From Thiothrix sp. UBA5583 (GTDB lineage Bacteria > Pseudomonadota > Gammaproteobacteria > Thiotrichales > Thiotrichaceae), in the NCBI GenBank assembly GCA_002425225.1, contig DILV01000001.1, positions 1-53,784 of the forward strand: a stretch of DNA of 53,784 nucleotides, written 5' to 3'. The notes beneath the pieces are model-generated. The model ran no database searches. It was not told the origin of the DNA and saw nothing but the letters and a program-made list of their open reading frames with translations. Positions 1 through 53,784 of the stretch are shown here, in pieces. The stretch's first letter is position 1. Every line of letters starts with the position of its first letter. The translations under genes were made by a program, and so were the position numbers.

Positions 1-443
1 GCTGACTTGTGTATAAGGAGATGGATTGAAACCCCCTTACCAGTCCGTGCCGATTTGTTTGATGGTATTCTCCCGGCTTATTTAGTCGGGAGTGGATTGA
101 AACCACGAGTTTTTGAATGTGCCACTGGTATCGCGCGCATTCTCCCGGCTTATTTAGTCGGGAGTGGATTGAAACTGGGTCATGCGCGGGCATGACAATT
201 TGCTCGAGCATTCTCCCGGCTTATTTAGTCGGGAGTGGATTGAAACCTGATGTGCGAAAACCCCCGCTTATGGGCGGAGGTATTCTCCCGGCTTATTTAG
301 TCGGGAGTGGATTGAAACGGCTTACAAACCGCCTCGCCTCAACTTGACGCGGTATTCTCCCGGCTTATTTAGTCGGGAGTGGATTGAAACAAGCTGATGT
401 TGCAATCTTATTACGTGCTTAATTTATTCTCCCGGCTTTTTTG
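1..443 (+). CRISPR. CRISPR array, trailer end, no cas genes in window
   Basis: Five identical 37-bp repeats lie at 67-103, 139-175, 210-246, 282-318 and 354-390, separated by unique spacers of 34-35 bp. Each repeat starts ATTCTCCCGGCT and ends GGATTGAAAC. A 9-bp stem (CTCCCGGCT with AGTCGGGAG, one G-U pair) surrounds a TATTT loop. The ATTGAAAC end matches the usual crRNA 5' handle of class 1 systems, so the array is probably transcribed on the plus strand. The repeat at 426-443 keeps only its first half, as expected of the trailer end. At the left edge, 1-32 keeps the last 11 bases of the repeat but is divergent before that. No cas gene or leader is visible; both may lie left of the window. 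The subtype (type I or III) cannot be decided from repeats alone. Confidence 0.97.
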
Positions 444-482
444 GTGAATTGACGCTGGTATATCAAGGATGATAGCGGCAGT

Positions 483-1403
483 TTACTGCAACACTTTGCC
501 TGAACGTTCCCAGCGCACCTGTTGCGCCTTATTGTCGAGTGACAGCCATACCTGTCGTGCCTTGCCGATCACATCCTGCAAGGGGATTGTGCCGAATACT
601 CGCGAGTCGTGGCTGTCATTGCGGTTATCGCCCAGCACGAATACCTGTCCCGGCGGCACAGTCAGCTCAGAGGGCAGCAAGGTGGGTTTGTTGCTTGCCC
701 AGAAAACCTGCCAGTTACGTTTGCCATCCGTCTCCGTTACGCGCAGACCGCCTGCCACGTTTTCTGATAATACACGGGTGGATTTACCATTGATCAATAC
801 CTCATTACTCCGAATCTGGATCTTGTCGCCCGGCAAGCCAACAATGCGCTTGATGAAATAGGTGGTACGGTCATTCGGGTAAACGAAAATGGCAATGTCG
901 CCACGTTGCACAGCCTGTCGTGTTCCGGGGCGGTTGTAACGCTTGTCGGCAAACAGCATGTCGCCGGTCATTACCGTTGGTTCCATGCTGGCTGACGGAA
1001 CCTTGAATGACTCCACCTGATACTTGCTCACGTATTCGAGCAGCAAGGGCAGGGCAAGCATGTTCCACAAAAGGAATACCAGCACATAAACCCCGCTGCA
1101 TTGCCACCCTAGGAGGGCGTAATCCGGCTGGCGACGGGCGCTACGAAACGCATCCACCATGCTATACAACCACACCAGCAAGACTAGCCCGATGCTGCCC
1201 AGCAGGGTGGGAATCATCCAGTCGGCTGGCAAGTAAAGTGTTGCCAGCAAGACTGCGGGAACGCTCAGCAAGGTAATGATCAAAAAAAGCCAGACAGCTT
1301 TGTTGATTGCACCGTTATACAACTGCCCCAAACCAGGCAGGATCAGCGACATCAGCAAGGCGGCAAGTGGCTTGCGGCGTTTGGTGGTGGGAGTGTTTGT
1401 CAT
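483..1403 (-). CDS. lepB: Signal peptidase I with extra N-terminal membrane region
   Basis: A membrane serine protease (family S26) that removes signal peptides from exported proteins on the periplasmic face. The catalytic Ser is in PSASMEP (about residue 139) and the general-base Lys in IKRIVGLPGD (about residue 185). The conserved GDNRNDSHDSR box follows near the C-terminus. At 306 aa it is of normal length, but its front is unusual. Residues 12-125 hold about four hydrophobic segments, beginning with a PGLGQLYNG stretch like that of small TM2-type membrane proteins, instead of the usual one or two anchors. The ATG at 1403 lies 15 bp after the stop of the upstream membrane protein gene, so the two are probably co-transcribed. 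No clear Shine-Dalgarno sequence precedes it. Confidence 0.93.
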   Translation of the reverse strand: MTNTPTTKRRKPLAALLMSLILPGLGQLYNGAINKAVWLFLIITLLSVPAVLLATLYLPADWMIPTLLGSIGLVLLVWLYSMVDAFRSARRQPDYALLGWQCSGVYVLVFLLWNMLALPLLLEYVSKYQVESFKVPSASMEPTVMTGDMLFADKRYNRPGTRQAVQRGDIAIFVYPNDRTTYFIKRIVGLPGDKIQIRSNEVLINGKSTRVLSENVAGGLRVTETDGKRNWQVFWASNKPTLLPSELTVPPGQVFVLGDNRNDSHDSRVFGTIPLQDVIGKARQVWLSLDNKAQQVRWERSGKVLQ

Positions 1404-1418
1404 CGGGTATTTAGGGGG

Positions 1419-2081
1419 TTACTGCGCCCGTGCTGCTACCGTACTAGTGTTTACGGTCTCACTTGGTACTGAGGCGTTGTCTGCTATCTCTTCAGTGGGT
1501 AACGGCGCACCGCTGCTGTCCAGATCAGGATGGAATTCATGCCTGTTGTTTTCGGTAGAGTGGCTGCCAACAGGAAATGTTTTGTGTTCCCGTAGGTAAT
1601 CGGTGTCGTCAACTCCCACCAGCTTACCAATCAGGCGAGCGCGGGTTTTCTGTTTCAGGGCGTTTTCCAGATTTTCACACAGGCTGTTGGCGAGCAGAAA
1701 ACGCTGGGTGTTTTCCAGTTTGCCCTGAAACGTGTTGAGTTGTTCCAGTGTTTTGCCATACAGAAAAAAATTGACGGCGGCAATGAAGGAGGATAAAGCC
1801 CCGCCGATGATTCCGGCTGTTGAGATTTCTACGGAAGCGGATTCTTTAATTACCATGTAGCCGATAATAACCATGAAAAACGCCAGCCCAACACCACTGG
1901 CAATCAAGGCAATACGGAAACTGCGGGCTGCCTGATTAAGAGCCAGGGAATAGTATTCCTTGAGCTGTTTCAACTGGTTGACTGCGATGCCCTTGACATC
2001 GTTATCAGCGGTCTTGGACAAGCTTTCCAGTACCGCTTGTTGTTTGACGCTAAATTGTTCGGTTTCGGATGACTTCATCAT
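1419..2081 (-). CDS. Two-TM protein resembling TRADD-N-associated membrane domain
   Basis: A 220-aa protein. Residues 1-50 are a charged helical stretch. Hydrophobic segments at about 56-78 and 86-108 form a two-helix hairpin, followed by TLEQLNTFQGKLENTQRFLL and ANSLCENL, then a charged, disordered tail. The pattern of YYSLALNQAARSF before TM1 and LYGKTLEQLN after TM2 is what I remember of the TRADD-N-associated two-TM domain, described mainly in cyanobacterial conflict-type proteins. That assignment is from memory and moderately secure. No effector or sensor domain is fused to it here. An AGGGAG sequence lies about 10 nt before the ATG. It is the first gene of a likely two-gene operon with lepB and is divergent from the ABC ATPase gene. 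Confidence 0.7.
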   Translation of the reverse strand: MMKSSETEQFSVKQQAVLESLSKTADNDVKGIAVNQLKQLKEYYSLALNQAARSFRIALIASGVGLAFFMVIIGYMVIKESASVEISTAGIIGGALSSFIAAVNFFLYGKTLEQLNTFQGKLENTQRFLLANSLCENLENALKQKTRARLIGKLVGVDDTDYLREHKTFPVGSHSTENNRHEFHPDLDSSGAPLPTEEIADNASVPSETVNTSTVAARAQ

Positions 2082-2142
2082 TTATGCTTGTCTCCCTATG
2101 GTGATGTGCCCATTATAGCTGATTGAAAATAAAGAGTCTGTT

Positions 2143-2982
2143 ATGCCGTTATTAGCCATTGAGTCCCTGCATGTCCATTTCGATACGCCAGAAGGCCGGG
2201 TTGAAGCCGTGCGTGGAGTGGATTTGTCATTGGAGCCGGGTGAAACACTCGCGGTCGTCGGTGAATCAGGTGCAGGCAAAAGCCAACTGTTCCATGCAGC
2301 GATGGGGTTGCTGCCACGTAATGCCCGTACCAGCGGCAGTATCCGTTTTGCAGGTACAGAATTACTGAATCAGCCAGCCGGTGTGCTCAACCGTTATCGT
2401 GGCAAGCGCATTGGCATGATTTTCCAGGATCCCATGACTGCGCTGAACCCGCTGTTGACCATTGGGCGACAATTGACAGAAGTGCTGGAAGTACATCAGG
2501 GCGTAAAGCCACGCGCAGCACGCCAGCAAGCGATTGCCATGCTGGATCAGGTGCAGATTTCCGATGCTGCTCGCCGTTTCAGCAGCTACCCACATGAGCT
2601 TTCCGGCGGAATGCGCCAGCGGGTGATGATTGCCATGTCGTTGCTGTGTCAGCCGGAACTGTTGATTGCCGACGAGCCAACCACCGCGCTGGATGTCACG
2701 GTACAATCCAGTATCATGGCCTTGTTGCGGGAAATAGGTCACAGCCGTGGGATGGCGTTAATCCTGATTACACACGATTTGCCACTGGCAGGCGGTTTGT
2801 GTGACCGGGTTGCCGTTATGCGCCACGGTCAGGTAGTGGAACAGAATAGTGTGGAAAATGTTTTCTACCACCCGCAACATTCCTATACACAACACTTGCT
2901 GTCAGCCTCTGGTTTCGCCTACGATTGTGCGCCACAACAACAATGTACTCCGCCCGCAGTCAACCAACCACCCAAGGAGTAG
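2143..2982 (+). CDS. Oligopeptide/dipeptide ABC transporter ATPase (OppD/DppD type)
   Basis: A 279-aa ATP-binding subunit of a peptide or nickel-type ABC importer. It shows Walker A (GESGAGKS), Q-loop (MIFQDPMTALNP), signature (LSGGMRQRV), Walker B (LLIADEPTTALD) and the H-loop (LITHDLP). The TTALDVTVQ stretch is typical of the OppD/DppD/YejF group. It lacks the extended C-terminal solute-family tail of full OppD proteins, so it is shorter than usual (about 320 aa). No permease or binding protein lies next to it. Matching oppA, oppB and oppC genes without ATPases are at 34.3-38.7 kb and could be its partners. The stop is 4 bp before the fumarase start, so the two are probably co-transcribed. 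Confidence 0.88.
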   Translation: MPLLAIESLHVHFDTPEGRVEAVRGVDLSLEPGETLAVVGESGAGKSQLFHAAMGLLPRNARTSGSIRFAGTELLNQPAGVLNRYRGKRIGMIFQDPMTALNPLLTIGRQLTEVLEVHQGVKPRAARQQAIAMLDQVQISDAARRFSSYPHELSGGMRQRVMIAMSLLCQPELLIADEPTTALDVTVQSSIMALLREIGHSRGMALILITHDLPLAGGLCDRVAVMRHGQVVEQNSVENVFYHPQHSYTQHLLSASGFAYDCAPQQQCTPPAVNQPPKE

Positions 2983-2986
2983 AGCC

Positions 2987-4501
2987 ATGACCATCATTAA
3001 ACAGGATGACGTGATTGCCAGCGTGGCGGACGCGCTGCAATTTATTTCCTATTACCACCCGATGGATTTCATCGAAGCCATGCATGAAGCCTGGCAACGT
3101 GAGGAATCCCCCGCAGCCAGGGATTCCATCGCGCAGATTCTAGTGAACTCGCGCATGTGTGCCGAAGGCCACCGCCCGATCTGCCAAGATACTGGCATTG
3201 TCACCGTATTCGTCAAGGTCGGTATGAATGTGCAGTGGCAAGGCGACATGAGTCTTGCTGACATGATCAACGAAGGCGTGCGCCGCGCTTACATGCAACC
3301 GGACAATGTGTTGCGTGCTTCTATCCTCGCTGATCCTGCCGGTGCGCGGAAAAATACCAAAGACAACACCCCTGCGGTTATCCATTACGAAATCGTCCCC
3401 GGCGACAAAGTGGAATTCGATGTGGCTGCAAAAGGCGGCGGTTCCGAGAACAAGTCCAAAATGGTGATGCTCAACCCGTCTGACAGCATTGTTGACTGGG
3501 TATTGAAAACGGTTCCAACCATGGGAGCGGGCTGGTGTCCACCGGGTATGCTCGGCATCGGTATCGGTGGCACGGCAGAAAAAGCCGCCGTCATGGCGAA
3601 AGAAGCCCTGATGGAACATATCGACATCCATGAACTGAAGGCGCGTGGCCCGCAAAACCGCATCGAAGAGTTACGTCTGGAACTGTTTGAAAAGGTCAAT
3701 AACCTGGGGCTGGGAGCACAAGGTCTGGGAGGTTTGACCACGGTACTGGATGTCAAAATCAAGGATTACCCCACCCACGCCGCTTCCTTGCCGGTGTGTA
3801 TGATCCCCAACTGCGCAGCTACCCGCCACACCCATTTCGTGCTGGATGGTTCCGGCGCAGCCTTGCAAACGCCGCCTGATCTTGCCAACTGGCCGCAAAT
3901 CTCGCTGGAAGGCGGTGCGCAAGCTACCCGTGTCAACCTCGACACCATTACCCCGGAAGACGTGCGCAACCTGAAACCAGGTGAAACCGTGCTACTGTCG
4001 GGCAAGATGTTGACCGGGCGTGATGCTGCCCACAAGCGCATGGTAGACATGCTCAATAAGGGCGAAAAATTGCCGGTTGACCTGAAAGGTCGCTTCATTT
4101 ACTACGTTGGCCCGGTTGACCCGGTACGTGATGAGGTTGTCGGTCCGGCTGGCCCGACCACTTCCACCCGTATGGACAAGTTTACCCGCCAGATTCTGGC
4201 TGAAACCGGCTTGTTGGGCATGATTGGTAAATCCGAACGTGGCCCGGTAGCGATTGAGGCGATCAAGGAATTCGGGGCGGTCTACCTCATGGCAGTTGGT
4301 GGTGCGGCTTATTTGGTTTCCAAGGCGATTATCGGTGCGAAAGTGCTGGCTTTCCCGGAACTGGGGATGGAAGCCATCTACGAATTCGAGGTCAAGGATA
4401 TGCCTGTGACGGTAGCCGTCGACAGCAACGGTGAATCTGTGCATACCACCGGCCCCGCCAAGTGGAAGCAGATCATTGACGCGCGTGTGATTGGCAAATA
4501 A
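2987..4501 (+). CDS. fumA: Class I fumarate hydratase (iron-sulfur)
   Basis: Interconverts fumarate and malate in the citric acid cycle in the cytoplasm. The 504-aa protein has the two-domain class I layout. The N-terminal catalytic part contains MCAEGHRPICQDTG, and CMIPNCAATRH further on supplies cysteines expected to ligate the oxygen-sensitive [4Fe-4S] cluster. The C-terminal beta part begins near LKPGETVLLSGKM. The chosen ATG is preceded by AAGGAG and starts 4 bp after the ABC ATPase stop. The reading frame remains open further upstream, but only inside the ATPase gene. Single-chain architecture resembles E. coli FumA/FumB; which paralogue it matches best cannot be decided here. Confidence 0.95.
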   Translation: MTIIKQDDVIASVADALQFISYYHPMDFIEAMHEAWQREESPAARDSIAQILVNSRMCAEGHRPICQDTGIVTVFVKVGMNVQWQGDMSLADMINEGVRRAYMQPDNVLRASILADPAGARKNTKDNTPAVIHYEIVPGDKVEFDVAAKGGGSENKSKMVMLNPSDSIVDWVLKTVPTMGAGWCPPGMLGIGIGGTAEKAAVMAKEALMEHIDIHELKARGPQNRIEELRLELFEKVNNLGLGAQGLGGLTTVLDVKIKDYPTHAASLPVCMIPNCAATRHTHFVLDGSGAALQTPPDLANWPQISLEGGAQATRVNLDTITPEDVRNLKPGETVLLSGKMLTGRDAAHKRMVDMLNKGEKLPVDLKGRFIYYVGPVDPVRDEVVGPAGPTTSTRMDKFTRQILAETGLLGMIGKSERGPVAIEAIKEFGAVYLMAVGGAAYLVSKAIIGAKVLAFPELGMEAIYEFEVKDMPVTVAVDSNGESVHTTGPAKWKQIIDARVIGK

Positions 4502-4509
4502 CTGCTGAA

Positions 4510-4553
4510 GGGTAAAGGCACAACAAGCATTGTGCCTTTACCCGTTCTTTTTC
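4510..4553 (+). terminator. Intrinsic terminator after fumarase
   Basis: A perfect 14-bp stem (4510-4523 with 4530-4543) has a 6-nt loop and is followed by GTTCTTTTTC. The right arm covers the stop codon of the convergent lysozyme-like gene, so the hairpin separates two converging units. A T-tract is present only on the plus side. Confidence 0.85.
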
Positions 4554-5260
4554 ACTACCGGGATACCTAATGCGTTCGCATAAGCCGTGTCTTCGTCAAG
4601 CCCGGCATCCACCAGCTTCTGAAAATCATCCCTGGCTTTGCGTAGAGCGCCTTCGACACGGGTTGAGCTGATCCGCGCCTTGTTGTTGCCTTTGCCATCG
4701 TAAAGCCCACGTCCGCTGGGCGCTTTGAACGCTGCCCATTCGCGGGCTACAGCATATTTGGCAGAATATAAATCCTGACCATGCCTGACCCAGCGGTCAA
4801 TGGCTGGCTGTTTTTCCTTTGCCAGATACAGGGCAAAAATAGTGTCCTGCACGGCTGGGCTAAAGGGCGTAGAAGGGTGGAGGTTGAGTTCGCGGACAGC
4901 GTGGTTCAGCGTCTCCGGGATGATCTGGTAGTGTCCGACAGCCAGCAGTTTTTGTGTGGAGCAGGAAGGCAACGACTGATAGTACTGGATTTCCCGAATC
5001 GTCATACCCGTCAGGTTCAAAGGCGCACGGTTGCTTTTGGCACAACGCATGGAACCCCGGTTGTAACTGTTATAGCCACGGCTGCCTGATTCACCTTCCA
5101 GAATCAGTTTCTTGAGTGTGCCAGGGGGCGCGTGGCTATTGCTGTAGTGCAGGCCAGTTCCCGCCGCCAGCAGGGACAAGACGATGCCCGCAGTGAATGC
5201 CAGCCAATGCCGGGAGAAGGCTCTGACAGGGGAGCCAACATGGTAATGGATGCTGTTCAT
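4538..5260 (-). CDS. Membrane-anchored lysozyme/muramidase-like protein
   Basis: A 240-aa protein with one N-terminal membrane segment (about residues 19-39) and a periplasmic lysozyme-like fold. Residues 52-70 read ILEGESGSRGYNSYNRGS, in which a Glu (E55 or E57) is the likely catalytic acid. LLAVGHYQIIPETL (about 105-118) is the GxYQIIPxT motif of phage and transglycosylase-type muramidases. The predicted role is local cleavage of peptidoglycan. The start is the ATG at 5260, which overlaps the stop of the FtsK-like gene as ATGA; the frame is open further upstream inside that gene but a start there is unlikely. It is the last gene of the cluster, and its association with a membrane complex suggests it opens the cell wall for that complex. 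Confidence 0.72.
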   Translation of the reverse strand: MNSIHYHVGSPVRAFSRHWLAFTAGIVLSLLAAGTGLHYSNSHAPPGTLKKLILEGESGSRGYNSYNRGSMRCAKSNRAPLNLTGMTIREIQYYQSLPSCSTQKLLAVGHYQIIPETLNHAVRELNLHPSTPFSPAVQDTIFALYLAKEKQPAIDRWVRHGQDLYSAKYAVAREWAAFKAPSGRGLYDGKGNNKARISSTRVEGALRKARDDFQKLVDAGLDEDTAYANALGIPVVKKNG

Positions 5261-6729
5261 TCCTGCGGCTGCCACTTTTCCTGGATGGTTGTTACTGCCT
5301 GCTCGATTTCTTCGCCCGAAACAGCGGCAGATAATGCCCGTTTCGGTGCTGCATCTCCTGACATGAACACGTAGCACTCGCCTTGTTCGCCCAAGGTTTC
5401 GCAGCCTTTCTGTCCGATCAGCAATTCACTGAACTCATGGGCACGTACCCGCATTCCGATACTGGAAGGGATACCCTGACGCAGGGTTTCGCCGCAGGTT
5501 TTGGGGTCATAGCACTGGATGCCGAACAGGAAGTGGATTCCGGCTTCCTGCGTGGGGGCAGCACCAATCATGTCGAGCAGCAACGCCTTGATGGTTTCGC
5601 CAATTTCCCGGTCATCATCCGCAGAAACCGGGGCATTGCATTTCAGGCCGATGGTCAGCTCGCTGAAAGCAATCAGGTGGTAGGGCATGGGTTTTTCAGG
5701 GAAACGGCGGTTGTAGGCGGCAATATTGCTGACACCTGCTTCCCTGAACACATCGCAACGCTGGAGCATCATTTCACGGATATGCAGCAGACGCTTGTAA
5801 GCCTTGTGCATTTCGGTAATGACGGGTTCGACTACGTGGGGCAGGTTGTTACATACCGCCAATTCCAGCAGCTTGGGGTCGATCAGGGTGATGCGCAATC
5901 TGTCTGGTGACATGGCATAGCTTGCCCCCAGCAAGATGTTGAGCATTTGTCCGGCACGTTCCATACCTATTTCTCCGCCAACCAGCAGGTGAGGAGCATG
6001 GGTAATGTCAACTAGCAACGGGTTGCCAACCAAATCTTCACCCACCAGACCCGGTAGGGTATGGCTTGATTGTGCTGCTGCTTTCAGCATCTCAATAGTG
6101 CGGATGGCGCGGTACTGTGTTTTGGGTACATACATGGCTGCACGACCATTACCGATATTGGCATCAATACTGATATGGCTGCCTTTGGGGAGTTTCAGGG
6201 AACGGGCGAAATTGTCGCCGAGGGTTACAACGTTGTTGATGTCGTAACCTTGCTGAACTTCCAGTTCGTACATGTCCAGTGTAGCCCCGGACGTATCCAG
6301 CACAACCACATTGGCCTTAATGTTGTGGGCATTCAGGGCATCCTGGATTTTTTTGCCCCACCATTTTTCGGGATCCATGCCTTCTTCAAGCAGAAAGCGG
6401 CGTTTGACTTCCTCTTCCTTGGTCTTTGCTTCCGGTTTGCCCAGCCAGTGCCCGCCACGTAAAGGGCGGGTAGCATCCAGAATGGCAAAACCGACAATGA
6501 GCGCTAGCCCGGTAGCAAAACCGTTGATACCCCAGATCAGGTACAACACCATAAGTACGGGAACGCCTATCAGGGTAGGTTTCGCCATGTCAACCAGATC
6601 TGTGCCTGAGGGCTTGGCAGTGCGCCAGGCTTCAGGCAATACACCCACTTTGTATTTGGTACACCAGACAAGAAAGGTTTCTTTGATGTTTTGCTGTTCG
6701 GATATTTTTTTGGATATTTCAAGGGACAC
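5257..6729 (-). CDS. FtsK/SpoIIIE-like membrane protein with inactivated Walker motifs
   Basis: A 490-aa protein. Two membrane segments lie at about 52-68 and 69-84. Residues about 125-205 resemble the FtsK alpha domain (ARSLKLPKGSHISI) and 240-480 the RecA-like beta domain. The family landmark LIDPKLLEL (282-290) and the following PHVV and AAYNRR positions are kept. Where FtsK has the P-loop GTTGSGKS this protein has GGEIGMERAGQ, with no GK[ST]. Where FtsK has a Walker B such as VVLVDEFADL it has LIAFSELTIG. The ATQRP motif is GIQCYDP. No gamma winged-helix domain is present. ATP-driven DNA pumping is therefore unlikely, and a structural or coupling role is inferred. The start is GTG at 6729, preceded at 9 nt by GGAGG; an upstream TTG at 6771 has no such site. 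The gene overlaps both neighbours. Confidence 0.8.
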   Translation of the reverse strand: MSLEISKKISEQQNIKETFLVWCTKYKVGVLPEAWRTAKPSGTDLVDMAKPTLIGVPVLMVLYLIWGINGFATGLALIVGFAILDATRPLRGGHWLGKPEAKTKEEEVKRRFLLEEGMDPEKWWGKKIQDALNAHNIKANVVVLDTSGATLDMYELEVQQGYDINNVVTLGDNFARSLKLPKGSHISIDANIGNGRAAMYVPKTQYRAIRTIEMLKAAAQSSHTLPGLVGEDLVGNPLLVDITHAPHLLVGGEIGMERAGQMLNILLGASYAMSPDRLRITLIDPKLLELAVCNNLPHVVEPVITEMHKAYKRLLHIREMMLQRCDVFREAGVSNIAAYNRRFPEKPMPYHLIAFSELTIGLKCNAPVSADDDREIGETIKALLLDMIGAAPTQEAGIHFLFGIQCYDPKTCGETLRQGIPSSIGMRVRAHEFSELLIGQKGCETLGEQGECYVFMSGDAAPKRALSAAVSGEEIEQAVTTIQEKWQPQE

Positions 6730-7084
6730 TAGTGCGAGCCTCCGCAACAGAACTGGCAGGTTTCTCAGCAACCGGAGCTGTTTTTTCCGCCCACCAGTCT
6801 TTCATGCCATCCAGCCATTGTGGTGTGGCTGCGGTTGTGATGGCGGATTCAATACGTCCTACGGTCACTGACACGGGCTGCCCTTGGTAAAGGGAGTATG
6901 CCAGTACACCCACTGTTACAGCACCAATCAGACCAAGCCATGAAAAGCCGGAAGCCGCCGTATTGGCGTTGCTTCCGACATGGACATGCACTTGTACCGG
7001 TTCCTGTGGGGGGGGCGAAAATGTCTGGACGGGCAGCAGCTCTCCCATCAACACTCGCTGCCCATCAGTCAACTCTTGCCTCAT
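6719..7084 (-). CDS. Single-pass membrane protein of the FtsK-like cluster
   Basis: A 121-aa protein of unknown family. A short cytoplasmic-looking start is followed by a proline- and valine-rich stretch (FSPPPQEPVQVHVHVG), one membrane segment (about residues 48-66, LGLIGAVTVGVLAYSLY) and a tail ending in an alanine- and proline-rich linker. The ATG at 7084 overlaps the stop of the preceding gene (TGATG), which suggests translational coupling. A GTG at 7111 would add nine residues and is the alternative start. The end overlaps the GTG of the FtsK-like gene by 11 bp. No function can be assigned. The tight packing suggests a component of the same membrane complex. Confidence 0.62.
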   Translation of the reverse strand: MRQELTDGQRVLMGELLPVQTFSPPPQEPVQVHVHVGSNANTAASGFSWLGLIGAVTVGVLAYSLYQGQPVSVTVGRIESAITTAATPQWLDGMKDWWAEKTAPVAEKPASSVAEARTSVP

Positions 7085-7620
7085 CAACTGCACCCGCAGT
7101 TTTTTGCCCACTTGCTATCCAGACTGCCATTATTGTTCATCTGGATGCATTCATTCTTTTCCTGCTGGGTCAATTGTCTGCCGAGCACGCCACTGTAAAA
7201 GCTGCACTGGCTCATATCGTATTGTTTGTTGCTGACAACAGCCATATTGGAGTTGTACTGGAAGCCTGGCACTGCCTGAGGAATACGGTTCACGTCAGCG
7301 CCACCAGCAGTCATCAGTACCAGCACCAGGACGGTGGATGCAACCCAGTTGATTTCTTCTTCCCAGACATTGGCCATGCTGAGGATGGCGCGTGCGCCTT
7401 CGGCAATGGCAACAACCCCAATCTTGTAAGGAGGTGCATTAAGCCCTGTAAACTCAAGTGGGTTTTCCCCGTGAAAAGCGAAGTAGCCCATCCACATGGC
7501 AGCCAGCAAATGGAAGAACCAGCCAATATCAACAGCACTCATGCCCATTAACAGTGGCTTAGTGCTTAATACGGTAGCAATGCGGGTGCGTTTTTGCTCA
7601 ACAACAGTTGAAATGGCCAT
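7084..7620 (-). CDS. Multi-pass membrane protein with Cys-containing tail
   Basis: A 178-aa protein of unknown family and first full gene of the cluster. Hydrophobic segments lie at about 30-50 (VDIGWFFHLLAAMWMGYFAF), about 65-82 (weaker) and 89-106 (INWVASTVLVLVLMTAG). The C-terminal part is soluble, rich in Asn and Gln, and has four cysteines (one in DMSQCSFYSG, one in KNECIQ and two in NCGC near the end), as expected if it lies in the oxidising periplasm. A run of G residues (AGGGGGT) precedes the ATG. It is encoded directly after a short upstream reading frame whose stop abuts the ATG. Confidence 0.68.
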   Translation of the reverse strand: MAISTVVEQKRTRIATVLSTKPLLMGMSAVDIGWFFHLLAAMWMGYFAFHGENPLEFTGLNAPPYKIGVVAIAEGARAILSMANVWEEEINWVASTVLVLVLMTAGGADVNRIPQAVPGFQYNSNMAVVSNKQYDMSQCSFYSGVLGRQLTQQEKNECIQMNNNGSLDSKWAKNCGCS

Positions 7621-7692
7621 TTACACACCCCCTGCAACGGATGACTGGAAGGAATATGTAAGGGATGCACAAGCAATGACTTGCTGCGTCAT
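7621..7692 (-). CDS. Possible 23-codon leader peptide or small protein
   Basis: A short ATG-initiated frame (begins MTQQVIACASL, ends SSVAGGV) stops with TAA immediately before the ATG of the multi-pass membrane protein and is in the same frame as it. A GAGG sequence lies about 10 nt before the ATG. The frame has an in-frame stop just upstream. It could be a regulatory leader, a real small subunit, or chance. The exact abutment of stop and start is the only support. Confidence 0.3.
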   Translation of the reverse strand: MTQQVIACASLTYSFQSSVAGGV

Positions 7693-8163
7693 GGTGGGGT
7701 TAACCTCGCGCCTTAGGTAAAAAACAATACAATATGGCGCAGTTACCGCAATAGGCAATGTAGACATTTATTCAAGGAAAGCCGACACTATTCACCGCGC
7801 CCATCTTGCTAAAATATTGCACAACATCAAGATGTTTCAGGTGTATAAAATTGAGCCACACCCATATTCCCCAAACACGACACTCATCAAATCAACTTGG
7901 GGATACACAGTCTTTCAGTATGCATCAGCGCTCAGAAGTGTAGCAGAAGAATGAATGCCGGATGAATATTTTCCTGGCCTGTTTTGTGAATTTTTATGCA
8001 GATAGTTGGGTGTATTGACATAAGGCAGGTTTTGGCAGGTGTGTCTTCGACACATGCAGGTTACGGTTGGGCTGGCTGACTGTTTTGACTGGTTATTGAT
8101 GGGCTGCGCCTTTATAATCGCCATCGCGCTCTGAGAAAGAATATTGTTAACTGGAGAGAGTTC
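7693..8163. other. Intergenic region between membrane cluster and icd
   Basis: About 470 bp between divergent units. A TATAAT box at 8113-8118 is the likely -10 of icd, with no good -35 at the standard distance; a TTGACT at 8085-8090 is 22 bp away. A small hairpin, GTGTC/GACAC, lies near 8041-8053. On the minus strand a TTGCGG/TATTGT pair in 7720-7770 could drive the membrane cluster. I see no convincing gene here. Confidence 0.5.
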
Positions 8164-9417
<1,254 letters not shown>

Positions 9418-9445
9418 GCCATCCATTGACCGGATTGAACCTTGC

Positions 9446-9478
9446 AAAACAGGCGGCCTTGGTGTCGCCTGTTTTTTT
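9446..9478 (+). terminator. Intrinsic terminator after icd
   Basis: The stem AACAGGCG/CGCCTGTT encloses a 10-nt loop and runs into seven T residues. Confidence 0.88.
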
Positions 9479-9528
9479 ATGTACGTGCTTGCATTTGTGC
9501 AAGTAGTACCAATGTAATGGATAGATAG

Positions 9529-9557
9529 TGACAGAGGACGGTCAAACCGTTTATAAC
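9529..9557 (+). promoter_or_regulatory. Likely sigma70 promoter of clpS-clpA
   Basis: TGACAG at 9529-9534 and TATAAC at 9552-9557 are 17 bp apart, upstream of clpS and downstream of the icd terminator. This is a pattern match only. Confidence 0.5.
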
Positions 9558-9597
9558 ATCTGTTAACAATGCGTCAATGGGGCCAGGTAGAGCAGGA

Positions 9598-9930
9598 ATG
9601 GCACAGAAACACAAAGACAACCACGAAGGTGGTCACGATTCCGGCGTAGCGGTGCAAGAATCCCGCCCGGAGGTGAAAGAACCACCACGCTTTAAAGTTA
9701 TACTTTTGAACGATGATTTCACGCCGATGGATTTTGTGGTGGAAGTGCTGCAAACATTCTTTGGCATGGATCGCGAGAATGCGACCCGCATCATGTTGCA
9801 TGTGCATACCAAAGGCAAAGGCATCTGCGGCGTCTATACTCGTGATATAGCGGAAACCAAGGTGGCGCAGGTCAGCCGGTTTGCGCGTGAACATCAACAT
9901 CCTTTGCTGTGTACAATGGAAGAGGCATGA
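9598..9930 (+). CDS. clpS: ClpS adaptor for ClpAP (N-degron recognition)
   Basis: A small adaptor that delivers N-degron substrates to ClpA and alters ClpAP substrate choice. The 110-aa protein shows the conserved core: [17 protein letters not shown], in which the Asn-Asp pair recognises the substrate N-terminus, then [22 protein letters not shown]. The N-terminal 25 residues form the usual flexible extension. The ATG at 9598 is preceded by GAGCAGGA and gives the family's normal length. An ATG seven codons upstream is possible but lacks a ribosome site. clpA follows after 4 bp. Confidence 0.95.
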
Positions 9931-9934
9931 GTTT

Positions 9935-12226
9935 ATGTTGAGCGCTGAAGTAGAATATACCATCAACACCCTGTTTCGGGATGCACGTGACAGACACCAC
10001 GAGTTCGTCACGGTCGAGCATTTATTGCTCGCTATGCTGGATAATCCCAGTGCTGCCGAAGCATTGCGTGCCTGTAATGTTGATATTCCACTGCTGCGCA
10101 AGGAACTTGAACAGTTTGTGGCAGAAAATACGCCGCTGATTCCTGATGGCGACCGTCGTGATGTACAGCCGACGTTGGGATTCCAGCGGGTTATCCACCG
10201 GGCTGTATACAGTGCCCAGTCTTCCCGCAAGGGAGAAGTAACGGGAGATGCCTTGCTGGTTGCCATTTTTGGCGAACCCGATTCCCACGCGGTGTACTAT
10301 CTTGCCCGGCATCGCCTGAGTCGTCTGGATGTGGTCAATTACATATCCCACGGTATCCGCAAGGATCGTCAGTCAGAGCCACCCATAGGCAGAGGCGGGG
10401 AGGAGGATGCCCAGCAATCTTCAGCTTCCCAGCAGGATACTGATGCGGAAGGCGGGGAAGGTGGCAAGCCTTTGGAAAAATATGCGACCAATCTGAACAA
10501 TCATGCTCTGGAAGGCAAGATTGACCCCTTGATTGGGCGCGATCTGGAAATCGAACGTACTGTGCAGGTTCTGTGCCGTCGTCGCAAAAACAATCCACTG
10601 CTGGTTGGTGAAGCGGGTGTCGGCAAGACAGCCATTGCCGAGGGGCTTGCCAAGCGCATTGTCGATGGTGAAGTACCGGAGATACTCGCCAATGCCGTGA
10701 TTTATTCACTGGATATGGGGTCGTTGCTGGCGGGGACCAAATACCGGGGTGATTTTGAGAAGCGTCTCAAGGCTGTTCTGCGGCAAATCAAGTCAGAGCC
10801 TCATGCGATTCTGTTTATTGACGAAATTCATACAATTATCGGCGCGGGTGCTACTTCCGGTGGCACGATGGATGCCTCCAACCTGATCAAGCCGGTGCTC
10901 TCTACTGGCGAATTGAAGTGCATCGGTTCTACCACCTTCCAAGAGTATCACAGCGTTTTTGAAAAAGACCGTGCCTTGGCGCGTCGTTTTCAGAAAATTG
11001 ACATCAATGAGCCAAGCGTGGATGAAACCATTGAAATCCTCAAAGGCTTGAAGTCCCGTTTTGAACTGCACCACAATGTGCGTTACACCTTCCCTGCACT
11101 CAAGGCAGCCGCCGAGCTGGCAGCTAAGTACATCAATGATCGCCATCTGCCTGACAAGGCTATTGATGTGATTGATGAAGCGGGAGCGAACCGTCAGTTG
11201 CAACCGGTGGCTTCACGCAAGAAAACCATCAATGTACATGACATTGAAGACATCGTTGCCAAAATTGCGCGGATTCCACCTAAATCGGTGTCTTCTTCTG
11301 ACATGCAAGTCCTGCGCACGCTGGAGCGCGACCTGAAAATGGTCATTTTCGGGCAGGAGAAGGCTGTTGAGCAATTGACTGCCGCCATCAAAATGGCACG
11401 TTCCGGTTTGCGTGATGATACCAAGCCGATTGGCTCTTTCCTGTTCGCCGGGCCTACTGGCGTGGGCAAGACGGAGGTTTCCAAACAGCTATCCCTGCGT
11501 CTCGGGCTTGAGCTGTTGCGCTTTGACATGTCCGAATACATGGAACGCCATACGGTTTCACGCCTGATAGGTGCGCCACCTGGCTATGTAGGTTATGACG
11601 AGGGTGGCTTGCTGACAGATGCCGTCAACAAACACCCTCATGCTGTTTTACTGCTGGATGAGATTGAAAAGGCACACCCGGATGTGTTCAACATCCTTTT
11701 GCAGGTCATGGATCATGGCACATTGACCGATGCCAATGGGCGCAAGATTGATTTCCGCAATGTCATCCTGATCATGACTAGTAATGCGGGGGCGGAAAAC
11801 ATCAGCCGCAAGTCACTGGGTTTCCGGGTGCAGGATCATGTGCTGGATGCCTCTGAAGCGGTTAACCGCACTTTTTCACCGGAATTCCGCAACCGGCTGG
11901 ATGCTATTATCCAGTTCAATGCCCTCACGCCGGAAGTGGTGGCTTCCGTGGTCGACAAGTTTGTCATCCGTCTTGAGGCTCAACTGGAGCCGAAGAAAGT
12001 GGTACTGGTTGTCGATGAAGCTGCTCGCCACTGGCTGGCAGAAAAGGGTTACGACCGCTTGATGGGTGCTCGTCCGATGGAGCGGGTCATTCAGGAGCAC
12101 ATCAAGAAGCCGTTGGCAGATGCCATTCTGTTTGGTGAGCTGAGTCAGGGTGGTCGGGTCGAAATATCGGCAGACGCTGACGGGCTGGTGATTGAAATGT
12201 CTGCTACGGAAGCTGTACCAGCCTGA
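9935..12226 (+). CDS. clpA: ATP-dependent Clp protease ATP-binding subunit ClpA
   Basis: A Hsp100 unfoldase that feeds substrates into the ClpP peptidase. The 763-aa protein has the N-domain (about 1-145), a linker rich in Glu, Gly and Ser, then two AAA+ modules. D1 has Walker [16 protein letters not shown] and Walker [14 protein letters not shown]2 has Walker [15 protein letters not shown] and Walker [13 protein letters not shown], followed by the VGYDEGG region and the C-terminal small domain. No ClpB-type middle coiled coil is present. The ATG at 9935 was chosen because it gives the canonical MLSAEVE start; earlier codons in the same frame overlap clpS. Confidence 0.97.
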
Positions 12227-12251
12227 GACCGTGGTGTGGAGCTGACATACC

Positions 12252-12277
12252 AATGCGCCCTGAGGGGCGCATTTTTA
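12252..12277. terminator. Bidirectional terminator between clpA and infA
   Basis: ATGCGCCC and GGGCGCAT form an 8-bp stem flanked by T-rich sequence on the plus side. It lies in the short gap between convergent genes and overlaps the infA stop codon. Confidence 0.8.
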
Positions 12278-12493
12278 TTTGTTGCGATAACTGATGCGGC
12301 CTTTGGTCAAGTCATAAGGGGTAAGCTGCACCGTCACGCGGTCGCCTGTCAGGATACGGATGTAGTTTTTGCGCATACGCCCAGAAATGTGGGCATTCAC
12401 AACGTGACCATTGTCCAGTTCAACACGGAAGGTTGTATTTGGCAGTGTTTCAACCACAGTGCCTTCCATTTCAATATAATCTTCTTTTGCCAT
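12275..12493 (-). CDS. infA: Translation initiation factor IF-1
   Basis: Binds the ribosomal A site during initiation. The 72-aa protein is a single S1-type OB fold ([16 protein letters not shown], then [18 protein letters not shown]) with the standard length and start [11 protein letters not shown]. It is convergent with clpA, the common gammaproteobacterial arrangement. It is separated by about 215 bp from the divergent fabD gene; that gap holds the promoters of both and no other gene I can support. Confidence 0.98.
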
Positions 12494-12709
12494 AGGTTCT
12501 TTAAATAGTAGAAAATGCTAAACGGCGTATTATCCTTGCCGCACGCCAGATGACAAGCTCTTTTTCTTTTGCTTGTGCATATTTGCCTGACAAAGCGGAG
12601 GATTTCTTGCTTTGCCGGTTTTCATGGCCACCAGATTTTATTAGGATAGGCCAATTTACGGTCTGGGGCATAGGCGTCCGTCCACTTTTCTTGTTGGAGC
12701 AATCGACAA

Positions 12710-13657
12710 ATGACAATCGCGGGTATTTTTCCTGGGCAAGGTTCCCAGTCGCTGGGTATGCTGTCTGAATTGGGTGCAGCGTTCCCAGAAGTGCGCATAA
12801 TTTTCCAGACGGCATCAGACATTCTGGGTAGAGATCTATGGCAAATGGCGCAGGAAGGCCCCGAGGCAGCACTTAACAGCACTGAGAACACCCAACCATT
12901 GATGTTGGCAGCCGGGGTGGCTGTCTGGAATGTATGGCTCAAGCAGGGTGGTTGCAAGCCGGTCGCTGTTGCTGGTCATAGTTTGGGCGAGTATTCGGCA
13001 CTGGTAGCTGCTGGTGTGCTGGATTTTGCTGATGCTGTTGCCTTGGTGGCGGAACGTGCCCGCCTGATGCAGTCAGCGGTTGCCGAAGGGCAGGGTGCTA
13101 TGGCAGCCATTCTGGGGCTTGACGATGCACAACTGATTGCTGCTTGTGCGCAGGCCGCGCAGGGCGATGTGGTGGAAGCTGTCAACTTCAACTCGCCAGG
13201 ACAAGTTGTGATTGCCGGTTCAGCGGCAGCCGTTGACCGCGCTATTCAGGTTGCCACTGACATGGGGGCGAAAAAAGCCATCAAGTTGTCTGTCAGCGTA
13301 CCGTCACACTGTGCATTGATGCTGCCTGCCGCTGAAAAACTGTCTGAACGTCTGGCTGCTACGGCTTTTGCTGCGGCGCAGGTACCTGTCCTGCATAATG
13401 TGGATGCTGCTGCGCGTACCGATGTTGCGGCTACCCGCGTGGCACTGGAGCAACAACTCTACCGCCCGGTACGCTGGGTTGACACCATCCAGTGTTTGCA
13501 GAAGGAATATGCAGTTACGGCTGCCATTGAATTTGGCCCAGGCAAGGTACTGAGTGGCCTGAGCAAGCGTATTGACCGTAAACTGGGTGCGGTTTGCGTA
13601 CACGACAGCAAAACACTGGAAGAAGCATTGAAACTTTGTGAGGAGGCAAACGCCTGA
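12710..13657 (+). CDS. fabD: Malonyl-CoA:ACP transacylase
   Basis: Loads malonyl groups onto acyl carrier protein for fatty acid elongation. The 315-aa protein has the N-terminal GIFPGQGSQ motif, the catalytic Ser in GHSLGEYSAL and the second catalytic His in VPSHCALM. It is the first gene of the fab cluster here; plsX, rpmF and fabH, which often precede it, are absent. A TTGGAG sequence precedes the ATG. The stop overlaps the fabG start as TGATG. Confidence 0.97.
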   Translation: MTIAGIFPGQGSQSLGMLSELGAAFPEVRIIFQTASDILGRDLWQMAQEGPEAALNSTENTQPLMLAAGVAVWNVWLKQGGCKPVAVAGHSLGEYSALVAAGVLDFADAVALVAERARLMQSAVAEGQGAMAAILGLDDAQLIAACAQAAQGDVVEAVNFNSPGQVVIAGSAAAVDRAIQVATDMGAKKAIKLSVSVPSHCALMLPAAEKLSERLAATAFAAAQVPVLHNVDAAARTDVAATRVALEQQLYRPVRWVDTIQCLQKEYAVTAAIEFGPGKVLSGLSKRIDRKLGAVCVHDSKTLEEALKLCEEANA

Positions 13658-14412
13658 TGGATTCTCTTATCAGTTTACAGGGTGAAATTGCCCTGGTGAC
13701 AGGCGCAAGCCGTGGCATTGGTCGCAGCATCGCCGAAACGTTGGGCAAGGCAGGGGCAACAGTGGTAGGTACTGCCACCAGCGAGAAAGGTGCCGAAGCC
13801 ATTTCTGCCTATCTGGCGGAAGCAGGTATCAGTGGCAAGGGCATGGTGCTGAATGTCGCCGACAAGGATTCCATTGAAGCGGTAGTCAAAGCCGTTGGTA
13901 CGGAGTTGGGGGCAGTGACAGTATTGGTAAACAATGCAGGCATTACCCGCGACAATCTGTTGATGCGTATGAAAGACGAAGAGTGGGATGACATCATCAC
14001 CACCAACCTGACTTCCATTTACCGCATGAGTAAAGCCTGTTTGCGTGGCATGACCAAAGCCAAAAAAGGTCGCATCATTTCCATTTCTTCTGTGGTGGGA
14101 GCGTCCGGCAATCCGGGGCAGACCAACTACGCAGCAGCTAAGGCGGGTGTGGTTGGGTTTTCCAAATCACTGGCGCGGGAAATTGGCTCACGCAATATTA
14201 CGGTCAACGTGGTTGCACCGGGTTTCATTGATACCGACATGACCCGTGAATTGTCAGAAGAGCAGCGCAACAACTTGCTGCAAAACATCCCGCTGACCCG
14301 TTTAGGGCAACCTGAGGAGATTGCAGGTGCGGTGTTGTTCTTGGCATCACCTTTGGGGGCTTATGTGACCGGCGAAACAATTCATGTCAATGGTGGTATG
14401 TATATGGCTTAA
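13657..14412 (+). CDS. fabG: 3-oxoacyl-ACP reductase
   Basis: An NADPH-dependent short-chain dehydrogenase that reduces 3-oxoacyl-ACP in fatty acid synthesis. The 251-aa protein has the cofactor motif TGASRGIG, the structural NNAG, catalytic Ser (ISISSVVGASGN) and YxxxK (NYAAAKAG), and ends in the typical VNGGMYM. GGAGG lies upstream of its ATG inside the end of fabD. Confidence 0.97.
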   Translation: MDSLISLQGEIALVTGASRGIGRSIAETLGKAGATVVGTATSEKGAEAISAYLAEAGISGKGMVLNVADKDSIEAVVKAVGTELGAVTVLVNNAGITRDNLLMRMKDEEWDDIITTNLTSIYRMSKACLRGMTKAKKGRIISISSVVGASGNPGQTNYAAAKAGVVGFSKSLAREIGSRNITVNVVAPGFIDTDMTRELSEEQRNNLLQNIPLTRLGQPEEIAGAVLFLASPLGAYVTGETIHVNGGMYMA

Positions 14413-14441
14413 ACCTGCTGGCATGATGCACGGGTTTTAAA

Positions 14442-14447
14442 TACAAT
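14442..14447 (+). promoter_or_regulatory. Possible -10 element upstream of acpP
   Basis: TACAAT lies about 45 bp before the acpP ATG in the 81-bp fabG-acpP gap. No strong -35 is visible. An extra promoter here would fit the high demand for ACP. Confidence 0.3.
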
Positions 14448-14493
14448 ACTCCACTGTTACCGAACATCTTTTATTTACGAGGAATGAAAAACC

Positions 14494-14730
14494 ATGAGCG
14501 ATATCGAAGAGCGCGTCAAGAAAATCGTAGTTGAGCAACTGGGTGTTGATCCAGAAGAAGTGAAAAACTCTTCTTCCTTCATCGACGATCTCGGCGCGGA
14601 TTCTCTGGACACCGTGGAACTGGTTATGGCACTGGAAGAAGAATTCGGTGCTGAAATCCCTGATGAAGAAGCAGAAAAAATCACTACTGTCCAGGCTGCG
14701 ATTGACTACATCAAAGCCTCACAGGGTTAA
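14494..14730 (+). CDS. acpP: Acyl carrier protein
   Basis: A small acidic four-helix carrier whose Ser in [10 protein letters not shown] receives the 4'-phosphopantetheine arm. It has 78 aa with the typical start [12 protein letters not shown] and end YIKASQG. GAGGAATG precedes the ATG. It sits between fabG and fabF as in E. coli. Confidence 0.98.
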
Positions 14731-14742
14731 TTTCCTGTTTGC

Positions 14743-14777
14743 AAACCGCAGTTTGTATTGAAAGCAGGCTGCGGTTT
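14743..14777 (+). terminator. Hairpin between acpP and fabF (possible attenuator)
   Basis: AAACCGCAG (14743-14751) and CTGCGGTTT (14769-14777) pair perfectly around a 17-nt loop. The following sequence is only weakly T-rich, so partial termination is more likely than full. It would lower fabF relative to acpP. Confidence 0.45.
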
Positions 14778-14810
14778 TCCTGATTTTAAAGCAAAGATAG
14801 GGGCATAAGT

Positions 14811-16055
14811 TTGTCTAAGCGACGTGTAGTAGTAACAGGGCTGGGTATCGTTTCGCCTGTGGGTTCCAAGCTGGAAACAGCGTGGGACAATATCAAAGCT
14901 GGTCGCAGCGGGATTAACCGTATCAGTCCTGACCTGTTCGATGCCAGTGCTTTCAGTGTGCAAATTGCCGGTAACGTCAAGGGTTTTAACGCTGACGATT
15001 ACATCAAGCCAAAAGACCAGAAAAAAATGGATACCTTTATCCATTACGGCATTGGTGCTGGTGTTGATGCCATTCGTGACGCTGGTTTGGAAGTAACCGA
15101 AGAAAATGCCGAGCGCATCGGTGTGCTGATGGGGTCTGGCATTGGCGGTCTGGAAACGATTGAACGTAACTACATGGCGTTTGTGAACGGTGGCCCACGC
15201 AAGATTTCCCCTTTCTTTGTGCCAGCCAGCATCATCAATATGGTAGCGGGCAACCTTTCCATCATGTACGGCCTGAAAGGCCCCAACATGTCGATCGTGT
15301 CGGCTTGCGCGACTGCAACTCACAGTATCGGTGATGCAGCCCGCATGATTGCCTACGGTGATGCGGACGTAATGATCGCCGGTGGTGCAGAAATGGGTTC
15401 CACCCCACTGGGTATTGGCGGTTTCGCTGCTGCCCGTGCGCTGTCTACCCGCAATGATGACCCGGAAGCTGCCAGCCGCCCGTGGGATTCTGATCGTGAT
15501 GGTTTCGTTCTGGGTGACGGTGCAGGTGTACTGGTACTGGAAGAATACGAATTCGCTAAAAAACGTGGCGCACGCATTTACTGCGAACTGGTTGGTTACG
15601 GCATGAGCAGTGATGCCTACCACATGACTTCCCCGTCTGAAGGCGGTGAAGGCGCAGCACGTTGCATGGTCAATGCGATGAAAGATGCCGGTTTGAATGC
15701 CACCGACATTGACTACATCAATGCGCATGGTACATCCACACCTGCGGGTGACAAGGCTGAAACCATGGCAGCGAAACGCGCTTTGGGCGATCATGCCTAC
15801 AAGGTCGCGGTCAGTTCTACCAAATCCATGACTGGGCATTTGCTGGGGGCGGCGGGTGGTATTGAAGCCGTGTTCAGCGTACTGGCTATCCGTGACCAGG
15901 TGTTGCCACCTACCATTAACCTGCAAAATCAGGATCCCGAGTGTGATCTGGATTATGTTCCCAACGTTGCCCGTGAAACCCGCGTGGATATTGCCATGAG
16001 CAATTCCTTCGGTTTCGGTGGTACTAACGGAACCCTGATTTTCAAGAAGATCTGA
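14811..16055 (+). CDS. fabF: 3-oxoacyl-ACP synthase II
   Basis: Condenses malonyl-ACP with acyl-ACP in fatty acid elongation. The 414-aa protein has the catalytic triad positions: Cys in [10 protein letters not shown], His in [11 protein letters not shown] and His in [13 protein letters not shown]. The start is a TTG at 14811, giving the canonical [17 protein letters not shown] lies about 8 nt upstream, and no in-frame ATG is near. Confidence 0.96.
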
Positions 16056-16061
16056 GTCTGC

Positions 16062-17405
16062 TTGCACAAGCAAACCTTTCAGGGCGGGCATGACCTGCTC
16101 GCCCTTCACCAGCAAAGTCCCGCCCGTTATCCTTTCCTGCTGGAAAGTGTATCCACCTCTCCCCATGCCCGTTACAGCCTGTTGTTTGCGTTTCCGCAGG
16201 AAACTTTGCGTCTGGATGATCTGGCAGAAGCAAGTTTTTGCACCAGACTGGATGAGGTATGGAAACAGGAAGCATCTGCTGGCTTCTCATTGCCAGTGGA
16301 GGAATCAGGGATTCCATTTCGGGGCGGGTGGTTTCTCTATCTTGGCTATGAACTGGTGGGGCAACTGGAGCCAAGCCTGAAATTGCCTTCACAACAGACT
16401 GGTTTGCCGATTGCGCTAGCGGTACGAATTCCGGCAGTGGTGATTGTCGATCATCATTCGAATGAAACAATTGTTTTTGCAGAAGAAGGGTTTGGGAGGG
16501 AATTTTCAAGTATTCTGATAGACATTGATGAGTATGTTTCTTGTCCATCCTCTGACATGGGGATGTTAAGTGGGGATTCTTTAAGCGAAGACCTTCCTGA
16601 GCAATTCCTCTCTGGTGTTGAACGTATCCGTAGCTATATAGCCGCTGGTGACGTATTCCAGGTCAATCTGTCACGTGCATGGCGGGCTGAATTGCCCACA
16701 GACAAGCTGGCTGCTGCTCTGTACCGTAGCTTGCGCTCTACCAACCCCGCTCCGTTTGCGTGCCTGGCCGATTTCGGTGAGTTTGCTATCATCAGTTCTT
16801 CGCCAGAGCGCTTGGTCAAGGTGGAAGCTGGCTTGGTTGATACGCGTCCCATTGCCGGAACGCGCCCGCGTGGTGATGACACCGCGCGTGATCAGGCATT
16901 GCTGGAAGAGTTGATTGCCCACCCCAAAGAGCGTGCCGAGCATATTATGCTCATTGACCTTGAGCGCAATGATCTGGGGCGTATTTGTGAATACGGCTCA
17001 GTCAGGGTAAACGAGTTAATGGTGGTCGAAAGTTATCGGCACGTACACCACATTGTTTCCAATGTGCAGGGCAACTTGTGTGATGGGGTAACACCGGGGC
17101 AGGTAATACGTGCGGTATTTCCTGGCGGTACGATTACAGGCTGCCCTAAAGTGCGTTGTATGGAAATCATTGCCGAACTGGAGCAGACGCCACGCGGCGC
17201 TTATACCGGCTCGGTTGGCTATCTGAACCATAACGGCGACATGGATTTGAATATATTGATCCGTACCATGACTTTGCAGGGCAAGCATCTGCAATTCCGT
17301 ACCGGTGCAGGGATTGTGATTGATTCCGCGCCAGCCAATGAACTCAAGGAAACCCGTCACAAGGCACGCGGTTTGCTCAGGGCGCTTGGGCATGATTTGG
17401 GTTAA
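16062..17405 (+). CDS. pabB: Aminodeoxychorismate synthase component I
   Basis: With a glutamine amidotransferase partner, makes 4-amino-4-deoxychorismate from chorismate for folate synthesis. The 447-aa protein has the chorismate-binding core: SSSPERLV, PIAGTRPRG, the ERNDLGR box, FPGGTITGCPK and GAYTGSVGY. The PIAGT motif is found in PabB and distinguishes it from most TrpE proteins. The N-terminal third is poorly conserved. The start is uncertain. A TTG 6 bp after the fabF stop is the most upstream option, and no ATG occurs in frame before the conserved part. The pabC gene overlaps its end by 14 bp. The PabA partner is not in the window. Confidence 0.92.
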   Translation: MHKQTFQGGHDLLALHQQSPARYPFLLESVSTSPHARYSLLFAFPQETLRLDDLAEASFCTRLDEVWKQEASAGFSLPVEESGIPFRGGWFLYLGYELVGQLEPSLKLPSQQTGLPIALAVRIPAVVIVDHHSNETIVFAEEGFGREFSSILIDIDEYVSCPSSDMGMLSGDSLSEDLPEQFLSGVERIRSYIAAGDVFQVNLSRAWRAELPTDKLAAALYRSLRSTNPAPFACLADFGEFAIISSSPERLVKVEAGLVDTRPIAGTRPRGDDTARDQALLEELIAHPKERAEHIMLIDLERNDLGRICEYGSVRVNELMVVESYRHVHHIVSNVQGNLCDGVTPGQVIRAVFPGGTITGCPKVRCMEIIAELEQTPRGAYTGSVGYLNHNGDMDLNILIRTMTLQGKHLQFRTGAGIVIDSAPANELKETRHKARGLLRALGHDLG

Positions 17406-18201
17406 TGGTGTTGCTAGCGACTGCCTGTCTGTTACTGACCGGGGTTTGCTGTACGGTGATGGCGTTTGGGAAACGCTGGCAGTTACGCAAGGCCAGCCAC
17501 AATTGCTGGAATGGCATCTGGAGCGCTTGCAGCAAGGTTTGCGTGCGCTTGCCATTGATCAACCTGACTGGGCAATGCTGCGGACGGAGATTGACCATGC
17601 CTGCCATGTACAGGTGTCCGGTGTGCTCAAGCTGATGATCACGCGGGGTTCAGGCTCAAGGGGGTATAACCCAAACCCTGTCAGAGGGAATACCCGGATT
17701 TTGCAAACCAGTGACTACACGGCAGTGCCTGCTGGTTATACTGAAAATGGTATTCGCCTGTTTCTGTGTGCAACCCGTTTGGCACAGCAGCCGCGTTTGG
17801 CGGGATTCAAGCACCTCAACCGTCTGGAACAGGTGCTTGCCCGTGCTGAATTCGGCAATGACTACCAGGAAGGTTTGGTTTGTGATTATCAGGGGCACGT
17901 GATTGAGGGTACGATGAGCAACCTGTTTATTGTTCACAAGGATGGCAGTGTGTGTACCCCAGACCTGCACCTGTGTGGTATCGCGGGTATTATGCGGCGA
18001 TTTATTATTCAAACACTTGCGGATTTTGGCCTGCGGTGCGACATTCGCGCCGTAGCACTAACCGAGTTGGCACAAGCTCAGGCATTATTCATGACAAACT
18101 CCCTGATCGGCCTGTGGCCTGTGCGTGAATTTTCCAACCAAACTTATCCAGTGCCCCCCTTGTTGCGAGACTTGCAGGCGGCAATACAGACATTACAATG
18201 A
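17392..18201 (+). CDS. pabC: Aminodeoxychorismate lyase
   Basis: A PLP fold-type IV enzyme that releases pyruvate from aminodeoxychorismate to give 4-aminobenzoate. The 269-aa protein starts MIWVNG and has DRGLLYGDGVWETL and the PLP-binding Lys in GFKHLNRLEQVLAR. EGTMSNLFIV and the TNSLIG motif follow. The ATG at 17392 lies inside the end of pabB and gives the family's normal N-terminus. Its stop overlaps mltG as ATGA. Confidence 0.95.
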   Translation: MIWVNGVASDCLSVTDRGLLYGDGVWETLAVTQGQPQLLEWHLERLQQGLRALAIDQPDWAMLRTEIDHACHVQVSGVLKLMITRGSGSRGYNPNPVRGNTRILQTSDYTAVPAGYTENGIRLFLCATRLAQQPRLAGFKHLNRLEQVLARAEFGNDYQEGLVCDYQGHVIEGTMSNLFIVHKDGSVCTPDLHLCGIAGIMRRFIIQTLADFGLRCDIRAVALTELAQAQALFMTNSLIGLWPVREFSNQTYPVPPLLRDLQAAIQTLQ

Positions 18202-19247
18202 AAGTGATATTCAAATTATTGGGTTTCCTGCTGGTTACGGCGATAGTAACAACAGGTTTCCTGCTCTGGTATCAATACGACACGTTTCTGGATACACCCG
18301 TAGCGGTGACTCCGGCAACAGAGGTGTTTGAGATCAAGCCCGGCAGCAATATCCGGCAAGTTGCCAGCCAACTGGAAGAAAAAGGGATTGTGCAGCACGG
18401 CTTTCTGTTCCTTGCCCATGCACGCATCACCGATGTGGCACATAAACTCAAAGCCGGGGAATACAAAATTGACAGCGGTATGAAGCCAGATGACCTGCTG
18501 GCAAAGTTTGTTTCCGGGCAAACCTTGCAATACCAGTTAGGCATTGTTGAAGGCAAAACTTTCAAGGATATTCTGAATGCCATCCGCGCCCACCCGCAGA
18601 TAGAGCAAACTCTGAGTGAAGATGATTACCGCGATCTCATGCCAAAACTGGGGCAAGCTGCTGGAATGCAGGCGGAGGGTTGGTTTTTTCCAGACACTTA
18701 CAATTTCCCGCGCAAAACCACCGACCTGGAATTTTTGCAGCGCAGTCACAAGGCCATGCGGGACTATTTGCAGAAGGCATGGGATAGACGTGAGCAAAAT
18801 CCATATATCAAAACACCTTATGAGGCTCTGATTCTGGCTTCCATCGTGGAAAAGGAAACAGGTTTGCCAGAAGAGCGCCCGCTGATTGCCCGCGTATTCC
18901 TCAACCGGTTAGAAAAAGGTATGTTGTTGCAAACCGACCCAACCGTGATTTACGGCATGGGCGATAAATATGCAGGCAATATCCGCAAGACTGATCTGCA
19001 AACCGATACGCCTTACAACACCTATACCCGTGCGGGTCTGCCACCCAGCCCGATTGCCACCCCCAGCAAAGCGGCGATTGATGCCGTCATGCATCCCGCC
19101 AAAAGCAACGTCTTGTATTTTGTAGCAACGACACCCGGCGGTGCGTCTTATTTCTCTGCAACCTATGAAGAACATCAACTTGCGGTGAAACGTTACATTC
19201 TGAACGCAAAACAGCCTGTTACCCCACCACAAGGAGCGATGCAGTGA
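18198..19247 (+). CDS. mltG: Endolytic murein transglycosylase
   Basis: An inner-membrane enzyme that cleaves nascent glycan strands and so limits their length. The 349-aa protein has one N-terminal membrane segment (about residues 5-24), a LysM-like region (EIKPGSNIRQVASQLEEKGI) and the YceG catalytic domain. The catalytic Glu is in LASIVEKETG, followed by RVFLNRLEKGMLLQTDPTV. Neighbour overlaps with pabC (ATGA) and tmk (GTGA) show operon membership. Confidence 0.96.
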   Translation: MKVIFKLLGFLLVTAIVTTGFLLWYQYDTFLDTPVAVTPATEVFEIKPGSNIRQVASQLEEKGIVQHGFLFLAHARITDVAHKLKAGEYKIDSGMKPDDLLAKFVSGQTLQYQLGIVEGKTFKDILNAIRAHPQIEQTLSEDDYRDLMPKLGQAAGMQAEGWFFPDTYNFPRKTTDLEFLQRSHKAMRDYLQKAWDRREQNPYIKTPYEALILASIVEKETGLPEERPLIARVFLNRLEKGMLLQTDPTVIYGMGDKYAGNIRKTDLQTDTPYNTYTRAGLPPSPIATPSKAAIDAVMHPAKSNVLYFVATTPGGASYFSATYEEHQLAVKRYILNAKQPVTPPQGAMQ

Positions 19248-19885
19248 CGCAACGCGGTATGTTTATTACGCTGGAAGGCGGAGAAGGGGCTGGCAAAAGC
19301 ACCAATGCAAGTTGGCTGGCAGACTATTTGCGCTCACAAGGTAAGGATGTACTGGTGACACGTGAGCCAGGTGGTACTTATGTCAGTGAAGCAATCCGTG
19401 CCGTGCTGTTGTCCCCGGATTTGCCCGCCATGCACGCGGATACGGAACTGCTGTTGATGTTTGCTGCCCGCAATGAGCATTTGCAGCAGAAAATCCTGCC
19501 CGCATTAGCTCAGGGAACATGGGTCATCTGTGACCGTTTCACCGACGCCACCTATGCTTATCAGGGCTATGGGCGCGGCATTTCCTTGCAACGTATCGCG
19601 GAACTGGAGCGATGGGTACAAGGAACGCTGCGCCCGGACTACGTTATCCTGTTTGATCTGGATGTGACAACTGGTATGGCAAGGGCACAGGCTCGCGGGC
19701 GGGCAGATCGTTTTGAACAGGAACATGCCGCCTTTTTTGAACGTATCCGTGACGGTTATCGACACAGAGCGGAGCAGATGCCAGCCCGTTATCCACTGGT
19801 GGATGCAGCCCAGCCGTTGGAACAGGTCAGGGTGCAGTTGCAACAGGTGGCCGAGCGTATCTTGCGGGAGTGCACGCAGGGATGA
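19244..19885 (+). CDS. tmk: Thymidylate kinase
   Basis: Phosphorylates dTMP to dTDP. The 213-aa protein has the P-loop LEGGEGAGKST, the DRF motif in VICDRFTDAT with YAYQGYGRG, and a LID region (ARGRADRFEQE). The start is GTG at 19244, with AAGGAG about 9 nt upstream and a 4-bp overlap with mltG. The stop overlaps holB as ATGA. Confidence 0.96.
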   Translation: MTQRGMFITLEGGEGAGKSTNASWLADYLRSQGKDVLVTREPGGTYVSEAIRAVLLSPDLPAMHADTELLLMFAARNEHLQQKILPALAQGTWVICDRFTDATYAYQGYGRGISLQRIAELERWVQGTLRPDYVILFDLDVTTGMARAQARGRADRFEQEHAAFFERIRDGYRHRAEQMPARYPLVDAAQPLEQVRVQLQQVAERILRECTQG

Positions 19886-20820
19886 TTTATCCGTGGCAAG
19901 CCAGTGCGTGGGAGTCAATCCGGCGGATGCGTCACAGCCACCGTTTGCATCATGCCTTGCTGTTTACCGGTGAAAATGGCTGCGGTAATGAAGACTTCAT
20001 TCATGCAATGGCAGCAGCCTTGTTATGCAGTGAGCCTGATGCGGCAGGGCACGCTTGCGGACATTGCCGTAATTGTCAGGTATTCGCAGGGCAGGCACAC
20101 CCGGATTATCTGTTTGTGGGTTTGCAGGAGGAACGCCAGTCCATCCTGATTGAGCAAATTCGTGAACTAAACCATTTCCTTGGGTTGAGTCGCAGTTACA
20201 GTAGCCGCCGGGTTGCGGTGATCAGCCCGGCAGACCGGATGAACATCAATGCTGCCAACAGCCTGCTGAAGTCACTAGAGGAGCCTGCCGATGGAACCCA
20301 TATCCTGCTGCTGACGGCGCATCCTGCCAGCCTGTTACCGACTATCCGTAGCCGCTGCCAGCTAGTACGCTTGCCACTGCCGGAACATACCGCTGCGTTG
20401 GCATGGTTACAGACCCATGCCTTGCAGCATCCTGCTCCGGCCTTGCTGGAAACCGCACACGGCAGACCCCTGGCTGCACTGGAACTAGACAGCACAGACA
20501 TGCTTACCAACCGCAACCAGTGGTTCCAGCATTTGCTGCAAATGGTGCAGGGCGACGGCAACATTACCGGGGTTTCAGCTCATTGGGAAAAGTTCGATAA
20601 AAGCCTGTTGCTGGATTGGCAACTGGAGTGTCTGCTGGGGGCTATCAAGCGGGAAGCCTCGGCAGACCCGGTTTTATCCCGCCTACAACATGGTATCGCC
20701 GCTAAAAATTTGTGGAACATGCATGAAAAGCTGCTGGAACTTAAGCAACTTGCCACTCATCCGCTTAACCCGCGTTTGTACGTGGAGTCCATGTTAATGT
20801 TATGGCAGGTAAGGCATTGA
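19882..20820 (+). CDS. holB: DNA polymerase III delta' subunit
   Basis: A structural subunit of the sliding-clamp loader. The 312-aa protein has an AAA+ fold with a degenerate P-loop (TGENGCGNED lacks GK[ST]), as is normal for delta'. The zinc-binding cysteines are in CGHCRNCQVF together with an earlier Cys. The SRC motif is in TIRSRCQLVRL, and NSLLKSLEEP is typical. The ATG at 19882 overlaps the tmk stop; a GTG four codons earlier is less likely. Confidence 0.94.
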   Translation: MIYPWQASAWESIRRMRHSHRLHHALLFTGENGCGNEDFIHAMAAALLCSEPDAAGHACGHCRNCQVFAGQAHPDYLFVGLQEERQSILIEQIRELNHFLGLSRSYSSRRVAVISPADRMNINAANSLLKSLEEPADGTHILLLTAHPASLLPTIRSRCQLVRLPLPEHTAALAWLQTHALQHPAPALLETAHGRPLAALELDSTDMLTNRNQWFQHLLQMVQGDGNITGVSAHWEKFDKSLLLDWQLECLLGAIKREASADPVLSRLQHGIAAKNLWNMHEKLLELKQLATHPLNPRLYVESMLMLWQVRH

Positions 20821-20874
20821 TATTCTCATCAGAACCAACCGTTATGTGATCATCAGGGATATTTGGGGAGGACA

Positions 20875-21246
20875 ATGGGCGAAGCGCATCAGGCAACCGG
20901 TGGAGTACAAAAACCTGCTGCCAGCCTGTCTATGGCAATCAGTGAAAAATCTGCATTGCACGCTTGTTATATGCCGTTCATCAAGGACGGAGCCGTTTTC
21001 GTGCCCACCACAGAAAAATTCAAACTCCACGATGAGATTACCCTGCATTTGCGTCTGGTCGAAGAAGGCAAGAAATTGCTGATTCCTGGGCGGGTTGTAT
21101 GGATCTCGACGGGTGTTGGTCAAAGAGGCGGCAGCCCCGGTGTCGGTCTGCAATTTACCGGCGAACACCGTTTTCGCATCAAGCAGTTTCTGGAAGACGT
21201 GTTGGGTGATCTGGTCAAGCAGCCTGCCACGAATCCTGATTACTGA
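20875..21246 (+). CDS. pilZ: PilZ-domain protein
   Basis: A 123-aa single-domain protein of the type IV pilus PilZ group, encoded after holB as in many gammaproteobacteria. It reads LHACYMPFIKDGAVFVPT, then VWISTGVGQRGGSPGVGLQF. The RxxxR and D/NxSxxG motifs that bind cyclic di-GMP are not evident, in line with the pilus-type PilZ that does not bind it. GGGGAGG lies unusually close (3 nt) to the ATG at 20875. A TTG four codons upstream is the alternative start. Confidence 0.85.
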   Translation: MGEAHQATGGVQKPAASLSMAISEKSALHACYMPFIKDGAVFVPTTEKFKLHDEITLHLRLVEEGKKLLIPGRVVWISTGVGQRGGSPGVGLQFTGEHRFRIKQFLEDVLGDLVKQPATNPDY

Positions 21247-21336
21247 TTAACATTCTGTAACCTTTCCGCAATCCCCCTGTAAGGTTCTGACTGGCATTAT
21301 TTGTGCCATAGAACAATCCAATACAGGAGATACCCA

Positions 21337-22818
21337 ATGCGTTCAAACAAACGTGCCCTAGTCGCAGGTCTGTTGATGTGTTCCGCTGTGGTACTTGCCA
21401 GCGTGCCAGTCATGGCTGAAGTAGCACCGCCTGCCGCACCGCCCTCAGCACCCATCGCGGCAACAACACCTGCTGTCCCGGCCGTAGTACCTGCCCCGGT
21501 TGCAACCGGCGGTTCCCCGCCTGAATTGACCACCCTGATCAAGCAAAACAGTGCTGCCGTTGTCAATATCAGCGTGGAAGGTGGTAGCATGGCTAATGCC
21601 CTGCCGGAAGGCTTGCCACCGGAGTTCGAGCGCTTTTTCCGTGGTTTGCCGGAAATGAAACCCCAAGGCCGTATGCAGGCAACTGGTTCTGGCTTCATTG
21701 TTTCAGCAGATGGCTATATCGTGACCAATGCCCATGTGGTGGAAGATGCCAAATCCATCAAGGTTGGCTTGAGTGACAAACGTGACTTGCCTGCCGAGGT
21801 GATAGGTACTGACAAGCTCAGTGACATTGCTTTGCTGAAGGTGAAAGCCGATAACTTGCCAACGGTTCAACTGGGGGATTCCAGCGGGCTGGAAGTGGGG
21901 CAGTGGGTGGTTGCCATTGGTGCACCTTTTGGCCTTGACCATACTGCCACCCAAGGGATCGTCAGCGCCCTGTCACGCAGCTTGCCGGATGGCACATACG
22001 TGCCATTCATCCAGACTGACGTTGCAGTTAATCCAGGCAACTCTGGTGGCCCCCTGTTTGACCTGAATGGGCGTGTTGTGGGGGTGAATTCACAAATTTA
22101 CAGCCGCAGTGGGGGGTACATGGGGATTTCTTTCGCCATTCCCATCAATGTGGCGAAAAATGTTGTGGATCAGCTCAAGAGTGGCGGACAGGTCAGTCGG
22201 GGCTGGTTGGGCGTGGAAATCCAGAACATCAGTCAGGAACTGGCGAGTTCCTTTAACCTGAATCAGCCGAGTGGTGCACTGGTTGCCAGCGTGCAGCGCG
22301 GTAGCCCGGCAGACAAAGCAGGGATTCAGGCAGGTGACATCATCATCGGCTTTGGCGAAGGTGTCGTCAAGACGGCATCGGATTTGCCGCTGCTGGTAGG
22401 TAACACGCCAGTAGGCAAACAGGTTCCGGTCAAAATCCAGCGTGCGGGTGCAGAAAAAACGCTGGACGTAACTATCGACAAGCTGGCTGACAAGGATGGC
22501 AAACCCGGCAAGCTGGCGATGGCTACTGCCCAGGAAAAAGGCATGTTGGGTGTTGCCGTTGCCACGCTGGATGCTGCGGGGTTGAAGGAGAACAAACTGG
22601 AGTATGGTGTCATGATTGAGGATGTGCTGGTTGACAGCCCGGCAGAGCAAGCCGGGTTGAAACAGGGTGACATCATTATTTCGGTCAATAATGCGCCTGT
22701 GCGTTCAGCCGAGGAACTCAAGTCAGTAGTCAGCAGTGCTCCAACGGACAAGCCGCTGGCAATGTTGGTCATGCAGGCAGGTAAAACCCGTTTCATCGCG
22801 GTAAACAGAAAACCGTAA
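21337..22818 (+). CDS. degP: Periplasmic Deg/HtrA serine protease (Do family)
   Basis: A 493-aa periplasmic protease and chaperone for misfolded envelope proteins. It has a signal peptide (about 1-27, ending VPVMA), a Pro- and Ala-rich linker, a trypsin-like domain with His133 (NAHVV), Asp163 (SDIALL) and Ser236 (GNSGGPL), and two PDZ domains (about 285-375 and 400-490). The ATG at 21337 is preceded by CAGGAG. The gene could equally be called degQ or mucD; orthology is not resolvable here. A strong terminator follows. Confidence 0.94.
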   Translation: MRSNKRALVAGLLMCSAVVLASVPVMAEVAPPAAPPSAPIAATTPAVPAVVPAPVATGGSPPELTTLIKQNSAAVVNISVEGGSMANALPEGLPPEFERFFRGLPEMKPQGRMQATGSGFIVSADGYIVTNAHVVEDAKSIKVGLSDKRDLPAEVIGTDKLSDIALLKVKADNLPTVQLGDSSGLEVGQWVVAIGAPFGLDHTATQGIVSALSRSLPDGTYVPFIQTDVAVNPGNSGGPLFDLNGRVVGVNSQIYSRSGGYMGISFAIPINVAKNVVDQLKSGGQVSRGWLGVEIQNISQELASSFNLNQPSGALVASVQRGSPADKAGIQAGDIIIGFGEGVVKTASDLPLLVGNTPVGKQVPVKIQRAGAEKTLDVTIDKLADKDGKPGKLAMATAQEKGMLGVAVATLDAAGLKENKLEYGVMIEDVLVDSPAEQAGLKQGDIIISVNNAPVRSAEELKSVVSSAPTDKPLAMLVMQAGKTRFIAVNRKP

Positions 22819-22828
22819 GCGCCAGACT

Positions 22829-22858
22829 CCTGCCGGGCTAGCCCCGGCAGGTTTTTTT
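22829..22858 (+). terminator. Intrinsic terminator after the Deg protease gene
   Basis: The stem CCTGCCGGG/CCCGGCAGG with a 5-nt loop is followed by seven T residues, just before the end of the convergent moeB/thiF gene. Confidence 0.9.
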
Positions 22859-22865
22859 GCAAACC

Positions 22866-23606
22866 TTATTTGCCACATACCGGGCAGGCAGTGTCTTTGC
22901 GCAAACGCATTTCCCGCCATTGCATGTATTTCGCATCCAGCAATAACAGGCGGCCACTCAGGGTAGGCAGATCCAGCAGCAGTTTCAGGGTTTCTGTGGC
23001 TTGCATACTGCCAATGATGCCAGCCACAGGGGCGAGGATGCCGGTGGTGCTGCATGTGTCTTCCGTTTCCCCCTGTTCCCCATACAAGCAGCGGTAACAA
23101 CTGCTGGCAGGGTCGCGGAAATCAAAAGTGGTAACTTGCCCCTCAAAACGGATCACGGCTCCTGACACCAGCGGTTTGCCCAGCGTTTGACAAGCAAGAT
23201 TAAGTTCAAAACGGGTAGGGAAGTTATCGCTGCAATCAACTATTACGTCATGCGCAGAAACCGTGCCAAGCAATTCAGAATACTCCAGTTTTTTACGAAT
23301 GACTTGTATCTGTACATGGGGGTTCAACGCCAGCGCAGCCTGACGGGCGGATTCCACCTTGGGTTGACCAATGCTGGCAGTGGTATGGATGACTTGCCGT
23401 TGCAGGTTGGTCAGATCCACACTATCAAAATCCGCCAGGGTTAGATGTCCGATTCCGGCAGCAGCCAGATACAAGGTTACGGGGGCGCCGAGGCCACCCA
23501 TGCCGATTACCAGTACCCGTGCCGCCAGTAAACGTTCCTGTCCACTGACATCAATTTCAGGCATTAAAATCTGGCGGCTATAACGCAGGAGTAATTCATC
23601 GTTCAT
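22866..23606 (-). CDS. moeB: MoeB/ThiF-family sulfur-carrier adenylyltransferase
   Basis: An E1-like enzyme that adenylates the C-terminal glycine of a small sulfur carrier (MoaD for molybdopterin or ThiS for thiamine). The 246-aa protein has the ATP-binding GMGGLGAPV, the DFDSVDLTNLQRQ box, DCSDNFPTR and two CxxC zinc motifs (CYRC and CPVC). It lacks a C-terminal rhodanese domain. With no moa or thi gene nearby, MoeB and ThiF cannot be separated with certainty. Confidence 0.88.
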   Translation of the reverse strand: MNDELLLRYSRQILMPEIDVSGQERLLAARVLVIGMGGLGAPVTLYLAAAGIGHLTLADFDSVDLTNLQRQVIHTTASIGQPKVESARQAALALNPHVQIQVIRKKLEYSELLGTVSAHDVIVDCSDNFPTRFELNLACQTLGKPLVSGAVIRFEGQVTTFDFRDPASSCYRCLYGEQGETEDTCSTTGILAPVAGIIGSMQATETLKLLLDLPTLSGRLLLLDAKYMQWREMRLRKDTACPVCGK

Positions 23607-23679
23607 GAGGTATTATTCAGTGGGGGTTTGGCTGACAGGGGTATGATTTTCCAAAATTTGACCGCATATCGGGGCCACC

Positions 23680-25179
23680 ATGATAACAATAAAAGCACCA
23701 TTCGGGACATTCCCTTTGTTTGCATCCAGAACGCTGCTGTTCTCCCTTGCCTGCCTGTCTTCCATGTCTGGTATTGCGGCAACAGCCCCACTGGAAGTCG
23801 CCAAACCGATCAACATGAATGAGTCACCACCACCGTGGCTTGCCCCGGATGCACCGACTGCCAAAGCAGAGAAAACGCCTGTTGAAGCCCAGCCGGAAAA
23901 TACTGCGCAAGAAGACAAGCCGCTGACGCTGGAAGGCGATGTCAGTGAATCCAGCCCGGCAACGGCATCTCTTGCACCTGTTTCGGGTGTCGCCACAGCA
24001 CCGCAAGCTGCCAGCAGTACGTCCAGAATGGAAAACTGGTATCGCAACCGTCGGCAAACAATTTCCCAGCCGACCACTTCCCTGGAAAATTTGCAGGCAT
24101 CTGCCCAGCAAAATGATGCCAATGCCCAATACGAACTGGGTATGGCCTATCAGAGTGGCAAAGGTGTGCCGCAGGATATGGCACAAGCCACGCAATGGTT
24201 GACCAAGGCAGCCCAAGGCGGCAATGTTCGCGCTCAGTATGCCCTTGCCATGTTGTACCGTGCCGATGAAAATGCCGATATAAAGCAGTCGCTTGAGTGG
24301 CAACGCAAAGCGGCTGAAGCTGGTCACGCTGAAGCACAGTACGGTCTTGGCTTGCTGTACGCCAACGGTCAGTATTTGGACAAGGATGTGGCACAGGCTC
24401 GCAACTGGTTTCAGCAGGCCGCTGGACAAGGGCATGGGGCAGCACGTCTGGCCTTACTGTCACTGGAAAGTGGCGCACCGGCTGCTGTAGCCTCTGTTCC
24501 GGCAGAAACCGCTACGGCATCCCCGGAAAAGCTGGCGGTTCCTGACTCCGTGAAACCAGAAGCAGTTGAGATGGCAGCCGAACAGGCATCTGTGCAATTG
24601 GCGGCTGTTGAGCCTGCGCCAGAGTCTGTTGCCGACAAACCAGCAGAAACACCGACCGGCATTCCAGAAGCAGACCCGGCGACCCGGCCTGAACCCACAG
24701 TGACAACAGCTTCTTTGCCTTCAGCCGCAGAAGAAACCAATGCTTCCAGCGAACTGGACTTGGCGGGGGTTGATCCTGCAACCATCCGTCAGTCTGCTGA
24801 TGCAGGCGATAAACAGGCGCAACTGATGCTGGGAACCCTGTATGAAGACGGATTGGGCGGTTTGCCCAGTGACTTGCGGGAAGCTGCCTACTGGTATGAA
24901 CAGGCTGCCAAACAGGGCTATACCAAAGCGCAATACAACCTTGGCCTGCTGTATGAAGATGGGCGTGGGGTAAAACAGGACTATGCCCAAGCGGCTTACT
25001 GGTATAACAAAGCCGCTAAGGATGGTTTCACCGAAGCGCAAAACAATCTGGGTGTGCTGTTCATACTGGGCAAGGGGGTCAAACAGGACAAAAAGAAAGC
25101 TGAGGCTCTGTTCAGTGATGCTGCCAGCCAGGGTAACGCCAATGCCCAGCGTAATCTGGACATGCTGCGCAAAAGCTAA
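23680..25179 (+). CDS. Exported Sel1-repeat protein
   Basis: A 499-aa protein with a signal-peptide-like start (hydrophobic core about residues 17-33). It has two blocks of Sel1-like repeats. The first (about 145-265) carries DANAQYELGMAYQSGKGV and two or three related units. The second (about 365-495) carries KQAQLMLGTLYEDG, KAQYNLGLLYEDGRGV and EAQNNLGVLFILGKGV. A 100-residue linker rich in Ala, Pro and Glu lies between them. Sel1 repeats form alpha-solenoids used for protein-protein contacts in signalling and envelope assembly. No enzyme domain is present. The partner is unknown; moeB is divergent and a LysR gene is convergent. Confidence 0.88.
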   Translation: MITIKAPFGTFPLFASRTLLFSLACLSSMSGIAATAPLEVAKPINMNESPPPWLAPDAPTAKAEKTPVEAQPENTAQEDKPLTLEGDVSESSPATASLAPVSGVATAPQAASSTSRMENWYRNRRQTISQPTTSLENLQASAQQNDANAQYELGMAYQSGKGVPQDMAQATQWLTKAAQGGNVRAQYALAMLYRADENADIKQSLEWQRKAAEAGHAEAQYGLGLLYANGQYLDKDVAQARNWFQQAAGQGHGAARLALLSLESGAPAAVASVPAETATASPEKLAVPDSVKPEAVEMAAEQASVQLAAVEPAPESVADKPAETPTGIPEADPATRPEPTVTTASLPSAAEETNASSELDLAGVDPATIRQSADAGDKQAQLMLGTLYEDGLGGLPSDLREAAYWYEQAAKQGYTKAQYNLGLLYEDGRGVKQDYAQAAYWYNKAAKDGFTEAQNNLGVLFILGKGVKQDKKKAEALFSDAASQGNANAQRNLDMLRKS

Positions 25180-25197
25180 ACAATTACAGGAAGGGCG

Positions 25198-26109
25198 CTA
25201 TTTACGCGGCTTGTCTTTGTGCAGCCAGCCCTGAGCATGTTTGGTTATCGCCTTGACCGCCCGGCTTTCCATCCGTCGGGCGGTGATGGCGAAAAATTCG
25301 ATCTGAATATCCTCTGCATCTCCTAGATAAACAATTTCGGGGGTATGGGTCAGCATGTCACGCAACACCGATGGGGCAACAAAAACCCCAATGCCAGCGT
25401 GCCCGAATTCCCGCATCAGGGCACTGTCATCAAACTCACCCACGATTTGTGGTGTGACCTTTTGCTTGCTGAACCAGTCCCATAATTTTGTTCGTAAGGT
25501 CGAGCCTTCCGCAGGTAGCAGCATGGGAGCGCGGTGCAATATGTGGGGAAACTCGCCTGGTAACATTTGCCGTAGCGTACTGGTAGCAAAAAAACTGGTT
25601 CCACTGGAACCCAATGGATGGCTGACATTGTTGCCCATGTCTGGCGGATGTGGGCTGTCAGCAATGACCAGATCCATGCGGTTACGCGCAACATTCAGAC
25701 GTTCCAGCAAATCGCTCAGTTTGCCTTCTGTACATACAATCCGCACAGGTGGTTCAAGCTGGGTAGCAGGGGCGAGCAGTTTGTAGACGATGGATTTGGG
25801 CACAAGGTCAGACACGCCAACCCGGAACGAGGTCAGCGCATCCAGTTCGCTGAATTGTTTGAGGTTTTCCTCCAATTCACTGCCTTCCTGGAATATGACA
25901 CTGGTGCGTTCCAGTACGAGTTTGCCTGCTTCGGTCAGTTCCAGATAACGCCCTTTGTGGTGGAACAGCTTGATGCCGAGTTTTTCTTCCAGCAAGGTCA
26001 ATTGCCCGCTAATGGTTTGCGGCGTCACGTTCAGGTTTTTGCTGGCACTGGCAATGCTGCCGGAGGTGAAAACCTCATGGAAATAGTTCAGGTGCTTATA
26101 GTTCAGCAT
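25198..26109 (-). CDS. LysR-family regulator, NhaR-like
   Basis: A 303-aa transcriptional regulator with an N-terminal winged helix-turn-helix (YKHLNYFHEVFTSGSIASAS, then TPQTISGQLTLLEEKLG) and a periplasmic-binding-like effector domain. Similarity runs through the length to NhaR, the sodium-responsive activator of the Na+/H+ antiporter gene (for example EFDDSALMREFG and IGVFVAPSVL). No nhaA is in the window, so the target is unknown. It is divergent from the Rrf2-family gene. Confidence 0.87.
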   Translation of the reverse strand: MLNYKHLNYFHEVFTSGSIASASKNLNVTPQTISGQLTLLEEKLGIKLFHHKGRYLELTEAGKLVLERTSVIFQEGSELEENLKQFSELDALTSFRVGVSDLVPKSIVYKLLAPATQLEPPVRIVCTEGKLSDLLERLNVARNRMDLVIADSPHPPDMGNNVSHPLGSSGTSFFATSTLRQMLPGEFPHILHRAPMLLPAEGSTLRTKLWDWFSKQKVTPQIVGEFDDSALMREFGHAGIGVFVAPSVLRDMLTHTPEIVYLGDAEDIQIEFFAITARRMESRAVKAITKHAQGWLHKDKPRK

Positions 26110-26234
26110 GACTTACCTCACTGTACACTTCGATTTTTACGATGTATTAATATATAAATTTCGACTTTTTCTTATCATCGGTCAGCCCTATAGTTACTGT
26201 CAAGCAACAGAATACATCTCTAAGGAGGCGAACA

Positions 26235-26741
26235 ATGAAACTGTCTACACAAGGTCAACATGCCATCATGGCGATGCTGGCTCTGGCGATTCACGAAGAT
26301 GAAGGTGCATTGCGTCTGGGAGATCTGGCAGAAAAACAAGGAATTTCATTGTCTTATCTGGAACAGATTTTTGCCAGATTGCGCAATCATGGATTAGTCG
26401 AAGGTATCCGTGGTCCAGGTGGTGGTTATCGCTTGACCCGTCATATTGAAGACATCAACCTGGCTGAAATTGTGGAAGCGGCAGAAGACGACAGTGAAAC
26501 GGTCAAGCGCCTGCCAAAGCGTAGTGCTGATCAGCGGCAACGACTGGTACAACAGATGTGGGCTAGCCTGAGTAACCGTATCTACGATTTTTTGGAAGGT
26601 ATGACCCTGGCAACCATGTTGGAAGGTCAGCAGTTGCCACGTAAAAGTTACCACATGGGCGAAACAGCCAGCCTGATTGCACGGATGTTCCCGGCACGAC
26701 ATTTTCCTGCGCCAGAGCTGGGGCATCAGGCAGCCATGTAA
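26235..26741 (+). CDS. Rrf2-family regulator related to IscR, without cluster cysteines
   Basis: A 168-aa regulator. The N-terminal winged helix (MKLSTQGQHAIMAMLALA, GISLSYLEQIFARLR, GIRGPGGGYRL) closely follows IscR. The segment that carries the three [2Fe-2S] ligand cysteines in IscR reads ETVKRLPKRSADQRQR here, and the whole protein contains no Cys. It can therefore not hold a cysteine-ligated cluster. No iscS or iscU follows. TAAGGAGG precedes the ATG. It may act as an apo-IscR-like, cluster-independent DNA-binding protein. Confidence 0.88.
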   Translation: MKLSTQGQHAIMAMLALAIHEDEGALRLGDLAEKQGISLSYLEQIFARLRNHGLVEGIRGPGGGYRLTRHIEDINLAEIVEAAEDDSETVKRLPKRSADQRQRLVQQMWASLSNRIYDFLEGMTLATMLEGQQLPRKSYHMGETASLIARMFPARHFPAPELGHQAAM

Positions 26742-26799
26742 GAAATTAGAACGCGCTTTCACCACTGCCTCCCTCACACTCCTCCAGAGGCAGTTTCCC

Positions 26800-26836
26800 A
26801 AGCAGGGTTGTTTGAGCCGCAACCCTGCTTTTTTTT
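26800..26836 (+). terminator. Intrinsic terminator after the Rrf2-family gene
   Basis: AAGCAGGGTTG pairs with CAACCCTGCTT around a 9-nt loop and runs into eight T residues. A second hairpin (ACTGCCTC/GAGGCAGT) lies just upstream at about 26763-26794. Confidence 0.9.
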
Positions 26837-26962
26837 GGTTTTCGGTCGTCAGGCGAGGAAAAATTGATTATTTTTTGAGTATTGTTTCCCGTCCGGTTTG
26901 TAGCTGGTTCGTGCTACTATGTAACAAATACAACAGAACCCCACTAACCAAAGGATCTAGCC

Positions 26963-27676
26963 GTGATTACTGCGGAACAGCAAAAACAAGTCGACGCCAC
27001 CATGGAGCTTTTGAGCACCTACATTACCAAAGACCCTTGGGAAGAATGGATGGTGGAAGTATTCACCGATGCTATCGCCTATGCTGCCGAAATGCTGGAG
27101 CTGTCAGCCGACGAAATACTGGACTACCTGGAAGAACAACCGCTGGGGCAAATGGCTCATGCGCATGTTTTCGAGCATTTCGTCACCACTGAAACTAATG
27201 AGGATGGTGAAAGCGTTTTGCAGGAATTCATGCGTACCCGCGTGCAGCAGGAAAACGGCTCCTTTGCCTGCCAGTACCTCAAGGCTTTAAGTGAATCCGA
27301 ACTGGCGTTGTGGGAAATCGTTAGTGTTCAGTCCGGCACATCTGCGCTCGTCAAACGCTTGGGGACTGATGATGCAGCGGTACAGGTTCCACTGGAAGCC
27401 GAACGTATGCCCAAGGATTTGTGTATTGCTTCACGCCTGCTACGTTTACCCAATGGTGATTGCACCTTTGGCTTTGGCTTGTTGCCCGTAGAACGCAAGG
27501 AAGCCGAAGACATTTTGGCTTACCTGCAACAGGTGCGTGCCGAGATGGAAGAGGCTGCTCGTGCCGAAGAGGTGACGCCCGACGCGGATGATGTGGAGGA
27601 AGCCATCCATGAAGAAATGGTTGACCTGATGTTCCAAGAAACCCTGGCTTCATGGATTGCGCAGGGTTTCGAGTAA
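26963..27676 (+). CDS. Acidic protein of unknown function
   Basis: A 237-aa soluble, strongly acidic and helical protein that I do not recognise. It begins with MITAEQQKQVDATMELLSTY, has a mixed central part around CIASRLLRLPNGDCTFGFGL, and ends in a Glu/Asp-rich helical tail. No membrane segment, signal peptide or catalytic motif stands out. The start is GTG at 26963, preceded by AAAGGATC. It follows the terminator of the Rrf2-family gene and its stop is 3 bp from that of the convergent response regulator. Confidence 0.75.
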   Translation: MITAEQQKQVDATMELLSTYITKDPWEEWMVEVFTDAIAYAAEMLELSADEILDYLEEQPLGQMAHAHVFEHFVTTETNEDGESVLQEFMRTRVQQENGSFACQYLKALSESELALWEIVSVQSGTSALVKRLGTDDAAVQVPLEAERMPKDLCIASRLLRLPNGDCTFGFGLLPVERKEAEDILAYLQQVRAEMEEAARAEEVTPDADDVEEAIHEEMVDLMFQETLASWIAQGFE

Positions 27677-27679
27677 GCC

Positions 27680-28294
27680 CTAGTCGTTATCGGCTGTTTC
27701 CCTGGTCATGTTGACCAGTTCGATCAGGGAGGAAGCGTGCATTTTCTCCATCATGTGGCTGCGGTGAAACTCGACGGTTTTAATGCTGACGTTGAGTTTT
27801 GCCGCAATTTCCTTATTGGAATGGTTGTCGATGACCAGTTCCATTACCTCGCGCTCGCGATCAGTTAGGTTGGCAATTCGTGCCTGGGTCATGGTCAGGC
27901 GGATACGTGACTGCTGGTGTTCCTTGTCCAGATTCAGGGCTTCGTGTACGTAGTCCAGTAATACTTGGTCTTCAAACGGTTTTTCCAGAAAATACATGGC
28001 TCCAGCCTGCATGGCACGTACTGCCATGGGAATGTCACCGTGTCCTGTGATGAAAATAATCGGCAGGCAATATTTCTGCTTAGTCAGGTATTGTTGCAGT
28101 TGCAAACCACTCATGCCTGGCATCCGCACATCCAGCACCAAACAGCCAATCATGTGCATGGTATAAAACTTGAGAAATTCTTCTGCGGAAGCAAAGGTCG
28201 CCACTTTCAGATGCATGGATTCCAGCAGCCAGCGTAGCGAGTCACGCACGGCAGGATCATCGTCAACAATGAAAACGGTGGGGGGGTAGTTCAT
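27680..28294 (-). CDS. FixJ-type response regulator
   Basis: A 204-aa two-component output protein. The receiver domain (about 1-120) has the acidic pocket VDDDP, phospho-acceptor Asp55 in LVLDVRMPG, and the Lys of FLEKPF. The C-terminal LuxR-type helix-turn-helix (LTDREREVMELVIDNHSNKE) binds DNA. The NSH segment and overall pattern fit the FixJ/TodT group. The ATG overlaps the stop of the kinase gene by 4 bp, so the two form a coupled pair. Confidence 0.93.
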   Translation of the reverse strand: MNYPPTVFIVDDDPAVRDSLRWLLESMHLKVATFASAEEFLKFYTMHMIGCLVLDVRMPGMSGLQLQQYLTKQKYCLPIIFITGHGDIPMAVRAMQAGAMYFLEKPFEDQVLLDYVHEALNLDKEHQQSRIRLTMTQARIANLTDREREVMELVIDNHSNKEIAAKLNVSIKTVEFHRSHMMEKMHASSLIELVNMTRETADND

Positions 28295-31200
28295 GGGCGT
28301 TGTGTTCCTTTTGTGGGCAATGTGAAGCTGAAAATAGCTCCCTGCGATATGTTGTTATGGGCTTCCAGTTTGCCACCATGGGCTTCGATGATGGAACTGC
28401 TGATGGGCAGCCCCATCCCCATACCCCCTTTCTTGCTAGTGAAAAAGGGCCGGAAAATCTTGCTGGCGTAATCCTCGGGTAGGCCGATTCCGTCGTCAAT
28501 CACGGAAACTTTTACCTGATGCTGATCCAGCCGTTCGGTACGTATCTGCAACATGCCAGAACCGGGTGGATGGGCTTCACGAATGGCATCCAGGGCATTC
28601 AATACCATATTGACCAGCACCTGTTCAATCTGGATTTTGTTGACATTGACCATGATCGGGTTGGCATACAAGGACTTGCTCAACTGGATTTGTTTGAATT
28701 GTTCGGTCGTGTCCAGCAGGTAGAGGGTTTCATGCACAATGGCATTGATGTCATGTTCATGCCATTCGATGTCCTGATCCTTGCGGGTAAAGTCCTTGGC
28801 GTAACGCAGGATTTCACCCGCCCGCTTGACCTGGGTGCTGACCAGTTGCATGACTTCACTGATTTCCTGCTCGCTGCATCCGTCGCCCTTCATCCGCAGT
28901 TCACAGCCACGGATGTAATTGGCAATGGCAGAGAGTGGCTGGTTCAGTTCATGGGCGATTCCTGATGCCATTTCCCCAAGGGTGTTCAGACGCATGATGT
29001 GCGCCAGTTCCTGCTGACGTTCTGCCAGTTGGTTTTGTGTCAGTACTCGCTCGGTATGGTCAACGATGATAGACATGATGCGCAGTTCATCATTGTCCAG
29101 ATGGATCAGCACAGGGCGGATTTCCAGCCAGCGGACATTACCCTTGAAAGTGCTGATCTTGACTTCAATAGCATGAAATTCCCCCACATCGTTGATGCCG
29201 GATACGCATTTATCGATTTCTTTCCGGTATTCCGGTAGGACAAAATCCCGCATGGAACGCCCGATCAACTGTTCCGGGCTGTGCCCTTCCATGATCAGGA
29301 CGCCTGCCGGGTTGATTTCCTGGATGATGCCATCCAATGAACAAATATTAATCCAGTTGGGTTGGCTACGGAAAATGGTGGCCAGTTTGGCACGTTCAAT
29401 TTCCAGCCTTGCTTCAGCCCATTTGCGTTCTTCAATCTCATGCAGCAGCCGGTCGTTGATGGCTTTCAGTTGCAGGTTGGTGGTTTCCAGTTCGCTGCTT
29501 TTGACGCTGAGTTCCTGATTGACTGTGCGCAATTCTTCGTTGGTGGATTGCAATTCCTCGTTGGAAGTTTGCAATTCTTCACTGGAGGTGTAGAGCTCTT
29601 CGTTGGTGGATTGGGCTTCTTCGTAAGTGGATTGTAACTCCTCGTTGGAGGTTTCCAGCTCTTCGATGGTAGTTTGCAGGCTTTCGCGGGTTTCACGCAA
29701 TTCGTCTTCCAGCTCGCGGATGCGCAGGGCATCACTGATACTGGTGGATTCCTGTTCGATAAGTCCGGCCTGGTCGTTGATAGGCAGAATTTCAAACATG
29801 ATGATGCTGACTTCGTGTTCAGTCAGTTTACCATTGGGGAAATGGTGCGCCCGCATGACGACCCGTACTGCTTCACCGTCCATACGGAAATTGATGCGGC
29901 GACTGCTGATGGTTTCATCGGCACGACGAGCCTTGTACAACAAACCACGCAAGTCTTGGCGCAGGTCTGACTTGATCAGGTCAAGAATGCCTAAAGCTGC
30001 CCGACCTTCCCCGAAACTCAGGAAAGGGTCGACATTGCCACGTACATAGACGATTTCCTGTCGATCATCCAACAGAATAGCAGCGGGCTGGTAAATGTTA
30101 ACCAGCAGTTTGTCGAACACATCCTGCAATTTGGCACGGGGTTTGTCGCGTGTGCCGCCATTATTCAGGGAGCGCAGGTCGCGTTGTGGGCGGTTTTGCA
30201 TCAGATAAGGCAGATGACCTTTGACATCACCGCGCCGCCGGTAAATCCGTGCCTTGCGGTCGAGCGTGACAAACAGGCGGTCATTGTTGCCCACGGTTTC
30301 CGATTTGCCCAGAAACAGGATGGCGCCTTCTTCCAGCCCGTAATGGAAGGATTCCAGCACCGCCCGTTGCAGGTTCTGGTTGAAATAGATCAGTACGTTG
30401 CGGCAAGTGATCATATTCAGGTGCGAGAAGGGTGGGTCACGCACCAAATCGTGCCGTGCAAACAGCACCATATTGCGGATGCTTTGGGTAAGCTGGTATT
30501 CGCCATCTTTCTGGATGAAGTATTTGTCCAAAAGCCGTGAATCAATACCGGCGACCGCCGCTTTGGAGTAGCGTGCCTGACGGGCAATAGCCAGCACACC
30601 ATCGTACAGGTCAGTACCAAAAATCTGCACCTTGTAGCGTCCTATGCGGCTGCCGAGGTATTCCGACAGCATGATGGCGATGGAATAAGCCTCTTCACCA
30701 GTCGCACAGCCCGCTACCCAGATGCGGATGTCCTTGTTGCTCCCTGAAGGCAGGACGTCATCCATTGCCTGCCGCAGGGCAATGAAGGTCTCCGGGTCAC
30801 GGAAAAAGCTGGTGACGGAAATCAGGATGTCATTATGCAGCTCGTACAGTTCTTCCGGTTTTTGTCGCAGGTAGGCGCAGTACTCTTCAAGTTTCTTGTG
30901 CTTGTGCAAGGTCATGCGCCGCTCAATCCGGCGTAGCAGGGTATTGCGCTTGTAATCGCGAAAATCGCTGCCGGTCTGGTCAAGCAGCATTCGCAGGATG
31001 TCCTGGATTTCATCCTCGGAGGGTTCAGGGCTGTTGACGAACAGGAACGGACCTTCCGGTTGTGCCAGTAGGTCATGGATTTGCTGGGCAATTTCTTCCG
31101 GTGGCAGGATCAGGTCAACATGCCCGGTATTGATGGCTGCGTGCGGCATACTGTTGAAGCGGGCAGTGGACTCCAGTTGCGCCATGGTGATACCACCTTC

Positions 31201-31668
31201 CGCCTTGATGGAGCGGATGCCATGTGCGCCATCCATGCCTGTCCCGGAAAGGATGATGCCAATGGCGTGCCTGCCGTGGTTTTCTGCTAGTGAGGCAAAC
31301 AGGCGGTCAACGGAGGGTTTGGGGCCAATGCCGGTGGCTTTTTCCAGATGGATGCGCCCATTGGCATAACAGGCATCCATGCCGGGTGGGACGATATAGA
31401 AATGCCCACCTTCCAGTTGCTGGTCGTGTTCTAGTTCCAGAATCGACAGACTGGTTACTTCTCGTGACAGAATTGGCCCCAACATACTGCTGTGTTTTGG
31501 GTCAAGATGCTGGGCAAGAATGTAAACAACCCGTTTGTCAACCGGCAGGTTGGGAACCAATTGACGCAAGGCTTCGAGACCTCCGGCGGAGGAACCGATG
31601 CCGACGATAATGAGAGGTGCTTCGCTTGATGTCTGGACAGGCGTATCCGTTCTGGCTGTGTCGCTCAT
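28291..31668 (-). CDS. CheB-CheR-PAS-histidine kinase fusion
   Basis: A 1125-aa soluble multidomain sensor. Order: CheB methylesterase (about 18-205; Ser in GIGSSAGG, His in LAQHLDP, Asp in GTGMDGAHG), CheR methyltransferase (about 230-490; SAM motif WVAGCATGEEAY, then RNVLIYF), a PAS-like domain (about 515-640), a long coiled coil built of repeated TSNEELQST-type units (about 650-735), a second PAS domain (about 745-870), HisKA (phospho-acceptor in GIAHELNQPLSA) and HATPase (NALDAI, DDGIGL, GMGMGL). It lacks CheB's receiver domain. All visible catalytic residues are intact. It resembles other CheB/CheR-PAS kinases of unknown signal. Its partner regulator is directly downstream. Confidence 0.94.
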   Translation of the reverse strand: MSDTARTDTPVQTSSEAPLIIVGIGSSAGGLEALRQLVPNLPVDKRVVYILAQHLDPKHSSMLGPILSREVTSLSILELEHDQQLEGGHFYIVPPGMDACYANGRIHLEKATGIGPKPSVDRLFASLAENHGRHAIGIILSGTGMDGAHGIRSIKAEGGITMAQLESTARFNSMPHAAINTGHVDLILPPEEIAQQIHDLLAQPEGPFLFVNSPEPSEDEIQDILRMLLDQTGSDFRDYKRNTLLRRIERRMTLHKHKKLEEYCAYLRQKPEELYELHNDILISVTSFFRDPETFIALRQAMDDVLPSGSNKDIRIWVAGCATGEEAYSIAIMLSEYLGSRIGRYKVQIFGTDLYDGVLAIARQARYSKAAVAGIDSRLLDKYFIQKDGEYQLTQSIRNMVLFARHDLVRDPPFSHLNMITCRNVLIYFNQNLQRAVLESFHYGLEEGAILFLGKSETVGNNDRLFVTLDRKARIYRRRGDVKGHLPYLMQNRPQRDLRSLNNGGTRDKPRAKLQDVFDKLLVNIYQPAAILLDDRQEIVYVRGNVDPFLSFGEGRAALGILDLIKSDLRQDLRGLLYKARRADETISSRRINFRMDGEAVRVVMRAHHFPNGKLTEHEVSIIMFEILPINDQAGLIEQESTSISDALRIRELEDELRETRESLQTTIEELETSNEELQSTYEEAQSTNEELYTSSEELQTSNEELQSTNEELRTVNQELSVKSSELETTNLQLKAINDRLLHEIEERKWAEARLEIERAKLATIFRSQPNWINICSLDGIIQEINPAGVLIMEGHSPEQLIGRSMRDFVLPEYRKEIDKCVSGINDVGEFHAIEVKISTFKGNVRWLEIRPVLIHLDNDELRIMSIIVDHTERVLTQNQLAERQQELAHIMRLNTLGEMASGIAHELNQPLSAIANYIRGCELRMKGDGCSEQEISEVMQLVSTQVKRAGEILRYAKDFTRKDQDIEWHEHDINAIVHETLYLLDTTEQFKQIQLSKSLYANPIMVNVNKIQIEQVLVNMVLNALDAIREAHPPGSGMLQIRTERLDQHQVKVSVIDDGIGLPEDYASKIFRPFFTSKKGGMGMGLPISSSIIEAHGGKLEAHNNISQGAIFSFTLPTKGTQRP

Positions 31669-31799
31669 AAGGAGAGTCCCCGGTTTGCTAGCTTGTCAGC
31701 GGGAAAATGACAAAAGTGCATGTTAATCCTTGTTCTAACCGTTCTAGTTGAATGGTAGCCAAACTTGAGGCCAGATTGGAGTTTTACATACCTTCATTC
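31669..31799. other. Upstream region of the kinase gene
   Basis: About 130 bp that must carry the kinase promoter on the minus strand, because a terminator closes the unit before it. I see no clear promoter or operator. Confidence 0.35.
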
Positions 31800-31834
31800 G
31801 CAAAAAATAAAGGGGCCAGCTCTACACTGGCCCC
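31800..31834 (-). terminator. Minus-strand intrinsic terminator of a small unit
   Basis: On the minus strand GGGGCCAG/CTGGCCCC forms an 8-bp GC-rich stem with a 7-nt loop, followed by TTTATTTTTT. No annotated gene ends nearby, so a small transcript must end here. Confidence 0.82.
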
Positions 31835-31865
31835 CAAGATAGGCTTCGTTCTAGTTTTGGTTTGA

Positions 31866-31967
31866 TTATTTGTTTTTGATTCTCATCACGACGTTGTCAC
31901 AACGTTGAGTAATGTACTCGCGTTCCTCCTAGCTGTTGCGTCTACGCGCAGTGTTTGTCGCAAGCAC
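31866..31967 (-). other. Tiny reading frame split by an in-frame UAG (small gene or sRNA)
   Basis: On the minus strand a GTG-started frame gives MLATNTARRRNS, then TAG (31931-31929). The same frame then continues as EEREYITQRCDNVVMRIKNK to a TAA at 31866. AGGAGG overlaps the TAG, as in translational coupling, but no standard start codon follows at a good distance; the nearest in-frame option is ATT, 11 nt away. A strong terminator lies 31 nt beyond the TAA. It may be a small protein gene with a nonsense change, a coupled leader plus small ORF, or a non-coding RNA. Confidence 0.4.
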
Positions 31968-32082
31968 GGATAGATTCTAGACATAATTGACGCTCAAGCC
32001 CAGACCTGACAGCCTGGGATATGCATTACTCCAACAAGGGTTTTCCCTAGAATACACGCATGAATCTTAATAAAAATCCAAT
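31968..32082. other. Upstream region of the small minus-strand unit
   Basis: This stretch between the terminator of the 231-aa protein gene and the small frame is AT-rich at its upstream end (32041-32090), which suits a promoter. An imperfect CCCAG/CTGGG hairpin lies at about 31998-32017. No gene is visible. Confidence 0.35.
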
Positions 32083-32110
32083 AAAAAAACCGACTTGACC
32101 AGTCAGGTTT
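32083..32110 (-). terminator. Intrinsic terminator after the 231-aa protein gene
   Basis: On the minus strand AAACC-T-GACT pairs with AGTC-GGTTT (one bulge) and is followed by a run of T residues. It lies about 34 nt after the stop codon. Confidence 0.72.
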
Positions 32111-32143
32111 GGGTTATTGAAGGAGGAGAGATGTGCGCGTGGG

Positions 32144-32839
32144 TTACAGTGGTTCGGGGTTGGCAATCGAACCTGCTGCCATGCCGCTGGCTTTCAACAA
32201 GGAATAAACGCCATTGGTGTACTGCCATTCGCGGTAATCCGTGAATGAGCCGGTCTTGCTGCCCGCATCCAGTTCGGCAAAACGTGCGGTGCGTAGGTTG
32301 AAGTAGCCATCGGCACGTTCCGGTGTAACCCACAACATTTGTCCGGCATGTTCCAGCACTATGCGGTAGATGCCTTGCCCCTGATACTGAATGACCCAGA
32401 AATGTGGGGGGGTGGCGGCTGCCGGACTGCTGTCATAAACCAGCCATTCTTCGGTGTTGTCATGTTCACCCAGTTGCAAAGGCAGCGCCTGTAATCTGGC
32501 AACGGTTGCTGCGTCAAAGTGGATGGCGGGTACACCGGCTGGGAGCGGATAATGCTGGCGGAACGTGTTGGTCACGTTGCCGGTCAGCAGCCGCTGTTGC
32601 AAATCTTCCGTCAAAGGGATGGGAAGCTGTGCCTCGGGCTGATTGAGGCAGTGTTGGGCAAGTGTTGAAGGCATTCCGTTTCCTCCCGTCAGATAACAAA
32701 TATGACCCGAGTTTCCCGCATCTGGTTCAATCGCATGACAATAATAGGTGCAGGTGGTCTGTGTTTCAGCCCAAGCGGTATGCCCAACTGCCAGCAGTAG
32801 AGCCAGCAGCAGTGGAAGGGCGGTAACGACTTTTGGCAT
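32144..32839 (-). CDS. Secreted protein of unknown function
   Basis: A 231-aa protein with a clear signal peptide (about 1-24, ending AWA). The mature part has a Cys-rich start (CTYYCHAIEPDAGNSGHIC and one more Cys), suggesting disulfides, and a central beta-rich stretch (WVIQYQGQGIYRIVLEH). I do not recognise the family. The gene begins 8 bp after the stop of the coiled-coil protein gene, so the two are probably one operon. Confidence 0.78.
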   Translation of the reverse strand: MPKVVTALPLLLALLLAVGHTAWAETQTTCTYYCHAIEPDAGNSGHICYLTGGNGMPSTLAQHCLNQPEAQLPIPLTEDLQQRLLTGNVTNTFRQHYPLPAGVPAIHFDAATVARLQALPLQLGEHDNTEEWLVYDSSPAAATPPHFWVIQYQGQGIYRIVLEHAGQMLWVTPERADGYFNLRTARFAELDAGSKTGSFTDYREWQYTNGVYSLLKASGMAAGSIANPEPL

Positions 32840-32847
32840 GGGTTCCC

Positions 32848-34182
32848 CTATGCTGCAAATGTTCCAAATTCAGGTACTAGCCGCACAGCCAGCTTGGCTC
32901 GCTCCGTGCCTGACATGTTTGTACCAGCGGTTTGCTCATTGTAGGCTGCCAAAAAGGCATCCATGCGGAAATTATAGTAGTGTTTGGCATTCCATACCGT
33001 AGTGCGTTTTTGCTGGCGTTTGTCAGCGTTCGCCGGTAAACCTGCAATCGGGCGATACTGGTAGTGCGAAGACGGGTGGAATGACAGGATAAACACATTT
33101 TCCCCACCACCAATGCGCAATGGCAGCAACTCGATGTGGTTGAGGGCAACACCTTGCAGGGTCTTGTTGTTGCTGATTTCACCACTCAGCATCCCAGCAA
33201 TGGCAATCTGGTGGGCGCTGGCTGTGCCGATGCGGTTGTTGCGGATGCGTAGGTTCTGAAATGCCCCATCCGAAGCAAAAATACCCTGCAAGTGGGCACT
33301 GGAAGCAATGCGGTTATTGCTGATTTCCACATCACTCAGCAAACCGCCTGCGTAGTTGACTGTCCAGTGTGGAATAAGCTGGAAAGCGTCACGGTGCGGA
33401 AGTTTTTCAAATGTATTCAGCCACGGGACTGGGCGGGCTGCGCCTTGGTTGCGGGTACTGATGATGACATTAGCTTGCTCGATTAGGCTGTTGAAATCAC
33501 GTGCAAATGGGGTATCAGGCATGGTGTCCTGCACTTCAAACCCGTTCAGTTGCAAACCGTTCAGCATGACTTTGAAAGCATCACGGATGTATGGTTGGCG
33601 GATGCTGCCGGGTGTGGGCAGATGAGTATTGGCATTGTTAAGGGTATACAAGGTATCCGGGTAATCCGGGTAACGAGTCATCAGGTAGGTCAGCATCTTG
33701 TTGTAGATGCCTTCCGCATTGGCGGGATTGCTGATGACCATCGCCTTGATGTCTTCCGGCAATGGCAGGCGTTGGGGCGTGGTGTTGCCGCTATTCCGCA
33801 AACGCTGGGCTGCCGCTTCGTGCTCTGCAGCGCGGGCGTTGCAGGCTTGCATGTTGGCTCGCTGGCTGGCAGCCCGTTCCTTCCAGACTTCAATCAAGCG
33901 GTCGCATTCGGCAATACGCATGTTGCAGTTGGTAATGCGGGTATCGTATTGTGCTGCCTCAGAACGTAGGCGGTTTGCCTCCTGTGTGCTGGTGGCACGC
34001 GAAGCTGCCTGCAAGGCTTCGTACTTACGACGGTTGTAGTCATTACGTTTGTTGATTTCGGCTGCCTTTTCCTCCAGACGTGCCTGCACATTCTGGGTGG
34101 AGGTAATAGCCAATGCCTGTTGGCGCATAGCCTCTTCGCGCTCACGACGCGCGGCGTTCAGATGATCGTCGATTGTAGCCAT
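32848..34182 (-). CDS. Coiled-coil protein with beta-helix-like C-terminal half
   Basis: A 444-aa protein that I cannot assign. Residues 1-130 are a long charged coiled coil (begins MATIDDHLNAARREREEAM), without a signal peptide. From about 145 the sequence becomes globular. Residues about 285-355 contain regularly spaced ISNNRIASS, IRNNRIGTA and EISNNKTLQG units, the rung pattern of a right-handed parallel beta-helix. The end (YYNFRMDAFLAAYNEQTAG) is helical. GGGGGAG lies 7 nt before the ATG. First gene of a two-gene unit with the secreted 231-aa protein. A fibre-like or surface role is only a guess. Confidence 0.75.
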   Translation of the reverse strand: MATIDDHLNAARREREEAMRQQALAITSTQNVQARLEEKAAEINKRNDYNRRKYEALQAASRATSTQEANRLRSEAAQYDTRITNCNMRIAECDRLIEVWKERAASQRANMQACNARAAEHEAAAQRLRNSGNTTPQRLPLPEDIKAMVISNPANAEGIYNKMLTYLMTRYPDYPDTLYTLNNANTHLPTPGSIRQPYIRDAFKVMLNGLQLNGFEVQDTMPDTPFARDFNSLIEQANVIISTRNQGAARPVPWLNTFEKLPHRDAFQLIPHWTVNYAGGLLSDVEISNNRIASSAHLQGIFASDGAFQNLRIRNNRIGTASAHQIAIAGMLSGEISNNKTLQGVALNHIELLPLRIGGGENVFILSFHPSSHYQYRPIAGLPANADKRQQKRTTVWNAKHYYNFRMDAFLAAYNEQTAGTNMSGTERAKLAVRLVPEFGTFAA

Positions 34183-34325
34183 AATATGGCTCCCCCTTAT
34201 GTTATAAGCCCGTTTGTCTTGAATAGTAGACCATTCGTACTTTTATTGATGTGTAAAAAGTCACTTTGTTCCCGGTTTTTTAAGGGATACACTTCTAACC
34301 CATATAACAATCACAGGAATCATCC

Positions 34326-35900
34326 ATGCGTATATTGCCCTTACTGCTGTTGAGCCTTTGCTTTGCCCATTCGCCACTGGTTTTGGCAGAAACTGTCCTC
34401 AAACGGGGGAATGGGGCGGAGCCGGAAACCCTGGATATTCACAAATCGTCCGGTGTTTCTGAAGCCAATATCCAGCGTGACATGCTGGAAGGTCTGGTGA
34501 CAGAAGGTGCTGATGGCAAACTCCAGCCCGGTGTAGCAGAAAAGTGGGACATCAGTGCTGATGGCAAGGTTTACACCTTTCATCTGCGGTCAGACAGCAA
34601 ATGGTCGGATGGCTCACCTGTGACGGCTGATGATTTTGTGTATGCTTATCGGCGGGCGCTTGCACCAGCAACGGCTTCCGATTATGCCTTTATCCTGTGG
34701 CCGATTGATGGTGCGGAAGCCTTCAGCAAGGGTGAGCAGCAAGACCCGGCACAAATAGGGGTGAAGGCCGTCAATCCGCAGACGCTGGAAATCCGCCTCA
34801 AAGCTCCAACCCCGTATTTCCTTGGGTTGCTGATGCATCACATGGCTTATCCCGTACCACAGAAAGTGGTGGAAAAAGCCGGGAAGGACTGGCTGAAACC
34901 GGAAAACATCTTGTGCAACGGCGCTTACTGCCTGAGTGAATGGGTTCCACAATCTCATGTCAAACTGGTGAAAAATCCGCATTACCGTGATGCCAGGGAC
35001 ATCAGTATTGATACGGTGCATTACATTCCCACCGAAGACCAGAATACCGAGCTGAAACGTTACCGTGCCGGGGAACTGGATATTACCTATGACGTGCCTG
35101 CTGACCAGATCAAGAGCGTCAGGGAAGAAATGGCGGAGTCTTTCCGCAGTACGCCTTATATTGGGACGTATTACTATGCGCTCAATCTGCAAAACCCGCC
35201 TTTTAAGGATAACCCCAAGCTGCGCCGTGCCCTGTCATTGGCACTGGATCGTGACATCCTGACTGGCAAGATTACCCAGTCAGATGAAATTCCGGCGTGG
35301 GGATGGGTTCCGGCAGTCAGCGACTACACCCAGCAAAGCATGGAAGAAAAGGCACTCGACAAAACTGCCCGTACTGCGCTTGCTAAACAGCTTTATACCG
35401 AAAGCGGTTACAGCGATGACAAGCCGCTGGAACTTGAAATCCTCTACAACACCAGCGACAACAACAAGAAGCTGGCGATTGCAGTGGCTGCCATGTGGAA
35501 ACAGACACTGGGGGTGAAAGCCAGCCTCAGGAATGAGGAATGGAAGGTTTACCTCAGTTCCCGCAAGCAAAAGCAGTTTCAGGTGGTGCGTTCCGGCTGG
35601 ATTGGTGACTATGACGATGCCTACAACTTCCTCAGTATCTTCAAGTCTGATGTGGGCGAGATGAATACCTCAGGCTATCAGAGCACCGAGTTTGACCGGC
35701 TGGTCAAGGAGTCCGAGACACAAACCGACCCGAAACTGCGGCGTGAAGCGATGGAGCAGGCGGAGCGGGTACTGCTGGCGGATATGCCGGTCATTCCCAT
35801 TTACCATTACACCACTCAGCATTTGGTCAGCCCCAGGGTCACGGGTTGGCAGGACAACGTGATGGATGTCCACAAAACCCGTTATCTGGGGCTGAAGTAG
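34326..35900 (+). CDS. oppA: Oligopeptide ABC transporter periplasmic binding protein
   Basis: A 524-aa class SBP_bac_5 solute-binding protein. A signal peptide (about 1-21, ending VLA) is followed by the family's ETLDIHKSSGVSEANIQRDM, the DGKVYTFHLRSDSKWSDG motif and VTADDFVYAYRR. It delivers peptides to the permease pair encoded 1 kb downstream. The motif order and the long C-terminal lobe match OppA/MppA. A convergent CPBP gene lies between it and oppB. Confidence 0.93.
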   Translation: MRILPLLLLSLCFAHSPLVLAETVLKRGNGAEPETLDIHKSSGVSEANIQRDMLEGLVTEGADGKLQPGVAEKWDISADGKVYTFHLRSDSKWSDGSPVTADDFVYAYRRALAPATASDYAFILWPIDGAEAFSKGEQQDPAQIGVKAVNPQTLEIRLKAPTPYFLGLLMHHMAYPVPQKVVEKAGKDWLKPENILCNGAYCLSEWVPQSHVKLVKNPHYRDARDISIDTVHYIPTEDQNTELKRYRAGELDITYDVPADQIKSVREEMAESFRSTPYIGTYYYALNLQNPPFKDNPKLRRALSLALDRDILTGKITQSDEIPAWGWVPAVSDYTQQSMEEKALDKTARTALAKQLYTESGYSDDKPLELEILYNTSDNNKKLAIAVAAMWKQTLGVKASLRNEEWKVYLSSRKQKQFQVVRSGWIGDYDDAYNFLSIFKSDVGEMNTSGYQSTEFDRLVKESETQTDPKLRREAMEQAERVLLADMPVIPIYHYTTQHLVSPRVTGWQDNVMDVHKTRYLGLK

Positions 35901-35909
35901 GCAAGATGG

Positions 35910-36806
35910 CTACACTTCCTGGGGTTGTCGGGCAAACACGATGGCGTAAAACGCAGCGGCAATCAGGACAAAACTGATCAGGCTTGCCAGTGGGTCGATT
36001 TCGCTGGCGGTGAAAATGGATGGAGCAGGTAAGGCCGAGTTAGCATAGTTCATCACCAGCACGGCAAACAGGTTGTTGGCAGCATGGACACCTATCGCCA
36101 GTTCCAGCGAGTTGCTTTTCACCGTGATGATGGCCAGGAACAGCGCCAGCAGGAAATACAGCAAGGGTAGCAAGGCGGTTTCATCTGCCTGCATTTCCGG
36201 GTTGCTGAAATGAGCCAGCATGAATACCAGCGATGAACCAATCACGGGAACAGCGATGATACGGGTCAACATGCTAATCCCCTGCATCAGATAGCCCCGG
36301 AACAACAGCTCTTCGGCTGCGGCTTGTAGCGGGGTGATGATCAGTGCCAACGGCAGGAAGATGATGAACTGCTCAAAATCAAAGGTCATTTCATATTCAA
36401 CGGGGCGGAACAGTGACTCGGCAAAGGTTGCCAGGGCCGTTAGCAGGAAATAAACCGTAAAACCTTTCAGCAGTAGCTGCCAGTTGAGGTTGGTCAGAGG
36501 GGTTACGAGGCTCAGGATGCTGCGCTGGTGCAGGAAACGCACGCTCAACAGTAAACCCGCCAGCATTCCCAGCAAGGTGAAATTGATGGCAAGGTAAGGC
36601 CACAACGGGTCAATACCGGTGAATTCCAGCGTTTCCAGATTGACATCTGTTGCCGGATTTTCATCCCCCAGCAGCATGACAACCATTATCCCTAGCGGGA
36701 TCCCCCCCAGTATTTGCCAGAAAATGAAAATAATGAAAACGCTGGCAAGGTAGCGCCACCAGTGATTTTTACCAAGGGAAGCAAGTGACAGAAACGGCGT
36801 GGTCAT
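35910..36806 (-). CDS. CPBP-family intramembrane metalloprotease
   Basis: A 298-aa protein with about eight membrane segments. The glutamate pair is in AAEELLFRGYL (EExxxR motif), followed by a His in VFMLAHFSN and a third motif in HAANNLF. These are the catalytic motifs of the CAAX protease and bacteriocin-processing (CPBP) family. The substrate is unknown. The ATG at 36806 has AAGGACA 6 nt upstream; earlier in-frame codons lie in the promoter region. It sits in reverse orientation between oppA and oppB. Confidence 0.88.
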   Translation of the reverse strand: MTTPFLSLASLGKNHWWRYLASVFIIFIFWQILGGIPLGIMVVMLLGDENPATDVNLETLEFTGIDPLWPYLAINFTLLGMLAGLLLSVRFLHQRSILSLVTPLTNLNWQLLLKGFTVYFLLTALATFAESLFRPVEYEMTFDFEQFIIFLPLALIITPLQAAAEELLFRGYLMQGISMLTRIIAVPVIGSSLVFMLAHFSNPEMQADETALLPLLYFLLALFLAIITVKSNSLELAIGVHAANNLFAVLVMNYANSALPAPSIFTASEIDPLASLISFVLIAAAFYAIVFARQPQEV

Positions 36807-36921
36807 GATTTGTCCTTTTGGAATGATTATTGGCTTAAGTGTAGGTGTTATTCTGAATTGCATGACGGCTTTTAGACAATCATAATCAGGACAAACCGAC
36901 AATGAGAACCGATCTGCCCGC

Positions 36922-37842
36922 ATGTTCCGCTATATCCTCAAACGCTCGCTAGGTGCGTTGCCCACTTTGCTGGTCATCATGACCCTGGCTTTTTTCCTGA
37001 TCCGTCTTGCTCCCGGTGGGCCGTTTGACAGTGAGCGCCCGGTATTGCCGGAAATTGCAGCTAATCTGGAGCGGGCTTACCACCTTGACCAACCTTTGCC
37101 TGTGCAATACGGCTATTACTTGCTGAACATATTGCAGGGCGACTTTGGCCCCTCGTTCAAATACAAGGATCACACGGTCAGTGAACTGATCGCGGAAGGT
37201 TTCCCGGTTTCCTTGCAACTGGGCTTGTCAGCCATGCTGCTGGCGTTGCTGGTAGGGATTCCGGCGGGGATGCTGGCTGCGCTGCGGCAAAACCAGCCGC
37301 TGGATCATGCGGTGATGGCCTTGGCGATGACGGGCATCACCATTCCCAATTTCGTGATGGCGCCGTTGCTGGCATTGGTATTTGGTGTTTTCTTGCACTG
37401 GTTGCCAGTCGCCGGGTGGGATGGTGGCTGGAAATCGGCAGTGTTGCCGGTGGTGGCACTGGCTTTGCCGCAGATTGCCTACGCTGCCCGCATGATGCGA
37501 GCCAGTATGCTGGAAACGCTGGGTAGCCCGCATATCCGCACTGCTTTCGCCAAGGGGTTGCCACTGCGATTGGTGTTGTGGCGGCATGTGCTGAAAGGGG
37601 CGTTGTTGCCACTGGTTTCCTGGCTGGGGCCTGCGACAGCAGCCATCATTACAGGCTCGGTGGTGATTGAGCAGATATTTTCGATTCCCGGTATCGGGCG
37701 GCATTTTGTGCAAGGGGCGCTGAACCGTGATTACACGCTGGTGATGGGAGTGGTGGTGTTCTACGGTGGTTTGATCATCGTGATGAATCTGCTGGTGGAT
37801 GTGGTGTATGGCCTGCTTGACCCGAGGGTGCGTTATGAATAA
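36922..37842 (+). CDS. oppB: Oligopeptide ABC transporter permease OppB
   Basis: A 306-aa inner-membrane permease with six hydrophobic segments. The N-terminal LGALPTLLVIMTLAFFLIRL is typical. The EAA loop that contacts the ATPase is in MLETLGSPHIRTAFAKGL, and VVIEQIFSIPGIG is a family signature. The stop overlaps the oppC start by 8 bp. Confidence 0.94.
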   Translation: MFRYILKRSLGALPTLLVIMTLAFFLIRLAPGGPFDSERPVLPEIAANLERAYHLDQPLPVQYGYYLLNILQGDFGPSFKYKDHTVSELIAEGFPVSLQLGLSAMLLALLVGIPAGMLAALRQNQPLDHAVMALAMTGITIPNFVMAPLLALVFGVFLHWLPVAGWDGGWKSAVLPVVALALPQIAYAARMMRASMLETLGSPHIRTAFAKGLPLRLVLWRHVLKGALLPLVSWLGPATAAIITGSVVIEQIFSIPGIGRHFVQGALNRDYTLVMGVVVFYGGLIIVMNLLVDVVYGLLDPRVRYE

Positions 37843-38683
37843 CGGCTTTTGGCACAAGGCGTGGCGGCGTCTGTTGCGCAACCGCATGGCAGTGGGCAGT
37901 GCGCTGGTCTTGCTGGCAATCGGTTTGCTGTGCCTGTTGGGGCCGCTATTCAGCCCACACCCTTATGATGAAATTTACTGGGACAGCATGGGAATTCCGC
38001 CGGACTGGGAAAACGGTTTCTGGTTCGGGACAGATGCCAACGGGCGCGACCTGTTTGTGCGTACCCTGATGGGGGGGCGCGTTTCGCTGATGGTAGGTCT
38101 GGCGGCAACGTCGGTCAGTTTGCTGATTGGCATCCTGTACGGGGCAAGCGCAGGTTATCTGGGAGGGCGTACCGATGCACTGATGATGCGTTTTGTGGAT
38201 GTGTTGTATGCCTTGCCATTCATGTTTTTTGTCATCTTACTGATGGTGTATTTTGGCCGTAGCATTTTCCTGATCTTTGTTGCCATCGGGGCGGTGGAAT
38301 GGCTGACCATGGCGCGGATTGTGCGCGGTCAGGCGTTGTCGCTGAAAGGGCGAGCGTTTGTGGAAGCGGCACGGGTCAGTGGCGTGAGCCATTTCGGTAT
38401 CATTCGCCGTCATATTGTGCCGAATACCCTAGGACAGGTGATCGTTTATGCGACATTGACAGTGCCGCAAGTGATTCTGTTTGAGTCTTTCTTGAGTTTT
38501 CTGGGGCTGGGCGTGCAGGAGCCGTTGACCAGTTGGGGTGTGCTGATTGCGGAAGGCGCACGCCAGATGGAAACAGAGCCGTGGATGCTGCTGTTCCCGG
38601 CTGGTTTTCTGGCGGTAACGCTGTTTTGCCTGAATTTTCTGGGGGATGGGTTGCGGGATGCACTTGATCCAAAGAGTTTGTGA
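37835..38683 (+). CDS. oppC: Oligopeptide ABC transporter permease OppC
   Basis: A 282-aa inner-membrane permease. It has the OppC_N segment (LLRNRMAVGSALVLLAIGL), FGTDANGRDLFVRTLMGG, the EAA loop FVEAARVSGVSHFGIIRRH, and the C-terminal FLGDGLRDALDP. The ATG at 37835 was preferred because it restores the normal N-terminus; upstream codons lie in oppB. No oppD or oppF follows, so the transporter depends on ATPases encoded elsewhere, possibly at 2143. Confidence 0.94.
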   Translation: MNNGFWHKAWRRLLRNRMAVGSALVLLAIGLLCLLGPLFSPHPYDEIYWDSMGIPPDWENGFWFGTDANGRDLFVRTLMGGRVSLMVGLAATSVSLLIGILYGASAGYLGGRTDALMMRFVDVLYALPFMFFVILLMVYFGRSIFLIFVAIGAVEWLTMARIVRGQALSLKGRAFVEAARVSGVSHFGIIRRHIVPNTLGQVIVYATLTVPQVILFESFLSFLGLGVQEPLTSWGVLIAEGARQMETEPWMLLFPAGFLAVTLFCLNFLGDGLRDALDPKSL

Positions 38684-38721
38684 GGTTGATTGTAATAATT
38701 ACGCGCAAACCACTTGATAAA
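38684..38721. other. Start of a 417-bp non-coding stretch before tsaD
   Basis: From here to 39100 no protein gene is visible. The stretch is filled by two apparent promoter/terminator pairs listed below. Confidence 0.5.
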
Positions 38722-38751
38722 TTGGATTAATTGCTTTGTATTGTCTATAAT
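38722..38751 (+). promoter_or_regulatory. Likely promoter of small RNA candidate 1
   Basis: TTGGAT (38722-38727) and a perfect TATAAT (38746-38751) are 18 bp apart in an AT-rich stretch. Transcription would start near 38758. Confidence 0.5.
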
Positions 38752-38756
38752 TTGTT

Positions 38757-38848
38757 CGTCACTGGCCTTGCGAGGGTGGTGGCGATTTAAGTGGCACGTC
38801 ATGGTCACTTTATGTACCTTTAGGCGCAGTTGTTCTGCGCCTTTTTTT
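38757..38848 (+). ncRNA. Candidate small RNA 1 (about 90 nt)
   Basis: The interval from the predicted start to a strong terminator contains no reading frame of useful size. It holds a stem (TAAGTG with CACTTA, one bulge) near 38790-38816 and then the terminator hairpin. I do not recognise the family. The support is the combination of a consensus -10, short length and a textbook terminator. Confidence 0.42.
38822..38848 (+). terminator. Terminator of small RNA candidate 1 or of oppBC
   Basis: AGGCGCAG/CTGCGCCT forms an 8-bp stem with a 5-nt loop, followed by T residues. Confidence 0.88.
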
Positions 38849-38887
38849 CATCTTCTCAAATGCAGTCTGGTGAGACTATAATGTTCC

Positions 38888-39022
38888 CATTGTTATTCAG
38901 CGTTTCGATGTGGTTACAACTAAAATCAATGGACTAGATCAGCATCGCACTTCCAAAGTTTCCGTAGAGCGTTTTGGTTTGATTAACGCAAATTGGGGGA
39001 AAAGAACCTTTCCCCCTTTTTT
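38888..39022 (+). ncRNA. Candidate small RNA 2 (about 135 nt)
   Basis: A TATAAT at 38877-38882 has no clear -35, but a second strong terminator follows at 38995-39022. With the first terminator just upstream, this one must serve a transcript starting between them. No protein-coding frame of note is present. Weaker than candidate 1. Confidence 0.33.
38995..39022 (+). terminator. Second terminator before tsaD
   Basis: GGGGGAAA/TTTCCCCC with a 6-nt loop is followed by six T residues. Confidence 0.85.
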
Positions 39023-39100
39023 ATTGAGCACAGATGCCCTTGCCGCTGTTTCCAGTATAATGGCTCCCTTGTTCCACTTTCCTGACTGTTCGATACCATC

Positions 39101-40105
39101 ATGCGTGTTTTGGGGATAGAGAGTTCCTGCGACGAAACCGGCGTCGCCATTTACGATACTGAGCGTGGTTTGCTGGCACATCGCTTGTTCAGCCAGATTG
39201 CCATGCACGCCGAATACGGTGGTGTAGTACCAGAGCTGGCTTCCCGCGACCATATTCGCCGGGTACTCCCCCTGTTGCGTGAAGTATTGGCAGATTGCGG
39301 CCTAAACCTCAATGATTTGGATGGTGTGGCTTACACCTCAGGTCCTGGGTTGATTGGTGCTTTAATGACGGGGGCGGCTATTGCCCGTTCACTGGCTTGG
39401 GGGCTAGGTATTCCGGCAGTCGGTGTACATCATATGGAAGGCCATTTGCTGGCTCCCATGCTGGAAGAAACGCCACCGGAACTGCCATTTGTTGCCTTGC
39501 TGGTGTCGGGCGGGCATACCCTGTTGGTGGATGTGCCCCAGATTGGTGAATACCGCATTCTGGGCGAAAGCGTGGATGATGCTGCCGGGGAAGCCTTCGA
39601 CAAAACCGCCAAGCTACTAGGGTTGGCTTACCCTGGTGGGCCATTGCTGGCAAAACTGGCGGAGCGGGGTAGACCGGGAATCTACAGGTTTCCACGTCCG
39701 ATGGTGGATCGCCCCGGTTGCGATTTCAGTTTCAGCGGGCTGAAAACCTTTTCGCTGACAACCTGGCAGAACTCGGGGCAAACGGAACAGGACAAAGCTG
39801 ATATTGCGCTGGCTTTTGAAGAAGCGGTGGTTGATACCCTGTTTATCAAATGCCGTCGGGCGCTGGAGCAGGCGGGGCGCAGGCGGCTGGTGGTTGCTGG
39901 CGGAGTAGGAGCCAACCGCCGCTTGCGGGCGCGGCTGGCGGAATTGAACGCTGCCGTGTATTTCCCGCGTCTGGCTTTTTGTACGGATAACGGCGCGATG
40001 ATCGCTTATGCCGGGGCTATCCGCTTGCAGGCGGGGGCGAGTGAGGCGGCGGTGATTCAGGCACGCCCGCGCTGGCCTTTGACCGAATTGTTGCCTCCCG
40101 CATGA
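39101..40105 (+). CDS. tsaD: tRNA N6-threonylcarbamoyladenosine synthase subunit TsaD
   Basis: Transfers the threonylcarbamoyl group to A37 of ANN-decoding tRNAs together with TsaB and TsaE. The 334-aa protein starts [14 protein letters not shown] and has the metal-binding HHMEGH and the SGGHT and [14 protein letters not shown] nucleotide-binding motifs of the ASKHA fold. The usual divergent rpsU gene is not present upstream. Its stop overlaps the next gene as ATGA. Confidence 0.97.
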
Positions 40106-41109
40106 GCCTGTCCAGACCACACCTGTATTTTTACCTTCCCGGTTTGTTCCAGCCGCTGATGTTGTGGCGCAAGGATTTTGCCTTTCAGCCAGTAGCAGAC
40201 AGTTTTCTCAGACTGTGTGCCAGCGTAGAGACGCAACAACTGCCGGTTATTGGGCTGGAAAACACCTTGTTGTCCTGTCTGGGGCATCCTGCCGGGGCAG
40301 AAATCCCGTTTGCCCATTATCGCTACCAACTGGATTTTGCCGCGTTGCCGGAACAACCACTCATGTGCGCAGACCCCGTGTTTTTGCAAAGCGGCATTGA
40401 TCAGGTATTACTCCGGCCTGAATTGCCAATGCTGGCCATGGATGCGGTCACTGAATTGCTGTATGTCCTGAACAAACATCTGGCTGAGGACGGTTTGCAA
40501 CTGTGTGCTGCCTACCCGCAGCGCTGGTATTTGTGTGGGGAAAAGGTGGCTGATCCTGACCTGCGCACTACGCCGCTGTCACAAGCCTTGGGTCAGGGTA
40601 TTTTTCCACTCTTGCCGCAAGGTAACAAACGCTACTGGCATCGCCTGTTGAATGAAATCCAGATGGTACTGCATAGCCATGGTAATATGAGTACTAATGC
40701 ACTGTGGTTGTGGGGTGCTGCCGCAGCTTCCCACCAGCCTGGCTTGCAAATGCAGGCGGGGTTTGTCGGTTCCAGCATAACAGCCAAAGCCCTTGCACAT
40801 GCGGGCGATATTGATCATCAAGCTGCGGATAAATTGGCAGAATGCCGTTTTGAATCAGGTGATTACTACATTATTCTTGAAGAACTACTGCTTCCTGCGG
40901 TGAGTGATAACCCACAGCAATGGCAGCAAGCCATGCATGAACTGGCAGAAAACTGGTTTTTGCCTGCGCTCAATGGGCTGAAATCCGGCAAGTTTGAAGT
41001 CAGCCTGAGCAGTTGTGATGGGCGAATACTGCATTGTCAGCCACCATCTTCATGGAAATTCTGGCAAACCAGAGCCGCTAGCTGGGATCAACTGCTTCAA
41101 TCCGCGTAA
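40102..41109 (+). CDS. COG4255/RpfE-like conserved protein
   Basis: A 335-aa protein that resembles a conserved family (COG4255, including Xanthomonas RpfE), sometimes labelled a phosphoglycerate-mutase-like protein. Recognisable stretches are the RWYLCGEK region, [12 protein letters not shown] and ALWLWGAA. The latter two are characteristic of the family as I recall it. The biochemical role is unknown. It is translationally coupled to tsaD. Its last 32 bp overlap the end of the convergent xseA gene. Confidence 0.65.
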
Positions 41110-42430
41110 CAATACTCTCGAAACGACCATCCTGTAACTGGACAGCCACCGTTTGCCCCAGCCTTAGCGGTGCGATACTGCGTACAAGCTGGTGGTTATC
41201 CGCATGACGCACGATGCTGTAACCCCGTTCTAGGGTTGCCAACGGGCTGAATGCGTGAAGTTGACCTGCCTGCATTTGCAAGCGATTACGGGCTTTTTCC
41301 AGATGCTGATGTACTTGTAGGCTCAGGTATTGCTGAGCACGCGCCAGTTGTTCGCGCTGCTGGCGAATTTTTCTCTCAGGTGTTTGTGCCTGTAAACGGG
41401 TGCGCTGATTATCCAGTCGGGTTTGTTGAACTTGCAGATGGCGATTGAGGGCAGCTTGCAGGCGCATGTCCAGTTCATCCAGCCGTTGTACTTTCTGTTG
41501 CAAACGGTTGGTGGGGCGCTGGTTTGTCAGCCGTTGTTGCAGGCGTTGCAGGTGTTCGTCCAGCCGTTGCATCCGGCGCTGCTGGTTGCGCGATAGTTGT
41601 GCGGACAGGCGTTGCAGATGGGTTTGCAAGGTTGCCATATCCGGGCTGACTAGCTCGGCAGCCGCCGAAGGGGTTGGTGCACGCCGGTCTGCGACAAAAT
41701 CGGCGATGGTAAAGTCGATTTCATGCCCGACACCACTGATGACCGGGATGCGGCAGGCATGAATGGCTTGGGCAACCATTTCTTCGTTGAATGACCATAA
41801 GTCTTCGATGGAGCCGCCGCCACGCGCCAAAATCAGTACATCGCAACGCTGTTCACGTTCTGCCTGACGGATAGCTTGCACAATCTGTTCTTTGGAGCCT
41901 TCGCCTTGTACCAGCACCGGGTAAACTAGGACGGGAATTTGCGGGCAGCGGCGTTGCAGCACGTTGAGAATGTCACGGATAGCAGCGCCAGTTGGGGAGG
42001 TAATGACGCCGATACAGCGCGGAAATGTGGGCAATACCTGTTTGTGTGCTTCAGCAAACAGCCCTTGTGCCTGCAATTTATGTTTGAGTTCCTCAAATTG
42101 CCGTTGTAATGCGCCGATTCCGGCATCTTCCATCTGTTCGATGATGAACTGGAACTCGCCACGTGGTTCGTACAGGCCAACCTTGCCCCGGACGAGTACT
42201 TTCAGGCCGTTGCGTGGGTTGGCTTTCAGATAAGCGCTACGGTTGCGGAACATGGCGCAGCGTACCTGTGCACTGGCGTCTTTCAGGCTGAAGTACAAAT
42301 GACCCGATGCGGCACGGGTGAAGTTGGATATTTCACCTTCGACCCATAAGGCAGGGAAACCTTGCGTCAGCAACTGGCTGACTTCGTTGTTAAGCTGGGA
42401 AATGCTGAGGATGGTGCGTTCTGTTGGCAT
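41078..42430 (-). CDS. xseA: Exodeoxyribonuclease VII large subunit
   Basis: With XseB, degrades single-stranded DNA into oligonucleotides. The 450-aa protein has the N-terminal OB fold (ALWVEGEISNFTRAASGHLYF), the nuclease core (GVITSPTGAAIRDIL, LILARGGGSIEDLWSFN, GHEIDFTIADFVADRRAPTPSAAAE), and a long coiled coil (about 280-400) before the conserved LATLERGYSIV. The ATG at 42430 is chosen because earlier in-frame codons lie within the terminator of the upstream gene. No obvious Shine-Dalgarno site is present. xseB is not in the window. Confidence 0.95.
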   Translation of the reverse strand: MPTERTILSISQLNNEVSQLLTQGFPALWVEGEISNFTRAASGHLYFSLKDASAQVRCAMFRNRSAYLKANPRNGLKVLVRGKVGLYEPRGEFQFIIEQMEDAGIGALQRQFEELKHKLQAQGLFAEAHKQVLPTFPRCIGVITSPTGAAIRDILNVLQRRCPQIPVLVYPVLVQGEGSKEQIVQAIRQAEREQRCDVLILARGGGSIEDLWSFNEEMVAQAIHACRIPVISGVGHEIDFTIADFVADRRAPTPSAAAELVSPDMATLQTHLQRLSAQLSRNQQRRMQRLDEHLQRLQQRLTNQRPTNRLQQKVQRLDELDMRLQAALNRHLQVQQTRLDNQRTRLQAQTPERKIRQQREQLARAQQYLSLQVHQHLEKARNRLQMQAGQLHAFSPLATLERGYSIVRHADNHQLVRSIAPLRLGQTVAVQLQDGRFESIVTRIEAVDPS

Positions 42431-42444
42431 GGGGAAAGCCTGAC

Positions 42445-42472
42445 AAAAAAGCCGGGACGTGCCCGGCTTTTT
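42445..42472 (-). terminator. Terminator after the SoxK-like gene
   Basis: AAGCCGGG/CCCGGCTT with a 5-nt loop has T-tracts on both sides. It ends transcription of the 136-aa protein gene before xseA. Confidence 0.85.
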
Positions 42473-42489
42473 CGGCATCGTGCCGTAAC

Positions 42490-42900
42490 TTAGATGCGTG
42501 GTGCTGCTTTTTTGGCAGCTTCAGCTTGATCCTGACCTGCTTTGCCAGACTTTTCAACTTTCTTGGCGATTTTCAGGGCTTTCTCTTTGTCACCTTCGTT
42601 GGCTGCTTTGATTGCACCTTCTAGATGCTGGGACATGGTTTTGCCATCCATATACCATTCAAAACCGGCTTTCTTGGCAGCAGCATTGGCAGCATCGGCT
42701 GCTTCGATCGCAGCTTTGACTTCAGGGTCTGCATCCGCCTTGAGCTCGACCTTTTCTTCAGCAGGCTTGGCGTCTGCTTTGGCTGCTGGAGCGGCTGCGG
42801 CTTCGGCAGGCTTGGCATCCGCTGCTTTTTTCTCTTCAGCGATGGCAACAGATGTCAGCAGGGAAAGTGCTGAAGCAACAAACAGTGCTTTTAAACTCAT
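42490..42900 (-). CDS. Small periplasmic protein resembling SoxXA-binding protein SoxK
   Basis: A 136-aa exported protein. The signal peptide is about 1-22 (ends SVAIA). It is followed by a 40-residue Ala/Lys/Glu/Pro-rich linker and a helical domain. The domain has AAKKAGFEWYMDGKTM, then AIKAANEGDKEKALKIAKK and a Gln- and Ala-rich end. That pattern (GxEWxxxGK followed by A..GD..KA..LA) is what I recall of SoxXA-binding proteins (SoxK/TusX) of sulfur-oxidising bacteria. No other sox gene is in the window, so the link to thiosulfate oxidation is an inference. GAGGAGG lies 8 nt before the ATG. The gene is divergent from guaB. Confidence 0.6.
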   Translation of the reverse strand: MSLKALFVASALSLLTSVAIAEEKKAADAKPAEAAAAPAAKADAKPAEEKVELKADADPEVKAAIEAADAANAAAKKAGFEWYMDGKTMSQHLEGAIKAANEGDKEKALKIAKKVEKSGKAGQDQAEAAKKAAPRI

Positions 42901-42982
42901 CGAAAAAATCCTCCTCTCTAGAACATACATTAGTGAGATAAGTCAGGATTTCCTGAAATATCTGACGCGGTATTGATAGCAG

Positions 42983-43011
42983 TTTACCGCTTCAAGGTCA
43001 AACTCTATAAT
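42983..43011 (+). promoter_or_regulatory. Likely sigma70 promoter of guaB
   Basis: TTTACC (42983-42988) and a perfect TATAAT (43006-43011) are 17 bp apart, 35 bp upstream of the guaB ATG. Confidence 0.65.
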
Positions 43012-43013
43012 GA

Positions 43014-44507
<1,494 letters not shown>

Positions 44508-44515
44508 TTTTATTT

Positions 44516-44553
44516 CCCCCACCCCCAGCCCCTCTCCCTCAAGGCGAGAGGGG
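44516..44553. repeat. REP-like GC-rich palindrome between guaB and guaA
   Basis: A CCCCCACCCCCAGCC lead-in is followed by CCCCTCTC (44529-44536) pairing with GAGAGGGG (44546-44553). This short motif is of a kind that recurs between genes in many bacterial genomes. Only one copy is in the window, so the repeat status is from memory. Confidence 0.6.
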
Positions 44554-44568
44554 AGCAAGAGAGTTGTC

Positions 44569-46146
44569 ATGACACAAAATATTCATGCGGATCGGGTGCT
44601 GATCCTTGATTTTGGTTCCCAGTACACGCAGTTGATTGCCCGTCGGGTGCGCGAAGTGGGTGTTTACTGTGAAATTTATCCGTGGGATGTAGAAGCGGAA
44701 GCTGTTGCGTCCTTTGGAGCCAAAGGCATCATCCTGTCTGGCGGTCCCGAATCCGTGACCGACGCCGAACCACCGCGTGCGCCTGATACGGTGTTTGCGT
44801 TGGGTGTGCCGGTACTGGGCATTTGTTACGGGATGCAGACCATGGCGGCGCAACTGGGCGGCAAGGTGGAGGCATCCAGCCATTGCGAATTCGGTTACGC
44901 GCAAGTCCGCGCCCGTGGTCACACTGAGTTACTGCGTGAAATTGAAGACCATGTATCCCCGGACGGTTTCGGCTTGCTGGATGTATGGATGTCGCACGGC
45001 GATAAAGTCACGGTAATGCCGGAAGGTTTCAAACTGATGGCGAGTACCGATTCTGCACCGATAGCGGGGATGGCAGATGAAAGTCGCAAGCTCTACGCGC
45101 TGCAATTCCACCCGGAAGTGACCCATACCAAACAGGGCAAGCGCATCCTGCAACGTTTCGTGCGCGACATTTGCGGTTGTGAAGGGCTGTGGACGACCGC
45201 CAACATCATTGAAGACAACATCCGCAGTGTGCGTGAGAAAGTGGGTTCCGATGAAGTGATCCTCGGTCTGTCTGGCGGGGTGGATTCTTCCGTGGTTGCC
45301 GCGCTGTTGCATAAAGCCATTGGCGAGCAGTTGACCTGCGTGTTTGTCGATACTGGCTTGCTGCGTTACCGCGAAGGCGACCAGGTGATGGCGATGTTCG
45401 CTGAGCATATGGGGGTGAAAGTCATCCGTGTGGATGCGGAAAGCCGTTTCCTTGCTGCCCTTGCAGGCGTCACTGACCCGGAGAAAAAGCGCAAGATCAT
45501 CGGTGGCCTGTTCATCGACATCTTCGACGAAGAATCTGCCAAGCTGACTTCCGCCAAATGGCTGGCACAAGGCACGATTTACCCGGATGTAATCGAATCT
45601 GCCGGGGCAAAAACTGGCAAGGCGCACCTGATCAAGTCGCACCACAATGTCGGTGGCTTGCCGGAAAACATGAAGCTGGGGCTGGTCGAACCGCTGCGTG
45701 AACTGTTCAAGGATGAAGTGCGCGTGATGGGGGTGGAACTTGGCTTGCCACCAGAAATGGTTTACCGCCATCCATTCCCTGGCCCTGGCCTGGGCGTGCG
45801 TATCCTTGGCGAAGTGAAAAAGGAATATGCCGACCTGCTGCGTCTGGCTGACCACATTTTCATTGAGGAACTGCGCAAACATGATCTGTACGACAAGACT
45901 TCGCAGGCATTTGCGGTGTTCCTGCCGGTAAAATCGGTTGGGGTGACGGGCGATGGGCGTCGTTATGATTACGTGATTGCGTTGCGGGCGGTGGAAACCA
46001 TCGACTTTATGACGGCACGTTGGGCACATTTGCCGTATGAGTTGCTGGATTTGCTGTCGCGGCGGATTATCAATGAAATACGTGGGGTTTCGCGGGTGGT
46101 TTATGATATTTCGGGTAAACCACCGGCTACGATTGAGTGGGAGTGA
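44569..46146 (+). CDS. guaA: GMP synthase (glutamine-hydrolysing)
   Basis: Converts XMP to GMP using glutamine and ATP. The 525-aa protein has the class I amidotransferase domain (about 1-205; Cys in GICYGMQTM, His and Glu in [10 protein letters not shown]) and the ATP-pyrophosphatase domain ([13 protein letters not shown]). The C-terminal dimerisation domain ends in [17 protein letters not shown], as in E. coli. The REP-like element is directly upstream. Confidence 0.98.
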
Positions 46147-46336
46147 GGCACGTGAATGGCGTTTGCGACTTGCTGGTGGTTTGGAACGTGATGTTCACAA
46201 GACGTTTTTAGCATGGGCGTGCCTGATTTTCATGCCAGTGATTGGGTTTGTGCTGGTGCTAGGAGCGTTGCTGTATTTCCTGTGGTGTAGCCGCAACCAT
46301 TTTGCCACTGGGGGGAATACCTCATTTATGGGGTAA
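46103..46336 (+). CDS. Possible small membrane protein
   Basis: A frame of up to 77 aa that overlaps the end of guaA in another frame and continues 190 bp beyond it. It contains a strongly hydrophobic segment ([20 protein letters not shown]) flanked by charged residues. The start is uncertain: an ATG at 46103 lies within guaA, and several TTG codons occur further on. There is no good ribosome site. It is the only candidate in the 235-bp gap before uvrA and may be spurious. Confidence 0.3.
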
Positions 46337-46381
46337 ACCTGCTAGAATCCGCACTTTGCCAACACAAACCCGACTAGCCTC

Positions 46382-49201
<2,820 letters not shown>

Positions 49202-49230
49202 ATCTCCCCGATAAACAAGCTGATGGATAT

Positions 49231-50193
49231 TTATGGCTGCGTTAACATTTCCTGAAACTCAGGGCTAAAGTTTCGCAAAATCGTATCGGGGTCTGTGGAG
49301 TCAAACATAATATTCTGGCAGTCGTAGTAGAAACTGCGGATTGCGGTTTCGAGCGGCATTTTGTCGTTGATGCGTTGTTGCAGGATTTTTCTGCCTAATC
49401 GAAGTAACATCATGGGGTTAGCGAGTGGCTCTATTTTCTCGGAATAGAATTCGGCAACCTGTCGGCACAGCTCAATGTTGCGGATTTCTAGGAAAATATC
49501 ACCTTCACTTTCCTGCAAGATGGGGGCAAGCACAATGATTAGCTCTTTCTTGGGGAAAAATTCCATATTGGCAAAGCGGCTCAGGGTTGGGTAGGCGTGG
49601 CGTGAGAAGAACACAATGTTTTTCTTGTTCAGGCTACCTTTTTTGGTTGGGTCAAAATACTCAATGTAGCGCGTCAGGATGTCTATCCGTTTTTGCAGAG
49701 TGTAGCGGCTGGAGACAGAAAACAGGAAGTTGATGTAAGCATCCAGCGTGTAGAATTCCCTGTTCTCGAAGCTGGGTTGGTTGAACTGCTCTTGCCGCAA
49801 CGGTTGGCTATCCGTGTAAAACAGGAAAGAGGGGAATTGCCCAAAGGCAAGAATCCTTCCTTCATGTTCCAACTCTGTCAGATAAGCATCGCTTTCTGCT
49901 TCACTGGCAAATGCTCGTACACTAATGCCTTCGCCTTCCACACAGTAGTGTTGTAACTCCGACTTGAGCAGTTCGTGAGGTTGACGGTGGAAGAGCTTAG
50001 CCATAACCAGCAACTCAATGATACTTAAAGTTTTGTCGCCTGAAAGCAACTCGGAAATACGCGATTGATGTATCTGCTCAATCCCGAAGCGTTGCAGTTC
50101 CTCAGTCATTGCTTGGGCTAGTGTAGTCTGGCTTTTAGGAAAGTACTTGATGCGTTCAGTTTTCAGTAGTGTGTGGTCTTGTGGGATGTACAT
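49231..50193 (-). CDS. Xre-type regulator with large C-terminal domain
   Basis: A 320-aa protein. Residues about 24-75 form a Cro/CI-like helix-turn-helix (TLAQAMTEELQRFGI, HQSRISELLSGDKTLSIIEL). The remaining 245 residues are a mixed alpha-beta domain of a kind I do not recognise. It ends in a helical part around NPMMLLRLGRKILQQRI. It is divergent from the large secreted hydrolase gene, sharing a 247-bp control region with operator-like repeats over its own promoter. It may control itself and the hydrolase. Confidence 0.72.
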   Translation of the reverse strand: MYIPQDHTLLKTERIKYFPKSQTTLAQAMTEELQRFGIEQIHQSRISELLSGDKTLSIIELLVMAKLFHRQPHELLKSELQHYCVEGEGISVRAFASEAESDAYLTELEHEGRILAFGQFPSFLFYTDSQPLRQEQFNQPSFENREFYTLDAYINFLFSVSSRYTLQKRIDILTRYIEYFDPTKKGSLNKKNIVFFSRHAYPTLSRFANMEFFPKKELIIVLAPILQESEGDIFLEIRNIELCRQVAEFYSEKIEPLANPMMLLRLGRKILQQRINDKMPLETAIRSFYYDCQNIMFDSTDPDTILRNFSPEFQEMLTQP

Positions 50194-50202
50194 GCACTAT
50201 CC

Positions 50203-50239
50203 AATCAGGTTTACTATAGATAAATCTGATTATAGATAA
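50203..50239. promoter_or_regulatory. Operator-like repeats over the regulator promoter
   Basis: An inverted repeat AATCAG/CTGATT (50203-50208 and 50226-50231) and a direct repeat TATAGATAA (50215-50223 and 50231-50239) overlap the -10 region of the regulator gene. This arrangement suits self-repression. Confidence 0.45.
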
Positions 50240-50257
50240 TGCCCATCTGGCTGACAA
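50229..50257 (-). promoter_or_regulatory. Promoter of the Xre-type regulator
   Basis: On the minus strand TTGTCA (50257-50252) and a perfect TATAAT (50234-50229) are 17 bp apart. Confidence 0.65.
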
Positions 50258-50322
50258 ATAAATAATCAATTAATTTTCCTAATTAACGAGTTTTTCCTGT
50301 TAAATATAATTAAGCCATATCG

Positions 50323-50351
50323 TTGACTGATCTTTTATAGAAAATTATTAT
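50323..50351 (+). promoter_or_regulatory. Promoter of the secreted hydrolase gene
   Basis: TTGACT (50323-50328) and TATTAT (50346-50351) are 17 bp apart, about 90 bp upstream of the ATG. Confidence 0.6.
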
Positions 50352-50440
50352 CGTAATATTATGAATAATCCTTAGATACCGTTACCAGTGGTACAAAAAG
50401 GGTTGCTGGATAAAACTTAAGGTTACGAGGAGTAAGAGTT

Positions 50441-53400
50441 ATGTATTATCAATATCAGAAGATTGCTGCTCATTTGCTAAGATTAGATCAACTCCTAGCA
50501 GGTTTTCTGTTATTAATTGCAAGTATTTCAGTAAATGCAGAAATGACTTCTCAAGAAGCATCAAAGCGATTGACGGAAATAAATCATATTGCAACGGATT
50601 TTATTCTGCCAACTACCAATATAACATTTAATGACCCAGCCACTATCAATGATGGGTATAATTATGCAGATAAATGGGTTAGTGGCAATACCACACTTCA
50701 TGCTGGTGAAGATATAAATACTACAAATGACTGTGGACGTGCTGTATTAGCAATAGGCAAAGGTATAGTTATTGCTTCTGCTCACGGAGGTGCTAGTTGG
50801 GGTGGGATTATTTCGATTCAACATCGGTTTTTAAATAAAAATGGAGTTTATCAGGAAATAGTAAGCCAATATGCACATATTGCACCGCTTGATAGCATTA
50901 AAGAGGGTAGTTTTGTTGATGTAGGGCAGAAAATTGGCTATATCGCAGATAAGTCGGGAAATACATGTAGCAGTTCAAAGAGTGATAATCCATACTTTGC
51001 AGGTGTATCCAACTCAATGTACTGGGATGTTACGTGGTCACCACATTTACATTTTGAAATCAGAACAAATACCGACTTGACATTTAATAAATGGTTTGGA
51101 CTTGCTGATTTTCAAAGGTTTGCACCAACCAATTGTACTAATATATCATCGGCATCATTAACTTGCAGGGTTGCGTCTGTTGACAAAGCGGGATATACAG
51201 ACCCATTAAAATTTATTAATTCAAAGCCTGCTAATCAACTTAACATGGAAATCAAAGATTTCTGGATTAAATCTGGAGAAATTTTCGAAAAAACCCCATC
51301 TGGTTTCGATGCCCAATTCAAATTGATAAATAAATCCACATCAACTATGTTCTTGTCACAAGTGGCTTTGGCTTTACATAAAGTAGATGCTGCAAAAACC
51401 TACCTTAAAGATATGAAACTTTTTAATAACATTAATCTTAATCCAAATGTACCTTGGCAGACAGGTAAAATTGTGACAGATACACCCACTGCTGGTGATT
51501 ACTTAGTGATTGCAAAAATTTATCAAAACAATACATGGGTAACATTAGGAGAACAAAAAATCACTATAAAAAGCAATGCAGTTTCAGGTAATTGCCCTTC
51601 AAGTTTGGGTACTTTCAACCCGAATATTATTATTCCTGAAAATGAAGTTAAGTTCTTTGAGATACCTGAAGCCCAAATAAGAGCTTTCTTGAGCAATCAA
51701 GGAGGTGTACTGTCTAGCTTGGACATGACGTTGGCTAAGCTGGCTACTTCTAGCTATCCATTTGATCCAGTTGAGAACACGAAACGCGGTGGGAAAACTG
51801 CTTCTCAGTTTTATACGACCGTTACTAACCCACTAGCACGTTGGGGATTGCAAGAGCTTGCTAATAATACACCGACTAATCAACGTTATGATGCTGCAAA
51901 ACTCATTTATTTGACTGCAAAAGAAAATAAAATGAATCCGGTATTATTGTTGGCTTTTCTTCAGAAAGAACAAAGCCTTATCAGTTCAGCCTCCATGAAC
52001 TATAGCGGCAGTGTGCTTTTAAAGAAATTAAATGAGGCTACAGGTTATGGCGTTAAAGGCAGTGGTACAGATCTGACATATTATGGATTCCTTGCGCAAA
52101 TAGCAGGAACAAGCTGGGATATGACCAGCAAGATGAATAATGGTACGTCTTTTGCAAGATGGGCAACAGATTATGCTACATCACCAAATGATGAGGAAAA
52201 TTTGTTTAAAGCTTATTCATCTTATCGGCAGTATTTTATGAGCATGGGTTACTCACCGTGCGCAACACCAAGTGTTGTAGATAAAATTCCAACCTTTAGT
52301 AGCGTAACCTTACCTACAAGTGTAACAGTGCCGGGTAAGCTGTATTTTACAGGTGCTTTATCTGATGATAAAGGTTTGTCAATGCTGAGCATGATGGTTA
52401 GTGGGCCAAAAGGCAACGATATTCTTGGATTCAGTAATACACTTTCTGGTACGTCTGTAAGTTTGTCTAGTTACTATTTTGATAGTAGTAGTTCAACCTA
52501 TGCAGGAACACCGGGAGTGTACACCGTAACTTTGTGGGCAAAAGATAATGCAGGGCAAGCAGTAGAAGGAGCAAGGTTCACCGTAACTGTACAGGGCGGC
52601 AGCGTAAATGCTCCTACCAATTTGCGGGTTAGCTTTAGTGGAACTAGTTACACACTTGCATGGAATGACAATAGTTCTAATGAGGCTGGCTTTAAGATTG
52701 AACGTAGTACTGATAATAAGGCTTGGCAAGAAGTAGGCTCAACAGTTTCTAATATTGCCCAAATATCAGGCTCAACAGTGGGCATAACTTCGGGTACAAA
52801 AGTGTACTTCCGTGTCAGGGCGTTTAGTGGTTCTACTTACTCAGGCTATAGCAATGTGCTGGAGTTTGTTGTTCCGTCTGTGAAGACTCTGAGCAGTGTG
52901 AATGTCACCTGTCCAGCTAGCGTAAACGAGAACAGCAGTGCTTCCTGTTCAGCGGTTGCCTCCTTCAGTGATGGCAGCACCACCAGCAGCGGTTTCAGTT
53001 GGTCGGAAAACTCCAGCTACGCCAGCATCAGCAGCAGTGGGACACTGACCACCAGCAGCGTCAGCAGTGACCAAAGTGTGGCGGTAACGGCAAGTTACAC
53101 CCACAACGGCACAACCAAGAGCGGCAGCAAAACCCTGACCATCAAGGATGTAGTCGCACTTGATAGTATGAAGTTTGTGACTGATTCACCAAAAGACGAC
53201 ACAGTGTTCAATGGTGGTGATTCGTTCGATAAGAGTTGGGTATTACAAAACACCGGTACAAGTACATGGAATAGTAGTTACTGTCTCAATCCTGTTACAG
53301 GTGGTAGCAGTTTGGGATCAGTCAAGGCGTGTGTAAGCGGTACAGTAGCACCGGGAGCCAGCCATACGTTTGTTGTCAAGATGAAAGCCCCTATAGCTCA

Positions 53401-53784
53401 AGCAACTGAAATGACATACAGGCAAGACTGGCGTTTAACCAATGCTGCGGGAGTACGGGTAGGTACATATGACGTATATGCACGCATTAAGGTGAAAGGT
53501 GGGGCGAAGACCCTGAGCAGTGTGAACGTCACCTGCCCAGCCAGTGTGAACGAGAACAGCAGTGCTTCTTGTTCAGCGATTGCTTCCTTCAGTGATGGCA
53601 GTACCACCAGCAGCGGTTTCAGTTGGTCGGAAAACTCCAGCTACGCCAGCATCAGCAGCAGTGGGACACTGACCACCAGCAGCGTCAGCAGTGACCAAAG
53701 TGTGGCGGTAACGGCAAGCTACACCCACAACGGCACAACCAAGAGCGGCAGCAAAACCCTGACCATCAAGGATGTACCACCTGC
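50441..53784 (+). CDS. Large secreted multidomain cell-wall hydrolase (partial, runs off the end)
   Basis: An open frame from ATG at 50441 (ACGAGGAG upstream) to the window end, 1114 codons without a stop. A signal peptide is at about 1-33 (ends VNA). An M23/LytM peptidase domain (about 85-210) has zinc ligands H87 and D91 (HAGED) and H202/H204 (HLHFEIR). A lysozyme- or transglycosylase-like domain is at about 440-600, with a candidate catalytic Glu510 (LLLAFLQKEQSLI). An Ig-like stretch follows, then FnIII (about 720-810; NLRVSFSGTSYTLAWND). A Big-type Ig repeat (815-904), an NBR1-Ig-like domain (905-1022; WVLQNTGTSTW) and a second, nearly identical Big copy (1023-1112) complete it. The first 2 kb are AT-rich compared with the rest of the window. 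The substrate and the C-terminus are unknown. Confidence 0.85.
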   Translation, partial: MYYQYQKIAAHLLRLDQLLAGFLLLIASISVNAEMTSQEASKRLTEINHIATDFILPTTNITFNDPATINDGYNYADKWVSGNTTLHAGEDINTTNDCGRAVLAIGKGIVIASAHGGASWGGIISIQHRFLNKNGVYQEIVSQYAHIAPLDSIKEGSFVDVGQKIGYIADKSGNTCSSSKSDNPYFAGVSNSMYWDVTWSPHLHFEIRTNTDLTFNKWFGLADFQRFAPTNCTNISSASLTCRVASVDKAGYTDPLKFINSKPANQLNMEIKDFWIKSGEIFEKTPSGFDAQFKLINKSTSTMFLSQVALALHKVDAAKTYLKDMKLFNNINLNPNVPWQTGKIVTDTPTAGDYLVIAKIYQNNTWVTLGEQKITIKSNAVSGNCPSSLGTFNPNIIIPENEVKFFEIPEAQIRAFLSNQGGVLSSLDMTLAKLATSSYPFDPVENTKRGGKTASQFYTTVTNPLARWGLQELANNTPTNQRYDAAKLIYLTAKENKMNPVLLLAFLQKEQSLISSASMNYSGSVLLKKLNEATGYGVKGSGTDLTYYGFLAQIAGTSWDMTSKMNNGTSFARWATDYATSPNDEENLFKAYSSYRQYFMSMGYSPCATPSVVDKIPTFSSVTLPTSVTVPGKLYFTGALSDDKGLSMLSMMVSGPKGNDILGFSNTLSGTSVSLSSYYFDSSSSTYAGTPGVYTVTLWAKDNAGQAVEGARFTVTVQGGSVNAPTNLRVSFSGTSYTLAWNDNSSNEAGFKIERSTDNKAWQEVGSTVSNIAQISGSTVGITSGTKVYFRVRAFSGSTYSGYSNVLEFVVPSVKTLSSVNVTCPASVNENSSASCSAVASFSDGSTTSSGFSWSENSSYASISSSGTLTTSSVSSDQSVAVTASYTHNGTTKSGSKTLTIKDVVALDSMKFVTDSPKDDTVFNGGDSFDKSWVLQNTGTSTWNSSYCLNPVTGGSSLGSVKACVSGTVAPGASHTFVVKMKAPIAQATEMTYRQDWRLTNAAGVRVGTYDVYARIKVKGGAKTLSSVNVTCPASVNENSSASCSAIASFSDGSTTSSGFSWSENSSYASISSSGTLTTSSVSSDQSVAVTASYTHNGTTKSGSKTLTIKDVPP
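52883..53152 (+). repeat. 270-bp intragenic repeat, copy 1
   Basis: Encodes a 90-residue Big-type Ig domain (begins KTLSSVNVTCP). It is nearly identical at DNA level to 53507-53776, especially over its last 180 bp. The two copies are 624 bp apart start to start. Confidence 0.95.
53507..53776 (+). repeat. 270-bp intragenic repeat, copy 2
   Basis: Second copy of the Big-domain repeat, with a handful of base changes concentrated in the first 90 bp. It is followed by a new sequence at the window edge; more copies may lie beyond. Confidence 0.95.

What the first reader, a model, noticed from the sequence alone, without database searches (positions are those of the whole stretch)
4538..7692. Compact membrane cluster built around an FtsK-like protein with destroyed ATPase motifs
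The sequence shows four overlapping minus-strand genes: a multi-pass protein with a Cys-bearing tail, a single-pass Pro-rich protein, an FtsK homologue and a membrane-anchored lysozyme-like enzyme. The FtsK homologue keeps the alpha and beta folds, including the LIDPKLLEL landmark, but replaces the P-loop with GGEIGMERAGQ and has lost the Asp of Walker B and the gamma domain. FtsK, TraB and VirD4 relatives normally need ATP hydrolysis. A conserved pseudo-pump packed with a wall hydrolase suggests a membrane-spanning structure or channel, not a DNA motor. I know of no described system with this composition. The function is inference.
Basis: partly seen in the sequence, partly recalled or inferred. 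Interest (0 to 1): 0.78.

Follow-up and report, generated by a model that had tools for sequence, protein, structure and literature searches.

The report
ATPase-dead FtsK relative with wall-cutting neighbour
Some filamentous sulfur bacteria keep a four-gene membrane set in which a relative of the DNA pump FtsK has lost its motor and most of its DNA-gripping residues yet is preserved, next to a likely cell-wall-cutting enzyme, which points to an unknown membrane structure rather than a DNA pump.

Summary
Four overlapping minus-strand genes (A 7084-7620, B 6719-7084, C 5257-6729, D 4538-5260) recur in the same order, overlapping, in 4 of 16 genomes of the genus (Thiothrix); A was not found in the other 59 of 63 family genomes searched. 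C is a true FtsK relative by sequence and predicted fold, but in 4 of 4 orthologues the third P-loop Gly, the Lys and the Ser, the Walker B Asp, the arginine finger and 3 of 4 DNA-contacting basic residues are replaced, mostly by one fixed residue each; the Walker B Glu and the IDPK landmark stay. Codon statistics show purifying selection on all four genes (dN/dS 0.04-0.20 in the 11 of 24 pairs where it could be calculated). So C is a conserved pseudo-ATPase, not a decaying motor. D is a phage-type, membrane-anchored lysozyme-like protein that keeps the Glu invariant among its phage relatives. Best reading (0.4): an inner-membrane complex with C as a non-catalytic scaffold or gate and D opening the wall locally. 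Complex, ring and channel are inference. Nearest precedent: the degenerate FtsK-type domains of type VII secretion EccC. The paper searches made here listed no such four-gene set.

The parts
7084..7620 (-). Gene A, 178 aa: hydrophobic membrane protein with a tail bearing 4 invariant Cys (139, 158, 175, 177)
   Evidence: 82-83% and 69% identity in three other genomes; no family match of weight
6719..7084 (-). Gene B, 121 aa: one hydrophobic segment, conserved PVQVHVHVG stretch before it
   Evidence: 78, 68, 51% identity in three other genomes
5257..6729 (-). Gene C: FtsK-like pseudo-ATPase (P0001 begins one codon earlier, at 6732), with two adjacent N-terminal hydrophobic segments, alpha and beta domains, no gamma domain
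5947..5979 (-). Degenerate P-loop of C (residues 252-262, GGEIGMERAGQ): third Gly, Lys and Ser replaced
5656..5679 (-). Degenerate Walker B of C (residues 352-359): Asp to Ser at 357, Glu 358 kept
5491..5517 (-). QCYDPKTCG of C (residues 406-414) in place of DNA-binding loop II of FtsK; two of the five invariant Cys
   Evidence: role of loop II from PMC7321959 (passages)
4538..5260 (-). Gene D, 240 aa: N-terminal membrane anchor and phage-type lysozyme-like domain with Glu57
7621..7692 (-). Possible 23-aa leader ORF ending just before A; ORFs of the same length at the same place in G058 and G062
7689..7712 (-). Upstream stretch shared with G058 and G062, found once in the window's genome
4510..4543 (.). 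14-pair hairpin overlapping D's stop, between D and fumarate hydratase; listed as terminator-like for the plus strand only

Best explanation
The four genes encode one inner-membrane assembly. Shown: C has the FtsK alpha/beta fold by sequence and prediction, has N-terminal hydrophobic segments, and lacks residues for ATP hydrolysis and most of those for DNA contact in 4 of 4 orthologues. Inferred: C forms a static cytoplasmic platform or gate, perhaps still a ring; A and B are its membrane partners, with A's Cys tail disulfide-bonded in the periplasm; D, anchored in the same membrane, cuts a local gap in the peptidoglycan so that the assembly can pass or anchor in the wall. It would work without an ATPase of its own, as is proposed for the degenerate FtsK-type domains of type VII secretion that may open and close a pore.
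For: Same four genes, order and overlaps in 4 genomes; purifying selection; motor, Arg-finger and DNA-loop residues lost together and replaced by mostly fixed residues; FtsK motor fold kept; lysozyme-type motifs kept in D; hydrophobic segments in all four proteins; precedent of a degenerate, ATP-free EccC5 DUF domain (PMC11154593, passages).
Against: No interaction, ring or channel was tested. Only 4 of 16 genomes of the genus have it, so it is dispensable. A and B match no known channel protein. D is not confirmed as a lysozyme by Pfam or solved structures. For EccC the role of the degenerate domain is itself debated in the passages seen.
Confidence: 0.4

Rival explanations
1. Domesticated piece of a mobile element (conjugation module or phage): an FtsK-type coupling or packaging protein plus wall hydrolase and small membrane proteins, kept for a new, minor role such as blocking transfer or infection.
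For: Two different chromosomal places and patchy distribution; D resembles phage proteins, with a homologue in a prophage-like stretch of G058; the TcpA coupling protein is the second-best fold; intact FtsK-like genes lie in other elements of the genus.
Against: C is closer to FtsK than to TcpA; no A, B or D homologue in the 16 FtsK-bearing stretches fetched other than the orthologous clusters; no viral-contig or plasmid match to A, no phage match to A or B.
Confidence: 0.22
2. Regulator of the cell's own FtsK or of septal wall remodelling: inactive C subunits join or compete with active FtsK at the septum, with D trimming septal wall.
For: C keeps the alpha/beta fold; SpoIIIE rings are reported to tolerate inactive subunits (PMC4728128, title and abstract start in listing).
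Against: About 26% identity to the chromosomal FtsK of the same genome and a long separate branch make mixed rings doubtful.
Confidence: 0.12
3. Captured phage lysis-like unit: A and B act like holin and spanin, D is the endolysin, and C controls when it acts, for example in programmed lysis or filament breakage.
For: D is endolysin-like with an N-terminal anchor; A is hydrophobic, B has one segment.
Against: A and B match no holin, spanin or other phage family at a meaningful E-value and no phage record; an FtsK-like partner is not part of lysis cassettes as I know them (recalled).
Confidence: 0.07
4. Decaying remnant without function.
For: Motor motifs lost; patchy distribution.
Against: Intact overlapping frames and low dN/dS in diverged genomes; the replacement residues are themselves mostly fixed.
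Confidence: 0.03

Closest known systems
FtsK alpha/beta motor domain (P. aeruginosa 6t8b, E. coli 2ius)
   Same: Whole alpha/beta fold; top 17 Foldseek rows; IDPK, Walker B Glu, sensor Gln kept
   Different: P-loop Lys and Ser, Walker B Asp, Arg finger and 3 of 4 DNA-contact basic residues replaced; no gamma domain; short N-terminus
Degenerate domains of type VII secretion EccC/EssC (EccC5 DUF 8rin)
   Same: FtsK-family fold with lost Walker A, next to the membrane, proposed to take part in pore opening (PMC11154593, passages); in the model helix alpha 1 starts before the former Lys position
   Different: EccC also carries an active ATPase domain; no other type VII component is recognisable here; weaker similarity (rank 47)
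TcpA-type conjugative coupling protein (6o1w-6o1z)
   Same: FtsK-type fold (ranks 18-23); conjugation modules also hold wall hydrolases (recalled)
   Different: Weaker match than FtsK; no ATPase motifs; no relaxase or other transfer gene seen beside the cluster
SspH of Ssp defence systems (PADLOC)
   Same: Profile match to C over its FtsK-type part (1.1e-21)
   Different: SspH profiles are 1561-1766 positions long; A, B and D have no PADLOC match
Phage lysozyme-like proteins (phrog_90 endolysin; virion lysozyme domains)
   Same: GE, YQ and EWA invariant in 8 of 8 aligned sequences; 37-48% identity to the non-cluster members
   Different: D is membrane-anchored and lies in a set without recognisable phage genes

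Membership tests
FtsK/SpoIIIE DNA translocase | Alpha/beta fold of the FtsK family | tested here: met
   Pfam, AlphaFold2 model and Foldseek
FtsK/SpoIIIE DNA translocase | Walker A and B for ATP hydrolysis | tested here: not met
   Lys to Arg, Ser to Ala, third Gly to Glu, Asp to Ser in 4 of 4 orthologues; Walker B Glu kept
FtsK/SpoIIIE DNA translocase | Arginine finger and basic DNA-contact residues | tested here: not met
   R620, R632, K657, R661 equivalents replaced in 4 of 4; K643 equivalent kept as Arg
FtsK/SpoIIIE DNA translocase | Hexameric ring | not testable with these tools
   Only a monomer was predicted
Type VII secretion EccC | Tandem FtsK-type ATPase domains with partners EccB, EccD, EccE (partners recalled) | tested here: not met
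   One domain only in C; no such family matched A or B
Conjugative coupling protein with transfer module | Active ATPase motifs | tested here: not met
Conjugative coupling protein with transfer module | Relaxase and further transfer genes nearby | tested here: inconclusive
   Neighbours are housekeeping-like genes in the window and the 3 other genomes by eye; not scanned with profiles
Ssp defence system (SspH) | Other Ssp proteins in the set | tested here: not met
   A, B and D without PADLOC match; further neighbours not scanned
Phage-type lysozyme | Catalytic Glu and family motifs | tested here: met
   GE, YQ, EWA invariant in 8 of 8; that this Glu is catalytic is recalled for lambda lysozyme
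Phage-type lysozyme | Profile match to lysozyme families or solved lambda lysozyme | tested here: inconclusive
   phrog_90 endolysin 8.4e-13 but best PHROG has unknown function; no Pfam over cut-off; PDB lambda lysozymes only at 0.38-0.39, none with A4
Phage lysis cassette | Holin and spanin partners | tested here: inconclusive
   No such family matched A or B, but these families are very diverse (recalled)

The most novel reading that the evidence does not exclude
A new ATP-independent envelope-spanning channel, possibly a cell-to-cell septal junction of filamentous Thiothrix, in which a dedicated, fully inactive FtsK ring serves as gate or collar and a captured phage lysozyme drills the wall pore.
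Probability: 0.13. Interest if true: 0.85.

Novelty: new variant of a known kind. Interest (0 to 1): 0.55.

Why it matters
FtsK-type proteins are known as motors; degenerate copies are known as extra domains beside an active one. A stand-alone FtsK fold whose motor and DNA-contact residues were lost together, with mostly fixed replacements, in an operon with a lysozyme-like protein, would show that the FtsK fold can be reused as a passive membrane component. It is a clear, testable case: structure, ATP binding and localisation of one small operon.

Tried and rejected
Decay or artefact: set aside. Orthologues with intact motifs: none found; in the class sample (369 genomes) the ten best matches outside the cluster lie in frames of 743-858 aa, as expected of chromosomal FtsK. 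Relatives of A beyond the genus: one 0.008 match (G094) among 369 class genomes at E <= 0.01, none but the window's own among 398 phylum genomes at E <= 0.001. D: only the window's own genome of 369 at 1e-10. B: besides the 4 clusters two weak matches (0.0016 in G037, 0.0036 in G028), not followed because A and D were not found there. Viral contigs: none for C, A or D; B was not scanned there. Plasmids: none for A. Genome-contig scan with C: 1 locus, L034. Other FtsK-like genes of the genus, with intact P-loops, lie in stretches without A, B or D homologues. A regulon by the upstream stretch: one place in the genome. Promoter scan: 0 found, 3.0 expected from shuffles; terminator-like sites 7 against 4.3 expected, so their number means little. 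No Rfam match in the window. Fold search with A's poor model: nothing at E <= 0.001. A metal site of the five invariant Cys of C could not be tested because model coordinates were not in the box. T6SS TssM as precedent: searched, not used.
Full report
What is there. The window is contig C18 of a 3.55-Mb genome in 42 contigs. It belongs to the genus of G058, whose cluster-bearing contig has the length of NZ_JAQTLS010000006.1, Thiothrix sp. STA_22. Between fumarate hydratase (plus strand, to 4501) and isocitrate dehydrogenase (8164-9417, plus; both labels recalled from sequence) lie four minus-strand genes, A to D, each overlapping the next. A 14-pair hairpin overlaps D's stop; the scan lists it as terminator-like only for the plus strand.

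Conservation. C found close orthologues in 3 of the other 15 genomes of the genus: G058 80%, G062 77%, G050 56% identity; further matches were at most 32% identical. A was found in the same 4 of 63 family genomes and no other (E <= 0.01); D in the same 4 (E <= 0.001), with a second homologue in G058. B was strong in the same 4, with two weak matches elsewhere. Order and overlap are the same in the 4. Identities to the window for G058, G062, G050: A 83, 82, 69; B 78, 68, 51; C 80, 77, 56; D 75, 74, 60%. NG86 dN/dS could be calculated for 11 of 24 gene pairs and was 0.04-0.20, with dS 1.2-4.1, so saturated and rough. In the other 13 dS was not calculable; in 24 of 24 pairs third-position differences exceeded first- and second-position ones. 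The controls fum and icd (3 pairs each, without G050) gave 0.02-0.06 (all).

History. A tree of 22 chromosomal FtsK sequences groups G000+G057 and G058+(G048+G062), with G050 split from the rest of the genus at support 0.82. In those five genomes fum and icd are near each other; G000, G058 and G062 carry the cluster between them, while G057 (106 bp between the matches) and G048 (486 bp, with one small gene) do not. In the other 11 they are far apart or on different contigs. In G050 the set lies between coaBC-like and murJ-like genes (labels recalled). Early presence with repeated loss is the simplest history; repeated gain is not excluded.

C is a pseudo-ATPase. One search compared the 4 cluster members with 59 other FtsK-like sequences; 9 rows that repeat the cluster were dropped there, and ten overlapping or repeated loci had been left out. 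Third P-loop Gly to Glu (others: 59 of 59 Gly); Lys to Arg (59 Lys); Ser to Ala (58 Ser, 1 Thr); Walker B Asp to Ser (53 Asp, 6 Glu); Arg finger to Gln (58 Arg, 1 Ala); loop II R632 to Cys (55 Arg); loop I K657 to His in three and Gln in one (42 Lys, 7 Arg); R661 to Glu (54 Arg). Kept: first two P-loop Gly, Walker B Glu, sensor Gln, IDPK and, as Arg, a basic residue at K643. The roles of R620, R632, K643, K657 and R661 come from passages of PMC7321959; the mapping is mine, by motif. In one search the 42 non-cluster sequences (two of them duplicates) keep GK[ST]. Of 78 viral relatives 78 had a P-loop, but one of the two search patterns was an intact P-loop, so this is no control. Five Cys of C are invariant in the 4 orthologues, two of them in the stretch that replaces loop II. 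The cluster members form one long-branched clade (support 1.0) apart from chromosomal and mobile FtsK. C also matches SspH of PADLOC (1.1e-21), whose FtsK-type part this probably is.

Structure. AlphaFold2 with 72 aligned sequences: mean pLDDT 84.4, pTM 0.76; most blocks of the alpha and beta parts are above 85, with a dip at 361-370; residues 1-100 lie at 43-68. Foldseek rows 1-17 are FtsK motor domains (6t8b_B: TM by target 0.82, rmsd 2.3), 18-23 TcpA, then mostly EccC/EssC; the EccC5 DUF domain is rank 47. Helix alpha 1 begins at residue 256, before the former Lys position 259. PMC11154593 (passages) describes an extended alpha 1 in place of the P-loop in the nucleotide-free EccC5 DUF domain, hypothesises that it may still hexamerise, and suggests a part in pore opening; the same passages tell that an earlier study of another EccC pointed to possible ATPase activity. 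The parallel is suggestive only; I had no model of an intact FtsK made the same way.

D. Its best PHROG has unknown function (1.8e-26); an endolysin family follows at 8.4e-13. 122 of 50,697 phage records match; in the 15 rows shown the features are called tape measure protein, amidase, lysozyme-like, lambda lysozyme, endolysin or hypothetical. GE, YQ and EWA are invariant in 8 of 8 aligned sequences (two of the four cluster members were given, and the other two keep Glu57). Against this, no Pfam family passes its cut-off, and solved lambda lysozymes appear only at 0.38-0.39, behind unrelated-looking entries (none with A4). The second homologue in G058 lies beside terminase- and portal-like genes (labels recalled). 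D is probably a captured phage-type lysozyme with an N-terminal anchor; activity is untested.

A and B. No family match of weight for either and no phage record; for A also no plasmid record and no solved chain at E <= 1. A's model is poor (mean pLDDT 50) and a search with it found nothing significant.

Function. Shown: a co-conserved gene set, a pseudo-ATPase, a lysozyme-like partner. Inferred: common complex, scaffold or gate role, local wall opening. Searches of open-access papers (in only 8 of 17 and 8 of 11 papers were listed) showed no title or abstract start that describes such a set; I read passages of two papers only, and subscription papers are not covered.

Noticed in passing
window 67-399: Five copies of an identical 37-nt repeat spaced 71-72 nt, CRISPR-like (label recalled), at the contig's start.
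   Followed up: partly
window 50441-53782: Low-GC stretch (0.364 at 50001-52000) holding one long ORF, open at the contig end, with an M23 peptidase domain and a repeated Ig-like part.
   Followed up: partly
window 7621-7692: 23-aa ORF just before gene A, with ORFs of the same length in G058 and G062; possible leader peptide.
   Followed up: partly
L035 8510-10354, L036 2912-4801, L037 7442-9313, L038 387-2231: Family of 614-629-aa FtsK-like proteins with intact P-loops; in L035, L036 and L037 an unassigned 550-579-aa protein and a 189-198-aa hydrophobic protein lie beside them.
   Followed up: partly
L041, L045, L048, L050: Smaller FtsK-like genes (330-427 aa) next to small membrane-type proteins; possibly another mobile element type of the genus.
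   Followed up: no
L042, L043, L044: Conserved block with a 495-aa FtsK-like protein and neighbours that look like a defence island (by eye).
   Followed up: no
L046 2791-4110: Integrase-like gene (label recalled) about 3 kb from the cluster in G050, with two housekeeping-like genes in between.
   Followed up: no
G061:C1:2637067-2638572: The fumarate hydratase match in this genome has 3 in-frame TGA codons.
   Followed up: no
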